The translations under genes and the position numbers were made by a program. Below, in pieces: positions 1 to 64,000 of a DNA stretch of 64,000 nucleotides. The notes below the pieces were generated by a model. The model searched no databases. It saw nothing but the letters and a program-made list of their open reading frames with translations, and had not been told where the DNA came from. How positions within the stretch are numbered: position 1 is the stretch's first letter; every line of letters starts with the position of its first letter. This stretch comes from Nitrospira sp. Lineage in GTDB: Bacteria > Nitrospirota > Nitrospiria > Nitrospirales > Nitrospiraceae. Where the stretch lies: NCBI GenBank assembly GCA_029194535.1, contig JARFXR010000002.1, positions 434,001 through 498,000 of the forward strand. Reading direction: 5' to 3'.

Positions 1-760
1 CGGCAGGATCGTCAAGGCCAGAGTCAAGTCAGGAGAAGCGCCGCAATTCGAACTGATCAAAGCGGAGGTGGAAGTCCTAAAGGCCAAGCAGGTCCTCGTT
101 CGCGCCGAGAATGTGGTGCGGGTGAATCGGGTGATCGTGGACACCCTCACCGGTGGCGGACTCGGGCCCTCGTACATGGTTCAGGGAGATTTCCTGAACA
201 TGTCCAAGGAATTGCGTATCGATAAGCTCATGGCACGTATGGCCCAAGACCACCCGACCATTCAGCGTCTCCTGCAATCCGTCGAGCAATCGGATTGGCG
301 GATTGAGTTCGAGCGGCAGTCGAGAGTGCCCCAGGTCACTGTCAACGGGAGTTATTGGCGCGAGATCGGCCGCGAAGCCGTGCAAGGCGGCCTGTCTCTA
401 CCGGTCCCGGTTTGGTACCGACGCCAGGGAGAGATCGCGGCATCATTGGGCACCAAGCGGCGAGAGGAGGCCGAATTGTTGCGCGCGCGCAACGAACTGG
501 CCCGGGCGATCCACCAACACTATCAGGATGCCAGAACAACGGCCGAGCTCATCGACGTGTTCGACAAGGGTCTCCTGAAACAGGCTCAGGAAGCCCTCCG
601 ACTGGCCCAGTTCAGTTTTCAGCAGGGTGCATCCAGCCTCTTGGAGGTCTTCGACGCCCAACGGGTCCAACGACAGATCCAGATGGACTACGCCCAAGCT
701 CGATATGACTTATCCGTCGCCTTGGCACGACTTGAGCGGGCGGTCGGCGGAGCGCTATGA
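1..760 (+). CDS. TolC-family outer membrane efflux protein (5' end outside window)
   Basis: This is the C-terminal part (about 252 residues visible) of a TolC/CusC-type outer membrane channel. The frame is open from base 2 without a stop, so the gene begins upstream of the window and the internal GTG at 68 is not a start. The protein has the long alpha-helical, Gln/Ala/Arg-rich repeats of the family, ending in helices like SLLEVFDAQRVQRQIQMDYA, the usual pattern before the last beta strands. Its stop overlaps the start of the periplasmic adaptor gene by four bases (ATGA), so the two are translationally coupled. With the next two genes it forms a tripartite efflux pump. Metal substrate cannot be read from this part. 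Confidence 0.88.
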   Translation, partial: GRIVKARVKSGEAPQFELIKAEVEVLKAKQVLVRAENVVRVNRVIVDTLTGGGLGPSYMVQGDFLNMSKELRIDKLMARMAQDHPTIQRLLQSVEQSDWRIEFERQSRVPQVTVNGSYWREIGREAVQGGLSLPVPVWYRRQGEIAASLGTKRREEAELLRARNELARAIHQHYQDARTTAELIDVFDKGLLKQAQEALRLAQFSFQQGASSLLEVFDAQRVQRQIQMDYAQARYDLSVALARLERAVGGAL

Positions 761-1983
761 TATCGACTGGATCGAGGCGATCGACTGACATGCGCGCTCA
801 ATCCCGGCATGGCGTTCTCCCTTTGCTCGGCTGGGTGCTTGCGGGCCTGATGGTTTCGTCCATAGGTTGCGACAGTACGCCCAGCGACGCGGTCAGGTTC
901 AAACCGCCCGTCGGCTCGGCCGCGGGGGTTGTGGTCCTGTCTCCGGAGGATTCCTCGCGGGTCGGTCTGGTCGTCCAACCGGTCGCCCGTAGCGAGTTTC
1001 GAACTCATCGTGACTTCCCGGCCATCGTGCAGCCCAACCAACGGGCCGTGGCCGACATTACCACGCTCGTTCGGGGTCGTGTTGTCGACGTCTATACGGA
1101 CCTCGGCCAGCAAGTCGAAGCTAACGCACTCCTCGCCATCTTGTACAGCAGCGAACTGGGGTTGGCCCAGTCCGCCTATCTGAAGTCGCAAGCGAAGCTG
1201 CATGTGGCCGAGCAGGCCTATGCCCGAGCGAAATTTCTGTTGCAGGAAAAAGTGATCGGTGAAGCAGAGGCGCAACGACGCAAGGCCGAACTGCTCAGTA
1301 TGCAGGCGGAAGCGCACGAAGCGCGCGACCACCTGAAGCTGCTGGGCATGAACGATGAGGAATTTCGCCGTCTCGACCAAACCCGGACCATTCGCTCCCA
1401 TGTTCCGATTGTGGCCCCGTTTGCGGGACGGATCATCGGACGCAACCTGACGCGAGGGGAAGTCGTCGAAACCACCGAGAAGCTCTTTGTGGTGGCCGAC
1501 CTGTCTGAGGTGTGGGTCCGCGCCAACATTCCCGAAAAGGACATTCCCTTCGTGCACTTGGTGCATGCGGCCGGTGGCACGCAAGCCGACGTACGCGTCA
1601 ACGCCTATCCGAATGAAGTCTTCAAAGGTACCATCACTTATGTCGGCGACGTGCTGGATCCGGCGACGCGAACCATGCAACTTCGGCTCGAGCTGCCAAA
1701 TCCCGAAGGCCGATTGAAGCCTGAGATGTTCGCGACGATCCGTCTGTACTCGGAACCGCAGCCGGACAGGTTGGCCCTGCCGGAATCCGCCCTGCAGCGA
1801 GATCATGATCGGACGTTCGTCTTCGTGCGGCGCAACGAAAATGAATACGAAGCCCGTGACGTCCAGATCGGCGAATCCAACGGTGCGCTCACCACGATTC
1901 TCGGCGGCCTCAGCGAGGGCGATCCCGTCGTCACGCAAGGCGCGTTCGTCCTGAAGTCCGAGCTCCTCAAGAAGCAGGTCTGA
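757..1983 (+). CDS. RND efflux periplasmic adaptor, CusB/CzcB-like lipoprotein
   Basis: This is the membrane fusion protein of a heavy-metal RND pump, about 408 residues. An N-terminal hydrophobic segment ends in a lipobox-like SSIGC (Cys about residue 38), so it is probably a lipoprotein anchored to the inner membrane facing the periplasm. A barrel-sandwich/lipoyl half (GRVVDVYTDLGQQVEANALL), a coiled-coil hairpin rich in Gln/Ala/Glu, and the second lipoyl half (IVAPFAGRIIGRNLTRGEVV) follow. The C-terminal beta-barrel and membrane-proximal domains come last. Start chosen at the ATG overlapping the TolC stop; a second in-frame ATG at 790 is equally possible. The stop overlaps the RND gene start as TGATG. 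Confidence 0.9.
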   Translation: MISTGSRRSTDMRAQSRHGVLPLLGWVLAGLMVSSIGCDSTPSDAVRFKPPVGSAAGVVVLSPEDSSRVGLVVQPVARSEFRTHRDFPAIVQPNQRAVADITTLVRGRVVDVYTDLGQQVEANALLAILYSSELGLAQSAYLKSQAKLHVAEQAYARAKFLLQEKVIGEAEAQRRKAELLSMQAEAHEARDHLKLLGMNDEEFRRLDQTRTIRSHVPIVAPFAGRIIGRNLTRGEVVETTEKLFVVADLSEVWVRANIPEKDIPFVHLVHAAGGTQADVRVNAYPNEVFKGTITYVGDVLDPATRTMQLRLELPNPEGRLKPEMFATIRLYSEPQPDRLALPESALQRDHDRTFVFVRRNENEYEARDVQIGESNGALTTILGGLSEGDPVVTQGAFVLKSELLKKQV

Positions 1984-4900
1984 TGGTCGCTCGGCTCCTC
2001 GACATCTCCCTTCGCCAACGCCTTCTCATCGTGATCTTCGCGATCGTGACGGGAATCGGCGGCATCTACGCGTTCAGGACGATCCCCATCGACGCGTTTC
2101 CCGACGTTACCAGTGTTCTTGTGCAAGTGGTGACCAAGGCGCCGGGACTCTCCCCTGCGGAAGTCGAACGACTGGTCACGTACCCCATCGAATTGCAGTT
2201 GACGGGGGTTCCGTCGTTGACGGAAATGCGGTCGTTGACGAAAGTGGGACTCTCTCTGGTCACGATCGTCTTCGACGACGACATGGACATCAACCTCGCG
2301 CGTCAGCTGGTCCTCGAACGCCTGATCGAAGTCAAGGAGACGCTGCCGCTCGGCGCCGAACCCATGCTGGTGCCGAACAGCACCGGACTCGGCGAGGTGT
2401 TCCAGTATTATCTCCAGGAGCCCGCTCGTAGCTACGTGCAGAGCGAAGATGAACGCCAGCAGAGTCTGATCGAGCAGCGGACCGTGCAGGACTGGATCAT
2501 CCGGCCGCTGTTGAAGGGCACGCCGGAGGTCATCGACGTCAATTCGATGGGCGGTTACGTCAAGCAGTACCAGGTCTTGGTCGAACCAGCCATGCTCAGG
2601 AAATACAACCTCACGTTGCATGACGTCTTCGATGCCGTCGCCAGCAATAACGCCAATGCTGGCGGCAATATCTTGGAAAAACACGCGGAAAAGTACATCG
2701 TCCGCGGCGTGGGGCTCATCCGCACGCTCGAGGACATCGAGCGCATTGTCGTCAAAGAAACGGGAGGCACGCCGGTCTTCATCGGAGACGTCGCACAGGT
2801 ACTCGTCGGTCACGCCGTGCGGCACGGCGCGACGGTTTGGAACGGCGAGCGGGAAGTGGTGACCGGCATCGTACTGATGCTCCGCGGCGGGAACGCTCGC
2901 GACGTGGTCGAAGGCATCAAGGCGCGCATCGACGACATTCATGCGCGCGATCTCTTGCCGGACGGCCTTCGTATCGTGCCATTTTACGACCGGATCGAGT
3001 TGATCACCGCCGCACTGAACACGGTCTACAAATCGCTCGCGGAAGGCGTGGTGCTGGTCGTCCTCATCCTGTTTCTGTTCTTGGGCAATATCCGAAGTGC
3101 GTTCATCGTCGTCAGCACGTTGGTGCTGGCGCCCTTGGCCACGTTCATCGTGATGGGACAGGTCGGCTTGACGGCCAACCTCATGTCGCTGGGAGGACTG
3201 GCCATCGCGATCGGAATGATTGTGGACGGCTCCGTCGTTGTGGTGGAAAACGTCTACCGCCACCTCTCGACTCATTCTGCCGTTGTGATGCCACGGCGCG
3301 ATCTCCTGATGACGGCTGTGAAAGAGGTGGGCCAGCCGGTGGTGTTCGGCATCCTCATCATTATTCTGGTCTTCCTTCCTGTCCTCTCCCTTCAGGGAAT
3401 GGAAGGGAAGATGTTCAAGCCGCTGGCGTACACCATCATGATTGCCCTGTTGATTTCGCTCTTATTGTCCCTGACGCTGTCGCCCACCTTGTGCTCTCTG
3501 ATGCTGAAAAGCGGGAGCGAGGAAGATCCGTGGATCGTCAGGAAGGCTAAGCGCTTGTATACCCCGGCGCTCCGATGGGCGCTCGGGCATAGCCCGGTCG
3601 TCATGGCTGCGGCCGTCGGCTCGTTGGTATGCGGCCTGGCGCTGTTCCCGTTTCTCGGAAGCGAATTCATCCCGATCATGAATGAAGGCAGCGTCGCCCC
3701 GCAGACGATCCGTTTGCCGAGCGTGTCCCTACCGGCCTCCATCGAGATCGAGAAACACATGCAGCAAGCGCTGATGGAGTTTCCGGAGGTGGAGACGGTA
3801 GTGTCCAAAATCGGGCGGACCGAGTTGGGAAACGATCCGCAGGAGCCCAATGAGAGCGATCCTGTGGTCCGCCTGCGCCCACTGGATCAGTGGACGACGG
3901 CCCGGACGATGCCCGAGCTGATGCAGAAGTTCCGGGAACGACTGACCCGCATTCCCGGCGCAACCTTCCTGATCAGTCAACCCATTCAGCAGCGAGTGGA
4001 CGAACTGATCTCCGGAGTGCGGACGGAGGCGACGGTTAAATTGTTCGGCGATGATCTGGAAATCCTGAGGAGCAAGGCGGACGAAATCGCGGGCGTCCTC
4101 GGAACCGTCCGCGGCGTCAGCGACATCAAGGTAGAACAGTTGTTCGGACAGCCGTACCTCACGATCGACATCGACCGGACCAAGATCGCCCGTCACGGCA
4201 TCAACGTCGCCGATGTGCGGGAGATCATTACGACGGCGATCGGAGGCCGCGCCGCGACCAGAGTCTATGAAGGTCAACAATGGTTCGACCTGTTCGTGCG
4301 GTTTCCAGAGCAATATCGAGACAGCGTTGAGCGGATCAGCAACATCCTGCTGACCGACCCCTCGGGGGCATTGATTCCCCTGGCTGATCTCGGCACGGTG
4401 AGGCTGGAAGAGGGTCCCGGGCGCATCAGTCGGGAACGTCTCCAACGATATGTGTCGATCGGCTTCAATACCTTGGGGCGGGATATCGGCAGTCTGGTCG
4501 CGGAAGCCCAACAGAAGATTTCATCCGCAGTGACGCTCCCTCCCGGGTATCTGGTCACGTGGGGCGGTTCGTTCGAAAACATGGAACGAGCTATGGCTCG
4601 ACTGCGCATTATCGTTCCGATGACGATCGGCCTCATTTTTCTGCTCCTGTATTCCATGTTCAATTCCTTGCGCCAGGCGACACTCATCATCCTCAATCTG
4701 CCGTTTGCCTTGATCGGCGGCGTGGTCGCCCTCTGGCTGACCGGCGAGTATCTCAGCGTGCCAGCCTCGGTCGGATTTATCAATCTCTTCGGCGTGGCGG
4801 TGTTGAACGGGATCGTGCTCGTGTCCTGCATGAACAAACTCCGCGACGACGGTCATAATTTGGATGAAGCGGTCTTCACGGGAAGCGTGCTCCGCCTACG

Positions 4901-5216
4901 ACCGGTACTGATGACCGCGTTGGTTGCCCTACTCGGCCTCGCGCCATTGGCATTCGCTCGAGGAATTGGCTCAGAGGTTCAACGACCGTTGGCGATCGTC
5001 GTGATCGGGGGATTGGTGAGTTCCACCTTGCTCACCCTGGTCGTGCTCCCGGTGCTCTACCGTTGGGTCGAGGGCCGCGCCGCCGGATACGCTGGGCACT
5101 CGGCACAGACCGGCAATGCCATCACGCCTCAGGATCTCATAGACGGCGCGGAATCGTCCGTCCACGCCGCCGCTCTCCAGCACCACGGAATTGAGAGGCC
5201 GGGAAACGGCGCGTGA
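1983..5216 (+). CDS. Heavy-metal efflux RND permease, CusA/CzcA family
   Basis: This is the inner-membrane proton/metal antiporter of the pump, 1077 residues, the normal size for the HME-RND family. It shows the start typical of these proteins (one TM helix, then the porter domain with FPDVTSVLVQVVTKAPGLSP). The TM4 signature region is near residues 402-423, containing GLAIAIGMIVDGSVVVVEN, and the second half repeats the fold. The TM4 motif is neither the DFG..DGAVV form of CzcA nor the VDAAIVMIEN form of CusA, so I do not assign copper, silver, zinc or nickel. About 45 hydrophilic residues extend past the last helix. It is translationally coupled to the adaptor gene. Confidence 0.92.
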   Translation: MVARLLDISLRQRLLIVIFAIVTGIGGIYAFRTIPIDAFPDVTSVLVQVVTKAPGLSPAEVERLVTYPIELQLTGVPSLTEMRSLTKVGLSLVTIVFDDDMDINLARQLVLERLIEVKETLPLGAEPMLVPNSTGLGEVFQYYLQEPARSYVQSEDERQQSLIEQRTVQDWIIRPLLKGTPEVIDVNSMGGYVKQYQVLVEPAMLRKYNLTLHDVFDAVASNNANAGGNILEKHAEKYIVRGVGLIRTLEDIERIVVKETGGTPVFIGDVAQVLVGHAVRHGATVWNGEREVVTGIVLMLRGGNARDVVEGIKARIDDIHARDLLPDGLRIVPFYDRIELITAALNTVYKSLAEGVVLVVLILFLFLGNIRSAFIVVSTLVLAPLATFIVMGQVGLTANLMSLGGLAIAIGMIVDGSVVVVENVYRHLSTHSAVVMPRRDLLMTAVKEVGQPVVFGILIIILVFLPVLSLQGMEGKMFKPLAYTIMIALLISLLLSLTLSPTLCSLMLKSGSEEDPWIVRKAKRLYTPALRWALGHSPVVMAAAVGSLVCGLALFPFLGSEFIPIMNEGSVAPQTIRLPSVSLPASIEIEKHMQQALMEFPEVETVVSKIGRTELGNDPQEPNESDPVVRLRPLDQWTTARTMPELMQKFRERLTRIPGATFLISQPIQQRVDELISGVRTEATVKLFGDDLEILRSKADEIAGVLGTVRGVSDIKVEQLFGQPYLTIDIDRTKIARHGINVADVREIITTAIGGRAATRVYEGQQWFDLFVRFPEQYRDSVERISNILLTDPSGALIPLADLGTVRLEEGPGRISRERLQRYVSIGFNTLGRDIGSLVAEAQQKISSAVTLPPGYLVTWGGSFENMERAMARLRIIVPMTIGLIFLLLYSMFNSLRQATLIILNLPFALIGGVVALWLTGEYLSVPASVGFINLFGVAVLNGIVLVSCMNKLRDDGHNLDEAVFTGSVLRLRPVLMTALVALLGLAPLAFARGIGSEVQRPLAIVVIGGLVSSTLLTLVVLPVLYRWVEGRAAGYAGHSAQTGNAITPQDLIDGAESSVHAAALQHHGIERPGNGA

Positions 5217-5237
5217 GCGCAACGGAAGGAAACTGCC

Positions 5238-5552
5238 ATGTCGTGGGTGTATCTCTTTGTTGCCGGACTCTTTGAAATCGCGTGGGCCGTCGGAATGAAG
5301 TATACGGAGGGCTTCACCAGGCTGTGGCCGAGCCTCTGGACGGTATTGGCCATGATCGTCAGCCTATGGTGCCTGGCCCTTGCCCTGAGAACCATTCCAA
5401 TCGGAACGGGTTATGCGGTCTGGACCGGAATAGGTGCTGCGGGTACGGCGGTGATGGGGATGTTCTTGTTCCACGAGCCTCGTGATCTGATGCGGTTGTT
5501 CAGCATCGGATTCATCGTGGCGGGGATCGTCGGGCTCAAGCTGAGTTCGTAG
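5238..5552 (+). CDS. Small multidrug resistance (SMR) exporter, SugE/Gdx-like
   Basis: This is a 104-residue, four-helix SMR protein that works as a dual-topology dimer and exports small cations in exchange for protons. The essential glutamate is in TM1 (FEIAWAVGMKYTEGFT). The GWAVWTGIG-type motif of the family appears as GYAVWTGIGAAGTAV. The residue pattern around TM1 (EIAWAVGMKY) is closer to the SugE/Gdx (guanidinium or quaternary ammonium) branch than to EmrE. A GGAAGG-rich ribosome site lies just before the start. It begins 21 bases after the RND gene and is probably cotranscribed with it. I see no guanidine riboswitch in the short gap. Confidence 0.88.
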   Translation: MSWVYLFVAGLFEIAWAVGMKYTEGFTRLWPSLWTVLAMIVSLWCLALALRTIPIGTGYAVWTGIGAAGTAVMGMFLFHEPRDLMRLFSIGFIVAGIVGLKLSS

Positions 5553-5641
5553 CCGAACTCTCAACCGGCCGCGTGCGGGTTTCGTGTTCGTGGTGCCTGC
5601 CGGCGGGCGCAATCCGGACACTCTAGGCGCTTCGTCTCGGC

Positions 5642-6283
5642 CTATTTCGGCCTGATGACGAATACCCCGTCTCGAACCGGCAGAAGGACTGCAGACACAC
5701 CTGGATCAGCGGCCACAATCCGATTCAACTCCTGGATCGCGGCGGCTCTCTCGTCAGGCGCCGGCTGTTTCAGTACGTCGCCGTTCCAGAGCACGTTGTC
5801 CACCAAGATCACGCCTCCCGGTGCAATCAGATCGAGCGCACGCCGGTAGTACCGCACATAGTTGGGCTTGTCCGCGTCGATGAATATCAAATCGAACGGT
5901 CCGGTCAGGTCGCGCATGGTGTCGAGCGCCGGGCCCAGCCGGATCGAAATTTTTCGCCCGTCTGGTGACCGCGAAAAATAGCGGCGCGCCAACTCGGCCG
6001 GCCCTTCATCGATTTCGCATGTCACCACGGTTCCGTCCGCGGGAAGCGCCTCGGCAAAACAGAGTGCGCTGTAGCCGGTGAACATGCCGATTTCCAATAC
6101 CCGTTTTGCTCCGACCAGATGAGTCATCATTTTCAGAAACGCCCCTTCAAGGGGGCCCACCAGCATTTGTGGATGCTCCATCGTGCGGTGGGTTTCCTCC
6201 CTGAGCGCTCTGCAGACCGCCGACTCAGAGATGGAATGCGCTTCGGAATAGGCTTCGACCTCGGCCGAAACAAGCTGGTTCAT
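5642..6283 (-). CDS. Class I SAM-dependent O-methyltransferase (caffeoyl-CoA OMT-like)
   Basis: This 213-residue protein is a soluble, metal-dependent O-methyltransferase of the AdoMet_MTase_3 family. The SAM-binding region reads VLEIGMFTGYSALCFAEALP, followed by the acidic loop VVTCEIDEGPAELARRYF. The metal and catalytic motif FDLIFIDADKPNYVRYY and the downstream VDNVLWNGDV loop complete the fold. The usual substrates of bacterial members are small catechols or hydroxylated aromatics, but the true substrate is unknown. It stands alone on the minus strand, convergent with the SMR gene and divergent from the carboxypeptidase gene. Confidence 0.88.
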   Translation of the reverse strand: MNQLVSAEVEAYSEAHSISESAVCRALREETHRTMEHPQMLVGPLEGAFLKMMTHLVGAKRVLEIGMFTGYSALCFAEALPADGTVVTCEIDEGPAELARRYFSRSPDGRKISIRLGPALDTMRDLTGPFDLIFIDADKPNYVRYYRRALDLIAPGGVILVDNVLWNGDVLKQPAPDERAAAIQELNRIVAADPGVSAVLLPVRDGVFVIRPK

Positions 6284-6388
6284 GGGGGCGGTCCTTGACG
6301 GTTTAAAAATGACAGGATCGAGCGTACACTATCGTGGGCTCGTACGTGAGCGATCTTACCATACGGTGTCATGCGGGAGATATATGAT

Positions 6389-7921
6389 GTGAAGACACTC
6401 ACCACCCTGGAAAACCTTACAAACCGGCTGCGCGAGATTCAGCGTATCAACAGCGCGGCTTCCGTGCTGTCCTGGGATCAAGAAACGCACATGCCGGCGG
6501 GCGGGGGCTCCGCCAGAGCCGAACAGATTGCGACACTCCAGGGGATCGCTCACAGGCAGTTCGTCTCGGATGAGACCGAGAGGCTATTGAGCGCCGCCGT
6601 CGACCTCGCAACGGGTCACCCCCTTGACCGAGATGGTGAGTTATGGGACGAGCCGGCACAATCGCTTCTCCGTGAGGTGTGGAGGGACTTCAGCCGGGCC
6701 AGAAAACTCCCGTCTGATTTCGTCGTGAAGCTCAGTCGCGAATGCTCCCTCGCTCAACAAGTCTGGGCGGAAGCACGAGAAGGGAATGCCTTTGCCGACT
6801 TCCTGCCGAACCTCGGCACGGTGCTGGCCCTCAAGCGGGAGGAGGCTCAGTATTTGGGCTATGCGGGCTCTCCTTACAATGCGTTATTGGATTACTATGA
6901 ACCCGAGGCAACGATCGCCGGATTGCGGCCGTTGTTTGCGCAACTGAAGGCCAGACTGGTTCCCCTGCTCCGAAAAATCCAGAACAGTTCGGTGCGGGTC
7001 GATGACGGCATCCTGTTTCACACCTTTGATTCGGCGAGACAACTCGAATTCGGCCGCCTGGTTCTCATCGCCATGGGATACGATTTCGAGAGAGGCAGGC
7101 TCGATCTGTCGGCTCATCCCTTCACCACATCGTTTCACCCCACGGACGTGCGGGTCACCACCCGGATCCATGAACACGACCTCACGTCGTGCTTGTTCAG
7201 TTGCATCCATGAGGGCGGCCATGGGCTGTACGATCAGGGGCTGGATCCAGCCCACTATGGAACGCCGCTTGGAGACTCCGTTTCGCTCGGGATTCATGAA
7301 AGCCAATCCCGCATGTGGGAGAACTGTGTAGGCCGCTCCAGAGCCTTCTGGCGGTTCTTCTATCCGATCTTGCAGCAGACGTTTCATCACCAATTGCAGT
7401 CCGTCGACCTCGATCATTTCTACGCCGCAGTGAATCGGGTCAAACCCTCCTACATTCGGGTCGAGGCCGATGAGCTGACGTACAATCTTCACATTATGTT
7501 GCGCTTCGAAATCGAGCAAGATCTGATCGAAGGCCGTGCCAAAGCCGAGGAACTCCCGGAACTTTGGAATGTGAAGATGAAGGAATATCTGGATATTGTC
7601 CCGCCGACCGATGCCGATGGCGTGCTCCAGGACGTCCATTGGTCCTTGGGAGCGTTTGGATATTTTCCTACCTACACGCTCGGAAATCTTTATGCCGTGC
7701 AGTTTTACGACCAGGCCCGCATGGAGATCCCCCACCTGGAAGACGAAATTGCGGCCGGGCAATTACTGGTCTTACGCCGATGGCTCGGCCAAAAAATACA
7801 CCGCTGGGGGCGGATGTTCACCGCCGAGCGATTGGCGCAACGGGTCACCGGTGTGAGCCTGACACCGGAACCCTATCTCCAGTACATCGAGCGAAAGTAC
7901 GCCGAATTGTACCGACTGTAG
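6389..7921 (+). CDS. M32 family metallocarboxypeptidase
   Basis: This is a carboxypeptidase Taq-type zinc enzyme of about 510 residues, the usual family length. The zinc/catalytic motif HEGGH is at about residues 274-278 (CIHEGGHGLYDQG), followed by the second signature HESQSRMWENCVG, whose Glu is the third ligand. The N-terminus carries the family start WDQETHMP. I prefer the GTG at 6389 because GGGAGA lies eight bases upstream; an ATG at 6371 would add six residues but has no ribosome site. It removes C-terminal residues from peptides in the cytoplasm. It is monocistronic as far as I can see. Confidence 0.92.
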   Translation: MKTLTTLENLTNRLREIQRINSAASVLSWDQETHMPAGGGSARAEQIATLQGIAHRQFVSDETERLLSAAVDLATGHPLDRDGELWDEPAQSLLREVWRDFSRARKLPSDFVVKLSRECSLAQQVWAEAREGNAFADFLPNLGTVLALKREEAQYLGYAGSPYNALLDYYEPEATIAGLRPLFAQLKARLVPLLRKIQNSSVRVDDGILFHTFDSARQLEFGRLVLIAMGYDFERGRLDLSAHPFTTSFHPTDVRVTTRIHEHDLTSCLFSCIHEGGHGLYDQGLDPAHYGTPLGDSVSLGIHESQSRMWENCVGRSRAFWRFFYPILQQTFHHQLQSVDLDHFYAAVNRVKPSYIRVEADELTYNLHIMLRFEIEQDLIEGRAKAEELPELWNVKMKEYLDIVPPTDADGVLQDVHWSLGAFGYFPTYTLGNLYAVQFYDQARMEIPHLEDEIAAGQLLVLRRWLGQKIHRWGRMFTAERLAQRVTGVSLTPEPYLQYIERKYAELYRL

Positions 7922-7984
7922 CCGGTCGATCGGCCAAGTCGAGTGTCCGCTCAACACACCGCGCTCACAACTCAGCGCTATCCA

Positions 7985-8545
7985 CTAGTACCCCATGGCA
8001 TGGTTGATCTTAGCCAAGATGCTCGGAGAGAGCTGGAACTCGTATTGCACCTCGATCCGAGACGGTACGAGCAGCGTGGTATGAAACACGATGTCCCGGA
8101 TCGGAATCTTGAATTCAGGATCCTGCGGGGTGCTCAACTCCACGGACTCCACCGAGTTGGTGATGGCCCCGCTGTCATGACCGCCGTAGGTCGCGACCAC
8201 CGCCTTGAGAATCTCGACGATCTTCTCATTGATTTCCACTCCCGCTACCGCCTTTTCCAGCTGAGCAATCACCTCTCCGGCTTGTTCGGTGAGCGTAAAG
8301 TTCTCCACCCGTTCCCGCCTGCGGAGGGACGTCAGGTCGTTGTCCAAATCCTTGCTGAAGGCGCCGTAGGCGAAGCGGAAAAACTCGAAATGAAATCCTT
8401 TGTACCCCTTCCCGAACATTTGCAGTTCACATAGGAAGCAGAGCTGCTGGAGCTTGACATCGCTGAGGAGACCGTGGGGCTCAGCGCACTGCAGCACATA
8501 GAGCAATAACGCCCGATCAACCATAATCTGATGAGGCTGACGCAT
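7985..8545 (-). CDS. Panacea/YwgA-like domain protein of unknown role
   Basis: This hypothetical protein has about 186 residues. The pattern LSDVKLQQLCFLCE followed by FEFFRFAYGAFSKDLDNDL resembles the (K)LQKLLY...GPFS..L..DL layout of Panacea (DUF4065/SocA-like) and YwgA-type proteins. This is a motif-level resemblance judged by eye. Panacea proteins often act as antitoxins or antirepressors next to a toxin, but no toxin partner is adjacent here. The start is placed at the ATG that has GGGGA nine bases upstream; in-frame ATGs farther up (8554, 8611) are alternatives. It converges on the carboxypeptidase gene and is divergent from the Fur-family gene. Confidence 0.65.
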   Translation of the reverse strand: MRQPHQIMVDRALLLYVLQCAEPHGLLSDVKLQQLCFLCELQMFGKGYKGFHFEFFRFAYGAFSKDLDNDLTSLRRRERVENFTLTEQAGEVIAQLEKAVAGVEINEKIVEILKAVVATYGGHDSGAITNSVESVELSTPQDPEFKIPIRDIVFHTTLLVPSRIEVQYEFQLSPSILAKINHAMGY

Positions 8546-8679
8546 CGTGGCCATTCCCCGCGCATCACAAAACCGCCCACGACTATAGACAGCGGACCTC
8601 AAACCCGTCAATCACGACCCTCTTGACCCAGCCTCATGATTTCGTTTCTAATGTTTGTTCCCTCGGAGGTATATCTGTT

Positions 8680-9117
8680 ATGGTGTCAGCAAAGAACGCG
8701 AAAGAAATGGAGACGCTCAAGGAGCATCTGGCGAGACACCAGTTGAAGTTTACCCGCCAGCGAGAGCTCATTCTGAGTGCCTTCTTGCGACAAGAGCACA
8801 TTACGGCTGAGGCGATGTACCATCAACTGGCAAAGATGGATCCGCATCTCGGGTTGGCTACCATCTACCGGACCCTAAACCTCTTTTGCGATGCCGGACT
8901 TGCGCAGGCCCGACACTTCGGTTCTCAAACTCAATACGACAACATTTCGCATAAGGGACATCACGACCATCTCATTTGCACTGGGTGCGGAAAAATCATC
9001 GAGTTCGAGAACTGTGAAATAGAGCGACTCCAGGAAGAGGTCGCGGTGAAGAACGGGTTTGCGATTCAGACCCACCGGCTTGAGCTCTATGGGCTCTGCT
9101 CCCGCTGCCGCCACTAA
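8680..9117 (+). CDS. Fur-family metal-dependent transcriptional regulator
   Basis: This is a 145-residue Fur-superfamily repressor. An N-terminal winged helix (KFTRQRELILSAFLRQEHIT, then the recognition helix GLATIYRTLNLF) precedes a dimerization domain. That domain has the metal-binding HKGHHDHLICTGCGKIIEF and two structural-zinc pairs, Cys100/Cys103 and Cys140/Cys143. The start is the ATG with a strong CGGAGGT site nine bases upstream; an upstream TTG frame lacks one. Fur, PerR and Zur cannot be separated from motifs alone. The location just before exbBD and near a Fur-box-like site and bacterioferritins fits iron or peroxide sensing. Confidence 0.93.
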   Translation: MVSAKNAKEMETLKEHLARHQLKFTRQRELILSAFLRQEHITAEAMYHQLAKMDPHLGLATIYRTLNLFCDAGLAQARHFGSQTQYDNISHKGHHDHLICTGCGKIIEFENCEIERLQEEVAVKNGFAIQTHRLELYGLCSRCRH

Positions 9118-9231
9118 GCGCCGCAGAAATCAGTCACTCATCACGCCGTCTGCAGGAGTAGCCCTGAGCCAAAAATGCAGGCTGGCGCGACCCTGGCCCA
9201 CCTCCGATTCGGACCAACTGACCCAGCTTAA

Positions 9232-9260
9232 TTGACACAGGATTCTGAATTTTGTTAGCG
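9232..9260 (+). promoter_or_regulatory. Candidate promoter for exbBD
   Basis: A perfect TTGACA (9232-9237) is followed after 18 bases by TAGCGT, a weak -10. Fifteen bases further on lies TTGAGAAC (from about 9275), the same half-site found in the apbE Fur-box-like palindrome. The rest of the 9118-9318 gap shows nothing I can name. Confidence 0.4.
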
Positions 9261-9318
9261 TACGCACTCGACATGTTGAGAACTTTTTTCCAGTTCAGCT
9301 CTTCGGAAGGCGCAACAG

Positions 9319-9744
9319 ATGGACCTGTTAAAGCACGCAGTGGACTATGGAGTGATCGGACTGCTCTTTTTGCTCAGCATCTGGTGTGTCGCGGTAGCTG
9401 TTGAGCGCTGGCTCTTCTATCGTCGGGTCGACCTCAAGCAATATCCTAATCAGCAAGTGTTCGAAATCGCCCTGACCCGGCGGCTGGTCATTATTGGGAC
9501 TGTCGCATCAAATGCTCCTTACATCGGTCTGCTCGGAACGGTCCTTGGCATCATGCTCACATTTCACACAATGGGAACCACCGGTCAGATGGCGGTCAAT
9601 ACCATCATGATCGGGTTGAGTCTCGCCCTCAAAGCCACGGCCGTAGGGCTGCTGGTGGCCATTCCGTGCGTGGTCATGAATAACATCTTGCGTCGGCGGG
9701 TCTCGGAACTCATCACCCTGTACAAGGTGCAGCATGGAACGTGA
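9319..9744 (+). CDS. exbB: ExbB/TolQ/MotA-family proton channel (short form)
   Basis: This 141-residue inner-membrane protein belongs to the MotA/TolQ/ExbB proton-channel family, compact type. TM1 is near residues 10-32, and the conserved TM2-TM3 block reads IGLLGTVLGIMLTF ... ALKATAVGLLVAIPCVVMNNILRRR. The ATAxGLxVAIP motif is the family signature. It lacks the long cytoplasmic loop of E. coli ExbB, which is usual for the short type. It overlaps exbD by 11 bases. The complex normally powers TonB or Tol; neither TonB nor a TonB-dependent receptor is encoded in this window, so the partner is elsewhere or atypical. Confidence 0.88.
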   Translation: MDLLKHAVDYGVIGLLFLLSIWCVAVAVERWLFYRRVDLKQYPNQQVFEIALTRRLVIIGTVASNAPYIGLLGTVLGIMLTFHTMGTTGQMAVNTIMIGLSLALKATAVGLLVAIPCVVMNNILRRRVSELITLYKVQHGT

Positions 9745-10108
9745 GATCGATCAGATCAACGTGATCCCTCTGGTGGACGTAATGCTGGTCCTCCTTGTCA
9801 TCGTCATGACAACGGCCACGTTCATCACGACTGGGCATATCCCAGTGAACCTCGCAAAGGCCAAAGAGGCAGGAGACCGGAAGGATGTGCCGCTTGTGAT
9901 CACGCTCTCCTCCGATGGCAGTTTGTTCCTCAACGACCAACCGGTGTCGCAGGAGGGATTGAAGGTCGAATTGATCAGCCATTCCAGGGAATCGCTGGTC
10001 CTGGTTCGAGCGGACAGGGTAACCGTGCTTGAGCGCTTCGTCAACGTAGTCGATGACGTCCGCGGCCTCGGCTTCCACCAGGTCAGTCTCGAGGTGCTAA
10101 GATCATAG
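9734..10108 (+). CDS. exbD: ExbD/TolR-family energy-transducing protein
   Basis: This 124-residue protein has a short cytoplasmic N-terminus with INVIPLVDVMLVLLVIVMTT, the single TM helix of ExbD/TolR. The proton-relay aspartate lies in VDVMLVL. A small periplasmic domain follows (PVNLAKAKE ... VTVLERFVNVVDDVRGLGFHQVSLEV), as in all family members. It partners with the overlapping exbB gene. Downstream genes are on the other strand, so exbBD is a two-gene unit. Confidence 0.9.
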   Translation: MEREIDQINVIPLVDVMLVLLVIVMTTATFITTGHIPVNLAKAKEAGDRKDVPLVITLSSDGSLFLNDQPVSQEGLKVELISHSRESLVLVRADRVTVLERFVNVVDDVRGLGFHQVSLEVLRS

Positions 10109-10183
10109 TAACCGCAATTTCAGCCGCCCGATAGGCCGGTCACGCGCAGGACTTCAAACGTCCCGCTGGCTCTACCGTTTCAT

Positions 10184-10498
10184 CTAGGCTTCACACTTAT
10201 CCTGTTGCCAATCCCGAAGGATCTCATCCTTGTCAAACGTCAAAATGTATACATGACAGTAGGTGGACTTGGCATATCCTGCGAAGCTACCGGTCCCGCT
10301 GCCACGGTCAAAATAGGTCCATACCATTCCTCCACCATCGATCTTCCGAGCCTTGTGAGGGGCCCCGTAACGACTGGCGACCTGCTCGGCAGTGGAAGTG
10401 TTCACACCATTCTTGAAGTACTGAGATTCGATCTCCGAACACGCCACCGACATTCCTAACAGCACGGCTGCCTGGAGCACTCGCATGAGTTTGCTCAT
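10184..10498 (-). CDS. Small predicted lipoprotein, unknown function
   Basis: This is a 104-residue protein with an N-terminal hydrophobic stretch ending in MSVAC (lipobox, Cys20). The mature part contains STAEQVASRYGAPHKARKIDGG and WTYFDRGSG. The 'VxxxxGxP ... WxY' layout recalls SmpA/BamE-like lipoproteins and related stand-alone outer membrane lipoproteins, though similarity is weak. Its start overlaps the end of apbE by four bases, so the two are cotranscribed and it may serve the same envelope pathway. Two extra cysteines near the C-terminus (YCHVY, DKCEA) could form a disulfide. Confidence 0.7.
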   Translation of the reverse strand: MSKLMRVLQAAVLLGMSVACSEIESQYFKNGVNTSTAEQVASRYGAPHKARKIDGGGMVWTYFDRGSGTGSFAGYAKSTYCHVYILTFDKDEILRDWQQDKCEA

Positions 10499-11544
10499 TG
10501 AAGATGTCCTTCCTGATCAGATTCAACCGGAAAACGAATGCGATGTCTCAACCCTGATGAGATATGAACATTGCCCGCATGGTCCACGATCACGGCCTCC
10601 ACATCGGGAAGGCGTTCAACCAAATCCATCCCACGCTCAGGCCCCATGACAAATACACCGGTATCAAGGCCATCGGCCCATACGCCGTCCCTTGCAATGA
10701 CGGAAACGCTTTGACAAGCACGGGCAGGCTGCAGTGTGGACGGATCCAGGATGTGATGATAACGAACTCCGTCACGGTCAAAAAACTTCTCATAATCGCC
10801 TGCTGTTGAAATTGCCTCGTCCTCTAAATCGATAAAAGCCAGAACTGCCCCTTCTTTGCGAGGATGCTGGATGCCAACCGTAAATTTCCTCTTACCTGGT
10901 AACTGACCGAATGCTTTAACGTCCCCAGAGAGCGCCACTACTCCGGCATTGGCGCCCGCCGTCCTCATCGCAGTCACTGCCTGATCTGCCGCATAACCCT
11001 TTCCAATACCTCCGACGTCGATCCGCATCCCAAGCGTTTCGAGGAAAATCGTGCCGGATTGTACATCAAGATGCACGCCACTGAGCATCGTCAATGCCTT
11101 GAGGGCCTGAAGGTCCTCGGGCGACGGAATTTCTTGTCGCTCAGTGACACGCCAAGCATCGACAGCGGGGCCTATAGCAATGTTGAATCCGCCATTGGTC
11201 AGTTTCGCCACCTGTAATGATCGCTCGACGACCGCAATAGTCTCTGGACTCACGCGGACCGGCTCCCTTCCCGCAGCAGCATTGACTGAAGAGAGTTCAC
11301 TCGTGCCAATCCAGGTACTCAGTAGCCGCTCAAGGCGCTTGATTTCCGAGAATCCGGCATCGATCGCGTTATTCGCCGCCTCCTCCGACGGCGCTAGTGC
11401 CGTGATTGTCACAAGCGTCCCCATGTGCAACTGGGTTCGCTTTTTGAGCACCGGTGTAGACGGGGATAGCAACTGAGTACATCCGGCAAGCATCGTCACA
11501 ATAAGAAGCAGATCCCGTAGCCGGTTCGTCAGTTCGCATGCCAT
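10495..11544 (-). CDS. apbE: FAD:protein FMN transferase (ApbE), lipoprotein
   Basis: This 349-residue ApbE-family enzyme transfers FMN from FAD to a Ser/Thr of extracytoplasmic proteins. The signal peptide ends in MLAGC (lipobox, Cys22). Recognisable segments are MGTLVTITALAPSEEAANNAID, IDVGGIGKGYAADQAV, the substrate-binding HHILDPSTLQPA and the acidic metal site region WADGLDTGVFVMG (family usual: A-D-x-L-x-T). The promoter side carries a 19-base Fur-box-like palindrome. A protein with the ApbE target motif SGATMS is encoded 3 kb away at 14010-14690, which I take as its likely substrate. Followed by an overlapping lipoprotein gene. Confidence 0.93.
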   Translation of the reverse strand: MACELTNRLRDLLLIVTMLAGCTQLLSPSTPVLKKRTQLHMGTLVTITALAPSEEAANNAIDAGFSEIKRLERLLSTWIGTSELSSVNAAAGREPVRVSPETIAVVERSLQVAKLTNGGFNIAIGPAVDAWRVTERQEIPSPEDLQALKALTMLSGVHLDVQSGTIFLETLGMRIDVGGIGKGYAADQAVTAMRTAGANAGVVALSGDVKAFGQLPGKRKFTVGIQHPRKEGAVLAFIDLEDEAISTAGDYEKFFDRDGVRYHHILDPSTLQPARACQSVSVIARDGVWADGLDTGVFVMGPERGMDLVERLPDVEAVIVDHAGNVHISSGLRHRIRFPVESDQEGHLQ

Positions 11545-11663
11545 ATCTAGAGGTTTGTAGCACAGTTTCCGTGAGAATTCGCAGGGGAGTACCGAAGAGA
11601 CTCCATCTCATTTTTCTCAAGATTTCCGTTCGTACCACTTGACAATTGGGAGCGATTCGGGAC

Positions 11664-11682
11664 ATTAATAACCGTTCTCAAT
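11664..11682. promoter_or_regulatory. Fur-box-like palindrome between apbE and the zinc-ribbon gene
   Basis: The 19 bases ATTAATAACCGTTCTCAAT read on the other strand as ATTGAGAAC-G-GTTATTAAT, a 9-1-9 inverted repeat with seven of nine arm positions matched. Size and the TGAGAA half fit the Fur operator pattern. It sits about 120 bases upstream of apbE and 25 upstream of the divergent small gene, so it could control either. Binding is inference. Confidence 0.5.
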
Positions 11683-11706
11683 TTCATTTAAAGCCTTCTA
11701 GCATCA

Positions 11707-11889
11707 ATGATTGTCACAGGCATGCCGCCCCAGGAGCGTTTTCAGAACGACGAAACGCGTTGCGAATGCGGCCAGCTCATCGCCAAGGTAAAGGACGCCG
11801 GGCTTGAACTCAAATGCAAACGATGCAAGCGCATCGTCATTATTCCCTTCGCTGCGGTCGAAGGCTGGACGGGGCAATCGTCCAGATGA
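11707..11889 (+). CDS. Com-like zinc-ribbon small protein
   Basis: This is a 60-residue protein with two CxxC/CxC-type pairs (RCECGQLIAK and LKCKRCKRIV) spaced as in the Com family of zinc fingers, first known from phage Mu Com, a translational activator. Stand-alone Com-like ribbons are common in bacteria and their function is mostly unknown. The start could be 11707 or the ATG at 11722; neither has a strong ribosome site. It lies immediately downstream of the Fur-box-like palindrome and before the first porin. Confidence 0.65.
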   Translation: MIVTGMPPQERFQNDETRCECGQLIAKVKDAGLELKCKRCKRIVIIPFAAVEGWTGQSSR

Positions 11890-11944
11890 AAGGAGGATTC
11901 GTATCGTCAGAACCTACGGGTAGCTCTTAGGCGCCAGAAACAGG

Positions 11945-11978
11945 ACCAGAGACCTTTGCGTCCCGAGTCAGACCACCA
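11945..11978 (+). repeat. Leader element shared with the second porin (copy 1)
   Basis: A stretch in the 5' untranslated region of the first porin gene, about 69 bases before its start, contains accagagacc and gcgtcccgagtca followed by accacca. The same blocks in the same order precede the second porin (15398-15432). The shared blocks are nearly identical although the coding DNA of the two genes has drifted, which suggests a retained regulatory role. Confidence 0.6.
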
Positions 11979-12013
11979 TTGCTTCAAACCATCGTTTCTC
12001 AAGGAGGTTCGCA

Positions 12014-13501
12014 ATGCGGATCGGGGCAATCCTTGGGGCTCTGGTTATCGCCAGCTTACCGGTCATGCCGGTATGGGCGGAAAACATGACTCCGGAGGAA
12101 ATTCAGAAGTTGGTAGACGAGGCCGTCGAAAAGAGAATGAAAGAATACGAGCGGCGGGAACCTTCTGCGGAGAGATCCATGGAGCAGAAGCAAGCACAGC
12201 CCGGAGGCCCGCAGTATCCGGTTGCAACGGGTCCCATGTCTGACATTAAGGTTGAACGAAAGGGCGAAGAAAGCGTGCCGCTGTCGTTCGGATCCACCGG
12301 GTCAGGAAGGCTCGTTTATGCGAAACCCTTCGTCAGCGCGCCCAAGGCCACCATCGGTGGGTACGCAGATTTCAAGTTCGGATCTCTGACCGGCCCGACG
12401 CTCGACAATCTCAGCCGACAGTCGTTCAACCAGGAACGAATGGTGCCCTTCCTGTACGCCGATGTAACGGACCGAGTGAAGTTCATGACTGAAATTGAGT
12501 TTGAACGCGGCGGGACCAATTCTCCGGGGGCGAACGGCACCAATGCCGGCTCCATGCAACTGGAATTCATGCAGCTCGACTATCTCGTCACTGAGTCCTT
12601 CAATCTCCGCGGCGGTATCATCTTGATGCCGGTGGGCAAGTTCAACCTCCTGCACGATTCACCGCTCAACGACCTTCCGGATCGGCCGATGGTCGATCGC
12701 CTTGTCATTCCCAGCACCTGGTTCGAGACGGGCGCCGGTTTCTATGGCACCTTGTATCCCAGCTCCCTTTCGAAGGTGGACTACGAATTCTACGCCGTCA
12801 ATGGCATGGGCTGTAACGCACAGGGCAGCGCGATCACAGATGTGAATGGAACTCGCAACTGCCGAGGCAGTGTCTCTCGTGATCTGAACGATAACAAGGG
12901 TGTGGTCGGACGTCTCGCCTTCAGCCCGATGCTCGGCATTGAAATCGCGGGATCGTCGTTCTACGGCCTGTACAACAACCGGAATGCCGGGGGTGTCAAC
13001 AATCAGAAAGATTACATCGGAATTTATGCGATCGACTGGACGCTTCAACGCGGGCCCTTCGAGGTAATCGGTGAGGCGGCCTGGTCCCGGATCGAAGGGA
13101 ACCAAGGAGTAACATTAACCACCCAAGGGCCCTCAGGCATGTTTGGATATTATATCCAAGGCAACTACCACTTCATGCCGGAATTTTTGAAGAGGATGGC
13201 TCCCAGCCACTTCACCGACAACTCGACATTCACTGCCGTCGTCCGATGGGAGACTGTAGATACCGATACATCTCAAAACTCGCGCTTTGCCAACGGTCAG
13301 GTCAGCAATCAGCGAGATCTGCAACGATTGACACTAGGAGTGAATTTCAGACCGATCGAGGACACGGTGTTTAAGTTCAGCTACATGTTCAATACACAGA
13401 GAAACACGTCCTTGAACAACTTCGTCAACAATCCCGGGAACAATCAGGTGACCCGCATCGACGGGAACGGATTCTTATTCATGGCAGCCACGTATTTCTA
13501 G
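12014..13501 (+). CDS. Outer membrane porin (paralogue 1)
   Basis: This 495-residue beta-barrel protein has a clear signal peptide (residues 1-22, cleavage after VWA). A short charged coiled coil (EEIQKLVDEAVEKRMKEYER) and a Pro/Gly linker follow, then a barrel of amphipathic strands ending in Phe (TYF), the outer-membrane assembly signature. Barrel motifs such as GKFNLLHDSPLNDLPDRP and GAGFYGTLYP resemble phosphate-selective porin O/P-like and related putative porins. A strong AAGGAGG site precedes the ATG. It is paralogous to the protein at 15458-16969, with an almost invariant neck segment. Solute is unknown. Confidence 0.85.
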   Translation: MRIGAILGALVIASLPVMPVWAENMTPEEIQKLVDEAVEKRMKEYERREPSAERSMEQKQAQPGGPQYPVATGPMSDIKVERKGEESVPLSFGSTGSGRLVYAKPFVSAPKATIGGYADFKFGSLTGPTLDNLSRQSFNQERMVPFLYADVTDRVKFMTEIEFERGGTNSPGANGTNAGSMQLEFMQLDYLVTESFNLRGGIILMPVGKFNLLHDSPLNDLPDRPMVDRLVIPSTWFETGAGFYGTLYPSSLSKVDYEFYAVNGMGCNAQGSAITDVNGTRNCRGSVSRDLNDNKGVVGRLAFSPMLGIEIAGSSFYGLYNNRNAGGVNNQKDYIGIYAIDWTLQRGPFEVIGEAAWSRIEGNQGVTLTTQGPSGMFGYYIQGNYHFMPEFLKRMAPSHFTDNSTFTAVVRWETVDTDTSQNSRFANGQVSNQRDLQRLTLGVNFRPIEDTVFKFSYMFNTQRNTSLNNFVNNPGNNQVTRIDGNGFLFMAATYF

Positions 13502-13512
13502 AGACATGACAA

Positions 13513-13542
13513 GCCGGCTGCCTGCTTAGCCTGGCAGCCGGC
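13513..13542 (+). terminator. GC-rich hairpin after porin 1
   Basis: GCCGGCTGCC and GGCAGCCGGC form a perfect 10-base stem with a 10-base loop 11 bases past the porin stop. There is no U-run, so it may be an mRNA-stabilising or attenuating hairpin rather than a full terminator. Confidence 0.5.
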
Positions 13543-13560
13543 CGATCCGAAGATGGCATC

Positions 13561-14025
13561 ATGACTATTGGGCACAGTGTGACAGGTCTCCTAGGTGTTG
13601 GACTTCTCCTATGGCAAGTCGGGTGCTCGTCACTGACGGGTCTGCAGGAACGTTATGTCGTTTGCCCCTACGACAAGGTCTGGGATGCCGCCATCGAAAG
13701 CGTCAAGGATAGGTCGATCAAAGTCCAAGAGAAGGAGAAGGGTCTCATCGAAACCGCGTGGTTGGAGCTCCCGATGCCCGGTCGAAAGTATGGGGCATTC
13801 CAACGCGACATGGAGAGCAAGGACCGCTCCCGTATCATCATGAATGTCAAGCGACTCAGTGACGTCACGAATGTCAACTTTATTGAGGAACGTCAACGGT
13901 GGGCATTTCGCGGAGGCTCAAGGCTTTTCGGCTGGGCTGATACGGACCCTTCCCGAGAGGTGATGACCGATGTCGAACACCGGCTTGACGGCAAGCTCAA
14001 GGAGCAAGGATGCTCGCTCGCCTAA
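13561..14025 (+). CDS. Predicted outer membrane lipoprotein, unknown function
   Basis: This is a 154-residue protein with a signal peptide ending in WQVGC (lipobox, Cys22). The mature part starts YVVCPYDKVWDAAIESVKDRSIKVQEKEKGLIETAW, a pattern seen in small BamC/NlpB-like lipoprotein domains in which a 'conversion' of a variable to DxxxGxIxTxW recurs. Its end overlaps the FMN-binding protein gene by 16 bases, so it is coupled to it and may be part of the same envelope complex. No catalytic motif is visible. Confidence 0.75.
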   Translation: MTIGHSVTGLLGVGLLLWQVGCSSLTGLQERYVVCPYDKVWDAAIESVKDRSIKVQEKEKGLIETAWLELPMPGRKYGAFQRDMESKDRSRIIMNVKRLSDVTNVNFIEERQRWAFRGGSRLFGWADTDPSREVMTDVEHRLDGKLKEQGCSLA

Positions 14026-14690
14026 TTGCTTCCATCATCTGCTTTGCAGGTTTCTCGCTGTGGACGACAGCGGCGTTCAGCGGCGACCGCATTTGGGACA
14101 ACGAGTTGCGCCGGTTCGTCACCGAGCAAGACTTCAAGTACGAAGAATTCATGACGGAAGATGAAGCGTTGAAGCACGCGCTTCCCAAGTCGAAACGCAT
14201 CAGGCGAGAACTCATCCGTCTGACGCAGGACAAGAAAGAGTTAATCGAGCAACGCATCGGATGGAAGTTTCCGGAGGAATCATTCGAGGTCTATGTCGGC
14301 GAGACAGACGATAAGATCGATGGGTACGCCATGATTCATCATACCATCGGGAAGTACAAACCCATGACGTATATGGTCGGTGTGGACGCAGAAGGGACCT
14401 GCCAGGATGTCGAACTGTTGGTCTTTCGCGACGCCAAAGGCAGCGAAGTTCGCACGAAACGTTTTAATTCTCAATATGAAGGCAAGAACGTGTCCGATCC
14501 GATTCGAATCAACAAAGATATCATCAATATCTCCGGCGCAACCATGTCCGTACGCTCCATGAGCGCAGGTGTGAAGCGTGTGTTGGTGTTATTGGATGAA
14601 TTCTATTTGAAGCCCGCAGGTCTCGGCAGCGACGCCATCGACGCGCGCAGGGCCGAGAGAGGGTTTTTCAGCCTATTGTTCGGCAAGTGA
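14010..14690 (+). CDS. Secreted FMN-binding (flavinylated) protein
   Basis: This 226-residue protein has a signal peptide (1-24) and a C-terminal FMN_bind domain of the NqrC/RnfG type. The ApbE target motif [S/T]GA[S/T]x[S/T] is present as SGATMS at residues 175-180, with Thr178 as the expected site of phosphoester-linked FMN. It is followed by VRSMSAGVKRVLVLLDEF, as in the family. The upstream region (KIDGYAMIHHTIGKYKPMTYMVGVD) matches the flavin-pocket strands. It has no membrane helix after the signal peptide, so it should be a periplasmic electron carrier. Coupled to the lipoprotein upstream and to the membrane protein 22 bases downstream. Confidence 0.9.
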   Translation: MLARLIASIICFAGFSLWTTAAFSGDRIWDNELRRFVTEQDFKYEEFMTEDEALKHALPKSKRIRRELIRLTQDKKELIEQRIGWKFPEESFEVYVGETDDKIDGYAMIHHTIGKYKPMTYMVGVDAEGTCQDVELLVFRDAKGSEVRTKRFNSQYEGKNVSDPIRINKDIINISGATMSVRSMSAGVKRVLVLLDEFYLKPAGLGSDAIDARRAERGFFSLLFGK

Positions 14691-14712
14691 CCCCCCGAAA
14701 CTGTCTGACGTC

Positions 14713-15231
14713 ATGCGGAACTTCAATACGCGTTTCCGTCTCCGAGACTCGGACCGCCATATCCGATTGCTCTATACGCAGTTTCTGCTCCTGATGCTGG
14801 TTGGATTCGCCTTTTCTTTTTTTTGGGCCCATGACATGACCGGATTATCTCCGCAGGGAATCGCCGATCATTACCGAGGGTCCGATGCGACGTTCGGCGA
14901 ACCGATGTCCTTTCGGGAACTGGCCGAGGTTACCCACTTTCACCTGTTCACGATGCCCGTCGTATTCATGATTCTCGCCCACGTGCTCTATCTTACCGAA
15001 GCCAGTCACCTGATGAAAGTGATGATGACCTGGCTGTCTTTCGGAGGCGTCGGGTTGGATTTGGTGTCACCGTGGCTGATCAGCTATGTGTCCCCATTTT
15101 TTGTGCTCACGATGCTGATGGGAGACACGCTGATGGTCGTCAGTTTCCTCGTTATGATGGCAATCCCCATCTATGAAATGTGGGTCCTGAGACAGCCGCT
15201 GGTGGCGGGGAAAGGACAAGGTGGACCGTGA
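14713..15231 (+). CDS. Four-helix membrane protein with conserved-looking histidines
   Basis: This is a 172-residue integral membrane protein with about four helices (near 20-38, 74-95, 105-130, 132-157). Helix 2 begins THFHLFTMPVVFMILAH, placing His75, His77 and His90 on one helix. The 13-residue His77-His90 spacing is like that of heme ligands in b-type cytochromes, though a partner helix with matching histidines is not obvious (His40 is a candidate). I do not recognise the family. The position after the FMN-binding protein gene suggests that it is the membrane electron donor to that flavin. The start ATG is 22 bases after the upstream stop. Confidence 0.75.
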   Translation: MRNFNTRFRLRDSDRHIRLLYTQFLLLMLVGFAFSFFWAHDMTGLSPQGIADHYRGSDATFGEPMSFRELAEVTHFHLFTMPVVFMILAHVLYLTEASHLMKVMMTWLSFGGVGLDLVSPWLISYVSPFFVLTMLMGDTLMVVSFLVMMAIPIYEMWVLRQPLVAGKGQGGP

Positions 15232-15295
15232 TCTGAGATCGACGGTGCACTCAGACAAGGTGTAATAAGAAGGAGCGGCCAGAGGTTTTTCGCCC

Positions 15296-15338
15296 AGAGC
15301 CCAGCATCACCTTCGGTGATCGTGGGCTCTTTTTTTTG
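15296..15338 (+). terminator. Intrinsic terminator after the FMN-protein operon
   Basis: AGAGCCCA pairs with TGGGCTCT, with an inner ATCACC/GGTGAT stem, followed by a run of eight T. This ends the transcript carrying lipoprotein, FMN protein and membrane protein, so the second porin has its own promoter. Confidence 0.9.
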
Positions 15339-15397
15339 GCCGTGCGTCATCCTGACCGGAGGAATGGTCCACAAGGAGCATGATTGAGCAAGCAGAG

Positions 15398-15432
15398 ACC
15401 AGAGACCCCCGCGTCCCGAGTCAATCACCACC
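15398..15432 (+). repeat. Leader element shared with the first porin (copy 2)
   Basis: accagagacc, then gcgtcccgagtca and caccacca, sit about 60 bases before the second porin start and match the leader of the first porin (11945-11978). The blocks are non-coding in both places. Confidence 0.6.
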
Positions 15433-15457
15433 AATACATTTTTGGGGAGGGAAGCGT

Positions 15458-16969
15458 ATGAAGATCGCAATAGGACTCGGGGCCCTGATCTCATTCATGC
15501 TCTGTCCTGGTCTGGAAGCATTCGCCCAGGATAAAGCGCTTGAGGAACGCCTCCAGCGCGTCGAAGAGGAGCTTCGACAAAACCGAGAGACGCTGAAGCG
15601 CTACCAGGAACAGGAACGCAGGGAGGGGACAGCGGAACATCGGGAGTCTGCACCCCCGGGAGCGCAGTACCCCACGCCGGTGGGATCCATGTCCGATATC
15701 AAGGTTGAGCGACCGGGCGAAGAGAAAGTTCCCCTCTCCTTCGGCTCCACAGGGTCGGGTCGATTGGTGTACGCCAAGCCGTTCGTTTCCGCTCCGAAAG
15801 CCGTTGTCGGCGGCTATATGGACATTCAGTACCGAGCTCAGAGTCAAGCCAGCATTGAAAACGGGTACGGAGGGACGACAAATACTTTCGATCAGCAGCG
15901 GTTCGTGCCCTTTATCTACGCAGACATTACGGAGCATGTAAAGTTTGCCTCTGAAATTGAGATCGAACACGGCATCCGTGAGGATTCGACACAAGGGTTG
16001 GAAATTGGGCTGGAATTTGGTTTTATCGATTACCTCGTCAACGAACCCTTCAACATTCGCGCGGGCATCCTGTTGCTGCCTGTGGGAAAATTCAACCTTT
16101 TGCACGATTCTCCGCTCAATGATTTGACCGATCGGCCCTTAGTCGCTCGCTTCGTGATTCCTTCGACAATGTCTGAAACCGGTGCTGGTTTCTACGGAAC
16201 GTTCTATCCCGGAACAACCAGCAAGCTGGACTACGAATTGTATTTCACGACGGGCCCCTGTTCATATAACAGTGATGGAACTCCAAGAATCAATGAAGCG
16301 GATGGGACCAGGGGATCACGGCAAAGGAAATGTCCCTCGGATGATGGATTAGATATCAATAACGGTAAGTCCATCGTGGGACGTTTAGCTTTCAGCCCAA
16401 TCCTAGGAATCGAAGTCGGAGGATCAGGTTACTACGGCAATGGCGCGCCTAACGGCAACTACAATCCTACAAGCATTGTGGCAGTCGACTGGACATTTCA
16501 GCGCGGTCCGTTTGAATTGATCGGAGAAGCAGCCTGGGCCTACGCGAGGGGCAACTCTCGCGCGATTCAGACGAATACAATTGGATTCGCTCCCGGGTCC
16601 CTATTGACCGGAATTGAAGGCAATAGTGGTCCGGGCATTCCACCACAGCGCTCGAGCGGTTACTACATCCAGGGCAACTATCATTTTATGCCCTCGTTCC
16701 TGAGCAAGTGGTCGCCGAAGCGATTCGGCGAGGGATCAACCTTCACGGCCGTCCTCCGGTACGACAGGGTGAACACAAACCTGGATAACAGCAATGGGAC
16801 AGGCGGCTGGGGGAATTTGGAGCAGATTTCCGTTGGGCTTAACTATCGACCAGTGGAGGATGCGGCCTTCAAGATCAGCTATCAGTATCAGCCGATGGCC
16901 TTTAATCCCAACACCGAGCAGCGCATCCATGACCAAGCGTTGGTGATTTCAGCTGCGACTTACTTTTGA
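15458..16969 (+). CDS. Outer membrane porin (paralogue 2)
   Basis: This is a 503-residue barrel protein paralogous to the one at 12014-13501. It starts MKIAIGLGALISFML (signal peptide, cleavage near AFA), followed by a 40-residue coiled coil (LEERLQRVEEELRQNRETLK). The linker ending in SFGSTGSGRLVYAKPFVSA is almost identical to paralogue 1. The barrel contains GKFNLLHDSPLNDLTDRP and ends in ATYF. The start is the ATG with GGGGAGGG seven bases upstream; an open frame from 15380 has no such site. It differs from paralogue 1 mainly in surface-loop length (GIPPQRSSGYYIQG region). Confidence 0.86.
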   Translation: MKIAIGLGALISFMLCPGLEAFAQDKALEERLQRVEEELRQNRETLKRYQEQERREGTAEHRESAPPGAQYPTPVGSMSDIKVERPGEEKVPLSFGSTGSGRLVYAKPFVSAPKAVVGGYMDIQYRAQSQASIENGYGGTTNTFDQQRFVPFIYADITEHVKFASEIEIEHGIREDSTQGLEIGLEFGFIDYLVNEPFNIRAGILLLPVGKFNLLHDSPLNDLTDRPLVARFVIPSTMSETGAGFYGTFYPGTTSKLDYELYFTTGPCSYNSDGTPRINEADGTRGSRQRKCPSDDGLDINNGKSIVGRLAFSPILGIEVGGSGYYGNGAPNGNYNPTSIVAVDWTFQRGPFELIGEAAWAYARGNSRAIQTNTIGFAPGSLLTGIEGNSGPGIPPQRSSGYYIQGNYHFMPSFLSKWSPKRFGEGSTFTAVLRYDRVNTNLDNSNGTGGWGNLEQISVGLNYRPVEDAAFKISYQYQPMAFNPNTEQRIHDQALVISAATYF

Positions 16970-17140
16970 GAGGCATCATCCGAATCAATCTGACTCGGAC
17001 TTGACCGTGGAGCCGAAGCTGAAGCCCAGGTCGTGGAGGTCGAGAGCGTGCAACGATAACGCACCTCGTACGCAGCTCAATACGGCGCCGGACATCTGCC
17101 GACAGGATGTCGCGGCTGATATTTTCCTTGAGGATTTGCC

Positions 17141-18898
17141 ATGACTCATCAATCTGTCTCACGCTCTACTCCGTCCTGCCCTGTCGTGTCCATCGCGCTG
17201 GTCCTGCTCCTGGCGTTCTCAGGATGTTCCGGGGGAGGCAACACTTCCAGTGCGCCGGCGACCGTCCAAGAGACAGGAACACCGGGCGCCGAGCAGGCCG
17301 TCGGCGAACGGCTCTTCATGGAAACACGATTCGCCCAAGCCTTCAGCGCGTTCCTCGACAACGGAGGGAACGTCAACGACCCCAAGGTCAACGACCCGGT
17401 CGTGAGCACCGTGGAAACCATGAATCCCGGCGTCCCCATCAGTCCCGGGCCGTTCAAGGGTCTGTCGATGAATTGTCGCTCCTGTCACTTCGTCGATGAG
17501 GTGCTGACAGCCCCCGGGGGCGGGATGCGGACCTACGCGGACTTCGCGCGGCGCAGCCCTATTCCCGCCAGGGCCGACGGAAAGACGCTGACGCCGAGAA
17601 ATTCCCCACCTCTGGTCAATTCCGCACTGGATCGACCCGGAGGCGTCCTCTTCCATCTTGATACGGAATTTAACTCGATGGAGGATCTTGTCGCGGCTAC
17701 CTTCACCGGACGCAACTTTGGATGGTTGGCGGGAGAACGCGCGCAGGCTATCGCTCATGTCGCGCGCGTAGTTCGCGGTGATGACGGGTCATTCGACCCG
17801 TCGGATCAGTTCGTGGGCCTACCCTACCGAATCCTGTTCACCGGATCGAATCCTGCGATCCCTGATGAGTCACGTCTTCCTCCTGAATATCGGGTTCTCG
17901 TCGGATCGGGCACGGATCAGGAAATTTTCGATGCAGTAGTCAAAGTTGTCGCGGCTTATGTCAACGGCCTGCTCTTCTCTCAGACCGACGACGGCGGTGC
18001 CTTGATCCGTTCCCCCTTCGACGTGTTCCTGACCATCAATGGCCTGCCTCAGCAACCGGATCCAAACGAGACTCCCGTGGCGTACAGCAGGCGGTTACTG
18101 CAGCTGATACAGACCCGTGAATTAGCCGGCACGTTGCAATTCGTTACCTCCAATCCGAACCGAGCCGATGGTCAGTTCCAGTTCCACTCCCAACCCTTCG
18201 TCTTTGGCACCACCGAATTAGAAGGTCTGAAAATGTTTCTCGCAGAACCGACCGCCATTCCAGCTTCACCGGCTGAACTGACGGCGGGCAAGATCGGGAA
18301 CTGTCTCGTCTGCCACCCCGCTCCTAACTTTACGGATTTCAAACTGCACAATACCGGTACGACTCAAAGAGAATACGACCAGATTCATGGATCAGGGCAA
18401 TTCTCCGGGCTTGTCATCCCCAACCTCTCCACACGTGACGCCAATTACGACGCGTACCTTCCGGCGACGGAGAATCACCCGAATGCGTCGGAGCGTTTCC
18501 GGGAAATCCCCGTGCTGGCAAACCCGGCACTAACCGACCTCGGAGCGTGGAACGTGTTTGCGAATCCCGACATGCCGGCTCCACAGGCAAAGATCACCGC
18601 GATCCTTTGCGACAATCAGCAACCCTGTCCCGTCTCGAATGCCGTGCTCTTGGATCGAGCGCTTGCGCGATTCAAAACACCGGGGTTGCGGGACCTCGGA
18701 CACTCTGCCCCGTACATGCACACGGGGCAGTTTGATGGACTCAACAATGTGCTCCAATTCTATCGAGGCACATCCGATCAGGCACGAGCGGGGACCCTGC
18801 GGAACGGGGATAGTCAGCTCAAAGGTATCGCCCTGACGGCCGCCGATCTTCCGGCTGTGACCGCATTCCTGAATTCGTTGAACGAAGATTACCAGTAG
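17141..18898 (+). CDS. MauG/CcpA-like di-heme c lipoprotein
   Basis: This 585-residue protein belongs to the di-heme cytochrome c peroxidase/MauG superfamily. The signal peptide ends in FSGC (lipobox, Cys about 29). Two heme c sites are CRSCH (112-116) and CLVCH (about 388-392). The C-terminal PGLRDLGHSAPYMHTGQFDGL is the family hallmark seen around the high-spin heme. A GAGGA site precedes the start. It probably acts on peroxide or on a protein or organic substrate in the periplasm, using electrons from other carriers. It follows the second porin by 170 bases without a clear terminator. The exact reaction cannot be told from sequence. Confidence 0.88.
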   Translation: MTHQSVSRSTPSCPVVSIALVLLLAFSGCSGGGNTSSAPATVQETGTPGAEQAVGERLFMETRFAQAFSAFLDNGGNVNDPKVNDPVVSTVETMNPGVPISPGPFKGLSMNCRSCHFVDEVLTAPGGGMRTYADFARRSPIPARADGKTLTPRNSPPLVNSALDRPGGVLFHLDTEFNSMEDLVAATFTGRNFGWLAGERAQAIAHVARVVRGDDGSFDPSDQFVGLPYRILFTGSNPAIPDESRLPPEYRVLVGSGTDQEIFDAVVKVVAAYVNGLLFSQTDDGGALIRSPFDVFLTINGLPQQPDPNETPVAYSRRLLQLIQTRELAGTLQFVTSNPNRADGQFQFHSQPFVFGTTELEGLKMFLAEPTAIPASPAELTAGKIGNCLVCHPAPNFTDFKLHNTGTTQREYDQIHGSGQFSGLVIPNLSTRDANYDAYLPATENHPNASERFREIPVLANPALTDLGAWNVFANPDMPAPQAKITAILCDNQQPCPVSNAVLLDRALARFKTPGLRDLGHSAPYMHTGQFDGLNNVLQFYRGTSDQARAGTLRNGDSQLKGIALTAADLPAVTAFLNSLNEDYQ

Positions 18899-18942
18899 GA
18901 TGGAATCGGATGACTCCACTCGGATGTGAGCCCGAAGAGACA

Positions 18943-18978
18943 TAGGCGGGAGGCCGGCTGCTACCAGCCTCCCACCTA
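18943..18978. terminator. Hairpin between the di-heme gene and bacterioferritin genes
   Basis: TAGG-C-GGGAGG pairs with CCTCCC-A-CCTA around a loop that can form an inner GGCTG/CAGCC stem. It sits between convergent genes. There is no U-run on either strand, so this is probably a bidirectional, non-canonical terminator. Confidence 0.5.
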
Positions 18979-19001
18979 CTCAGCACGATGCGTCCTATCT
19001 A

Positions 19002-19472
19002 CTACTTCGTAATTTGCTCGGAAAGATATCGCTCAAGTCCAACCTGTCCAATCGTCTTCAGTTGGATCTCAAACCAGTCCACGTGTTCTTCCGAGTCTAT
19101 CACCATGTGCTCCAGCAGATGTCTGGTCGTATAGTCTCCAACCTGCGCAGCGTGGCTGATAGCTTTCCGCAGCAGTTCGACATCTTCCCGTTCGAACGCC
19201 AGATCGCTCTCGAACAGCGACTTAGCATCGGGCCCCGTGGCTACACCATCGAGCTTCGCCACCTCCGGCGTTCCCTGGAGATACAGAATGTGATCGATCA
19301 ACAACGAAGAATGTCCTACTTCTTCGTGCGCCAGATGGTCGAAATGGCCATGGAGACGTTCATATCCCCAGTGTTTGCACAGCGCGGCATGCAGCAGGTA
19401 TTGATGCACCGCCGTCAGCTCCGCTCGCAGTATATCGTTCAGATGCTGAATGACTCCTTCCTTGGCTTTCAT
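19002..19472 (-). CDS. bfr: Bacterioferritin subunit lacking the heme-ligand Met52
   Basis: This is a 156-residue bacterioferritin, an iron-storage subunit of 24-mer shells. Using E. coli Bfr numbering, the ferroxidase ligands Glu18, Glu51, His54, Glu94 and His130 are present. Glu127 is Ser, but Glu128 and Glu129 are adjacent. Position 52, the heme-b ligand Met, is Val (HEEVGHSS). It therefore looks like the catalytic, heme-free partner of the neighbouring subunit. It is the second gene of a two-gene unit, nine bases after the first, under the promoter at 20023-20051. Confidence 0.93.
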   Translation of the reverse strand: MKAKEGVIQHLNDILRAELTAVHQYLLHAALCKHWGYERLHGHFDHLAHEEVGHSSLLIDHILYLQGTPEVAKLDGVATGPDAKSLFESDLAFEREDVELLRKAISHAAQVGDYTTRHLLEHMVIDSEEHVDWFEIQLKTIGQVGLERYLSEQITK

Positions 19473-19480
19473 GGCTTCTC

Positions 19481-19957
19481 TCAGCTCTCTTTCTTGATTT
19501 GTTCAGCCAGATAGTTCTCAATGCCGATCTGCTCGATCGTTTCCATCTGCGTCTCAATCCAGTCGATATGGGCATCGACGTCTTTGGCCATATCTTCCAG
19601 CATGTGGCGAGTGGTGAAATCGGTCACCTTCGTGCAATGGACGACCCCCTCGCTTAACAGCGACAACATTTCTTGTTCCGCCTTGAGGTCGAGCTTGAAC
19701 TGCTCCGGCACCGTCTCGCCGACATGCACGGTGTTCATGCGTTGCACGTTCGGCACTCCCTCCAGGTACAAGATGTGTCCGATGAGTTCGTCCGCATCCT
19801 TCATTTCATCGATGCTCCGCTCTCGAACTTTATGATGCAACCGCTCATATCCCCAGTTCGCACACATTTTGGCGTGAACGAAGTACTGATTGATGGCAGT
19901 CAGATCAGCGGTGAGAATCTTGTTCAACAGATTGATCACCCCATCTTTTGCTTTCAT
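19481..19957 (-). CDS. bfr: Bacterioferritin subunit retaining Met52 but with degraded ferroxidase site
   Basis: This is a 158-residue bacterioferritin, the first gene of the pair. It keeps Met52 (SIDEMKDAD), so it can bind the inter-subunit heme, and Glu51, Glu94 and His130. Position 18 is Asp (ILTADLTA), 54 is Asp instead of His, and 127 is Val instead of Glu, so the di-iron centre is impaired. Together with the other gene this is the division of labour known from Neisseria BfrA/BfrB and Magnetospirillum. A strong AAGGGAGGGG ribosome site precedes the start. Confidence 0.93.
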   Translation of the reverse strand: MKAKDGVINLLNKILTADLTAINQYFVHAKMCANWGYERLHHKVRERSIDEMKDADELIGHILYLEGVPNVQRMNTVHVGETVPEQFKLDLKAEQEMLSLLSEGVVHCTKVTDFTTRHMLEDMAKDVDAHIDWIETQMETIEQIGIENYLAEQIKKES

Positions 19958-20022
19958 CTTATGCCCCTCCCTTCATCAGAAAATCAACGCGAATGCGCGA
20001 TGACCTAACCATTCCTGCACAT

Positions 20023-20051
20023 ATTATCTCGGCTCTCACACAGCTCGTCAA
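20023..20051 (-). promoter_or_regulatory. Promoter of the bacterioferritin pair
   Basis: On the minus strand TTGACG (20051-20046) is followed after 17 bases by GATAAT (20028-20023), near-consensus housekeeping elements, with transcription expected to start about 55-60 bases before the first bfr gene. No clear Fur-box overlaps it. Nothing else is visible in the gap 19958-20217. Confidence 0.75.
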
Positions 20052-20217
20052 GATTTGATTTACGTAATTCTGATTAGACTTCTCATCTTCGATGACTTCG
20101 CCTCTCAATTTCACACCGCGAGCACGCGCGATTATGCGGGATGAACGTACGAAACGGCTGGATCAGAGCAAAGATCGCAGGCGGATTGATGCGCAAGAGG
20201 AGACGGGGATAGCGAGG

Positions 20218-22557
20218 TTATCCGGCTTCGCGATAACCGCAATCTTCATTGCGGCACTGCACGCTTCTTCCGTCCTGTTTACTGATCTTTTCGACCAGGA
20301 ATGGCGCGCTGCAGGTGGGGCACGCTTTGTTGACAGGACGATCCCATAGAGCAAATTCGCATTGAGGATAGCGGCTGCATGCGTAGAACGAGCGTCCTTT
20401 GCGGGTGCGCTTCTGGACCAAGTCGCCTCCGCATCCGGGCTGAGGACATTTCACACCCAGCGCCAGAGGCTTCGTCGTCTTGCAGGCGGGATAGGCTGAA
20501 CAGGCGATGAACTTGCCGAATCGTCCCGTCTTCACGACCATCGGACTCCCACACTTGTCGCAAACTTGGTCGGTCGTGAGATCCTGCTTGGGGACGATCT
20601 TGATTGTTCCGTCGGGGAGTCTCTCAAAGTTCTGAGTATTCTTGCAGGGTGGATCCTCTTTATAACCGGGGCACGCGAGGAACTTGCCGTTTCGACCCCA
20701 CTTGATCTCCATCATTCTTCCGCATCTGTCGCAGGGAATATTGGTGGGAGGCTCGACCGTATCTTTTGGACCGGGAATCGACTTGGCCTTTTCCAAATCA
20801 GCTGTAAAGGGATTGTAGAAGTCCCGAACCGCATCGATCCAAGGCTTGTTCCCTTCTTCAACCTCGTCGAGTTCCTCTTCGAGCTGAGACGTGAAATCGA
20901 CATTGACGATGTCGGGAAACCCTTTCATCAAAAAGTCGTTGACCGTGCGGCCGGTTTCCGTCGGAACAAACCTACCTTCGATTTTCTCGACGTACTTCCG
21001 GTCTTGAATGGTGGAGATGATGGCCGCATAAGTGGAGGGTCTTCCGATCCCCTTTTCTTCTAATTCCTTGATGAGCAGAGCTTCATTGTAGCGAGGCGGC
21101 GGCTGAGTAAAGTGCTGTCTGGACGTAACGCCCGCGATCGTCTGCTCCGCCTGTTCGACCAGCCGGAGACGCTCACCTTCAACGAGGACCGGCAGCTGGC
21201 GCTCGGTCCCTTCGTCGCTGTCTTCGTCTTGCTTGGGCTTTTGCAGGGCCAACTCCTTGTCGACGCCCTCCATGTAGACGATGGTGTGACCCGGAAATTT
21301 CACCACCGTGCCGTTCGAGCGGAACAGATACCGATCCGGCGTATCCTGCGGGGAAGACTCCACACGCGTCACGTCGAGAATGGCCGGCACCATCTGAGAA
21401 GCGATGAACCGGTTCCAGATCAACTTGTAGAGATGATACTGGTCCTCTTCGAGATACTGTTTGATTGACTCGGGATCGCGGCCCGCCGACGTGGGTCTGA
21501 TCGCTTCGTGGGCCTCCTGAGCCGCTTTCTGCGTCTTGTACACGTTGGGCGTTCCCGGGAGATATTCCTGACCGAATCGCTCCAAGATGACCTGTCGAGC
21601 ATCCGTCATGGCCTCTTGGGAGATTCTCGGTGAATCCGTCCTCATATAGGTGATGAGGCCCGTTGCCCCTTCCGTCCCGATCTCAATACCCTCATACAGC
21701 TGCTGGGCAAGAGTCATGGTCTTCTTAGGGGTAAAGCGCAGTTTTCTGGCCGCTTCCTGCTGCAGCCGACTGGTAATGAAGGGAGCGACTGGGTTGCGCC
21801 TTTTTTCCTTCCGCTCGACGGAGGTGACCGTAAAGGCCCTTCCTTGGAGTGCCGCAACCACCTTCTGCGCCTGCTCCGCGGTGGCGATCGACGCTTCTTC
21901 CCCGTTGATGCTGTGCAGGCGGGCTTCGAACGGAGGGGGTACCGTTCCGGCCAGCAGCGCGGTAATCGACCAGTACTCTTCCGCGCGAAACGCCTCTCGC
22001 TCCGCCTCGCGCTCGCATATCAACCGAACGGCGACCGACTGCACCCGTCCCATGGACAGTCCCCGGCGCACCTTGTTCCACAACAGCTGACTGCCCTGGT
22101 ATCCGACGATTCGATCCAAGACCCTCCGAGCCTGCTGGGCATTGACAAGTTTCATGTCGATCTGTCCTGGCGATTGCAGCGCCCGCTTAATGGCGGACTC
22201 CGTAATCTCGTTGAAGAGGACACGAAAGACTTTGCCGTCCTTCTTCTTTTTCGATTTGCCGTTCAGTTCTTCTGCAAGGTGCCAGGCGATCGCTTCCCCT
22301 TCGCGATCAGGGTCAGGAGCCAGAAAGACCTTGTCGGCCTCTTCGGCTTTCTTCTTGATCTCAGCGAGCACCTTCGATTTTCCTTTGATCGTGACATACT
22401 GCGGAGCAAAATCGTGCTCCAGATCCACACCAAGCTTGCTGGTAGGGAGATCCTTGACATGACCCACCGAGGCGACGACGGTATATCCGCGCCCCAAATA
22501 CTTCGTGATCGTCCTGGCCTTCGTCGGAGATTCGACGATGATGAGAGATTTCGCCAT
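20218..22557 (-). CDS. topA: DNA topoisomerase I
   Basis: This is a type IA topoisomerase of about 779 residues that relaxes negative supercoils. It begins MAKSLIIVESPTKARTI (Toprim domain; acidic triad with DPDREGEA). The active-site tyrosine is in TGLITYMRTDSPRIS. Four C-terminal C4 zinc ribbons follow (CDRCGRMM, CDKCGSPM, CPQPGCGG, CPTCSAPF). The start is the ATG at 22557, the family start with GGAG upstream; an upstream in-frame ATG would add 22 residues without similarity. The next gene upstream on this strand is dprA, as in many bacteria. Confidence 0.97.
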   Translation of the reverse strand: MAKSLIIVESPTKARTITKYLGRGYTVVASVGHVKDLPTSKLGVDLEHDFAPQYVTIKGKSKVLAEIKKKAEEADKVFLAPDPDREGEAIAWHLAEELNGKSKKKKDGKVFRVLFNEITESAIKRALQSPGQIDMKLVNAQQARRVLDRIVGYQGSQLLWNKVRRGLSMGRVQSVAVRLICEREAEREAFRAEEYWSITALLAGTVPPPFEARLHSINGEEASIATAEQAQKVVAALQGRAFTVTSVERKEKRRNPVAPFITSRLQQEAARKLRFTPKKTMTLAQQLYEGIEIGTEGATGLITYMRTDSPRISQEAMTDARQVILERFGQEYLPGTPNVYKTQKAAQEAHEAIRPTSAGRDPESIKQYLEEDQYHLYKLIWNRFIASQMVPAILDVTRVESSPQDTPDRYLFRSNGTVVKFPGHTIVYMEGVDKELALQKPKQDEDSDEGTERQLPVLVEGERLRLVEQAEQTIAGVTSRQHFTQPPPRYNEALLIKELEEKGIGRPSTYAAIISTIQDRKYVEKIEGRFVPTETGRTVNDFLMKGFPDIVNVDFTSQLEEELDEVEEGNKPWIDAVRDFYNPFTADLEKAKSIPGPKDTVEPPTNIPCDRCGRMMEIKWGRNGKFLACPGYKEDPPCKNTQNFERLPDGTIKIVPKQDLTTDQVCDKCGSPMVVKTGRFGKFIACSAYPACKTTKPLALGVKCPQPGCGGDLVQKRTRKGRSFYACSRYPQCEFALWDRPVNKACPTCSAPFLVEKISKQDGRSVQCRNEDCGYREAG

Positions 22558-22647
22558 GGATGCTCCGCTGGATGAATACCCGGTTACCGTATCATCCGTA
22601 CCAAAATTCTTCTCGCGATGCAACTCATCTCAGGAATGAAAGCCTGC

Positions 22648-23784
22648 TTACGTGCGGACGAAGCGCTGCCCGCCCAGCTGCCGAGCCTGTCGATTGAGCT
22701 CCAAAGACAAGAGCGTCGCCGTCACAATGGACACCGGCGCATGAATGATTTCGGCCACCTCATCCACGGTCCTGGGTTCATGTGACAGCGCCTCGTAGAC
22801 CAGCCTTTCCTGCTCATCCAAACGCTCAGGAGTCGTGGGATCGAGTCGTGATCGGCGCACTTTCCGGCGCATCGGTTCCTCAAGTTGCGGCGTCAGTGCT
22901 TGGACAACGTCGTCTGCACACTCGACCAAGGCAGCACCCTGTTTGATCAGCGCGTTTGTTCCACGACAGGTGTCCGACTTGACCGAACCAGGAACGGCAA
23001 ACACCTCTCTGCCCTGCTCGCACGCCAACCGGGCGGTAATCAACGATCCGCTTTCCAAGGCGGCCTCCGTCACCACCACGCCGAGCGACAACCCGCTGAT
23101 GATGCGATTTCGTTTAGGAAAATTGTGCGGTTCCGGAGCCGTGTTGATCGGCACCTCGGTCACCACCGCCCCCTGCTCTTCGATCTGACGACGCAACCGT
23201 GCATGCTCAGACGGATAAGTCCGGTCGATACCGCAACCGAGCACGGCAATGGTTCGGCCTCCGCCCGAGAGGGCGCCTTGATGAGCAGCCGCATCGATCC
23301 CCCGAGCCAATCCGCTGACGACGGAGACGCCCGCTTCCGCCAAGTCTCTGGCCAATTCCTCCGTCAACAGACACCCACCAGCCGTCGCTCGGCGAGCGCC
23401 CACAACCGCCACCGCAAAAGCATCCGCCTCCAACAACGCTCCCGAGACATACAACAACGGCGGAGGATCAGGGATCATCCGCAACCGCGCGGGATATGAT
23501 GCATCGAGGATCGTATGGACCGTATACATCGACTGCCGCAGCACCGAGAGTTCTCGGTCGACCAGGCGGCACGCCTTCTCAGAAGGTCCCTTGGTAATTG
23601 CGGCGGCCAAGCGGCGACTGCAGCCTCGTTCGATCAGTTCGTGGAAATCCGCCTTCAGCACGGCCTCCGGTGTCGCCCAGATCTGCAGCAGCGACAGAAT
23701 GGTCGCATCTCCCAACCCATCAATAGCTCTCAGGCGTAACCAGGGCGCAAGAAGAGACTGGTCCGTCGGGTGACGCGATTGCAT
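22648..23784 (-). CDS. dprA: DNA processing protein DprA
   Basis: This is a 378-residue DprA/Smf protein that loads RecA on incoming single-stranded DNA during transformation. It has an N-terminal HhH-like helical region (AIDGLGDATILSLLQI). The Rossmann-fold core carries VVGARRATAGG, VSGLARGIDAAAHQGAL, VLGCGIDRTYPSEH and FPKRNRIISGLS. A C-terminal winged helix (TPERLDEQERLVYEALSHEPRTVDEVAEII) completes the usual three-domain layout. It lies about 90 bases upstream of topA on the same strand. Confidence 0.95.
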   Translation of the reverse strand: MQSRHPTDQSLLAPWLRLRAIDGLGDATILSLLQIWATPEAVLKADFHELIERGCSRRLAAAITKGPSEKACRLVDRELSVLRQSMYTVHTILDASYPARLRMIPDPPPLLYVSGALLEADAFAVAVVGARRATAGGCLLTEELARDLAEAGVSVVSGLARGIDAAAHQGALSGGGRTIAVLGCGIDRTYPSEHARLRRQIEEQGAVVTEVPINTAPEPHNFPKRNRIISGLSLGVVVTEAALESGSLITARLACEQGREVFAVPGSVKSDTCRGTNALIKQGAALVECADDVVQALTPQLEEPMRRKVRRSRLDPTTPERLDEQERLVYEALSHEPRTVDEVAEIIHAPVSIVTATLLSLELNRQARQLGGQRFVRT

Positions 23785-23849
23785 AGAGATCGGCTGTCAA
23801 GAGATTGGGAGCAGACTCCGCTCGATTTAGCTACTGCGCCGTCGGGCGC

Positions 23850-25358
23850 TCAGAACACGGCCAGATCGTACTGCTCCAAATGCAGTTGCTCGTCGGACAT
23901 GACCAGGATCTTGGCCATGCACTCGCGCTCCAATGCTTCGAGCCCCTGTCGTTCTTCGTCCTGCAGCAGACCCGCGACCGAAGGATGCGCCCCGACCACG
24001 ATACGCTGTTGCTCCGCCTCGCTCCCGATCCGTCTGATCTCACGGAAAATCTCATAGGCGATGGTCGTCGGAGACTTCGTGTAGCCGCGGCCGTCGCAAT
24101 AACGACAGGGTTCCGAAAGAGAACGCAGAAGATCTTCACGAACCCGTTCGCGTGAAATCTCGATCAACCCCAGATCCGAAATGCGGGAGATTCTCGTTCG
24201 CGCCTTATCCGACGCCATGGCATCGACCAGGGCATGATACACCTTGTCCCGGTTCTTCTCCCGCTCCATGTCGATGAAATCGACGATGATAATTCCGCCG
24301 ATCCCGCGCAACTTGACTTGATAGGCGACCTCTTTGGCTGCTTCCAGATTGTTGCGCAAGATCGTTTCCTCTTGATCTCGTTTCCCGACGAAGCGCCCGG
24401 TATTCACATCAATGACGGTCATCGCCTCGGTATGGTCGATGACCAGATATCCGCCAGACTTGAGCCAGACCTTCCGGCTGAGGGCGCGGGCCATTTCTTG
24501 TTCGACTCCGAGATGATCGAATAAACTCTCATCTTTATCGTAGAAATGAATACGCGAGGTCTGTTCAGGAGAGAAGCGCTGGACGAAGTCCCGCACCGCT
24601 TCATACTCTTCGCGCGAATCGATCCACAACCTATCCACCTTCTTGCCGAACAGGTCTCGCACGACGCGGAAACTCAGGCTGAGATCCGTGTGCAACAGCG
24701 CCGGCGCCGGCTGCTGATCGCGCTTTTCGTGGATGTCTTGCCAGAGCACATGCAGGAAGTCGACATCCGACCGCAGTTCTTCCTCCTTCACTCCTTCACT
24801 GACCGTCCTGACGATGTACCCGCAACCCGGGTGGCGGAGGCGCTTCATGATCTCCTTCAACCGTGCGCGTTCTTCGTCTCGCGGAATGCGCCGTGATACA
24901 CCGATATGCTCCACGTTCGGCATGAACACGAGGTAGCGGCCCGGCAACGATACATAGCTCGTGACACGCGGCCCCTTGGTGCCGATCGGCCCTTTAGAGA
25001 TCTGCACCATCAGATCCTGTCCTTCGCTCAAGAGCTGCTCGATAGGCTTCGAGCTTTCCCGTCGAGGCCGCAAATCGTCCCCGCCTTTTTCATCCTCGTC
25101 TGCATCGACAAGGGTATCCCCCGGTTCGGCATCCATGGACAGATCCGAGACATGCATGAACGCCGCCTTCTCGAGCCCGATATCGACGAACGCGGCTTGC
25201 ATACCGGGAAGGACCTTGGCCACCTTCCCCTTATAGATATTCCCCACGAAATCTTTATGTTTGGCGCGGTCTCCAAATAGGTCCGTCACCACTCCGTTGT
25301 CCAACACCGCCACACGCGTTTCCTCACGGGCGACGGTGATTGCGATTTCCAATCCCAT
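23850..25358 (-). CDS. rng: Ribonuclease G/E family endoribonuclease
   Basis: This is an endoribonuclease of about 502 residues for rRNA and mRNA processing, RNase G length (no long C-terminal scaffold). It begins MGLEIAITVAREETRVAVL, followed by an S1 domain (NIYKGKVAKVLPGMQAAFVD). The RNase H-like/DNase I-like core contains TVIDVNTGRFVGKRDQEE and GGIIIVDFIDM, with the catalytic aspartates. The zinc-link is CRYCDGRG. The S1 domain contains an acidic insert (DADEDEKGGDD). The start is the ATG with AAGGAG six bases upstream rather than the longer open frame. It follows rodA. Confidence 0.95.
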   Translation of the reverse strand: MGLEIAITVAREETRVAVLDNGVVTDLFGDRAKHKDFVGNIYKGKVAKVLPGMQAAFVDIGLEKAAFMHVSDLSMDAEPGDTLVDADEDEKGGDDLRPRRESSKPIEQLLSEGQDLMVQISKGPIGTKGPRVTSYVSLPGRYLVFMPNVEHIGVSRRIPRDEERARLKEIMKRLRHPGCGYIVRTVSEGVKEEELRSDVDFLHVLWQDIHEKRDQQPAPALLHTDLSLSFRVVRDLFGKKVDRLWIDSREEYEAVRDFVQRFSPEQTSRIHFYDKDESLFDHLGVEQEMARALSRKVWLKSGGYLVIDHTEAMTVIDVNTGRFVGKRDQEETILRNNLEAAKEVAYQVKLRGIGGIIIVDFIDMEREKNRDKVYHALVDAMASDKARTRISRISDLGLIEISRERVREDLLRSLSEPCRYCDGRGYTKSPTTIAYEIFREIRRIGSEAEQQRIVVGAHPSVAGLLQDEERQGLEALERECMAKILVMSDEQLHLEQYDLAVF

Positions 25359-25526
25359 GCCTAACTCCTTCCATTCGATGCTTCCATCGACCAGGCGAGA
25401 GGTGCGGACGCGGGACCCCCAGGTCCACCCCTTCATCGGGTGACTGTCGAGCCGATGGACGACACATGATGAATGACCCTCGAGCGCGATTCCAGCCCGC
25501 CGGATTCGATCCAGGTCGCTGCCCGC

Positions 25527-26645
25527 TCAGTAAAACAAACCCAATCGACGCCGCTTCACATTCAATAGCAGTCCTAGCGATGCCATCGTCATGACGGTCG
25601 CGCTGCCGCCGTAGCTCATGAGCGGAAGCGGAATTCCGACGATGGGAAACATGCCGGCGGTCATTCCGATGTTCACCACGACGCAAAAACACAGCATGCA
25701 TACCACGCCGACTGCCAAAAGCGCCCCAAGCTCATCCTTCGCCCTTGCGGCGATTTCCAGCGACAGCCAGATCAACGCCACGAACAGGAGGAGCAACACG
25801 AGCACCCCTACAAACCCCCATTCTTCTGCAAATACCGAAAAGACGAAATCCGTGTGTCCTTCTGGCAGAAATTTCAACTGACTCTGCGTTCCCCCGTACA
25901 GCCCCTTTCCCGTCAGTTCCCCCGCTCCGATGGCGATCCGTGATTGCAGCGCATGGTAGCCTTTTCCGGCCGGATCATAGTCCGGGTCAACGAACGCCAT
26001 AATGCGCTGACGTTGGTAATCATGCAAGGACCCCCACATCATTTCCCAGGCGAAAGGAAACAACATCAGCGAAAACAGGAGGATCAACCCCATGGCTTGA
26101 GAGCGCATCCCCACCATTAACAACATGGCGGCATAGACGGCGAGAAAGCTCAACCCGCTGCCGAGGTCCGGCTGTTTCAAAATCAGCAAGAGGCCGGGAA
26201 GCATCAACAACCCCGGCACCACCACCCGTTGCAGCCAACCTACACGGGGAGCCTTTGAATAGTAATGCGCGAGCACCAAGACCAGAACCAATTTGGCGAA
26301 TTCAGAAGGTTGAAATGCAAAGGGACCGACAGGAATCCACCGTTGGGCTCCCCGACTGGTTTTCCCCTCGAACAGGACGAAGGCCAGCAGCAAGAGAATC
26401 ACCACATACGCCGGATAGGCCCACCGGGCGATGCGATGATAGTCCCAAATCTGCATGACAAGAAACGCCACGCTGCCAAGGAGGATCCATACCAACTGCT
26501 TCGCAAAGAAGGGCATGATCCCGCCCTGGTCATGCGTGACGCTGTATATCGAAAGCACGCCGATCCCGAGAATCAAGAAGATCAATCCGAGAAACCGCAA
26601 GTCAAAATTGTCGAACTGGCGGCTTTCCAGAACTCGATCGATCAT
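25527..26645 (-). CDS. rodA: Peptidoglycan glycosyltransferase RodA
   Basis: This is a 372-residue SEDS-family, ten-helix membrane protein that polymerises lipid II during cell elongation. Signature segments are PVGPFAFQPSEFAKLVLVL (with the catalytic-region Ser/Glu), KQPDLGSGLSFLAVYAAML and MSYGGSATVMTMASLGLLL at the C-terminus. It overlaps the end of the penicillin-binding protein gene and works with that transpeptidase and with MreBCD. Confidence 0.96.
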   Translation of the reverse strand: MIDRVLESRQFDNFDLRFLGLIFLILGIGVLSIYSVTHDQGGIMPFFAKQLVWILLGSVAFLVMQIWDYHRIARWAYPAYVVILLLLAFVLFEGKTSRGAQRWIPVGPFAFQPSEFAKLVLVLVLAHYYSKAPRVGWLQRVVVPGLLMLPGLLLILKQPDLGSGLSFLAVYAAMLLMVGMRSQAMGLILLFSLMLFPFAWEMMWGSLHDYQRQRIMAFVDPDYDPAGKGYHALQSRIAIGAGELTGKGLYGGTQSQLKFLPEGHTDFVFSVFAEEWGFVGVLVLLLLFVALIWLSLEIAARAKDELGALLAVGVVCMLCFCVVVNIGMTAGMFPIVGIPLPLMSYGGSATVMTMASLGLLLNVKRRRLGLFY

Positions 26646-28525
26646 CAGAACTCCGAACTCCCGGTGTGAGCCTTATGAGTCATCACATGTCCGGCTGCGG
26701 GTGCATGTTGCGTCAGCCTGACAAAAGATTCAATGACTTCTTTGGCCAGCGGAGCCGCGGCAGCTCCCCCATGCCCCATGTTTTCGGCCAGGACGGCCAC
26801 GGCGATTTTCGGCGATTCGACGGGAGCAAACGCCACAAACCAGGCATGGTCTCTAAGCTTCTTGGGGATATCCTTCTCCGGACCGGTTCGCAGCGCAGAC
26901 GTCTGGGCCGTCCCCGTCTTCCCCGCAATAGTCACGATGGAAGATTTGGCCCTTGTGGCCGTGCCCTCGGTCACGACATCCGCCAACGCCTCCCTGATCA
27001 ACTTCAGATGCTCCTGCTTGACCTTCAAGCGATGCTTCTCGATCGGCGGCAGTTCCTCCAGATGGCCGGTATCTCGACTCATGATTCCTTGGACCAACCG
27101 TGGACGATAGGCCACGCCGCCGTTGGCCAGCGTACCGATCAAACTGGCCATCTGAAGCGGCGTCACCGTGACATACCCCTGCCCGATCGAGGCGGAGATG
27201 GTCTCACCGGGCAACCAGGCCTCATTCTTGGCTTTTTGCTTCCATGCCGTCGACGGCATGATCCCCACTCGCTCGGAAGGCAAATCCACGCCGGTTTCTT
27301 CGCCGAGGCCGAACTGGTGCCCGTAGGCGGCGATCGTATCAATCCCCATGCGCTGGCCGACCGTGTAGAAGTACACGTCGCACGAATGGACGAGCGCCTG
27401 ATGCAGATCGACCGAACCGTGTCCTCCGGCCTTCCAGTCATGGTACAGGCGCCGGCCAAACTGATACCCGCCGTTGCAATGGACCGTACTGGAAGGAGTG
27501 ACCGTGTTGGTCTCTAAAGCCGCCGCGGCCATCATCACCTTGAACGTTGATCCCGGGGGATACTGACCCTGAGATGCTCGGTTGTTCAGCGGCCTCCCCT
27601 CATCCTGAACGATTTCCACCCATTGTTTGGCCGTGAGCTCTCTCGACAGGACGTTGGGATCGAACGCCGGGCGGCTGGCCATGGCAAGAATATCCCCGGT
27701 GGTCGGATCGAGTGCGACGATCGCACCGGATTCCAGTCCCAGTAGCTCTTCAGCGATTTTCTGCAATCTGGCATCGATCGTCAGATAGAGATCATCGCCG
27801 GCCTTCGGTTGATCGACCACGACCGTCCGCTTCTCATGACCCAGCGCATCCACCTCGACGCTCTTCTGGCCCGCCAGCCCCCGCATGATCCGGTCAAAGT
27901 ATTTTTCCACGCCGTACTGGCCGACGATGCTACCTTGGTGAAGTTCGGAAAATTCTGGCTTCTCCAGCTGTTCGGCCGATACCTCGCCGACATAGCCTAG
28001 CACGTGCGCGGCCGCCGTGCCGCTCGGATAGTTGCGCTGAGACTCCACTTGAATCATGACACCGGGAAGGTCCAGTCGATGGGATTCGATGACTGTCGCC
28101 TCTTTCAGCGTCAGGCGATCCTTGATCTTTCTCGGCAGCTGTTTCGCACCGCGCCCGGCGAGTTTTTTTCTGACAAGGGCCGGATCCAGACCGATCAGTT
28201 GCGTGAGTTGGTCGATCAGCGCTTCGCGATCTTTGACGTCCTCCAGGGACACATAGAGGCTGAAGCTCGGCACGTTATTGGCCAACAGCACGCCGTTGCG
28301 ATCGTAGATCAGACCGCGAGCCGGTTCCAGAATCACCGAACGGGTGCGGTTGTTCTCGGAGAGATCACGGTAATAGGGGCCTTCACGGATCTGCAAATGC
28401 CACAACCGCAACGCCAGCAGCGCCACGACGAGGAGCAGGCCGATGCGAAGGAGCACCAGACGCCGCTGCAACTCGCCCAAATCAGAATCGAACGCTCCAG
28501 AGATCGCCATAGCCTGTCGAATCAA
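26645..28525 (-). CDS. mrdA: Penicillin-binding protein 2 (elongasome transpeptidase)
   Basis: This is a 626-residue class B PBP with one N-terminal TM helix (about 26-45), a pedestal domain and a transpeptidase domain. The nucleophile motif SxxK is PGSTFKVMM, the SxN-type motif lies in HSCDVYFYTVG (Cys-Asp variant, as in many PBP2s) and the KTG motif is IAGKTGTAQ. It cross-links new peptidoglycan along the cell wall under RodA/MreB control. It starts nine bases after mreD. Confidence 0.96.
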   Translation of the reverse strand: MIRQAMAISGAFDSDLGELQRRLVLLRIGLLLVVALLALRLWHLQIREGPYYRDLSENNRTRSVILEPARGLIYDRNGVLLANNVPSFSLYVSLEDVKDREALIDQLTQLIGLDPALVRKKLAGRGAKQLPRKIKDRLTLKEATVIESHRLDLPGVMIQVESQRNYPSGTAAAHVLGYVGEVSAEQLEKPEFSELHQGSIVGQYGVEKYFDRIMRGLAGQKSVEVDALGHEKRTVVVDQPKAGDDLYLTIDARLQKIAEELLGLESGAIVALDPTTGDILAMASRPAFDPNVLSRELTAKQWVEIVQDEGRPLNNRASQGQYPPGSTFKVMMAAAALETNTVTPSSTVHCNGGYQFGRRLYHDWKAGGHGSVDLHQALVHSCDVYFYTVGQRMGIDTIAAYGHQFGLGEETGVDLPSERVGIMPSTAWKQKAKNEAWLPGETISASIGQGYVTVTPLQMASLIGTLANGGVAYRPRLVQGIMSRDTGHLEELPPIEKHRLKVKQEHLKLIREALADVVTEGTATRAKSSIVTIAGKTGTAQTSALRTGPEKDIPKKLRDHAWFVAFAPVESPKIAVAVLAENMGHGGAAAAPLAKEVIESFVRLTQHAPAAGHVMTHKAHTGSSEF

Positions 28526-28533
28526 TCCGCCAT

Positions 28534-29034
28534 CTACAATCGGTCAGACAGCAACATGCGGTCGCCGGCCAGCCGCTGGTTCGCCACGTAGAAGAGCCCC
28601 GCTCCGACCACCGCATCCAAACAGGCTTGCGGAAGCACCATGGACTGGACCATCCACCAAATATCGGTCCCGATGGCACTCTTCATGGTTAAAACCACCA
28701 TCGTTCCGCCGACGGCAGAGAAGATGAGGAGCCCCACCGACACGACCGTCGGAGTCACATGCGCTATGTGTTGCCCCAATAAACCCGCCAACAGTCCGAC
28801 TCCGCCCTTGGTGACGAGACCGACCCAAAGGTCACCGGCGGAATACATGTTCAAAATCCACCCGATGACCAGCCCGACGACGAGCCCCTCCAGTTCACCG
28901 GCAAAGAGCCCTATCAGCGCCGCCACAGCCAGTCCGACGTCCGGCGTGAGCCCCCAAATGCTCACATGCGGAAGCAGCGTGGTCTGCAGGGGCACCAGCA
29001 ACAGAATGACGATACTGTACATGAGGAGCTTCAC
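28534..29034 (-). CDS. mreD: Rod shape-determining protein MreD
   Basis: This is a 166-residue membrane protein with five to six helices, poorly conserved as is usual for MreD. It is recognised by size, helices (ILLLVPLQTTLLPH, VGLAVAALIGLFAGELEG) and its place between mreC and mrdA. Its start overlaps the mreC stop by four bases. It forms part of the inner-membrane elongasome. Confidence 0.9.
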   Translation of the reverse strand: MKLLMYSIVILLLVPLQTTLLPHVSIWGLTPDVGLAVAALIGLFAGELEGLVVGLVIGWILNMYSAGDLWVGLVTKGGVGLLAGLLGQHIAHVTPTVVSVGLLIFSAVGGTMVVLTMKSAIGTDIWWMVQSMVLPQACLDAVVGAGLFYVANQRLAGDRMLLSDRL

Positions 29035-29912
29035 GGCTTGCCTACCGGGGCATTCCTGTCATTCCCTTGCCTTTGCACCGATACGCCGTACGGAGCTTGG
29101 ATCACCAGCACTTCTTCGAGCCTGCCGACATCCACTTCCGGGGTCAGCTCGGCCGACTGAAACAGAGCGCCTTCCTCCTTGTCGATCCTACTGATGGTGC
29201 CGAGAGCGAGACCTCTTGGGAAACCGCCGACAAGGCCCGAAGTGATCACACGATCGCCGCTTCGAACGCTTGAAAGCATCGGGATATACTTGAGCTTGGC
29301 CAGGCCCTGTTGGGTTCCCTCGACGATGCCCTCATCCCGCGTCCGCTGAATCAACCCGGCGATGGCGTTGTTGGGATCCGTCACCAGCAATACGACCGAT
29401 GTCGCGCTGTTCGTCTTCACGACCCGCCCGACGACGCCAGCGGGAGTGATCACCCCCATATCGGGTTTGATCCCGTCGCTTTCGCCCTTATTGAGAATCA
29501 CCGAGCGATACCAACTCGTTGCGTCTCTCCCGATCACTTGCGCGGCGACCAAGGTGGGCAACGCTTGTTCCTTGAAGTGCAGGAGCGCCGTCAATCGCTC
29601 CGTCGCCGCTGCGGCCTCCCGCAACTGGGTGTTCTGTCCCTTCAACCACTCGATATCCTGTCGCAGCTGTTCATTTTCTGTCTGAACGCCCTGAAGAGCG
29701 ATATAGCGGTGCCAAACCCCTGAAATGCCCTGATCAATCGATACCACCACTTCTAGCGGAATACGGACGACCTGCCCGACGGGACCGTCGAGGTATTGGA
29801 GCACACCCTGGCTTTGTGAGGGGAAGAGGAACAGCACCAGGAGCAGCAGGGCGAAGCCTCCTAGCGCAAAACGTCGAGCATTATAGGGGGCACGCAATGT
29901 GGCCATCCACAT
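29031..29912 (-). CDS. mreC: Rod shape-determining protein MreC
   Basis: This is a 293-residue bitopic protein with one TM helix near residues 14-30. A coiled coil (QTENEQLRQDIEWLKGQNTQ) follows, then the two beta-barrel domains of MreC (VIGRDATSWYRSVILNKGESDGI, GVVGRVVKTNSATSVVLLVTDPNNAI). It links cytoplasmic MreB to periplasmic PBP2. A second in-frame ATG two codons in could also be the start. Confidence 0.95.
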   Translation of the reverse strand: MWMATLRAPYNARRFALGGFALLLLVLFLFPSQSQGVLQYLDGPVGQVVRIPLEVVVSIDQGISGVWHRYIALQGVQTENEQLRQDIEWLKGQNTQLREAAAATERLTALLHFKEQALPTLVAAQVIGRDATSWYRSVILNKGESDGIKPDMGVITPAGVVGRVVKTNSATSVVLLVTDPNNAIAGLIQRTRDEGIVEGTQQGLAKLKYIPMLSSVRSGDRVITSGLVGGFPRGLALGTISRIDKEEGALFQSAELTPEVDVGRLEEVLVIQAPYGVSVQRQGNDRNAPVGKP

Positions 29913-29926
29913 TAGGGATGGAACCT

Positions 29927-31024
<1,098 letters not shown>

Positions 31025-31489
31025 TTAATCCGGCAGTGCGAAACGTCCGACGTCCAACACCTGCGTACCTGCCAATTCGTCACCGATGCGTCGACCCTGT
31101 TCATTCCCGATGATGAGAACGGCCTCAAATGCGACGATTCCGGCCGAGAGGATCCATCCTACGTACGGGACCATAAACGCCATCTGGGCAACTGCAAAAG
31201 GCACATTGCGAATAATCGATTCCCTGAATCCTGCCGTCACACGTGTATCGGGAAGGATCGTTTGGAGACCGATGAGCCGCTTGCCGATGCTGCGGCCGCC
31301 GGCAAACCCATCTCCTACCAAGACATACGCCAGTCCCGCAAGGAACCCGACGGGATCGATCAGGCTTGCCGCGCCTGCCACAATGAATAGGTCGATCAAC
31401 TTGGCAATGAACCGATTGAGGACCTGCGCTTTCGGATACATCCCGGCGTTGAAACCGAAGAGATGAACCTCATGAGACTCGGCGACCAA
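31025..31489 (-). CDS. RDD-family membrane protein
   Basis: This is a 154-residue protein with the RDD domain, three helices with the arginine/aspartate signature. The N-terminal helix region shows LNRFIAKLIDLFIVAGAASLI, and the later GRSIGKRLIGLQTI is typical of the family. Function is largely unknown; some members have been proposed as ion antiporters. The start appears to be TTG with GGGAG five bases upstream. It lies directly upstream of mreB and probably leads the same transcript from the promoter at 31515-31543. Confidence 0.85.
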   Translation of the reverse strand: MVAESHEVHLFGFNAGMYPKAQVLNRFIAKLIDLFIVAGAASLIDPVGFLAGLAYVLVGDGFAGGRSIGKRLIGLQTILPDTRVTAGFRESIIRNVPFAVAQMAFMVPYVGWILSAGIVAFEAVLIIGNEQGRRIGDELAGTQVLDVGRFALPD

Positions 31490-31514
31490 GAAATCTCCCT
31501 ACAATTCGTGGCAA

Positions 31515-31543
31515 AGTATAACAAATCCGGCTACCTAGCACAA
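31515..31543 (-). promoter_or_regulatory. Promoter of the RDD-mreB-rodA transcript
   Basis: On the minus strand TTGTGC, 17 bases, then TATACT, 26 bases before the RDD start. This is the best housekeeping promoter seen upstream of the cell-shape cluster. Confidence 0.65.
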
Positions 31544-31692
31544 ACGAAAGCATAAACCTCCTTTCGCGAATCGACGGATCGTCTGTCTCTCAGGTCGCTG
31601 AATGTTTTCCGACCAGACCCATGATCTCCGTACTTGCCATCGCAGAAACGGCTCTGTACAATCCGTCTCTGTAAGATTCAGCAGGAACCGAC

Positions 31693-32391
31693 ATGATCAA
31701 GTTGATGAGAGAGGCCTCCCACAACCATCCGTGGTTGCTCAAGTCAATCATGGGAATTCTGGCCATCGCCTTTGTGATCACGATGGGGTGGTGGGGGTTC
31801 GGAGAACAGCGAGGCTCGGTCGTGGCGGCGGTCGGAGATCTCACGGTATCCCATGACGAGTTCAGGCGAGCCTATGAGAATTCGTACCGATTTTACAAGG
31901 ACAAGCTGCCAGGTGAGTTCAAAGACGAGACCATTAAGCAGGTTGTGGTTGAGCAACTGATCGACAATCGAGTCTGGCTCGTGGCGGCTAAGAACATGGG
32001 GTTGACTGTGAGCGACGCGGATCTGCGTGACGCGATCATGCAGATTCCGGAGTTTCAGAAGAACGGGGTCTTCGACCCTGACCTCTATCAACGCCTTCTG
32101 GCAGCCAATCACCTGACGCCTTCGCTTTTCGAGGCCGTCGAAGCTAAGGAACTCCTCGGCAATCGGGCGAGAATGATGATCAGCGAAGCGGTCACCCTCA
32201 CACCCGCCGAGCTGGCCGAAGCGCAGGCGCTCACGATCAGGCAACCCGAGTCCGACCCCGCCAAGGCGGCGGCGGCAAAGGATCGCGCCGTTCAGGACGT
32301 GTTGTTTCAAAAGCAGCAGCGCGCGCTGGCGGCGTACACGCAATCCTTGAAGGCCACCATCCCCATTACGATTCATCGCGAACTGCTATAA
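31693..32391 (+). CDS. SurA-N/PpiD-N-like membrane-anchored chaperone without PPIase domain
   Basis: This is a 232-residue protein with an N-terminal TM anchor (about 15-35, IMGILAIAFVITMGWWGF) followed by the SurA/PpiD N-terminal domain. That domain shows VAAVGDLTVSHDEFRRAYEN, VVVEQLIDNRVWLVAAKNMGLTVSDADLR and IPEFQKNGVFDPDLYQRLL. Full PpiD carries parvulin domains after this; here the protein ends about 100 residues later with only an Ala/Gln-rich helix. It is probably a periplasmic chaperone for exported proteins. It is alone on the plus strand; the gap before it (31490-31692) holds only the divergent promoter. Confidence 0.82.
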   Translation: MIKLMREASHNHPWLLKSIMGILAIAFVITMGWWGFGEQRGSVVAAVGDLTVSHDEFRRAYENSYRFYKDKLPGEFKDETIKQVVVEQLIDNRVWLVAAKNMGLTVSDADLRDAIMQIPEFQKNGVFDPDLYQRLLAANHLTPSLFEAVEAKELLGNRARMMISEAVTLTPAELAEAQALTIRQPESDPAKAAAAKDRAVQDVLFQKQQRALAAYTQSLKATIPITIHRELL

Positions 32392-32563
32392 CGGCGATCC
32401 CTCGGATATTTGGACACAGTCCCATCGTGACGAACCGTTCTTCCTCGTCGACTTGGACGCCGATGGCTGACGGGAATTCGCATTTCATCCTGATCTCTGT
32501 AGATTGTGAAGAGTCTGACCAGACACGACCGTGACCGGACGGCGACACCAGAGGCTGAAACCG

Positions 32564-33598
32564 TCAAGGTTTCAGTATCAGCATGGCATCTCCGTAGCTG
32601 TAGAACCGGTATCGCTCTCGGACGGCCTCCTCATAGGCTTGGCGCAGCAATGAGGTCCCGGCAAAGGCCGACACCAACATGAGCAGCGTTGTCTTGGGGA
32701 GATGGAAGTTGGTCATTAGAGCATCAACGACTCGAAAGGAAAATCCGGGGGTGATGAAGAGGCTTGTTTCTCCGCGATCAGGACGCAATCGGCCTTGCCG
32801 AGAGGCCGCCGTTTCCAACGCGCGCACGACGGTCGTGCCCACCGCCACGACCCTTCCGCCTCTCTCCTTGGCATGTTCGATGGCCTGGACCGTCTCCGGT
32901 CCGACCTCGAACCATTCGGAACCCATCCGATGGTCCTCGACATGGTCGGCCGTGACGGGCTTGAACGTCCCGATGCTGATGTGCAGTGTAATCCTCGCGA
33001 CTCCCACCCCCGCCTGATTGAGTCGGGCCAACAGCTCCCGCGTAAAGTGAAGCCCGGCAGTCGGTGCCGCAATCGCTCCTTCCTCCTGGGCGAACACGGT
33101 TTGATACCACTCGCGATCCATGTCGTCGGGTTGCCGATTGATGTACGGTGGGAGCGGCATCACGCCCCGGCGTTCGAAGAATTCGCGCGGCGACATCGGG
33201 CAATCGACACGGACCACGGTCCGAACGTTGTCCCGCGATTGAACCACAACGCCGCCGTCGGACCCCAAGTCGATTCTCTGACCAGGCCGAAGCCGGCCTT
33301 TGATCAAGACCTCCCATAGACGCTCCGCAACTTCCCGGACGAACAGGATGTCGACGGCTTTCCCGGTCGGCTGCTTTCGGCCGGAAAGACGAACCGGCAT
33401 CACTTTGGTGTCATTGACGACGATCACATCACCGGGAGCCAGGAGTTGAGGGAGATCCGCGATTCGGCGGTGCATCATCGACTGAGGCGAATGATGGCTC
33501 GGAGGCAAGACCAATAGCCTAGCCTGATCCCGCGGAAGGATGGGTTCGGACGCAACGAGCGTTGGATCAAAAGGAAAATCGAACTCTGATATCTGCAT
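32564..33598 (-). CDS. queA: tRNA preQ1(34) S-adenosylmethionine ribosyltransferase-isomerase
   Basis: This is a 344-residue QueA enzyme, making epoxyqueuosine in tRNA wobble position 34 from preQ1 using the ribosyl moiety of SAM. The start MQISEFDFPFDPTLVA and motifs VNDTKVMPVRL, FFERRGVMPLPPYI, AAPTAGLHFT and LMTNFHLPKTTLLMLVSAF are diagnostic. The ATG overlaps the stop of the SpoIID-like gene as TGATG; a longer open frame upstream is the shadow of that gene. It is the last gene of the long minus-strand run. Confidence 0.96.
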   Translation of the reverse strand: MQISEFDFPFDPTLVASEPILPRDQARLLVLPPSHHSPQSMMHRRIADLPQLLAPGDVIVVNDTKVMPVRLSGRKQPTGKAVDILFVREVAERLWEVLIKGRLRPGQRIDLGSDGGVVVQSRDNVRTVVRVDCPMSPREFFERRGVMPLPPYINRQPDDMDREWYQTVFAQEEGAIAAPTAGLHFTRELLARLNQAGVGVARITLHISIGTFKPVTADHVEDHRMGSEWFEVGPETVQAIEHAKERGGRVVAVGTTVVRALETAASRQGRLRPDRGETSLFITPGFSFRVVDALMTNFHLPKTTLLMLVSAFAGTSLLRQAYEEAVRERYRFYSYGDAMLILKP

Positions 33599-34833
33599 CA
33601 GGAGGAGGGAAGAATCGGCGCTTTCGTCAACGCCATGTCCTGCAATTGCGTATCGGGATAGTAATAGCTCAGGATGGTGGAGAAGGGATAGCCCAACTCG
33701 GCCAACTCTTTGGCGCCCCATTGACACATCCCGACCGCATGACCTGCTCCATAGCCGGACAGGACGATCTCCGACTCCACGGACTCGACCGTAAATTGCG
33801 TGCTCGGGACCACCATGTACCCGACGGCCTTGCGCAACTCTTCGCCCCGTAATATGAGTTCCCCTTCCGTATGGACGACACGCAAGGTGGCGACCCGTCC
33901 ACCCCGGCTGAACGACGACGGAGTCAGCGCGGTGATGGTCCCGATCGGGAATCCCTGTTGGCGAAGATTCTGCTCGAGCAGTTCTCTCCGAAACGAAGCC
34001 GTCCATTGGTAATAGGGAGAGGCCAGGTCAAAGGGACATTCGACTCCCTTGAGATAGGGATAGTCCTTGGACCAAACATTGACCGCATCTTCGGTCAGGC
34101 CGGCAGCCGTTGAGGAAAAAGCCGCGTAAATCGGCGCCCCCTGGTACGTGAGTACCAACCCTCTCGTCTCTTCGACTGCCTTCACTACCGCCCCATCGAT
34201 ACCCTGCTTCCCACGATAGACCTGGTCCTGCACGCTTGCCACGACATCGTAGTCACGGCTCGCACTAAGCATCTGCTGGTACAGTGCGTAGGTCCTGGCC
34301 GCCACCGCCTGCGCCTTGAGCATTTCCGGATGCCAGGACGAGTTCACCTCCGCCGGAACGACACCTTTGACATATTCCTCCAAATCGACCTGATTGATCA
34401 CCAAGGCGCCCCCGCCTCGTCGAATGACGTGCACAAGGCCGCTCACTGGAACCGTGACACGCTGGATCGTCGCCGTCTTGATCACCCCCCGCTCCGTCGT
34501 GCCCGCAGCTCCGTCCGATGTGACAAAGGTGAGGGTCAACCCCTGCTCCCCTTGCAAGGTCAATTGCTCGCGCATCATCCGGACGCCATTGACGACAAGC
34601 CCCTTTCCGGACGGTACGATTCGAATGACCGGCCGGACTGCCCTCCCGCGGCGAGTGGAATCGGACACCCAGACGGGGCTACTCGACTGGACGTCGAGCT
34701 TTACCACATCGGTCGCAAGGAGGACGCGCAAGGATTGCGCGGCCTGCAGCGACGTCGTATCGAGGGTCAGCGCGATCCCGAGCACGATCGCCACAGTCCA
34801 TCGGCGTATCGGGATCAACGGCGAAGCATCCAT
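33598..34833 (-). CDS. SpoIID/LytB-domain protein
   Basis: This is a 411-residue exported protein with a signal peptide (VAIVLGIALTLDTTSLQAAQS) and a C-terminal SpoIID domain. That domain shows INQVDLEEYVKGVVPAEVNSSWHPEMLKAQAVAARTYAL, with the catalytic-type Glu, and SGYGAGHAVGMCQWGAKELAELG. SpoIID cleaves glycan strands that lack stem peptides; in non-sporulating diderms such proteins are wall-remodelling amidase-enhancer-like enzymes of unclear role. The start ATG at 34833 was chosen because it directly precedes the signal peptide. It overlaps DUF2905 by 19 bases and queA by one. Confidence 0.9.
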   Translation of the reverse strand: MDASPLIPIRRWTVAIVLGIALTLDTTSLQAAQSLRVLLATDVVKLDVQSSSPVWVSDSTRRGRAVRPVIRIVPSGKGLVVNGVRMMREQLTLQGEQGLTLTFVTSDGAAGTTERGVIKTATIQRVTVPVSGLVHVIRRGGGALVINQVDLEEYVKGVVPAEVNSSWHPEMLKAQAVAARTYALYQQMLSASRDYDVVASVQDQVYRGKQGIDGAVVKAVEETRGLVLTYQGAPIYAAFSSTAAGLTEDAVNVWSKDYPYLKGVECPFDLASPYYQWTASFRRELLEQNLRQQGFPIGTITALTPSSFSRGGRVATLRVVHTEGELILRGEELRKAVGYMVVPSTQFTVESVESEIVLSGYGAGHAVGMCQWGAKELAELGYPFSTILSYYYPDTQLQDMALTKAPILPSS

Positions 34834-35069
34834 GACAGGAAATAGAATACCAAACTTAGGAGGATACTGAGCACAAGGCTGGTGCCGAGCGGGATATAGA
34901 GACTGAAATTGTCTCGCTTGAAGGAGATATCCCCCGGCAGGCGTCCGAACAGGCCAAGAACGCTGCCGAGGCCGGGCACGCGGTCGGAGAGCAGCAAGAG
35001 CACCCCCGTCAACGCGATGAGCGCGCCGGCCCCAAGCAGCACTTTCCCGAGGTTTGCCCATTCGGCCAT
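34815..35069 (-). CDS. DUF2905 small membrane protein
   Basis: This is an 84-residue protein with two TM helices (LGKVLLGAGALIALTGVLLLL and the C-terminal LGTSLVLSILLSLVFYFL). Between them lies the hallmark GRLPGDISFKRDNFSLYIPL of DUF2905. Its function is not known. The ATG sits in the asd stop codon (TGATG), so it is translationally coupled to asd. It overlaps the next gene by 19 bases. Confidence 0.88.
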   Translation of the reverse strand: MAEWANLGKVLLGAGALIALTGVLLLLSDRVPGLGSVLGLFGRLPGDISFKRDNFSLYIPLGTSLVLSILLSLVFYFLSWMLRR

Positions 35070-36088
35070 CAGAGTTCCATCAAACACTCGACAATCTGCA
35101 CGGCATTGAGAGCGGCCCCCTTCCGTAGGTTGTCGGAGACCACCCAGAGATTCAACCCATTGGCGGTCGACTCGTCTTCCCTGATCCGACCGATGAATAC
35201 ATCGTCTTTTCCGGTGGCATCCAGCGGCATCGGATAGAGCTTTCTAGATGGATCATCATACACCAGCACCCCGGGCATTTCCGCCAACGCGGCCCTCGCG
35301 TCGTGGGGCTTGAGCGGACGTTCCAGCTCCACATTGACGGCCTCTGAATGGCATCGCAGCACCGGCACGCGCACAGTCGTGGCCGTGAGACGGAGCGCGG
35401 GAGCATCCAGGATTTTCCTCGTCTCCCGCATGATCTTGATCTCCTCGGAACAGTCACCACTCTCGTTGAATGATCCGATATGCGGCAACAAATTGAAGGC
35501 GATCTGATAGGGATACACCGCTGCCTTGGTCTCACGAAAAGCCATGAGGTTTCTGGTCTGCTCCATCAGTTCATCCATTGCCGCAGCCCCCGTCCCAGAA
35601 ACGGACTGAAATGTCGTGACCACGACCCGTTTGATTCCGGCCGCCTCCTGCAGCGGCTTCAACGCCATGACCAACGGGGTGGTCGTACAGTTCGGGATCG
35701 ACACGATTCGGCGCGGCATCGACCGCAACGCGTGCCGATTCACTTCCGGCACCACGAGCGGGACATCGTCTTCCATGCGAAACACTCCGCTGTCGTCGAT
35801 AACCAGAACGCCGGCCCCGCTTAACCGGGCACCGTACTCGCGGCTGATGGCATCCGTCGCGGAAATCAGGGCGATATCCATGCCGGCGAAAGAGGTATCC
35901 GGAGTCAGTTCCTCCACTTTCCATTCTCGCCCTTGGCACGACAAGACCTCGCCGGCCGATCGCTTGGACGCAAACAGCCGTAAGGATTCCAGCGGGAGCT
36001 TTCGTTCCTCCAGAATCTCCAGCGTTTCCTTTCCCACAGCCCCCGTCGCACCGAGAATGCCCAGGATGTACTTCGATTTCTTCTTCAC
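35069..36088 (-). CDS. asd: Aspartate-semialdehyde dehydrogenase
   Basis: This is a 339-residue enzyme that reduces aspartyl phosphate to aspartate semialdehyde, the branch point for lysine, diaminopimelate, methionine and threonine. The NADP site is LGILGATGAVGKETLEIL. The catalytic Cys is in SIPNCTTTPLVMALKPL, followed by SVSGTGAAAMDEL and the substrate-binding RVPVLRCHSEAVNVE. It lies between the NHL-repeat gene and DUF2905 in the minus-strand run, and provides peptidoglycan precursor supply. Confidence 0.96.
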   Translation of the reverse strand: MKKKSKYILGILGATGAVGKETLEILEERKLPLESLRLFASKRSAGEVLSCQGREWKVEELTPDTSFAGMDIALISATDAISREYGARLSGAGVLVIDDSGVFRMEDDVPLVVPEVNRHALRSMPRRIVSIPNCTTTPLVMALKPLQEAAGIKRVVVTTFQSVSGTGAAAMDELMEQTRNLMAFRETKAAVYPYQIAFNLLPHIGSFNESGDCSEEIKIMRETRKILDAPALRLTATTVRVPVLRCHSEAVNVELERPLKPHDARAALAEMPGVLVYDDPSRKLYPMPLDATGKDDVFIGRIREDESTANGLNLWVVSDNLRKGAALNAVQIVECLMEL

Positions 36089-36103
36089 CGTGCACTCCGT
36101 CGG

Positions 36104-37312
36104 TTACAGGACGATTTCACGAATCCGATGGTTAAAGGTGTCGGCGATGAACAGTCTTCCGTCTGCAGCCACGGCAATCCCGAACGGATAATTCAGGCTC
36201 GCGTCGAGCGCCGATCCCCCGTCGCCACCGTAGGCCGCCACCCCCACTCCCGCGACACGATCCAGGCGACCTGTCATCCGGTCCCACCGCCGGATAAGAT
36301 GGTTGTCCGAATCCGAGATCAAGAGATTGCCTTCGGCGTCCAGAGCGATCCCATAAGGCCTGGCCAAACTTGTGGAAGCGGGCTCCGTGGGACCCTGATA
36401 GCGATAGGTCCCACCGTCTCCGACGACAGTCTGAATCACACCGGTGCCGGGATCGATGGAGCGAACTCTGCCATTGAAGGTGTCGGCGATAAACAGGGTG
36501 CCGTCCACTCCGACGGCGAGACCGCTGGGACCTGCCAATGCCGCCTCGATGGCGGGAATTCCATCCCCATTGTACGCCGCCGCGCCGGTTCCGGCGACCG
36601 TCCGGATCAGACCTGTCCGCAGGTCTATCGCTCTTACCCGATTATTATTCTGATCCGCCACGAACAAGATCGAGGATGAGGTTATGGCCAGCGCGCTCGG
36701 TTCATTCAGGCCAGCCGAGAGCGCCGGCCCGCCGTCTCCGCTGAATCGAGGCTGTCCCACCCCTGCGATCGTGCTGATTCTGCCGGACTCGCGGTCGACT
36801 CGCCGAATGCGATGGTTCATAGTATCGGCGATATACAGATGTCCCGCCGCATCGACGGCGACGGCCGTGGGGAAATTCAGCAATCCCTTGATAGCCGGTC
36901 CCCCGTCCCCGCCGAATCGCACCGACGGTCCTCCGCCATTGATGACGTACCGAACCGTCCCGCTCAAATCGGTCTGGTGCGCGAATGTGTGAGGCCCGGA
37001 GGTCTGATCGGCCAAGGGATCCTCATCCGCCATGCGTGCTTCGCCAGCGGACTGGACCGCGTCTTCATGACACTGTGCAGGGATAGTGCAGCCTGCGACC
37101 GTCGAGATGGTGCCGTGCCGCCGATCGACCTTTCGGACGACATGGTTCTCGGAATCTGCAATGATCAGATTGCCGTGGCCATCGTAGGTCAGCGACTTGG
37201 GTTCGTTGAGGCAGGCCGCCACCGCTGGCCCGCCGTCCCCGGACATGGCTCCGTCCCCCATCCCGGCAACCGTCTTGATGACGCCGGTTTTCCGATTCAT
37301 TTCTCTGCGCAT
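36104..37312 (-). CDS. NHL-repeat beta-propeller protein
   Basis: This is a 402-residue protein made almost wholly of about seven NHL repeats. Each has the pattern GDGGPA..A.L..P..(I/L)A.D..G.L.(I/F)AD...N.RVR.(I/V)D....I.T(I/V)AG. No signal peptide or catalytic domain is visible, though the first residues (MRREMNRKTGVIKTVAG) may be misplaced; a second ATG lies four codons later. NHL propellers bind proteins, nucleic acids or ligands. Why it sits between leuB and asd, 15 bases from leuB, is unclear. Confidence 0.88.
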   Translation of the reverse strand: MRREMNRKTGVIKTVAGMGDGAMSGDGGPAVAACLNEPKSLTYDGHGNLIIADSENHVVRKVDRRHGTISTVAGCTIPAQCHEDAVQSAGEARMADEDPLADQTSGPHTFAHQTDLSGTVRYVINGGGPSVRFGGDGGPAIKGLLNFPTAVAVDAAGHLYIADTMNHRIRRVDRESGRISTIAGVGQPRFSGDGGPALSAGLNEPSALAITSSSILFVADQNNNRVRAIDLRTGLIRTVAGTGAAAYNGDGIPAIEAALAGPSGLAVGVDGTLFIADTFNGRVRSIDPGTGVIQTVVGDGGTYRYQGPTEPASTSLARPYGIALDAEGNLLISDSDNHLIRRWDRMTGRLDRVAGVGVAAYGGDGGSALDASLNYPFGIAVAADGRLFIADTFNHRIREIVL

Positions 37313-37326
37313 CGGGCTGTCTCGAA

Positions 37327-38400
37327 TTATTTGAGATTTCGAACGATGGCCTCGCCCATGTCGGTCGTTCCGACCAACCGAGCACCGGCGCCGTGAATGT
37401 CCTTCGTGCGATAACCGAGATCCAACGTCTTCACGATGGCACCTTCGATCGCCTGAGCCTCCTGATCCAGCTTGAACGCATACGAGAGCAGCATGGCCGC
37501 CGACGCGATGGTCGCGATGGGATTGGCGACGTTCTTCCCGGCAATGTCGGGAGCACTACCGTGAATGGGCTCGAACAGGCCGACCTGCGCTCCAATGCTC
37601 GCCGACGGCAACATGCCGATGGATCCGGTCAGCATGGCCGCTTCGTCGCTGAGAATGTCTCCGAACATGTTGTTGCAGAGCATCACGTCGAACTGTCTCG
37701 GATTTCGAACCAGCTGCATCGCGGCGTTGTCGACATAGATGTGATTGAGCTCCACGTCGGGAAAGTCTTTCTGCACCTCGATTACCACTCGTCGCCAGAG
37801 TTCTGAAGACTCCAAGACGTTGGCCTTGTCCACGGAGGTGACCTTCTTGCGCCGTCTGCGAGCCGCCTCGAACGCCACCTTCGCAATGCGACGAATCTCT
37901 TCCGTCGTATAGACTTCCGTATTCACCCCGCGTTCGCCGCCGTGGGGCAGCACCTCTATCCCTTTCGGTTTGCCGAAGTAGATCCCGCCGGTCAACTCGC
38001 GGATCACCAAGATATCGATTCCCTGGATCACATCCTTCCTAAGGGTCGACGCATCGGCCAGAACGTCATACAGTTTGGCCGGTCGAAGGTTAGCAAAGAG
38101 TCCGAGCTGCTCGCGAAGCCCGAGCAGCGCGCGTTCAGGGCGTAGGCTGTATTCGAGCCCTTCCCATTTGGGGCCTCCCACGGCACCCAACAGAACGGCA
38201 TCGCTCTGTTTGGCCATGGTCAAGGTGTTCTGCGGCAGCGGCACTCCGACCTTGTCGATCGCCTGCCCTCCCACATCGCCATAGACGAATTCGAACGTAT
38301 GGCCGAATTTTTCCGCGATGACCTTCAGCACTTTGACCGCTTCCGGAACAATCTCTCGACCGACACCGTCACCGGCAAGCACCGTAATCTTGGCTTTCAC
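37327..38400 (-). CDS. leuB: 3-isopropylmalate dehydrogenase
   Basis: This is a 357-residue enzyme of leucine synthesis that oxidatively decarboxylates 3-isopropylmalate. It begins at a GTG ([22 protein letters not shown]) with AAAGGAG nine bases upstream; the frame upstream is open but unrelated. Motifs: [22 protein letters not shown] with the substrate arginines, and [22 protein letters not shown] near the NAD site. The signature distinguishes it from isocitrate dehydrogenase. It is downstream of a cupin gene and leuA. Confidence 0.96.
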
Positions 38401-38428
38401 GTCATTCGACTCCTTTAGCTGACAGGCG

Positions 38429-38812
38429 TTACTCCAAAACCTGCTCGTCTTCCACCTTCCAAGCCGGGTCAACCAGGCAGAGAAATTCGATCTCTTGATC
38501 TCCCGTGTTCTCCAGCGACTGCTCGCCGCCAGGCGGGACATAGAGTGTCGTCCCCTCTTCGACCGGAATTTCTTGGTTATCGAGCAGAAAACGCCCTCTG
38601 CCTGCAATAAAGTAGTACACCTCCGATGATTTCAGGATATGCCGCTTGGAGCGATGGCCGGGCCCCAGGGTCCCATACGCGAGGCTGTAACCCAGTTTCA
38701 GATGATGCTTATCGGGGTGGATGATTTCACGAAGACGGGTATGGTCTCCGGCCAGGAATTCCGGACGCTCCGAAAGCGTGACCTTCAGCACGGACCGCCC
38801 CCTCCGCGGCAA
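38429..38812 (-). CDS. Cupin-domain protein
   Basis: This is a 127-residue single cupin. The two conserved motifs are [26 protein letters not shown] and [26 protein letters not shown], with metal-ligand-like His and Glu in motif 1; motif 2 lacks the usual His and has Gln instead. This makes an enzyme role uncertain; it may be a sugar- or ligand-binding or regulatory cupin. It lies between leuA and leuB and is presumably cotranscribed. The start may instead be a GTG seven codons further in. Confidence 0.85.
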
Positions 38813-38849
38813 GGTTTAGCGAGTCGAGCACTCTACCGTGCGTCCCACG

Positions 38850-40397
38850 TCAAATCAAGTTCACTTTCTGCTCACCCTGCACCTGTTTGGCCGACAGATA
38901 GGCAAGCTTATTCAATGCACTCAAGTACGCACGGGCGGAGGCGGTAATGATGTCGGTGTCCGCCCCGTGCCCTGATACGGTTCGGCCGTCTTCCTGCACA
39001 CGCACGGACACTTCCCCCTGAGCATCGGTCCCGCCCGTAATGGCTTTGACCACATACATCAACAACCTACTCCTGGTCGACGTGATGGCGGCAATGGTCC
39101 GATAGACCGCGTCGACCGGCCCGTCGCCTGTGCCGGTCCGGGTGACCGCGTTCCCGTCGATCTCCAATTCGACCGTCGCGGTAGGCACCTGATTGGTTCC
39201 ACTTTCGACATAGAACGACTTCAGAGTGATCCGATCGGCCATCTTGGCCAATTCTTCCGAGACGATGACTTCGAGATCCTCTTCATAGATCTCCTTTTTC
39301 TGATCGGCCAGCTTCTTGAACCGCTCGAAGGCGTGGTTGATCTCGTCATCCGTCAGCTTGTATCCCAGCTCCTCGATCCGCTGACGAAACGCATGACGCC
39401 CCGACAGTTTACCCATCACCATCTTGCTTTCGACCAAGCCGACCGATTCCGGTCTCATGATTTCATAGGTCATCTTGTCCTTCAGCAGGCCATCTTGATG
39501 GATACCCGATGTGTGTGCGAAGGCATTCGCGCCGACGATGGCCTTGTTGGGTTGCACGACCATGCCGGTGGTCTTGCTGACCAGCCGGCTGGTCTTTGAA
39601 ATCTCCTCCGTGCGGATCCGCGTATCCGCCTGATACCAGTCTTTTCTCGTGCGCAATCCCATGACGACTTCTTCCAATGAAGTATTTCCGGCACGCTCAC
39701 CGATGCCGTTGATCGTACACTCCACCTGACCGGCCCCCTCCATAACGGCCGCCAGGCTATTGGCCACCGCCAATCCGAGATCGTTATGGCAATGCACCGA
39801 AATCACGGCCCGGCTGCTGTTGGGCACGGTCTCACGGATTCCGCGGATCAGCTTGCCGAACTCCTGCGGCATCGCGTACCCCACGGTGTCGGGTATGTTG
39901 ATCGTGCCGGCGCCTGCGGCGATGACGGCCTCAATGACCTCATAGAGGTAGGAGGGATCCGAGCGGCTGGCATCCATCGGAGAGAATTCGACATCCTCGA
40001 CATAGCTCCTTGCCAATTGGACCATCGCCACCGCCCGCTGCTTCGCCTCCTCACGCGTCATTCTGAACTGATGCTTCAAATGAATATCCGAAGCCGAGAG
40101 AAACGTATGGATGCGGACCTTGGAGGCACCCTTCAAGGCCTCCCAAGCCCGCTCGATGTCCTCCGGACGCGCCCGGGCCAGGCTGCAGATCGTCGGACCT
40201 TCCACCTCCTGAGCGATCCGATGCACGGCTTCGAAATCTCCTGGTGAACTGTAGGCGAACCCCGCTTCTATGATGTCGACACCTAGGCGCGCCAGCTGCT
40301 TCGCCACCATGACCTTTTCTTCGACGTTCATGCTGGCCCCGGGAGATTGCTCTCCATCGCGTAAAGTTGTATCAAAAATCCTGATCATACGGGTCAT
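38850..40397 (-). CDS. leuA: 2-isopropylmalate synthase
   Basis: This is a 515-residue first enzyme of leucine synthesis (2-oxoisovalerate plus acetyl-CoA). The N-terminal DRE-TIM barrel shows [33 protein letters not shown] (metal His pair) and [17 protein letters not shown]. The C-terminal LeuA dimer/regulatory domain, where leucine inhibits, follows ([18 protein letters not shown]). The start is the ATG with GGAGGTGATG upstream, but the frame stays open to an ATG at 40475 through a leucine-rich segment. Controlled by the T-box upstream. Confidence 0.96.
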
Positions 40398-40425
40398 CGC
40401 ATCACCTCCACCTGGCAAGCTGCTC

Positions 40426-40453
40426 AAAAATCCTTCCGGCAAGGCCGCAAGGA
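40426..40453 (-). terminator. Second terminator-like hairpin in the leuA leader
   Basis: On the minus strand TCCTTGCGGC pairs with GCCGGAAGGA (one G/G mismatch) around CTT, followed directly by five T, only about 30 bases before the leuA start. It overlaps the in-frame leucine-rich extension (codons CTC CTC ... TTA CTC CTT) that begins at 40475. Confidence 0.5.
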
Positions 40454-40604
40454 GTAAGAACCCGAGGAGGTACATACCAAGCTTCGCTTGAACCGCTCGC
40501 TTTGATCACACGCGAGCGGATAGGTACCTTTCCTCCAGGAACTAGTCCCCACATCGAGGGGTTCGAACGACAGAGAACGCAGCGGGAAGGCTTTTCAGCA
40601 GCTT

Positions 40605-40651
40605 GAAAAAAGGCAAAAGCCTTCGCCCCAAGAACCCAGGGACGAAGGCTT
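40605..40651 (-). terminator. T-box terminator hairpin
   Basis: On the minus strand AAGCCTTCGTC pairs with GGCGAAGGCTT over a GC-rich loop (CCTGGGTTCTTGGG), followed by TTTTGCCTTTTTTC. It is mutually exclusive with the T-box antiterminator, whose AGGG pairs with CCCT inside the stem loop. Confidence 0.8.
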
Positions 40652-40860
40652 GACGCGCTTCGTGGTACCACCCTGATTCGACCCGGAATGCTGCCGCCCA
40701 GGTCCTTCATTCAGCCCTTACGGGGGCAAGGCGGAATCCACTACTCGTGTTTCATGAATTCTGGCTCGGAGGCGAGTTCAGCGTCGTCGAAACTGGTTTG
40801 CACCGCCCACCAGCTCTCTTGATTCGACGGATAGCCTACTACTCCTCGTCGTCGCCTTAT
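40605..40860 (-). promoter_or_regulatory. T-box riboswitch, leucine type (CUC specifier), upstream of leuA
   Basis: This is a complete T-box leader read on the minus strand. Stem I begins with GGCGACGACGAGGAGTAG and runs through GAGAGCTGGTGGGCGG and AAACCAG to the specifier loop GAACTCGCC. The CTC (plus-strand 40774-40776) codes for leucine. The T-box sequence GGGTGGTACCACG (plus-strand 40661-40674) is followed by the terminator. Uncharged tRNA-Leu would stabilise the antiterminator and allow leuA transcription. The 5' arm of stem I touches the pssA stop codon, so the leader must come from pssA readthrough or a promoter inside pssA. Confidence 0.85.
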
Positions 40861-41660
40861 ATTTTCGAGTCAGTTGCCGGCTGTTCCTTTTTCGGCTGTA
40901 TCTGCTTCCCAGTCCTCGCGACCAACGTGATCACCCGTTCGATGGGACCAAGCAAGGCATAGCCGGTGAAGATTACAAATAGCATAACCTGAGGCCAGGC
41001 CGCTACCAGGACCACGGTCAAAATACCCCAGACCAGATAGGTGATATGGCGACCGCCTCGGAACTTCAAGTCCTTGAAACTCCGATACTTTATCGTACTG
41101 ACCATCAGGAAGGACAAGATTAGGGTAATAATCAGCATCAGAATCGGCTTGATTTCCGATCCGGTTCGGACGACGTGGTGATCAAAAATCACCAGAGAGG
41201 CAACGACGCCAGCGGCGGCCGGTATGGCCAGCCCGGTGAAGTACTTGCCGTCCGACACGGTAGCCGTCGCGTTGAATCGTGCGAGACGAACGGCGCCCAT
41301 GGCCACGTAGGCGAACATGACTGCGATACCGAATGTACCCTGCCCACTGAGCGCCCATGAATAGATGAGCAGCCCTGGGGCAACGCCGAACGAGACCACG
41401 TCGGAAAGCGAGTCATACTCGAGGCCGAAGTGGCTGGTGCTGTTCGTCAACCGCGCGGATTTGCCGTCAAGGACGTCGAACACCATGGCCACCAAAATTG
41501 CGATCGCGGCGGCAAGGTAATTCGCGTTAAAAACCGACAGGATGGCGAACACGCCGCAGAACAAGTTTCCTGTCGTGAACAGGTTCGGGATCAAATGCAT
41601 CGCCGCCTTATGGCGCTTCCCGCCCTTCGCAAACGACTGGCGCAACGCAGTGGTCTTCAT
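40857..41660 (-). CDS. pssA: CDP-diacylglycerol-serine O-phosphatidyltransferase
   Basis: This is a 267-residue integral membrane enzyme that makes phosphatidylserine from CDP-diacylglycerol and serine. The CDP-alcohol phosphatidyltransferase motif (DG..AR........G...D...D) is present as DVLDGKSARLTN followed by SHFGLEYDSLSDVVSFGVAP. N-terminal basic residues (RQSFAKGGKRHKAAMHLIPN) and about eight helices fit the Gram-positive-type (type II) enzyme. It overlaps psd by four bases. Its stop codon abuts the T-box. Confidence 0.95.
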   Translation of the reverse strand: MKTTALRQSFAKGGKRHKAAMHLIPNLFTTGNLFCGVFAILSVFNANYLAAAIAILVAMVFDVLDGKSARLTNSTSHFGLEYDSLSDVVSFGVAPGLLIYSWALSGQGTFGIAVMFAYVAMGAVRLARFNATATVSDGKYFTGLAIPAAAGVVASLVIFDHHVVRTGSEIKPILMLIITLILSFLMVSTIKYRSFKDLKFRGGRHITYLVWGILTVVLVAAWPQVMLFVIFTGYALLGPIERVITLVARTGKQIQPKKEQPATDSKI

Positions 41661-42307
41661 GGCAGTTCTCCTAGAATGGACTCCCCACCCTTCACACGAT
41701 CGCCGAGGGCGACCTTGATCACGGACCCTATCGGGAGGAACGTGTCCATACGAGATCCGAACCGAATCAATCCAAACCGCTCACCCAACACGGCCCTGTC
41801 CTTCGGCGAGACCCAACAGATGATCCGTCTGGCGATCAAGCCGGCGACCTGGACACAGAGAACCTTCGAGCCTTGTAAGGTCTTGATCATCACGGCATTC
41901 TGTTCATTCTTAATCGTCGCTTCGGGCTTGCTGGCCACCAGGAACTGTCCAGGTTGATAGTGCACATTCTCCACGATTCCTTCACAGGGGATCCGGTTGA
42001 TGTGCACGTCGAGCACGTTCAAGAAAATCGTGACGCGAATGCTGCGATCCTTGAGGTAGCGTGGTTCAAACTCCTCTTCGAGGGCGATGACTTTCCCGTC
42101 GCCCGGCGCTACTACGAGTCTGGGTCCCTGAGGAATAGTCCGAAGGGGGTTGCGAAAAAACCACGAGATGAAAAGGGTCAACAGTCCGGCCGCCACCGCC
42201 AGGAAGGTCCAGCCCATCCATCCCGCCGCCAGTGTACCGCCGGCGGCAACCGCGATGAAGGGAATTCCTTCTTTGGCAACGGGGACGCCGACGGCACGAT
42301 CGGCCAC
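41657..42307 (-). CDS. psd: Phosphatidylserine decarboxylase, short (PSD-A) type
   Basis: This is an enzyme of about 216 residues that turns phosphatidylserine into phosphatidylethanolamine. The self-cleavage site that makes the pyruvoyl group is RFGSRMDTFLP (GS). An N-terminal two-helix membrane segment (IPFIAVAAGGTLAAGWMGW...FLAVAAGLLTLF) and VVAPGDGKVIALEE and ITIFLNVLDVHINR-like segments fit the short archaeal/bacterial type. The start is probably the GTG at 42307, with GGAGG seven bases upstream; a GTG four codons earlier is an alternative. Downstream of ilvC. Confidence 0.93.
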   Translation of the reverse strand: MADRAVGVPVAKEGIPFIAVAAGGTLAAGWMGWTFLAVAAGLLTLFISWFFRNPLRTIPQGPRLVVAPGDGKVIALEEEFEPRYLKDRSIRVTIFLNVLDVHINRIPCEGIVENVHYQPGQFLVASKPEATIKNEQNAVMIKTLQGSKVLCVQVAGLIARRIICWVSPKDRAVLGERFGLIRFGSRMDTFLPIGSVIKVALGDRVKGGESILGELP

Positions 42308-42419
42308 GAAAACCTCCACCTACCCAATCTTTGGCCGCTGTCGATGGAACCGTGAGCGGCAGGAGCCGTCTTCGATCACGCCTTTGGAGCGAGACGCAAT
42401 CCGATGCCACACGACACCG

Positions 42420-43505
<1,086 letters not shown>

Positions 43506-44024
43506 CTACTCGCGGGCGATTTTCTTGGGTTGAACCGCGGCGGACCGAAGAGGCTCGCGCGCCACTGCCACTCGCCCGGTCCTGGTGAGTTCCTTGATTC
43601 CCAGCGGTTGCAGTAGGTTGATGATGGCTTCGATTTTTCTCGGATCGCCCGTGACTTCGATCGTATAGGTCGAGGGCGTAGAATCGATCACGTTCGCGCG
43701 AAAGATGTCGGCAATCCTCAGAGCCTCCGCCCGATCTTCCTGTCTGGTGTGAACCTTGATCAAGGCGGTCTCGCGCGAGACGAACTCGCTCTCGTTCAGA
43801 TCGACGACCTTGATCACGTCGATGAGTTTATTTAACTGCTTGACGATCTGCTCGACGATGCGCTCGTCGCCGGACGTGACGATCGTCATCTGAGACATCG
43901 AGGGGTCCAACGTCGGCGCAACAGACAGACTTTCGATATTGAATCCACGGCCGCTGAAGAGTCCGGCGATCCGGGACAGTACACCGAACTTGTTTTCGAC
44001 CGTGACGGAAATGATGTGTTCCAT
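43506..44024 (-). CDS. ilvH: Acetolactate synthase small (regulatory) subunit
   Basis: This is a subunit of about 172 residues that activates IlvB and confers valine feedback inhibition. Two ACT-like domains are present: MEHIISVTVENKFGVLSRIAGLFSGRGFNIESLSV and the second after TALIKVHTRQEDR. The start is the ATG at 44024, the family start; an open frame 17 codons longer has no similarity. The C-terminus carries a basic tail (AREPLRSAAVQPKKIARE). Confidence 0.96.
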   Translation of the reverse strand: MEHIISVTVENKFGVLSRIAGLFSGRGFNIESLSVAPTLDPSMSQMTIVTSGDERIVEQIVKQLNKLIDVIKVVDLNESEFVSRETALIKVHTRQEDRAEALRIADIFRANVIDSTPSTYTIEVTGDPRKIEAIINLLQPLGIKELTRTGRVAVAREPLRSAAVQPKKIARE

Positions 44025-44093
44025 GCGGTTCCGCTCCGACAGCGACGGCCGGTCATCGGCCAGCCAAACGGCCAACTACTCTAGCCAAGCAGG

Positions 44094-45869
44094 TTAGGCC
44101 GTAAGAATCGTATCCTTATCCTCAGGAGTCACCTTTTCGGCACCCTGCTGTTTGTTTTTCAACTCCGGCGGATCTTCCAAGATCATTTCGTGATTGCAGC
44201 CTCCGGCCGGGATCATGGGATACACGTTCTCATAGGGATGCGTCGGGACGTCCACGATGACCGGCCCGTTGACGGCGATCGCTTCCTTGAGGACGTCATC
44301 CAATTCGCCGGCTCTACCCGCTCGCAATCCCACGGCCCCATAGGCCTCCGCCAATTTCACAAAGTCAGGAGTGGTATCCAGGTAGCTGGACGCGTATCGG
44401 CCCTCATAAAACAAGTCCTGCCACTGCCGAACCATGCCGTGGAACCGGTTGTTCAGCACGACGATTTTCACCGGCAGCTTACTGACCACAGCGGTGGCCA
44501 TCTCCTGCATATTCATCTGCACACTCCCGTCTCCGGCGATGCAGAGAACCAACCGGCCCGGGAACGCCGCCTGTGCTCCCATCGCCGCAGGGAAACCGAA
44601 TCCCATCGTCCCCAACCCTCCGGACGTGAGCCATCGGTTGGGCTTTGAGAGCTTGAAGTATTGGGCGGCCCACATTTGATGCTGGCCGACGTCCGTGGAG
44701 ACGATCGGATCGCGATCCTTGGTTAGTTCGTAGAGTCGCTTGATCACATGCTGGGGCTTGATCGGGCCGTCTTTCTCCTGTCGGTACGCCAAGGGATGCG
44801 CGCGTTCCCATTCGCGAATCTGATCCCACCAGGCCTTGCGGAGTTCCTTCTGCTCGCCGTTGACGGTCGCTTTCAGAATCTGGTTGAGCTCGCGCAAAAC
44901 GGCCTTGCAGTCCCCCACGATCGGGATATCGACATGAATGTTCTTCCTGATCGAGGTCGGATCGATGTCGATATGAACGATCTTCGCGTACGGACAAAAT
45001 TCCGACACCTTTCCCGTCACCCGATCATCAAACCGCGCCCCGATTGCCACCACGAGATCCGCGTAATGCACCGCCATATTGGCCTGATAGGTGCCGTGCA
45101 TACCCATCATGCCCATGGAGAGGGGGTGCTCCCCCGGAAACGCGCCAAGACCCATTAGCGTCATATCGACCGGAATCTGTGTCAACTCGGCCAACTCGAT
45201 CAGCTCTTGGGACGCGCCGGAAAACACTACGCCGCCGCCCACGTAGAGGACCGGCTTCTTGGCCTTCATGATCGCTTCCGCTGCCTGCTTGATCTGCCAC
45301 TTATTTCCTTCGTACGTCGGATTGTAGCCGCGGATCGACACGGAGTTCGGGTAGGTGAACTCCGCTTTGTCCATCGACACGTCTTTGGGAATGTCCACGA
45401 GGACAGGGCCCGGACGCCCGGTCGTGGCGATGTAAAACGCTTCCTTGATGGTGGACGCCAAATCGTTCACGTCCTTGACGAGAAAGTTATATTTCGTACA
45501 AGGTCGGCTGAGCCCCACGTTGTCGGCTTCTTGGAACGCATCGTTACCGATCAAACTTGTCGGAACCTGCCCACTGAAACAGACCAACGGAACGGAATCC
45601 ATGTAGGCGTCGGCCAAGGCCGTAATCACGTTGGTCATCCCGGGACCGGAGGTGACCAGGCAGACTCCTGCCCGACCTGTAGCCTTCGCGTAGCCTTCTG
45701 CCATGTGGCCTGCACCTTGTTCATGACGGGTCAAGACGACGTCAATGCCCTTCTGTTGATGCAGCATGTCGAAAATCTTCAGCACCACGCCACCTGGCAA
45801 GGCGAAGATCGTCTTAACGCCTTCGCGCTTTAAGCATTCGATAAAGATTTCAGCGCCTGTCAGCTTCAT
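44094..45869 (-). CDS. ilvB: Acetolactate synthase large (catalytic) subunit
   Basis: This is a 591-residue thiamine-diphosphate/FAD enzyme, the first common step of branched-chain amino acid synthesis. It begins MKLTGAEIFIECLKREGVKTIFALPGG, includes the proton-relay Glu in TRHEQGAGHMAEGYA, and has the TPP motif AGDGSVQMNMQEMATAVVSKLPVKIVVLNN. The start is the ATG of MKLTG, with GAGAGGGGG a few bases upstream. First gene of the long minus-strand run; promoter at 45999-46027. Confidence 0.97.
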   Translation of the reverse strand: MKLTGAEIFIECLKREGVKTIFALPGGVVLKIFDMLHQQKGIDVVLTRHEQGAGHMAEGYAKATGRAGVCLVTSGPGMTNVITALADAYMDSVPLVCFSGQVPTSLIGNDAFQEADNVGLSRPCTKYNFLVKDVNDLASTIKEAFYIATTGRPGPVLVDIPKDVSMDKAEFTYPNSVSIRGYNPTYEGNKWQIKQAAEAIMKAKKPVLYVGGGVVFSGASQELIELAELTQIPVDMTLMGLGAFPGEHPLSMGMMGMHGTYQANMAVHYADLVVAIGARFDDRVTGKVSEFCPYAKIVHIDIDPTSIRKNIHVDIPIVGDCKAVLRELNQILKATVNGEQKELRKAWWDQIREWERAHPLAYRQEKDGPIKPQHVIKRLYELTKDRDPIVSTDVGQHQMWAAQYFKLSKPNRWLTSGGLGTMGFGFPAAMGAQAAFPGRLVLCIAGDGSVQMNMQEMATAVVSKLPVKIVVLNNRFHGMVRQWQDLFYEGRYASSYLDTTPDFVKLAEAYGAVGLRAGRAGELDDVLKEAIAVNGPVIVDVPTHPYENVYPMIPAGGCNHEMILEDPPELKNKQQGAEKVTPEDKDTILTA

Positions 45870-45960
45870 GCCGGCCCCCTCTCTCCAATCCATGGGTTCC
45901 CCACAGAGAAGGAGATACGTAGAGATGCAGGTGCGTTACCAAGCACCTTTTCGTCAATCG

Positions 45961-45976
45961 TTCAGAATGTTCTGAA
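45961..45976. promoter_or_regulatory. Inverted repeat in the ilvB leader
   Basis: TTCAGAA-TG-TTCTGAA is a perfect seven-base inverted repeat placed about 15-30 bases after the predicted ilvB transcription start. A second hairpin (AGGTGC/GCACCT) follows about 15 bases later. Size and place fit an operator or short RNA hairpin; the binding factor is unknown. Confidence 0.45.
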
Positions 45977-45998
45977 AAAACAATGGGGAAGATGCGAG

Positions 45999-46027
45999 AT
46001 CCTACCATCCTGTCTGTGACAGGTCAA
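45999..46027 (-). promoter_or_regulatory. Promoter of the ilvB operon
   Basis: On the minus strand TTGACC (46027-46022), 17 bases, TAGGAT (46004-45999), followed by a leader of about 120 bases. Confidence 0.6.
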
Positions 46028-46084
46028 TAGAGGGATTTCAGACTTGGACCCTGAAACGAAGAGGTGCGAAATGATGAACGCGGT

Positions 46085-46508
46085 GGAGAAGACCTATAAG
46101 CCGGATTCTGTGCCGACTGGGATATGCTCTCGGTCGGCGGAGATCATTTCTCTGGGATTCGAGTTACCCCGAACCTCTAGCGACCTACCCGAAGACCTCA
46201 GCCGGGCCAGCTGATCACCGGCTCTCCGAAAAGAGCCGGTGGCGTCTTCCTATTTGGCCTTGCATCGGACGACGCTTACCCTGCCGGTGATGTCACCACC
46301 ACCGCGGTGGGCTCTTACTCCACCGTTTCACCCTTACCTGAGCCGTAGCGATGAGAATTGGGGTCCAATCGCCTTGGCCATCGGCGGTCTGTTCTCTGTG
46401 GTGCGGGTGTCGGATTGCTCCGCCTGGGCGTTACCCAGCGTCCTGCCCGTGAAGTCCGGACTTTCCTCTCATCGCGTTTCCGCGCCGAGCGATCCCCCGG
46501 TCTTCCCC
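46085..46508 (-). ncRNA. rnpB: RNase P RNA, bacterial type A
   Basis: This is the catalytic RNA of RNase P, about 424 bases. The 3' end reads on the minus strand ACAGAATCCGGCTTATAG, then GGTCTTCTCC, which pairs with the 5' GGGGAAGACC to form P1. Other universal parts are GAGGAAAGTCCGGACTTCAC near the 5' end, GGTAACGCCC and GGGTGAAACGGTGGAGTAAG with CACCGCG. The primary transcript probably begins a few bases earlier with a CCTCGCGCGAGG hairpin. Open frames inside it are spurious. It lies between the ilvB promoter and a PilZ gene. Confidence 0.97.
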
Positions 46509-46521
46509 CTCGCGCGAGGTC

Positions 46522-46550
46522 AGTATAGGAAATGGAGATGACGGATGCAA
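46522..46550 (-). promoter_or_regulatory. rnpB promoter
   Basis: On the minus strand TTGCAT (46550-46545), 17 bases, TATACT (46527-46522), about 14 bases before the first P1 base. Confidence 0.7.
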
Positions 46551-46591
46551 GCAACTCAAATTCGAGTCGGGGCCGGGATGCGACGGTCCCA

Positions 46592-47017
46592 TCAATCCCC
46601 TGACGCACCAAGAAGTGTCACCGTTTCCTTCCACCTCGAGGCGCGGGCGATGGGAAGACCTGCTCGAGGCCCGTGCCGACGAACGAAGGCGGCCAGGCGC
46701 TGCTGATCTGCGTCGGTAGACCGAATGAATTCCAGCCCCACGCGAGTTCCACGTGCCCAGCGCACGGCGGCAAGGGGCACGGTCATGGCCACACCTCCAT
46801 CGGGCAACGATATCCGAAGCCGAACGTAGTCTCCGACGCGTAAGCGATGGGAGCATTCGATGAGGCAACCTGGAACCGAAAGATCCAGCACCCGGCCTTC
46901 GCAGTACGCCTGGTTACCAGCCAGGACGGCCTGACCGACCACCGGGACTCGATGTCCGTATCGAGCGACCATGGACGCCTCCCGTTTCCGTTGGGATAAA
47001 ACGGTCACGCTACGCAT
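46592..47017 (-). CDS. PilZ-domain protein
   Basis: This is a 141-residue soluble protein consisting of one PilZ domain. The c-di-GMP-binding pattern appears as YGHRVPV (part of RxxxR) and LDLSVPGCLIEC ((D/N)xSxxG), followed by VRLRISLPDGGVAMTVPLAAVRWARGTRVGLEF. The first arginine of the RxxxR motif is not clear, so binding may be weak. Cyclic-di-GMP receptors of this kind affect motility, adhesion or exopolysaccharide. It stands alone between the rnpB promoter and the M48 gene. Confidence 0.82.
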   Translation of the reverse strand: MRSVTVLSQRKREASMVARYGHRVPVVGQAVLAGNQAYCEGRVLDLSVPGCLIECSHRLRVGDYVRLRISLPDGGVAMTVPLAAVRWARGTRVGLEFIRSTDADQQRLAAFVRRHGPRAGLPIARASRWKETVTLLGASGD

Positions 47018-47095
47018 TGTCCCAGCGATCGGTGAAACGAACCATCCCTACAAAAGAGCGGCACCGACACGCTCAAGGGCGGGGATCGGTTCCGG

Positions 47096-47962
47096 TCAGC
47101 TGCCGAGCCTCGGCAGATCAACTGCAGGGACTGGTTGCCGTGTCTTGTAGATTTTCAGCGCCTCCGGCATGGCTTTCTTGAGATCCTCGATTCTGGTCCC
47201 ATGGCTCGGATGCGTTGACAAGAACTCGGCCGGTCCGTCTCCTCCCGACATCCGTTCCATGCGCTCCCACAACGCGATGGACTCTCTGGGATCATAGCCG
47301 GCGGCGGCGGCGAGCAGGATGCCGATGTAGTCCGCTTCCGATTCGTGCTGTCGGCTGAAGGGCAGCAACACCCCAACCTGAGCACCCGCGCCAAGAGCCG
47401 CCATCGTTCCTTGGGATACGAGGCCGCCTCCTGCCGCTCCCGCCGCCACTCCGGCGGCTTGTACGGCCGCGTTCGTCAACTGCTCCTGACTCATACGCTC
47501 GGCCCCGTGACGAGCCAGGGCATGGATGACTTCGTGCCCCATCACCGCCGCCAGGCCAGCCTCCGTCTTTGCGACGGGGAAGATCCCCGTGTAGACCGCC
47601 ATCTTGCCGCCCGGAAGAGCGAACGCATTCGCCATCTTGTCGTCTTTGATCACCGTCACTTCCCACTGAAACTGTTTCGCCATCTCTGCATATTTTGAGC
47701 GTTTTGCGGCTTCGACGATGCGTGCTGCAACGCGCTTGACGGGCTCGATCTCCCGCGGGTCCTGAGAGAGTCTCATCTTCGGATCGCTCTTCACCTGAGT
47801 ATAGGCCTGAGCGCCCATCTCCATTTCTTCTGCCACAGAGGTCATGAGCAATTGGGAGCGGCCTGTGTAAGGATTCTTTTCGCAACCGACGAGCCCGACG
47901 GCCAGTACCAAACAAGGCACAGCCAGACCCCATATGCGACCACGACGTAGACGTGCGGCCAT
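47096..47962 (-). CDS. M48-family zinc metalloprotease, lipoprotein
   Basis: This is a 288-residue periplasmic BepA/LoiP-like protease. The signal peptide ends in LVGC (lipobox, Cys27). NAFALPGGKMAVYTG and the zinc motif HEVIH (143-147) are followed by the third ligand Glu in HESEADYIGILLAAAAGYDP. LSTHPSHGTRIEDLKK near the C-terminus is also typical. Such enzymes degrade or help assemble outer membrane proteins. It overlaps the 5' region of the divergent rnhC frame but not its likely start. Confidence 0.92.
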   Translation of the reverse strand: MAARLRRGRIWGLAVPCLVLAVGLVGCEKNPYTGRSQLLMTSVAEEMEMGAQAYTQVKSDPKMRLSQDPREIEPVKRVAARIVEAAKRSKYAEMAKQFQWEVTVIKDDKMANAFALPGGKMAVYTGIFPVAKTEAGLAAVMGHEVIHALARHGAERMSQEQLTNAAVQAAGVAAGAAGGGLVSQGTMAALGAGAQVGVLLPFSRQHESEADYIGILLAAAAGYDPRESIALWERMERMSGGDGPAEFLSTHPSHGTRIEDLKKAMPEALKIYKTRQPVPAVDLPRLGS

Positions 47963-48075
47963 CGACCTCCTCCCTTCTCAACAATGTCTCAAAATTGACC
48001 GCCCTCAGCGGCTCTGCTAGATTACCGCGCCACCACGCCGTTTTCTACCTGACTTGCCAGACTGAATCCGACAAC

Positions 48076-48723
48076 ATGCCGGGGCCCGCGATCGAACGCA
48101 TCGGGATCGACGAATCGGGGAAGGGCGACTATTTCGGTCCCCTCGTCATCGCCGCGGTATTCGTCGACGGGACCACGCAAGCGGAACTCGCGCTAATGCA
48201 GGTCCGGGACAGCAAAAAGATATCCGACGGACGGATCCTGGAAATGGCCCCGGATATCAAGACCATTTGTCCGCACAGTGTCATCGCGATCGGGCCTCAG
48301 AAATATAACGAGCTTTATGCAAAGATCCGCAACCTCAATCGCCTGCTCGCCTGGGGCCATGCCAAAGCTCTCGAGAACCTGCTGGAACGGGTGCCCTGCG
48401 GACTGGCTATCTCCGATCAGTTCGGCGACGAGCGTCTTATCCTGAACGCCTTGCAGGCCAAGGGCCGCACCATCACCCTCGAACAGCGGACCAAGGCGGA
48501 ATCGGACCTCGCCGTCGCGGCCGCTTCGATCCTTGCACGGGCGGAATTCTTGATCCGGTTGAAACGCCTCTCGGACGACGTCGGCACCATCCTCCCCAAA
48601 GGTGCGTCACCGGCCGTCGAACTCGCAGGAAGGATGGTGGTCAAAAAACACGGACGGGATCGATTGGCAGCGGTAGCAAAACTTCACTTCAAAACAACGA
48701 AAGCCGTGATGGGGGAGACGTGA
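48076..48723 (+). CDS. rnhC: Ribonuclease HIII, short form
   Basis: This is a 215-residue RNase H type 2 enzyme that removes RNA from RNA/DNA hybrids. The HIII signature GIDESGKGDYFGPLVIAAV is clear (HII has DEAGRG), with further motifs VRDSKKISD, and SDQFGDERLI and KAESDLAVAAASILARAEFL at the active site. The usual N-terminal TBP-like substrate-binding domain of about 80 residues is absent. I start at the ATG at 48076; the frame is open upstream to 47953 but overlaps the divergent protease start and shows no similarity. No strong ribosome site. Confidence 0.9.
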   Translation: MPGPAIERIGIDESGKGDYFGPLVIAAVFVDGTTQAELALMQVRDSKKISDGRILEMAPDIKTICPHSVIAIGPQKYNELYAKIRNLNRLLAWGHAKALENLLERVPCGLAISDQFGDERLILNALQAKGRTITLEQRTKAESDLAVAAASILARAEFLIRLKRLSDDVGTILPKGASPAVELAGRMVVKKHGRDRLAAVAKLHFKTTKAVMGET

Positions 48724-48770
48724 GCGATGGCTCGCTTGGCCGTACAGCTGCGTAGCCACCTCGCCACTCT

Positions 48771-48786
48771 TGGGTGAAGTCACCCA
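48771..48786. terminator. Hairpin between convergent rnhC and hisB
   Basis: TGGGTGA-AG-TCACCCA is a perfect stem between convergent genes; U-runs are lacking on both sides. Nothing else is visible in 48724-48912. Confidence 0.4.
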
Positions 48787-48912
48787 GCCAACCCTAGTCG
48801 CGCGAAGATGAGGCCTCGCTCAACAGCGCTTGGAAATGGAAGGGACCTCTTTGGGGGAAGAGAATCAGTGGAATCACCAGGGTGAGGCGGTTCGCCAAGA
48901 TCGAACCCCCGG

Positions 48913-49521
48913 CTACAACATCCCTTTCGTCGACAACACGTTGCCCGCCAGACGCTCTTCGATAGTCGTCGCCTGATCAAGCGCCTTCGCCAACGCCTTG
49001 AAGATCGCCTCCATAATGTGATGCGGATTGCGACCGTACAGCAGATTGACGTGCAGGTTGAGTCCCCCATGTGTCACGAATGCCTGGAAAAAGTCCTCGA
49101 ACAATCCCAGATCGAATGACTTGATTTTACGATCTGGTAGGTTGACGTTGTAGACCAAAAAAGGCCGGCCGCTCAAATCAACGGTCACCTGCGCCAACGT
49201 CTCATCCAGGGGAGCGGAAGCAAAGCCGAATCGTTTGATGCCGGCCCTTTCGCCTAGGGCTTGATAGAGCGCCTTGCCCATGACGATTCCCACGTCCTCG
49301 ACCGTGTGGTGTTCGTCAATATCGATATCGCCCTTGGCCTTGACCGCGAGATCGAAAAATCCGTGCCTTGCCAGCAATTCGAGCATGTGATCGAAGAACC
49401 GGATGGAAGTGTCGATCGTGCTTCGCCCACTGCCATCCAACACCCATTCGACACGGATATCCGTCTCCTTCGTCGCCCGATGAATGGAAGCCTGTCGTGA
49501 AGGCGCGCCGTCCTTTTTCAT
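48913..49521 (-). CDS. hisB: Imidazoleglycerol-phosphate dehydratase
   Basis: This is a 202-residue monofunctional HisB (histidine synthesis step six) with the two metal motifs [18 protein letters not shown] and [17 protein letters not shown]. The start [20 protein letters not shown] matches the family. No phosphatase domain is fused. Its start overlaps the hisD stop by four bases; it is the last gene of this run. Confidence 0.96.
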
Positions 49522-50801
49522 GCGAACCTGCTTTGAGCCGACTTCGCATGGGCATCGAAGCCCTCGATGTGAGCGAATCGGACGAGATGATCTTTCACCT
49601 TGCTCAGTTCCTCCTTCGTGTAATGCACGATGTTGCTCACTTTCAGGTAGTCGAGAACCGACAAGGCCGAAAAGAACTTGGCGGTGCCTCCGGTCGGCAG
49701 GACATGATTCGGGCCGGCAATATAGTCTGCGACCGAGGGCGGAGTATATCGGCCCAAGAATAGCGCTCCGGCGTGACGAACCTTCTCCAAGTAGTCAAAC
49801 GGCTGGTCCACTGACAGTGTCAGATGCTCAGGGGCGATCTGGTTGGCCACGTCGATGGCTTCGTCCATCGTCGTCACGACAAACGCCACGGAATGTCTCG
49901 CCACGGACTTGGCGGCGATCTTCTCCCGCTGCAACCCCCGCAGTTGTTGCTCCAGCAGTCTTCCGACGTCCTTCGCAAGCGATGCGGATGTCGTCACAAG
50001 CCATACTTGAGCGTCTTCGTCATGCTCGGCCTCGCACAGCAGATCCGCCGCCACATGGGCCGGATTCGCGTCGTCATCGGCGACTACCAGTAATTCGCTC
50101 GGGCCCGCCACCATGTCGACACCCACCGTTCCGTACAATAGGCGCTTGGCCGTTGCTACGTAAATGTTCCCGGGTCCCACGATCTTGTCGACCTTTGGGA
50201 TGGACGTTGTCCCGAACGCCAAGGCCCCGATCGCCTGTACTCCGCCGACGCGGAAAATATCCGTGACACCGGCGATATCCGCCGCAACGAGTAAATACGG
50301 ATTGATTCCGGCCTTCTGCGGCGGGGTGCACATCACGATGCGGGAGACGCCCGCGACCTTCGCCGGAATGGCGCTCATCAGCACCGTCGAAGGATATACC
50401 GCCTTCCCGCCCGGCACATAGACGCCCACGGCATCGATCGGTGTCACGACCTGGCCCAGCGTCGCCTCGCCGTCCTGATACATCCAGGTTTTCGTGCGCT
50501 GCCGCTCGTGGAACGCCGCGATCCTCTGGGCGGCGAATCGAAGGGCATCGCCTTCGTCCTTTCTGATACGGTGATAGGCATCCTTGATCTCATCGGAGGT
50601 CACTTTGAGATCACTCACCTTGAGAGCGACCTTGTCGAACTGCTTCGTGTAGCGCAGCACGGCCTTGTCACCACCCCGCTCCACTGTCTGCAACAGGGTG
50701 TGCACCGTCCTCTCAGCCGCGGCTCCTTGAGCCCGCGCCCGCGCGACAACTTTTCTCAGGACCGGAGCAAATGCACGGTCTGTCGAGGCAATAATTCTCA
50801 T
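49518..50801 (-). CDS. hisD: Histidinol dehydrogenase
   Basis: This is a 427-residue NAD-dependent zinc enzyme that oxidises histidinol to histidine (last two steps). Motifs include [22 protein letters not shown] and [21 protein letters not shown]. The zinc/catalytic region [11 protein letters not shown] is followed by [20 protein letters not shown]. Its start overlaps hisG by four bases and its stop overlaps the hisB start. Confidence 0.97.
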
Positions 50802-51514
50802 GCAGAGACCCGCTTGGCCTTACGACTCGTCCGGCTTCGTCCGGGCGCCGCAACCAAGGCGGAGGGCCGCCGTATGATCGTGGCTTTTCGAAGCTTCTGA
50901 ATGAGCTCGGTTACGGCGGCATGTTTGAGTTTCAGACTGGCTCGATTGACGATCAGACGCGCCGTCGACGTCGCAATGCACTCGACCTCGACAAGGTCGT
51001 GGGTCTTGAGCGTATTGCCGGTCTCGACCAGATCCACGATACGATCAGCAAGACCCACAAGGGGTGCCAGCTCAATCGACCCGTACAGCTTGATGATCTC
51101 GACCGGCACGCCGCGTTGGTTGAAATAGCGTTCGGTAATTCTCGGGTACTTGGTCGCCACCCGAATTTTTGAGGAAAGCCGGTCACGAGAATCCTGGCCC
51201 CGTGGCGCCGCGACGGCAATTCTACACGCTCCGAACCCCAAATCCAACGGCTCATAGACGTCGCCGTCCTGCTCCAACAGTACGTCTTTTCCAACAATAC
51301 CCACATCCGCCGCTCCATATTCTACATAGGTCGGCACATCGGTCGGACGGACGATTAAGAATGTCATTCCTATACCTGGACAGGCAAATACCAGGCGCCG
51401 GCTGTCTGTGGCCAGGCTTGCCCCTGCATAGCCGGCCCGTCCGAACAACGCCAGCGTCGGTTCAATCAACTTACCTTTGCAGAGTGCGACCGTCAGCATG
51501 AGATCCTGAGCCAT
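50798..51514 (-). CDS. hisG: ATP phosphoribosyltransferase, short form
   Basis: This is the first enzyme of histidine synthesis, about 238 residues. VALCKGKLIEPTLALFGRAGY, ARPTDVPTYVEYGAADVGIVGKD-like and KLYGSIELAPLVGLADRIVDLVETGNTLK segments identify HisG. It lacks the ACT-like regulatory domain, so it should need HisZ as partner; no hisZ is in this window. A basic C-terminal tail ([13 protein letters not shown]) is unusual. The start is the ATG at 51514, with an alternative ATG at 51499; a longer open frame overlaps murA and is not credible. Confidence 0.93.
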   Translation of the reverse strand: MAQDLMLTVALCKGKLIEPTLALFGRAGYAGASLATDSRRLVFACPGIGMTFLIVRPTDVPTYVEYGAADVGIVGKDVLLEQDGDVYEPLDLGFGACRIAVAAPRGQDSRDRLSSKIRVATKYPRITERYFNQRGVPVEIIKLYGSIELAPLVGLADRIVDLVETGNTLKTHDLVEVECIATSTARLIVNRASLKLKHAAVTELIQKLRKATIIRRPSALVAAPGRSRTSRKAKRVSA

Positions 51515-51537
51515 TCGCTCTGACAATGATCGCGGCG

Positions 51538-52797
51538 CTAGGCAGCGCAGCGATGGATGACCGCCCCGAGTCCCCGAAGCTTTTCCTCGATTTCTTCGTA
51601 GCCGCGATCGAGATGATACACCCGCAGAACCTCTGTGGTTCCCTCCGCTGCCAACCCTGCAAGGATGAGCCCCGCACTCGCGCGAAGATCGGACGCCATA
51701 ACAGGCGCACCGGTCAAGCGTTCGCATCCGGTGATCATCAGGCGATTGCCCTCGACGCGAATATCGGCTCCCATCCGCCGCAGTTCTTCCACATGCATGA
51801 ACCGGCTTTCAAACACCGTTTCGGTAATGATGCTGGCCCCTCTGGCGACGGACATGAGTGCCGCCATTTGCGCCTGCATGTCGGTCGGAAACCCCGGGAA
51901 CGGCATCGTGCGTATGTCAACACCGGCCGGACGGCCGCATCTTGCCGCATCCAGATGCACCGACTCCTTCTCAACGCGAATGTCCATGCCGGCTTCCCGA
52001 AGCTTGGCGATGACCGGCTCAAGATGGTCTGGACGGCATCGATTAACGGAGATCGACCCCTTGGTGATCGCACCGGCAACCAGGTACGTGCCGGCTTCGA
52101 TACGATCAGGAATGACCTCGTGATCGCTGCCTCGAAGTTCCCGAACGCCTTCTATGGTGATCATATCTGTGCCGGCCCCGTTGATACGAGCACCGCGTTT
52201 CGTCAGGAAATCGGCCAGATCCACGATCTCCGGTTCCTTGGCGGCGTTTTCGATCACGGTGGTCCCCTGAGCGAGTGAAGCGGCCATCATCAGGTTTTCC
52301 GTGCCCGTCACCGTGGGCACGTCGCAATAGATGGATGCACCGGTCAGACGCTTGGCCCTTGCATGAATGTAGCCGTGCTCGACCCACACCTCCGCTCCAA
52401 GCTTGGTGAGCCCGGCAAGATGCATGTTCACCGGACGGGAACCAATGGCGCATCCACCCGGCAGCGACACAGTTGCCTGCCCCCAGCGTGCGACGAGCGG
52501 TCCCAACACAAGCACGGAAGCGCGCATCGTCTTCACGAGTTCATACGGGGCTTGAGTCGAGTTGATCACGTCGGCCTTGATGACGATGCGGTTTCCTTCC
52601 TGCTTCACCTTGGCCCCAAGAATCCCCAGCAGTTTGCCCATCGTGACCACGTCGACGACGCGCGGTACATTGCTGATGACGCACTCCCCGCCGCCCAGAA
52701 TCGTGGAGGCAAGGATCGGCAAAGCGGAATTTTTGGCCCCGCTGATCCGAACGTCTCCCTCTAGCGAGACGCCTCCGTTGATCACGATCTTGTCCAC
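51538..52797 (-). CDS. murA: UDP-N-acetylglucosamine 1-carboxyvinyltransferase
   Basis: This is a 419-residue first committed enzyme of peptidoglycan synthesis. [32 protein letters not shown] is the family start. The phosphoenolpyruvate-binding cysteine is present in [23 protein letters not shown], so it should be fosfomycin-sensitive by target, and [19 protein letters not shown] and [23 protein letters not shown] follow. It lies between prmC and hisG, a common clustering in diderms. Confidence 0.97.
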
Positions 52798-52806
52798 GCG
52801 TCGATC

Positions 52807-53709
52807 CTATCCTCTTCCCCGTTCAGCAACCAACACACGCTCGATCCCCGCCTCGTCGCGAAGCGTCCCGACCGACTGATACGCAGGACAAGCCTCTACG
52901 CGTTCGATCAACGATCGGCTCTGTCCCCATCCGAGTTCCATGATCAAGCACCCTCCCGGCTCCAGAAACGGGATCGCGTCGTCGATCAACCGCTCGTGCA
53001 GCTCAGTGCCGCGAACGCCGGCGACCAGAGCCAATCGAGGTTCGTAGAGACGAACTTCTGGTTGAAGCGTCGGCCACTCCGATTCAGAGACATAGGGCGG
53101 ATTTGAGACAATCACCCGGATACGCTGCTCTAGGCCTCGTCCTGCCAGAGGTGCCAGGAGGTCGCCTTCCAGCCACGTCACCGATTCGACCTGCAGACGC
53201 GCCGCATTCTGCTTCGCAGTTCTTAAGGCGTCCGACGAGAGATCGATCGCGAGCAGTTGCCGGGGGGACAGCAGGCGGGCGAGGGCAATCGCCAGGCAAC
53301 CAGAGCCCGTACCCACATCGACGAGGACCGGCCGTTCCCACGAGCTGACTCGGCGAATTGCTTCTTGGACCAGCAAGGTGCTTTCCGGCCTAGGAATCAG
53401 CACCGAGCGATTGACCTCGAATTCGAGACCACAAAAATCCTGCGTGCCGAGGATATATTGCAGTGGTTCCCTCTCGGTCCGTCTGGACACGAGCCGCTGC
53501 AATCCTGCGACGTCGCCGAGGGACAACTCGCGCTTCCCATGAAGGACTTGCTGCAGCCTCGACAGTCCGAGTGCGTATTCGGCCAACCAGACCGCTTCCT
53601 GGTCGGCAGCGTCCAACCCTGCTTCTGATAGCTGTCGAGATGCCTCGGCGATCACCCGTCCGACCGTCCGGCATTCCTCGGCAGCCGCTCCCGGAGACGA
53701 CAGACTCAT
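52807..53709 (-). CDS. prmC: Release factor glutamine methyltransferase
   Basis: This is a 300-residue PrmC/HemK enzyme that methylates the GGQ glutamine of release factors. The SAM site reads VLVDVGTGSGCLAIALARLL and the catalytic VIVSNPPYVSESEWPTL carries the NPPY motif. The N-terminal helical domain is present (TGKRELSLGDVAGLQRLVSRRTEREPLQYI-like). Overlaps prfA by four bases, the usual arrangement. Confidence 0.96.
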   Translation of the reverse strand: MSLSSPGAAAEECRTVGRVIAEASRQLSEAGLDAADQEAVWLAEYALGLSRLQQVLHGKRELSLGDVAGLQRLVSRRTEREPLQYILGTQDFCGLEFEVNRSVLIPRPESTLLVQEAIRRVSSWERPVLVDVGTGSGCLAIALARLLSPRQLLAIDLSSDALRTAKQNAARLQVESVTWLEGDLLAPLAGRGLEQRIRVIVSNPPYVSESEWPTLQPEVRLYEPRLALVAGVRGTELHERLIDDAIPFLEPGGCLIMELGWGQSRSLIERVEACPAYQSVGTLRDEAGIERVLVAERGRG

Positions 53710-54788
53710 GAAGCCTCCGAGACAGCCGCGTGATCACGCTGGGAACGCAGCGTCTCGACCAGTTCGTCCATGTCACCGGCCAGCACATGTTCTAGCTTAT
53801 GGAGCGTCAAACCCACACGATGATCCGTGACCCGATTCTGAGGAAAGTTATAGGTGCGGATCTTCTCGCTTCGGTCTCCGGTTCCTACCTGCGCTTTGCG
53901 ATTCCGGGCGATTTCGGCCTCTTGCTTTTCCCGTTCGGCCTCGACGATTCGGGCGCGTAGCGTTCGCATGGCCTTCGTACGATTCTTGAGCTGCGACCGT
54001 TCGTCCTGACAGGACACCACGACCCCGGTCGGAATGTGCGTGATCCGCACGGCCGAATAGGTGGTATTGACGCTTTGCCCTCCCGCCCCGGACGAACAGA
54101 ACGTGTCGATTCGGAGATCCTTCGGATCGATCTGGACGTCCACCTCGTCCACTTCCGGCATAACCGCCACCGTAACGGTTGATGTATGAATTCGTCCTGC
54201 CGCCTCAGTCACCGGCACGCGCTGAACCCGATGGACACCGCTTTCATATTTGAATAGGGCATAGCCGCCCTTCCCCTCGATGAACGCGATCACCGTCTTA
54301 TAGCCGCCCTTCCCGGTTTCGGAGGCCTCCACGATCTCAACTTTCAACTTGTGCCGTTCGGCAAATTTCACGTACATCCGGAACAGGTCTCCGGCGAACA
54401 AGGCAGCTTCATCGCCGCCCGTACCCGCCCGAATTTCCAAAAATAGGCTCTTGTCGTCGCGCGGATCCTTCGGTGTCAGATGCTCCATAGCCTGGGCATG
54501 CAGCGCCGCCATCGCGTCCTCGAGCCGCGCACTTTCTTCGGCAGCCAAGGACCGAAACTCCGTACCGGTCGCCGCATCTGCAAGCATGTGGGAAATGTCC
54601 TCCGACTGCTTGAGGAGGTCTCGATAACGCTGGAAGAGGTGCGCAACCGGCTCGAGTTCGGTTCGCTCTCGATTCAACTTGACCAGTAGAGGGGGTTGGC
54701 CGATGACAGAGGGGTCCGTGAGCTGTGTGGTCAACTCGTCATATCGGCTCGCGAGAGATTCCCATCTTTTCAGCAGTGCGGCTTCCAT
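53706..54788 (-). CDS. prfA: Peptide chain release factor 1
   Basis: This is a 360-residue RF1, which terminates at UAA and UAG. The peptidyl-hydrolysis motif is SGAGGQSVNTT. The codon-recognition tripeptide is PVT (RVPVTEAAGRIHTS), the RF1 PxT type rather than the RF2 SPF type. The N-terminal long helices (LFRMYVKFAERHKLKVEIVEA preceded by DDKSLFLEIRAGTGGDEAALFAGD) match. It begins 45 bases after a terminator that closes rho-rpmE. Confidence 0.97.
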   Translation of the reverse strand: MEAALLKRWESLASRYDELTTQLTDPSVIGQPPLLVKLNRERTELEPVAHLFQRYRDLLKQSEDISHMLADAATGTEFRSLAAEESARLEDAMAALHAQAMEHLTPKDPRDDKSLFLEIRAGTGGDEAALFAGDLFRMYVKFAERHKLKVEIVEASETGKGGYKTVIAFIEGKGGYALFKYESGVHRVQRVPVTEAAGRIHTSTVTVAVMPEVDEVDVQIDPKDLRIDTFCSSGAGGQSVNTTYSAVRITHIPTGVVVSCQDERSQLKNRTKAMRTLRARIVEAEREKQEAEIARNRKAQVGTGDRSEKIRTYNFPQNRVTDHRVGLTLHKLEHVLAGDMDELVETLRSQRDHAAVSEAS

Positions 54789-54835
54789 ATTCCCTCAACG
54801 TGGTCCTTGCGATCTGTCGGAAAACGATTCGAGGC

Positions 54836-54876
54836 AAAAAAAGAGAGACCCTGCCGCTTGCGAAGCAGGGCCTCTC
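54836..54876 (-). terminator. Intrinsic terminator after rpmE
   Basis: GAGAGG-CCCTGC pairs with GCAGGG-TCTCTC in the minus strand, followed by eight T. This separates rho-rpmE from prfA. Confidence 0.9.
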
Positions 54877-54894
54877 CTATGTTCGCAGAATTCG

Positions 54895-55101
54895 CTACTT
54901 ACCCTTCTTCGCGTACTTCTTCTTAAATCGCTCGACCCGCCCCTCGGTATCGACGATTTTCTGCGTCCCCGTGAAAAACGGATGGCAATTCGAGCAGATA
55001 TCGACGTTGATGTCCCCGACGGTCGATCGGGTCTTGTACTTGTTGCCGCACGCGCAATGTACCGTCGCTTCCCGGTATAACGGATGAATACCCTTCTTCA
55101 T
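54895..55101 (-). CDS. rpmE: 50S ribosomal protein L31, zinc-binding (C+) form
   Basis: This is a 68-residue L31. The zinc-binding cysteines are CACGNKY and [11 protein letters not shown], so this is the C+ form. [16 protein letters not shown] is the family start; an open frame 26 codons longer has no similarity. It lies about 90 bases after rho, a common neighbourhood. Confidence 0.96.
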
Positions 55102-55186
55102 GTGTCCTGTGCCTCCGAAACTGCTGCCTTCGCCTATTCGAAGACCCGCCACTGTACCCTGTCCGACCACCGGATACAAGTCGGTA

Positions 55187-56458
55187 TTATCGGTTCATGG
55201 ATTGCAGGAACTCCTGATTGGTCTTGGTCCCCTGCACCTTATCCATCAGAAACTCCATGGCTTCCATCGTGCCGAGCGGACTCAGCACTTTCCGGAGAAT
55301 CCACATCTTGTTGAGTCGGTCCTTGTCCACCAACAGTTCTTCCTTGCGCGTCCCGGACTGGCTGATGTCGATCGCCGGGAAGATGCGCTTGTCGGCCAAC
55401 CGACGATCCAGATGCACTTCCATGTTGCCGGTTCCCTTGAACTCCTCGAAAATGACGTCGTCCATCCGGCTGCCGGTATCGACGAGTGCGGTAGCCATGA
55501 TGGTCAAACTCCCGCCGTTTTCAATGTTCCGGGCTGCGCCGAAGAATCTCTTCGGCCGCTGAAGCGCGTTGGAATCAAGCCCGCCCGAGAGGACCTTGCC
55601 GCTCGGAGGAGCGATCGTATTGTAGGCACGCGCCAGACGAGTGATGCTGTCTAGGAGGATGACGACGTCTTTCTTGTGTTCGACCAACCGTTTCGCTTTT
55701 TCCAACACCATCTCCGCCACCTGGGCATGGCGTTGAGCCGGCTCGTCAAACGTGGAACTGATCACCTCCGCCTTGACCTGTCGCTGCCAGTCGGTGACCT
55801 CCTCCGGGCGCTCGTCGATGAGCAGCACGATCAGGGTGACTTCCTTATGGTTCTTGAGGATGGCGCGAGCGATGGCCTGCAGCAGCATGGTCTTGCCGGT
55901 TCGCGGAGCGGCAACGATCAGACCTCGCTGCCCCTTACCGATCGGAGTCGTCAGATCCATCACCCGAGTACAATATTCCTCACGGTCGAATTCAAGATTG
56001 ATGCGCTCTTCCGGATACAGAGGGGTGAGGTTGTCGAAGAGAATCTTGTCACGCGCGACTTCCGGATCTTCGTAGTTGACCTTTTCCACCTTGAGCAGCG
56101 CAAAGTATCGCTCGCTTTCCTTCGGAGGCCTGATCTGGCCGGACACGATGTCTCCCGTACGAAGATTGAAGCGACGAATTTGCGAAGGCGAGATGTAGAT
56201 GTCGTCCGGGCCGGGAAGATAGTTGGAGTCGGGGGCACGGAGAAAGCCGAACCCATCTGGCAATGTTTCGAGGACCCCCTCGCCGAAAACCACGCCGTTC
56301 TTCTCTGTCTGAGCTTGAAGGATGGCAAAAATCAATTCCTGCTTGCGAAGATTTGCCGCTCCTTCGATTTTGAGATCCCGCGCGACATCATTGAGGTCGG
56401 CGATGGTTTTTTGCTTCAACTCGGCAAGATGCATAACCTCTCCCTTGGTTTGTGCCAT
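55187..56458 (-). CDS. rho: Transcription termination factor Rho
   Basis: This is a 423-residue hexameric RNA/DNA helicase. The N-terminal SAP-like and cold-shock RNA-binding regions ([53 protein letters not shown]) are followed by Walker A in [22 protein letters not shown] and Walker B in [18 protein letters not shown]- and R-loop segments are present ([24 protein letters not shown]). Two starts are plausible, ATG at 56458 (GAGAGGA upstream) or at 56434. Confidence 0.97.
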
Positions 56459-56955
56459 ACGTGTCCTCTCAAGCTCTTAGCTGGTGAGTGAGCAGATGAA
56501 TGCGAAACATGGTCAACGTCGACTGGCGCGTAATTACGGAACTGATCAATGAGTTGGCGATTGTGCCGCGTGTGTTTCTAATTCGAGGGGACGCTTTGTG
56601 AGGGACGATCTTGCCTCATGTCCCGTAGATACTTAATGAGCGAGAACTCCCGCCCACCGACCGGTCCTATGGCATACCTTGTAGATTGTGTCGAGACGTG
56701 CCCCGGAAGTACTCGTGTGCGGAATGTCCGTAGACTCGAACCGAAAGCTAGTTACGGTGCAGCATACCCCGCTGATCTATGCTTGTCAACAGAATAAGAA
56801 GCAGAGAGAGTCTCTGTTCTGTCGAGCATGCCCTTCCGCGGTCCCATTGCCCCCCCACGAGCATTCGGGATAAAATCCGGATCCTCAGCCGCCGGGGCCG
56901 TATTGCGGGAAGAAACACCGATGTGCTACATGAGCGCAACAACCCGGGGGCGCGC
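56459..56955. other. Divergent intergenic region of about 500 bases
   Basis: The region lies between rho and the DUF2203 gene. I see no RNA gene or coding region with support. An extended hairpin (ACAGAA and CAGAGA pairing with TCTCTG and TTCTGT, about 56791-56823) lies before a candidate promoter TTGCCC (56847) with TAAAAT (56871) at 18-base spacing for the plus-strand gene. No clear rho promoter was found. Confidence 0.5.
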
Positions 56956-57369
56956 ATGTCGCAAGACGACGAGCAGGAACACCACGAGCGGCTGTTCACG
57001 TTGGCGGAGGCCAATCGCCTGATCCCCCAACTGAATTCCCGTCTGACTTCGGTCAAGCAGGCGAGAGAAACGTTGGTTCGAACCAAAGAAGACATTCGGA
57101 AGGCGAGTGCTCGCGCCGAATACGGCGGAGGAAGCACAGTCGGGGCTCTCTATATCACCAGCCTCCAGCAGGTCAGTGCCAATATCAAGGCAATCCACGA
57201 GTTAGGGGTCGTCGTCAAGGATCTTGATATGGGACTCTGCGATTTCCCCCACCTTCGCGAAGGCCGAATCGTGTTCCTCTGCTGGAAAATGGGGGAACAG
57301 GAGATCAGATGGTGGCATGAAACGACATCAGGTTACAAGGACCGGTGCCCACTTGAGAGTTCTTCCTAA
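56956..57369 (+). CDS. DUF2203 family protein
   Basis: This is a soluble protein of about 137 residues with the DUF2203 pattern FTLAEANRLIPQLNSRLTSV, then KDLDMGLCDFPHLREGRIVFLCWKMGEQEIRWWHE. Function is unknown; it is mostly helical in the first half. The start ATG at 56956 follows GGGGGCGC. Forms a likely unit with the YciI gene 40 bases later. Confidence 0.85.
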   Translation: MSQDDEQEHHERLFTLAEANRLIPQLNSRLTSVKQARETLVRTKEDIRKASARAEYGGGSTVGALYITSLQQVSANIKAIHELGVVVKDLDMGLCDFPHLREGRIVFLCWKMGEQEIRWWHETTSGYKDRCPLESSS

Positions 57370-57408
57370 CCCTTTCTCGAAACCTCATCGACGGCCCTAC
57401 TACCCGTC

Positions 57409-57687
57409 ATGATCTTCGTCATTCTCGGATTCGATGGTCCTGATGGAGAGGCACGGCGCAAAATTCACCGGCCTGCTCATCTCGCCAATCTCGAGCCCCT
57501 CGATCAAGCCGGCCGGATCCTCCTGGCAGGCCCCCTAACGGACAAGACGGGAAGCCTCATTATCATCGAAGCAGACTCCCTTGAGGAAGCTCGCACGTTT
57601 GCGCTTGAAGACCCCTACACGGTCAACGGCGTGTTCGAACGGGTAGAAGTGCATCCGTTCGCTCAGGTGTTCCCCAAACCAAGATAA
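57409..57687 (+). CDS. YciI-like protein
   Basis: This is a 92-residue protein of the YciI/YCII dimeric ferredoxin-like fold. HRPAHLANLEPLDQAGRILLAGPLTD and ADSLEEARTFALEDPYTVNGVFERVEVHPF show the conserved His-Asp region used for catalysis or binding in family members. Possible roles are small-molecule dehalogenase- or dehydratase-like; none is proven. Downstream of DUF2203. Confidence 0.88.
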   Translation: MIFVILGFDGPDGEARRKIHRPAHLANLEPLDQAGRILLAGPLTDKTGSLIIIEADSLEEARTFALEDPYTVNGVFERVEVHPFAQVFPKPR

Positions 57688-57743
57688 TCGTTCCCGCGAT
57701 CAGGAATCATTACACCAGTATCGTCGACTATACTTTTGTCGAA

Positions 57744-57772
57744 TTGCCGCCCTGGATGCTGAGCGCTATAGT
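57744..57772 (+). promoter_or_regulatory. Promoter with possible leaderless start
   Basis: TTGCCG (57744-57749), 17 bases, TATAGT (57767-57772), only six bases before the ATG of the TPR gene. No ribosome site can fit, so the transcript would begin at or near the start codon. Confidence 0.5.
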
Positions 57773-57778
57773 TATTCC

Positions 57779-59062
57779 ATGTGCTCCGCCCTACAATCCA
57801 CCACTGGGTCGGTGGCCCTTCTCGGATTCGCTTTAGTCTTCACCACTCTCCTGCCCCCCGCCTCGGCTTCGTCAGGAAAGGTCATAACCGCCGAAGCCTC
57901 CTACGCCATGACGGATGACGATACGTTAACGAGCGCGGAGGAAAAGGTATTCCAGCGTGCCCAGCGGAAAGCGATTGAAGAAGCGGGAGTGTATCTCGAG
58001 GCGACATTTCAGGACATCGAGAGGGAATTCCGGGGGCAACGGACACAGAACAGCATGCTGGAAATACGCACGATCGCCGCCGGCATTACGGAAACCGAGA
58101 TTCTCGAATCACGGCGATTCCTTGAAAACGATCGGCCGGTGTTTTTCGTGCGGATCCGAGCGACGGTCGATATCGAGAATCTCGCCGCGGCGGTTCGACG
58201 GCTGCAATCGGAGGCGAAGCTTTCTCAGCATTTTCGTCAATTGCAGCAGGAAAATCAGCAACTCCGCAAACAGCTGAAAGAATTCCAGCAGGACCCCATC
58301 GGCGTTCGAATGCTGATCATCGAACCAAGCGGAAAATCCGAGCCTGCTCAGCAAGCGAGAGGTTTGGTGAGCAGGGCCGTGCAATCACAGAATCTGCGCG
58401 AGAAAATCCAGCTGTCCTCCGAAGCCGTCACGCTTGACAGTCGTTCCGTGGAAGCGCTCCTCATTCGAGGTCAGACCTATCTTCGATTGGTTTCTCTGGC
58501 TTTTGCGCAACATTCGAGCCCGGATACGTATGCCGATTATCTCCAGAAGGCCCAAACGGACTTTGACAGGGCGCTCCAGCTCGATAGCCAAAATGCATGG
58601 GGATGGGTCGGCAGGGGTGATGTCCAGACATGGTTCAAGCACATGGACCAAGCCGCTGTTTCGTATGAACAGGCCCTGGCTCTGGACCCATTCTTCGATA
58701 TTGCGCGCCAACGCCTCATCGCCGTCTCTACCACCCAGGCCCGGCGGCAAGCGGAATCCAAACATCTGCATCAAGCCCTCGCCACCTTGAGGCGGCTTCT
58801 CGACACCCAGACCCCAGAAAGTTGGATTCCCTATCAGAAGGAGGCCTACCTGCTCCGCAGCGACATACTGTTGAAGCTGAATCGTCCAGGGCAAGCGGTT
58901 GAAGATCTCTCGACGGTCATCCGTGTCGATCCCACGAACACCGGGGCGCTCCTCACCCGTGCCAAGCTGTACCAGGACGCACTCCAAGGTAGGCTCGCGA
59001 AAGACGATCTAGAGAGAGCCTGTGTGCTCGGATCGACCGAGGCATGCGAACAGCTCCCATAA
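57779..59062 (+). CDS. Exported TPR-repeat protein
   Basis: This is a 427-residue protein with a signal peptide (residues 1-30, ending SAS). An N-terminal domain contains ITAEASYAMTDDDTLTSAEEKVFQRAQRKAIEEAGVYLEA, a pattern seen in flagellar-type FlgT/LPP20-like periplasmic domains. A Gln-rich coiled coil (LQQENQQLRKQLKEFQQ) and at least four TPR repeats follow. It is probably a periplasmic or outer-membrane scaffold; no partner gene identifies its process. Shine-Dalgarno sequence absent. Confidence 0.75.
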   Translation: MCSALQSTTGSVALLGFALVFTTLLPPASASSGKVITAEASYAMTDDDTLTSAEEKVFQRAQRKAIEEAGVYLEATFQDIEREFRGQRTQNSMLEIRTIAAGITETEILESRRFLENDRPVFFVRIRATVDIENLAAAVRRLQSEAKLSQHFRQLQQENQQLRKQLKEFQQDPIGVRMLIIEPSGKSEPAQQARGLVSRAVQSQNLREKIQLSSEAVTLDSRSVEALLIRGQTYLRLVSLAFAQHSSPDTYADYLQKAQTDFDRALQLDSQNAWGWVGRGDVQTWFKHMDQAAVSYEQALALDPFFDIARQRLIAVSTTQARRQAESKHLHQALATLRRLLDTQTPESWIPYQKEAYLLRSDILLKLNRPGQAVEDLSTVIRVDPTNTGALLTRAKLYQDALQGRLAKDDLERACVLGSTEACEQLP

Positions 59063-59174
59063 ATGAGCGACTGGAACCTCCAATGACTATCAATGGCTTG
59101 CGCGAGATGCACACGGGAGTGAACTTCTGCGAGCAAGATGCGAGCAAGACAAGGAGAATTCCTCTCGCCTCCGT

Positions 59175-59204
59175 TTGACATAGCGAAATTCCCCCTCCTA
59201 TAAT
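59175..59204 (+). promoter_or_regulatory. Consensus promoter of the oxidoreductase operon
   Basis: TTGACA (59175-59180), 18 bases, TATAAT (59199-59204): both hexamers are perfect. Transcription should start near 59211, leaving about 210 bases of untranslated leader before the first gene, with a GC-rich stem region but no riboswitch I can name. The gap 59063-59420 holds nothing else. Confidence 0.85.
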
Positions 59205-59420
59205 ACTTGGAAAGCCTGCGATTGATTCTTCACGGAACAGACGGCTTGGCTTAGGACAATAGGCCTAGGTTCGACTTTGTCCGATAGCCCAAAATTTCCC
59301 CTGCTTGGGCCTTCTGTGAGGTTGCAGATATCCCGGGAAAAGCTTACATTGGGAGCAGCCGAGCTTATTGAAAAATCGAAGTTCTCTCGTAGTTAACCCT
59401 TAGGCGAAGTGAGAGTCGGA

Positions 59421-60053
59421 ATGAGTCAATATCGCGTGTTGCCAGGTCCTGAACATTTTCTTCCTCCCGCTGCAGCGTCCATGGGTGTGTACTTGCCGAA
59501 TCCCGGCGAGGCCCACATCAACGGCGTCATCGCATCAGAGGAAAAGGCGTACGAAGAAGCCGCACGTCAGTTTCTCATGGCCTCCGTGCCGACAATTTTC
59601 CCCGGCCCGTTGGTGTTGTGGGCCTGGAACGAAAAAGCCGCGAAGAAAGCGACGGCCATTCGCCACCTGTATAACACGCTGAAGGAATGCGTGCAGCCCG
59701 GCCAGAGGCCGATGCTCATTCCCATGCCCGACTACAGACCGAAGTACCCCAAGATCAATCCAGAAGTCGAAATCAACCCAAACCATCCCAATCTGACCAT
59801 CTGGCATAACAAGATCGATTGCTGCATGTTCGTGGGAGTGCATTGCCACCAGGCGAATCTCTCGCTGAAAATCATTCGGGGCGGGACATCCTGCTACACG
59901 ATTGCCATGTGTGCGCAGGCCGGCCATGAGGACGCGATGCTGTCGTTCCGTGACGCATCGGTCGAAAAAATCATGACGCTCGCCGATTGGGTAAAGAAGT
60001 TAAAGGGAACGGTCAAACCGCGGCTGACGACCAAGAGCGGCGCAACAAGCTAA
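59421..60053 (+). CDS. 2-oxoacid:ferredoxin oxidoreductase, epsilon-type subunit
   Basis: This is a subunit of about 210 residues, first in the operon. It contains HNKIDCCMFVGVHCHQANLSLKIIRGGTSCYTIAMCAQAGHEDAM, which resembles the acetyl-CoA synthase/CODH epsilon-like fold reported as the extra subunit of the five-subunit POR/OGOR of Hydrogenobacter and Nitrospira. The cysteines and histidines may bind metal or stabilise. The start is ATG at 59421 rather than the GTG at 59409. Followed by alpha in 34 bases. Confidence 0.75.
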   Translation: MSQYRVLPGPEHFLPPAAASMGVYLPNPGEAHINGVIASEEKAYEEAARQFLMASVPTIFPGPLVLWAWNEKAAKKATAIRHLYNTLKECVQPGQRPMLIPMPDYRPKYPKINPEVEINPNHPNLTIWHNKIDCCMFVGVHCHQANLSLKIIRGGTSCYTIAMCAQAGHEDAMLSFRDASVEKIMTLADWVKKLKGTVKPRLTTKSGATS

Positions 60054-60087
60054 GCACTGCCTGATGCAGTGAAAGGAGGCTGGGGTC

Positions 60088-61299
60088 ATGGCGGAAACAA
60101 AATCGGTCATCGGGACGCAGAATAAGAAGGGCCAGACATTTACCGATCCGTGGAAGATGCTCCATGACGCTCCTCGCACTCCGTCGTTCTTTACGGGCAG
60201 TGAAGTCATTAAAGAAGCCGTTCGTCGGGCGAGCTGCGATGTCATGATTGCCTATCCGATTACTCCGCAGAGCGAAGCAGCGGCGTTGATCGGCGAGTTG
60301 TTCGCCGAGGGTTATATCGGAGACTACTTCCGCGGCGAAAGCGAATTCGCCGTCATGTCCCAATGCGCAGGCGCCGCCTTCGGAGGCGCTCGGGTATTTA
60401 CGACGACGGCGGGACCGGGCACGATGCGGGCCATGGAGAATTTCCCTATGTGGGCCGGTGCAAGATTGCCGATCCAGATGATCGTCACCTGTCGCGGCAT
60501 CAACTCTCCGCTGTCGATCCAACCGGACACGCTGGAGATTGCCTATCTGCTGAACACCGGCATGCTGGTCTGGCATGCGGAGACAGCCCAAGACTTCTTC
60601 GATTGGATTCTCAAGGGCTACATGGTTTCCGAAGAACCCGATGTGCATCTCCCTCTCGCTTTATGTTGCGATGGTTTCTTCGTGACGCACACCAAGGATG
60701 TCGTCAACCTGACGCCGACCGACATGTGCCTTCCGCCCTACGATCCCTATCGGTCACCGGTTCCTTGCATGGACATGGAATGTCCCCCGGTTCGCATGAT
60801 GCGAGATCCTTTTGTCATGAAGAGCAACTACATCAGCTATGCGACGCATGCGAGCTGGCAGCAGGAAATCTGGGCCGCCGTTGAACGGTCCCGCAAACAT
60901 TCGATCCATTGGCTGAACGGGTTGATCGATACGGAAAACACCGACCAGGAAATCCTCATCGTGGCTTCCGGTACCGCTGTCTCTCAAGGTCGTGAAGCGA
61001 TCCGGTTATTGGAGGATGAGGGGGTCCGCTGTGGGCTCGTGAAGGTGAAAACGTTGCGTCCTTGGCCGGAAGAGGAGATTCGAGAAGCCACGAAGAACGC
61101 CAAACACATCTTCGTGCCGGAATTCAACGTGACCGGCTGGCTGGCGAAAGAAATTCGTGCGACGATTCCGAATCCGCATCGCGTCCATGCTGGCCCACAC
61201 GTCTGCGGCGGCATGACGATGCCGCCGGAGATCATCGTTCAGGAAATTAAGACGGCCCTCGGGATGAAGAGCTTTTCCCTGGCCGGTCGTGGAAGCTGA
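60088..61299 (+). CDS. 2-oxoacid:ferredoxin oxidoreductase, alpha subunit
   Basis: This is a 403-residue subunit with the pyrimidine-binding domain of thiamine diphosphate enzymes and domain II/III of PFOR. Motifs include GSEVIKEAVRRASCDVMIAYPITPQSE, with the TPP-activating Glu, and ARVFTTTAGPGTMRAMENFPMW-type. The C-terminal domain carries ILIVASGTAVSQGREAIRLLEDEGV. It carries out CoA-dependent oxidative decarboxylation, or carboxylation in the reductive TCA cycle, of pyruvate or 2-oxoglutarate; substrate not assignable. AAAGGAGG ribosome site. Confidence 0.92.
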   Translation: MAETKSVIGTQNKKGQTFTDPWKMLHDAPRTPSFFTGSEVIKEAVRRASCDVMIAYPITPQSEAAALIGELFAEGYIGDYFRGESEFAVMSQCAGAAFGGARVFTTTAGPGTMRAMENFPMWAGARLPIQMIVTCRGINSPLSIQPDTLEIAYLLNTGMLVWHAETAQDFFDWILKGYMVSEEPDVHLPLALCCDGFFVTHTKDVVNLTPTDMCLPPYDPYRSPVPCMDMECPPVRMMRDPFVMKSNYISYATHASWQQEIWAAVERSRKHSIHWLNGLIDTENTDQEILIVASGTAVSQGREAIRLLEDEGVRCGLVKVKTLRPWPEEEIREATKNAKHIFVPEFNVTGWLAKEIRATIPNPHRVHAGPHVCGGMTMPPEIIVQEIKTALGMKSFSLAGRGS

Positions 61300-61353
61300 G
61301 CAGTACACTAAAAGAACCTGTTCGCTCCCGCGAGCGAATCTTGAGGAGGCCAC

Positions 61354-62256
61354 ATGAGCAAGGAACGGATCAAGATTTCCGAAGATCTGTATGACATTAT
61401 GCCGTCGGACTACCAGGACCTGGTCAAGAGCGCAACGTATGGGAAGGAAGATCGCGGCTGGAAAGATATCGGTAATTCCAAGGAACTCATCGAGCAGCAC
61501 TCTCTTTGCGCGGGCTGCCCGGAATCGATGGCCTTCCGATACATCTTGGCGTCTCTCCCAAATCCCGAAGATACGGTCATGGTCGGATCAACCGGGTGCA
61601 CCAGCCTGGTGTTTCCGATGGTTGCGGTTCATAATATCCATTCCCTGTTCGGCAACCAGAACGCGATCGCGTCCGGTCTCAAGCGCGCTCTCAGCGTCCG
61701 ATTCCCGGATCGCGTGAAGGACGTTGTGGTCCTCGCCGGTGACGGTGCCACCGTGGACATCGGTCTTGATATGACGCTCCAAGCCTGGTTCCGGCAGGAG
61801 AAGTTTACGACCATCTGCTTCGACAACGAGCTTTACGCGAATACCGGCGGTCAAGAGAGCGGGCTCATGCAGAAAGGCTTCGTCGCGAAGATGGCGCCGG
61901 TCGGCAAATTGTTCGACAAGGTCCGGTTGCCGGAAATCGCGCGGGAATCCGGCTGTCACTATGTCGTCAATTGCACCGTCAGCAAGCCTTCGCTGGTCGA
62001 GAAGGTCATCCGGAACGCGGTGCACGTGGCACGCGAGATCGGACCCACCTATCTTCAGCTCTACACGCCCTGCATTCTGGAAATCGGGAAGAACAGCATG
62101 GAAGGTTTGCAAGAAATGCGGGATTCCGAGAAGCCGACCGAGCGCTTTGCCTACAAGGAATACATCAGCGAACCTGCCAAGCAACTCCTGGCTGAGATGA
62201 CGGCGAAAGAGAAGGAACGGAAAGCGGCGGCCAAGCAATTGGCAGGACAAGCCTAA
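61354..62256 (+). CDS. 2-oxoacid:ferredoxin oxidoreductase, beta subunit
   Basis: This is a 300-residue TPP-binding subunit. The TPP/Mg2+ motif is VVLAGDGATVDIGLDMTL with the second part in FDNELYANTGGQES. The Fe-S cluster cysteines start in HSLCAGCPESMAFRY. The C-terminal helix-rich extension (AKQLLAEMTAKEKERKAAAKQ) is charged. It lies 54 bases after the alpha subunit with GAGGAG before the start. Confidence 0.93.
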   Translation: MSKERIKISEDLYDIMPSDYQDLVKSATYGKEDRGWKDIGNSKELIEQHSLCAGCPESMAFRYILASLPNPEDTVMVGSTGCTSLVFPMVAVHNIHSLFGNQNAIASGLKRALSVRFPDRVKDVVVLAGDGATVDIGLDMTLQAWFRQEKFTTICFDNELYANTGGQESGLMQKGFVAKMAPVGKLFDKVRLPEIARESGCHYVVNCTVSKPSLVEKVIRNAVHVAREIGPTYLQLYTPCILEIGKNSMEGLQEMRDSEKPTERFAYKEYISEPAKQLLAEMTAKEKERKAAAKQLAGQA

Positions 62257-62274
62257 CCCGACCGGAGGTCACAT

Positions 62275-62982
62275 ATGATTAAGAAACGGCTCAATATCCG
62301 GATGTCCGGCTTGGGGGGACAGGGCGCCGTCACAGCAGCGCACGTCTTAGCCATGGCCGCCAACCGCGACGGGAAGTTTTCCATTTCAAATCCGTTTTTT
62401 GGGGCGGAGAAGCGAATGGCTCCGGCGGAAAGTTACTGTCGAATTGGGATCGAACGCATCTACGATCGCGGCGAGCTCGTCTTTCCGGACGTGATTCAAG
62501 TGTTCCATCCTCAGGTTATTACCATGGGGAAGAGCTATACGATGCCTTTCTATTCCGGTGTGAAGGAAGGCGGGGTGGTCATCATCAATTCGGCTCAGCC
62601 TCTTCTTTCGGAAGAAGACATTCAACGACTCAAGGATTTGAACGTCGCCGTGTTTTATATTGCGGGAACCGAGCTTGCTATTGAAGTCGCGGGTACCGAA
62701 TTGTCCACCAATATGGCGATGATCGGCTCAGTATCGGGCATCACCAAATGCGTCACTATGGAAGCCCTCGACGGCGCCCTTCAAGAGCGCTTCGGTAAGA
62801 AATTCGTGGCCTCCGGCGGTACAGCTTCGTTGGACGAGGCGATCAAGAAGAAGTTTGCGAAGAAAGAGATGCTGCTGGCCAAGAATCTGGCGACTGTAAA
62901 ACGTGCCTACGAGATCGCCAGCGAATGGGCGGCAAAGAACAAAGTCGAGCTGCAGGTCGGTAATCCGGCCGTTGCCGCGTAA
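62275..62982 (+). CDS. 2-oxoacid:ferredoxin oxidoreductase, gamma subunit
   Basis: This is a 235-residue subunit with the gamma-domain start RMSGLGGQGAVTAAHVLAMAA, then FGAEKRMAPAESYCRIG and the C-terminal NMAMIGSVSGITKCVTMEALDGALQERF. It carries no Fe-S cysteine motif. It forms the CoA/interface domain with alpha. Starts 18 bases after beta. Confidence 0.92.
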   Translation: MIKKRLNIRMSGLGGQGAVTAAHVLAMAANRDGKFSISNPFFGAEKRMAPAESYCRIGIERIYDRGELVFPDVIQVFHPQVITMGKSYTMPFYSGVKEGGVVIINSAQPLLSEEDIQRLKDLNVAVFYIAGTELAIEVAGTELSTNMAMIGSVSGITKCVTMEALDGALQERFGKKFVASGGTASLDEAIKKKFAKKEMLLAKNLATVKRAYEIASEWAAKNKVELQVGNPAVAA

Positions 62983-63001
62983 GAAAAAGGAACCATCATT
63001 A

Positions 63002-63280
63002 ATGTACAACGTCGCGCAAGTCATCGATGACAAGTGTACGGCCAAGAAAGGTTGCCGACTCTGTATCATGTATTGCCCTGAGGCAAACTGCTTGGACCTC
63101 AATTCCGCCAAGATGGTCGCCGAGGTCACCATCGATCGTTGCAAGGGTTGCGAACTCTGCGTCGTGGTCTGCAACGCCGCCAAGCACGAAGCGATCGTCA
63201 TGCAGGCTGTCAGCGCCACCGGGCAGTTGATGTCGAAGAAAGGCGAATCTGCGGCATTGGGGCAGGCCTACCAAGGCTAA
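63002..63280 (+). CDS. 2-oxoacid:ferredoxin oxidoreductase, delta (ferredoxin) subunit
   Basis: This is a 92-residue 2[4Fe-4S] ferredoxin-like subunit. Cluster motifs are CTAKKGCRLCIMYCPEANC and CKGCELCVVVCN; the final usual Pro is Asn. It transfers electrons to or from the external ferredoxin. The start is the ATG at 63002. It closes the operon, followed by a terminator. Confidence 0.93.
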   Translation: MYNVAQVIDDKCTAKKGCRLCIMYCPEANCLDLNSAKMVAEVTIDRCKGCELCVVVCNAAKHEAIVMQAVSATGQLMSKKGESAALGQAYQG

Positions 63281-63304
63281 GCCGATACGGTTCGAATCGA
63301 AAGA

Positions 63305-63335
63305 CCCCATGGCGTTCTCGCTATGGGGTTTTTTG
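63305..63335 (+). terminator. Intrinsic terminator of the oxidoreductase operon
   Basis: ACCCCATGGCG pairs with CGCTATGGGGT around TTCT, followed by six T. Confidence 0.92.
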
Positions 63336-63360
63336 TTGGGACATTCGAAAAGGGTGCACC

Positions 63361-63630
63361 ATGGAATCCGAAGACAACGTGATCGACGAATTGTTGAAAG
63401 AAATTACAGACCTGATCACTCAGTACCCGAAAGCCATTGAACGCCGTGCAGCGGCCATTCAGGCCGCGGGCAAAGACCCCGAGCTCGTGGAGAAGCTGGT
63501 CAAGGCTGCCGATACCATGCGCGACAGCGGCAATCTCTATCTGACTTGGGCCAAGCATTATGCGGCCTTGGCCGAGGGGAACACCGACGCTTCCAGCGAC
63601 GAGGACGAAACCGAAGATTTCGACGTTTGA
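63361..63630 (+). CDS. Small acidic helical protein, unknown function
   Basis: This is an 89-residue protein, MESEDNVIDELLKEITDLIT onward, with predicted helices and an acidic tail (SSDEDETEDFDV). No known motif. The start ATG at 63361 lies just past the terminator and is preceded by AAAAGGGTG. Its stop is followed within 65 bases by the tRNA. Confidence 0.7.
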   Translation: MESEDNVIDELLKEITDLITQYPKAIERRAAAIQAAGKDPELVEKLVKAADTMRDSGNLYLTWAKHYAALAEGNTDASSDEDETEDFDV

Positions 63631-63693
63631 AAATTCCTCCCCCTTCCGTACAGACTTTTGCTAGAATGCCTTTCCTCCAATTGACTTCTGCGT

Positions 63694-63769
63694 TCCCCGG
63701 TAGCTCAGTTGGTAGAGCAGCCGGCTGTTAACCGGCTGGTCGCAGGTTCGAGTCCTGCCCGGGGAGCCA
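63694..63769 (+). tRNA. tRNA-Asn (GUU anticodon)
   Basis: This is a 76-base tRNA with acceptor stem TCCCCGG/CCGGGGA, D-arm TAGCTCAGTTGGTAGAGCA, anticodon stem around CTGTTAA (GUU, reads AAC/AAU) and T-arm GCAGGTTCGAGTCCTGC. CCA is encoded. A weak hairpin (ACCCC/GGGGT, 63791-63805) may terminate it. Nothing else is evident to the window end. Confidence 0.97.
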
Positions 63770-64000
63770 ACCCAGATCAAGAGGAGGCATACCCCATCGC
63801 GGGGTCCCGCCCTTCCTTTTCTCCGGCAGCACGGACCACCGGTCTGCAACTTCTCTTCATGATCAGCCGACGGATTTCGTGACGGACCCTCCTGCACTAG
63901 GGGTTAGGGTGCTTCTTTGCTTACTGAACACTCCCAGATCCCCCACCCTCTGTCCCAAGACAAGCAGCCCTCGAATCCCATTTGACTACCACCGCCTTGG

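Follow-up and report, generated by a model that had tools for sequence, protein, structure and literature searches.

A candidate Fur-controlled envelope flavin module for iron acquisition in Nitrospira and other bacterial phyla

A gene set encoding an ApbE flavin transferase, a porin, a secreted FMN_bind protein and a 172-aa membrane protein (M172) is probably a widespread and undescribed route by which electrons are moved across the envelope to acquire iron, and it is the recurrence of these genes side by side in several phyla, behind iron-repressor sites, that makes this role probable. The reading we favour, and hold to be moderately likely on sequence grounds, is that of a Fur-controlled, quinol-driven periplasmic flavin ferrireductase module. 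The initial annotation of this locus had proposed an iron-linked module for flavin electron transfer in the envelope, and comparative genomics supports this strongly through fused ApbE-FMN_bind proteins, an identical phyletic profile, Fur boxes in several phyla and iron-transporter neighbours. That proposal appears largely right and is supported in part, although the conserved unit, as read from the sequences, is smaller and consists of the four genes named above and one for a 60-aa protein.

Gene content and promoter of the locus

The window, defined as the whole 64,000-nucleotide stretch of DNA analysed, comes from a nitrite-oxidiser-type genome. As shown in Table 1, all the genes previously named are present where they had been placed, as borne out by profile matches and motifs. 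Three small genes, encoding the 60-aa protein and the 154-aa and 104-aa lipoproteins, had been overlooked.

Table 1. Features of the module and its surroundings (positions in the window).
Feature	Position	Strand or location	Evidence
Fur-family regulator	8623..9117	+	PF01475 E 5.6e-34
ExbB	9319-9744	+	TIGR02805 E 9e-48
ExbD	9734-10108	+	PF02472 E 1.7e-22
104-aa lipoprotein	10184..10498	-	weak BamE similarity
ApbE FAD:protein FMN transferase	10495..11544	-	PF02424 E 4.3e-80, lipobox LAGC
Fur-box-like operator GACATTAATAACCGTTCTC	11661..11679	divergent promoter, ApbE / 60-aa gene	13/19 consensus
60-aa CxCG-x13-CxxC mini-protein	11707..11889	+	conserved in 20/20 order loci inspected
Porin A, OprO/OprP-like, core	12014..13501	+	16 strands in model
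154-aa lipoprotein	13561..14025	+	operon member, order-specific; no Pfam
Secreted FMN_bind protein, core	14010..14690	+	PF04205 E 5.5e-8, S175-G-A-T178
M172, 172-aa four-helix inner-membrane protein, core	14713..15231	+	AlphaFold pLDDT 92
Porin B, accessory	15458..16969	+	Porin_O_P E 2e-4; paralogue of porin A
Two-CxxCH MauG/MbnH-like lipoprotein, accessory	17141..18898	+	TIGR04039 E 2.7e-13
Two bacterioferritin/ferritin-fold (Bfr-type) genes	19002..19957	-	PF00210 E 9e-31, 1e-32

The genome holds one ApbE and one FMN_bind gene, both at this locus. The lipobox read in its sequence makes ApbE an exported lipoprotein type, and the FMN_bind protein, which scores above the PF04205 cut-off and has a signal-peptide-like N terminus, has the features of an exported substrate, to Thr178 of which ApbE would attach FMN. 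The flavinylation motif [ST]GA[ST] is found in 79 of 90 FMN_bind homologues and is replaced by AGAT or MGST in some proteins of Methylococcales and Binatota. Sister families encode a single ApbE-FMN_bind fusion protein directly before M172. In the window the FMN_bind gene overlaps the 154-aa lipoprotein gene by 16 bp; this lipoprotein occurs in all 29 loci of its own order and in none of 65 elsewhere, and the 104-aa lipoprotein is confined to the nearest relatives.

Porin A was modelled as a 16-stranded barrel with an N-terminal helix (pLDDT 79) and has the fold of the phosphate-selective porins OprO and OprP, which are its best structural match (Foldseek to OprO, E 1e-11, probability 1.00; Z 27.6 over 320 residues against OprP). 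Identity to these porins is 14-15%, and the residues invariant among 62 homologues (E160, E164, E184, R199, H214 and K454) differ from theirs in including acidic residues and histidine besides Arg/Lys. Porin B is 46% identical to porin A, is present in few relatives, and has its more likely start codon at 15458, not at the in-frame ATG further upstream (15380).

The Fur-box-like palindrome noted earlier proved to be real, and the block GATATTAATAATCGTTCTCAATTTC that holds it is conserved in the same place in nearly all related genomes, as would be expected of a Fur regulon member. Fur-box-like sites also precede the porin in several phyla. Outside Nitrospirota, 18 of 42 module promoters scored at least 14/19 for a Fur box as against 0 of 133 controls (p 2e-13, related genomes being counted as independent). 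Promoters of this type suggest induction under iron starvation and not under iron excess.

Beyond the order, the 60-aa gene precedes the porin in about a dozen different loci (17 matches including duplicates). Its CxCG...CxxC product, for which no Pfam family was found above cut-off, is probably a Com-like regulator of the operon acting by metal binding; a true Mu Com was rejected, the score being under the Pfam cut-off.

Conserved core and variable accessories

The order ApbE-60-aa protein-porin-FMN_bind-M172 was kept in 20 of 20 relatives inspected within the order. Joint conservation of apbE, the FMN protein and M172, put forward in the initial annotation as a check, was confirmed. M172 and FMN_bind have identical distributions, each being present in one and the same set of 46 among 61 genomes. 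No M172 relatives were found in plasmid records. Loci outside Nitrospirota were found by scanning genome contigs with an alignment of M172 as the sole query, and the porin-FMN_bind-M172 cassette was recovered from Methylococcales, Desulfuromonadales, Binatota, Rokubacteria and Myxococcota. FMN_bind lies directly upstream of M172 in 57 of these 62 loci, and a porin is present in 42 of the 50 that were testable. ApbE adjoins the cassette or is fused in many of the phyla that have it; its tally outside Nitrospirota was left out, since the fusion profile picks up plain FMN_bind proteins as well. Conservation of the gene set is far above chance.

A fixed chain that also takes in both porins, the putative di-heme enzyme and the ferritins was not supported, as porin B and the MauG-like gene come and go and, judged by gene neighbourhoods, these genes and ExbBD are variable accessories. 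The MauG-like gene adjoins the module in 13 of 29 order loci and is absent from most loci, while a different CCP_MauG stands beside the module in 6 Methylococcales loci. The window lipoprotein shares two CxxCH motifs and MbnH-family similarity with the MauG/MbnH di-heme enzymes but, unlike them, falls below all curated cut-offs, the models matching its C-terminal part only. Ferritins are found beside the module in most Nitrospiraceae and are mostly confined to that family. ExbBD is adjacent in Nitrospiraceae and located elsewhere in sister families; in the nearest relative (L032), FbpBC lies directly upstream of ExbB. In a genome of the same genus without the module, ExbBD belongs to a FecI-FecR-TonB-receptor-PepSY locus, indicating a different reductive iron route.

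Iron-related neighbours recur in various combinations. Sister families and further classes (L089-L098, L149-L153) have a Fur gene next to the module. FTR1 with a cupredoxin is found in sister families (L092, L098) and Rokubacteria (L110, which also has TonB and a receptor), FbpABC-type ABC genes in L090, L093, L096 and L149-L153, FeoB in L101 and L132, and ferritin in L094. Many loci of Methylococcales, Desulfuromonadales and Myxococcota have no adjacent iron transporter. No iron permease was found in the module described here or in the window, FTR1 being absent from this cluster, and no close FbpB was found elsewhere in the genome.

M172 and the proposed path of electrons

The fold of M172 was predicted with high confidence, and Glu72, His75, His77, His90 and Trp121 are invariant among 96 homologues. 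Glu72, His75 and His77 would lie near the periplasmic end of helix 2 and His90 near its cytoplasmic end. When the 96 homologues were compared with Pfam (E <= 10), M172 fell in no family; NapH, MsrQ, PepSY, DsbD and NQR/RNF families were absent among the matches listed, and no cofactor-binding or b-heme family was matched. No clear relative was found among PDB sequences or PDB folds: the best Z against heme-copper oxidase subunit I, 7.7, is within noise for helical bundles, and hhalign gave a probability of 1% for COX1 proteins. In distant paralogues a c-type heme domain sits between the first and second helices, and some of these proteins are encoded next to multiheme cytochromes, which points to electron transfer for M172; the c-heme paralogues are without the third histidine. 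M172 may serve as a conduit for electrons from quinol, by way of heme, or as an iron site, and heme in it is a guess from three histidines.

In the proposed mechanism, Fe(III) in small chelates would enter through the 16-stranded porin, M172 would draw on the quinol pool to reduce the flavin, and the flavoprotein would reduce or release the iron, which may then be imported by the permease of each lineage, be it FTR1, FbpABC, FeoB or, in the present genome, another. A b-type heme held by an M172 homodimer is a plausible electron path since His77 and His90 lie 13 residues apart in one helix. Because import of Fe(II) by FTR1 and cupredoxin systems involves its oxidation, some versions of the module could pass electrons inward.

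M172 could instead be a metal-binding permease or channel, with Fe2+ at E72, H75, H77 and H90 and the FMN protein keeping iron reduced, so that the module would be a complete importer. The invariant E-x2-H-x-H and H90 within a single membrane helix, the want of a cofactor-binding match and the many lineages with no iron permease beside the module fit such an importer. It is nevertheless unlikely, given just four helices in 172 residues, the c-type heme domains and multiheme cytochrome neighbours of the paralogues, and the dedicated iron importers adjoining the module in several lineages. Quite unlikely, too, is a flow running altogether inward, in which a MauG or other di-heme peroxidase reaction, or the oxidation of Fe(II) in the periplasm, would feed electrons through the flavoprotein and M172 into the quinone pool, serving iron detoxification or peroxide handling. 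In its favour, Nitrospirales and Methylococcales repeatedly have di-heme MauG/CCP-type genes next to the trio, Fe(II) is what the FTR1 and cupredoxin partners act on, and ferritins are adjacent in the window; against it, most loci are without MauG and the promoters point to starvation. Very improbable are both an ordinary flavin system of the Rnf/Nqr/Nos type and a set of envelope genes gathered by chance, for although the FMN_bind protein resembles RnfG (9eri_G, E 5e-7), RnfG models reach 13.9-27.2 bits against cut-offs of 102-230, no other Rnf/Nqr/Nos gene is in the locus, and the synteny of a cassette conserved in several phyla contradicts both.

Relation to known systems and significance

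ApbE-dependent extracytosolic electron-transfer systems have been described with NapH-like, MsrQ-like, PepSY-like, DsbD and NQR/RNF-like components, and iron-transporter neighbours and Fur control were reported for some of them (Meheust et al. 2021, PMC8238504). The present module likewise combines ApbE, a secreted SGAT FMN_bind substrate and a membrane component, but M172 belongs to none of these five classes and to no Pfam family, the cassette includes an OprO/P-type porin, and sister families have ApbE and its substrate as one fusion protein. Porin, ExbB and Nitrospira are unmentioned in the main text of that paper. The FTR1 and cupredoxin genes beside FMN_bind in L092, L098 and L110 recall the P19/FTR1 clusters with an FMN_bind gene (PMC8238504) and FtrABCD (PMC11966278); unlike in those systems, no P19 gene was recognised and FTR1 is missing in most lineages including the window, and the cassette adds the porin, M172 and the 60-aa protein. 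The PepSY_TM siderophore-iron reductase loci (FecIR-TonB-receptor-PepSY) also tie envelope reduction to iron uptake and share the ExbBD type, whereas the window module has neither a PepSY protein nor a TonB receptor. Among the papers searched, none combined FMN-binding, Nitrospira and ApbE, and none brought together four or more of the topics FMN-binding, porin, iron reduction, Fur box and flavinylation; a Methylococcus transcriptome paper leaves FMN unmentioned.

More tentatively, porin, FMN_bind protein and M172 may together form an undescribed cross-phylum envelope machine for iron acquisition, driven from a Fur-box promoter and equipped with a tiny metal-binding regulator of its own, in which the M172 family would be the transmembrane redox or metal element (E-x2-H-x-H and a third His). 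The cassette connects a periplasmic flavin protein with a porin, the membrane partners of ApbE flavoproteins gain an undescribed family in M172, and the family signatures ease annotation of the cassette. Little is known of how many environmentally central bacteria, among them Nitrospirales, methanotrophs, Desulfuromonadales and Myxococcota, acquire iron when no siderophore locus is obvious, and the cassette is a concrete, testable candidate for this.

Gene content and gene order within the Nitrospirales

All genes of the initial annotation were found in the window at their positions, as was the motif S175-G-A-T178 that puts the proposed flavinylation residue of the FMN_bind protein at Thr178. 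The genome, of 3.98 Mb, has one ApbE and one FMN_bind protein in total, both in the window.

Genes and sites of the module region in the window
Feature	Position	Strand	Remark
Fur	8623-9117		
ExbBD	9319-10108		
104-aa lipoprotein	10184-10498	-	absent from initial annotation
ApbE	10495-11544	-	
Fur-box-like site	11661-11679		
60-aa CxCG-x13-CxxC protein	11707-11889		absent from initial annotation
Porin A	12014-13501		
154-aa lipoprotein	13561-14025		16 bp overlap with FMN_bind gene; absent from initial annotation
FMN_bind	14010-14690		
M172, 172-aa four-helix membrane protein	14713-15231	+	
Porin B	15458-16969		
Di-heme MauG-like protein	17141-18898		
Two ferritins	19002-19957	-	

The whole neighbourhood had been proposed as one module, of which a core was retained in 20 relatives from two families of the Nitrospirales compared over 11-19 kb each. 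ApbE (minus strand), the 60-aa gene, one porin, FMN_bind and M172 kept their order in 20/20, the intervening lipoprotein having no tblastn match in one of them, while MauG, the second porin, the 104-aa lipoprotein, ExbBD and the ferritins varied. Porin-lipoprotein-FMN_bind-M172 was also kept in further Nitrospirales loci, two more families included, over the contig stretch available. M172 and FMN_bind were distributed identically, in the same 46 of 61 Nitrospirales genomes, and ApbE followed them with ten exceptions, mostly fragmented assemblies.

The 60-aa gene lies 5′ of the porin in all inspected Nitrospirales loci and about a dozen others, deltaproteobacterial ones included. Its product (consensus R-C-x-C-G...ELKC[KR]RCKR) is without a Pfam family and may be a metal-responsive regulator; a weak sequence likeness to Mu Com hints at nucleic-acid binding. 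Porin A is predicted to be a 16-stranded barrel nearest to OprO/OprP, but phosphate specificity should not be assumed because of its conserved charged residues, which include E160, E164, E184, R199, H214 and K454.

Distribution beyond the phylum and the M172 family

Searching GTDB contigs with the M172-family profile only, and grouping lineages by database entry titles, gave 80 loci in Methylococcales, Desulfuromonadales, Binatota, Rokubacteria, Myxococcota, one Planctomycetota MAG and other Nitrospirota. Among non-Nitrospirota loci, 57 of the 62 with sufficient sequence had FMN_bind, or a fusion containing it, directly upstream of M172 on the same strand, and 42 of 50 testable ones had a porin nearby; Myxococcota were the weakest group (22/27 and 15/22). 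With genome-search loci added, the table of 94 loci, including a few duplicate genomes, gave 90/94 and 84/94. The module porins are homologous between these groups. Sister families within the same class encode ApbE and FMN_bind as a single protein of ~500 aa, which carries SGAT or SGAS and immediately precedes M172, a Rosetta-stone link of transferase to substrate. The Planctomycetota locus (L157) has an ApbE-type gene directly before an M172 relative, with no FMN_bind motif in the upstream ORF, which may reflect contamination or a reduced variant.

M172 is predicted to have four long helices and one short (pLDDT 92), and no relative was found in Pfam, PDB sequences or PDB folds. E72, H75, H77, H90 and W121 are unchanged across all 96 homologues compared. 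The positive-inside rule would place E72, H75 and H77 where helix 2 meets the periplasm, and H90 close to the cytoplasmic end of that helix. The separation of 13 residues between His77 and His90 on a single helix is of the type by which b-type cytochromes hold two hemes, and an M172 homodimer could hypothetically do the same. In distant paralogues a c-type heme (CxxCH) domain separates helix 1 from helix 2; these proteins retain only H75/H77 and in some genomes adjoin multiheme cytochromes. These CxxCH-bearing proteins of ~240 aa (L052 154-867, L053 1992-2753, L054 8006-8812, L105 7317-8048, L108 7448-8224) have a membrane part without a Pfam family.

Promoter sites and iron-gene neighbours

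The Fur-box-like palindrome reported in the window was borne out as part of the block GATATTAATAATCGTTCTCAATTTC, at a similar upstream distance in nearly all relatives. Outside Nitrospirota, 18/42 module promoters (3 of the 42 being from Rokubacteria/Binatota) matched the Fur consensus at ≥14/19 against 0/133 control promoters from the same loci, which include Binatota and not Rokubacteria (Fisher p 2e-13, generous given non-independence through kinship among genomes). Methylococcales, Desulfuromonadales, Binatota and Myxococcota each have such sites of their own.

Which genes flank the module depends on lineage, but time and again they are iron genes. Many Nitrospirota loci have Fur; cupredoxin and FTR1 occur in L092, L098 and L110 (Rokubacteria), together with TonB and a TonB receptor in L110; FeoB occurs in L101 and L132, and ferritin in L094. 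FbpABC-type ABC genes (L090, L093, L096, L149-L153) were called by size, topology, solute-binding-protein homology and mutual similarity, with no substrate-specific model behind the call. In L032, the nearest relative, FbpBC immediately precedes ExbB; it was not found at the window's module, nor was a close FbpB found elsewhere in the window's genome. A di-heme CCP/MauG gene is often inside the Methylococcales porin-FMN_bind-M172 cluster (L115, L116, L119, L124, L126, L130, L134). Methanotrophs have copper-repressible surface cytochromes.

M172, FMN_bind and ApbE are jointly missing from G004, a genome of the same genus (one contig, 99% complete). Its topA locus has only a MauG remnant, and its ExbBD orthologue (82%) lies in a FecI-FecR-ExbB-ExbD-TonB-receptor-PepSY_TM locus elsewhere in the genome (the two loci being L217 and L218). 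This single case suggests that the module and a TonB/PepSY route substitute for each other.

Proposed mechanism

The following scheme goes further than what is shown here, namely genes conserved together and in part fused, a flavinylation motif, promoter sites, iron genes nearby and predicted folds. An Fe(III) chelate would enter through the porin, electrons would pass from quinol through M172 and FMN covalently bound at Thr178 to Fe(III), and the iron would then be imported by a lineage-specific permease. The step held with least certainty is which way the electrons flow, given that FTR1 systems work with Fe(II) and that di-heme peroxidases are repeatedly found beside the module. No published description of the module was found in a literature search that had most subscription journals outside its reach. 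Flavinylation-based iron-reduction systems with five classes of membrane component were proposed by Meheust et al. (PMC8238504), in whose main text porins, present in the module, are unmentioned. The module would work similarly and belongs to the same ApbE/FMN_bind kind, but with a membrane component outside those five classes.
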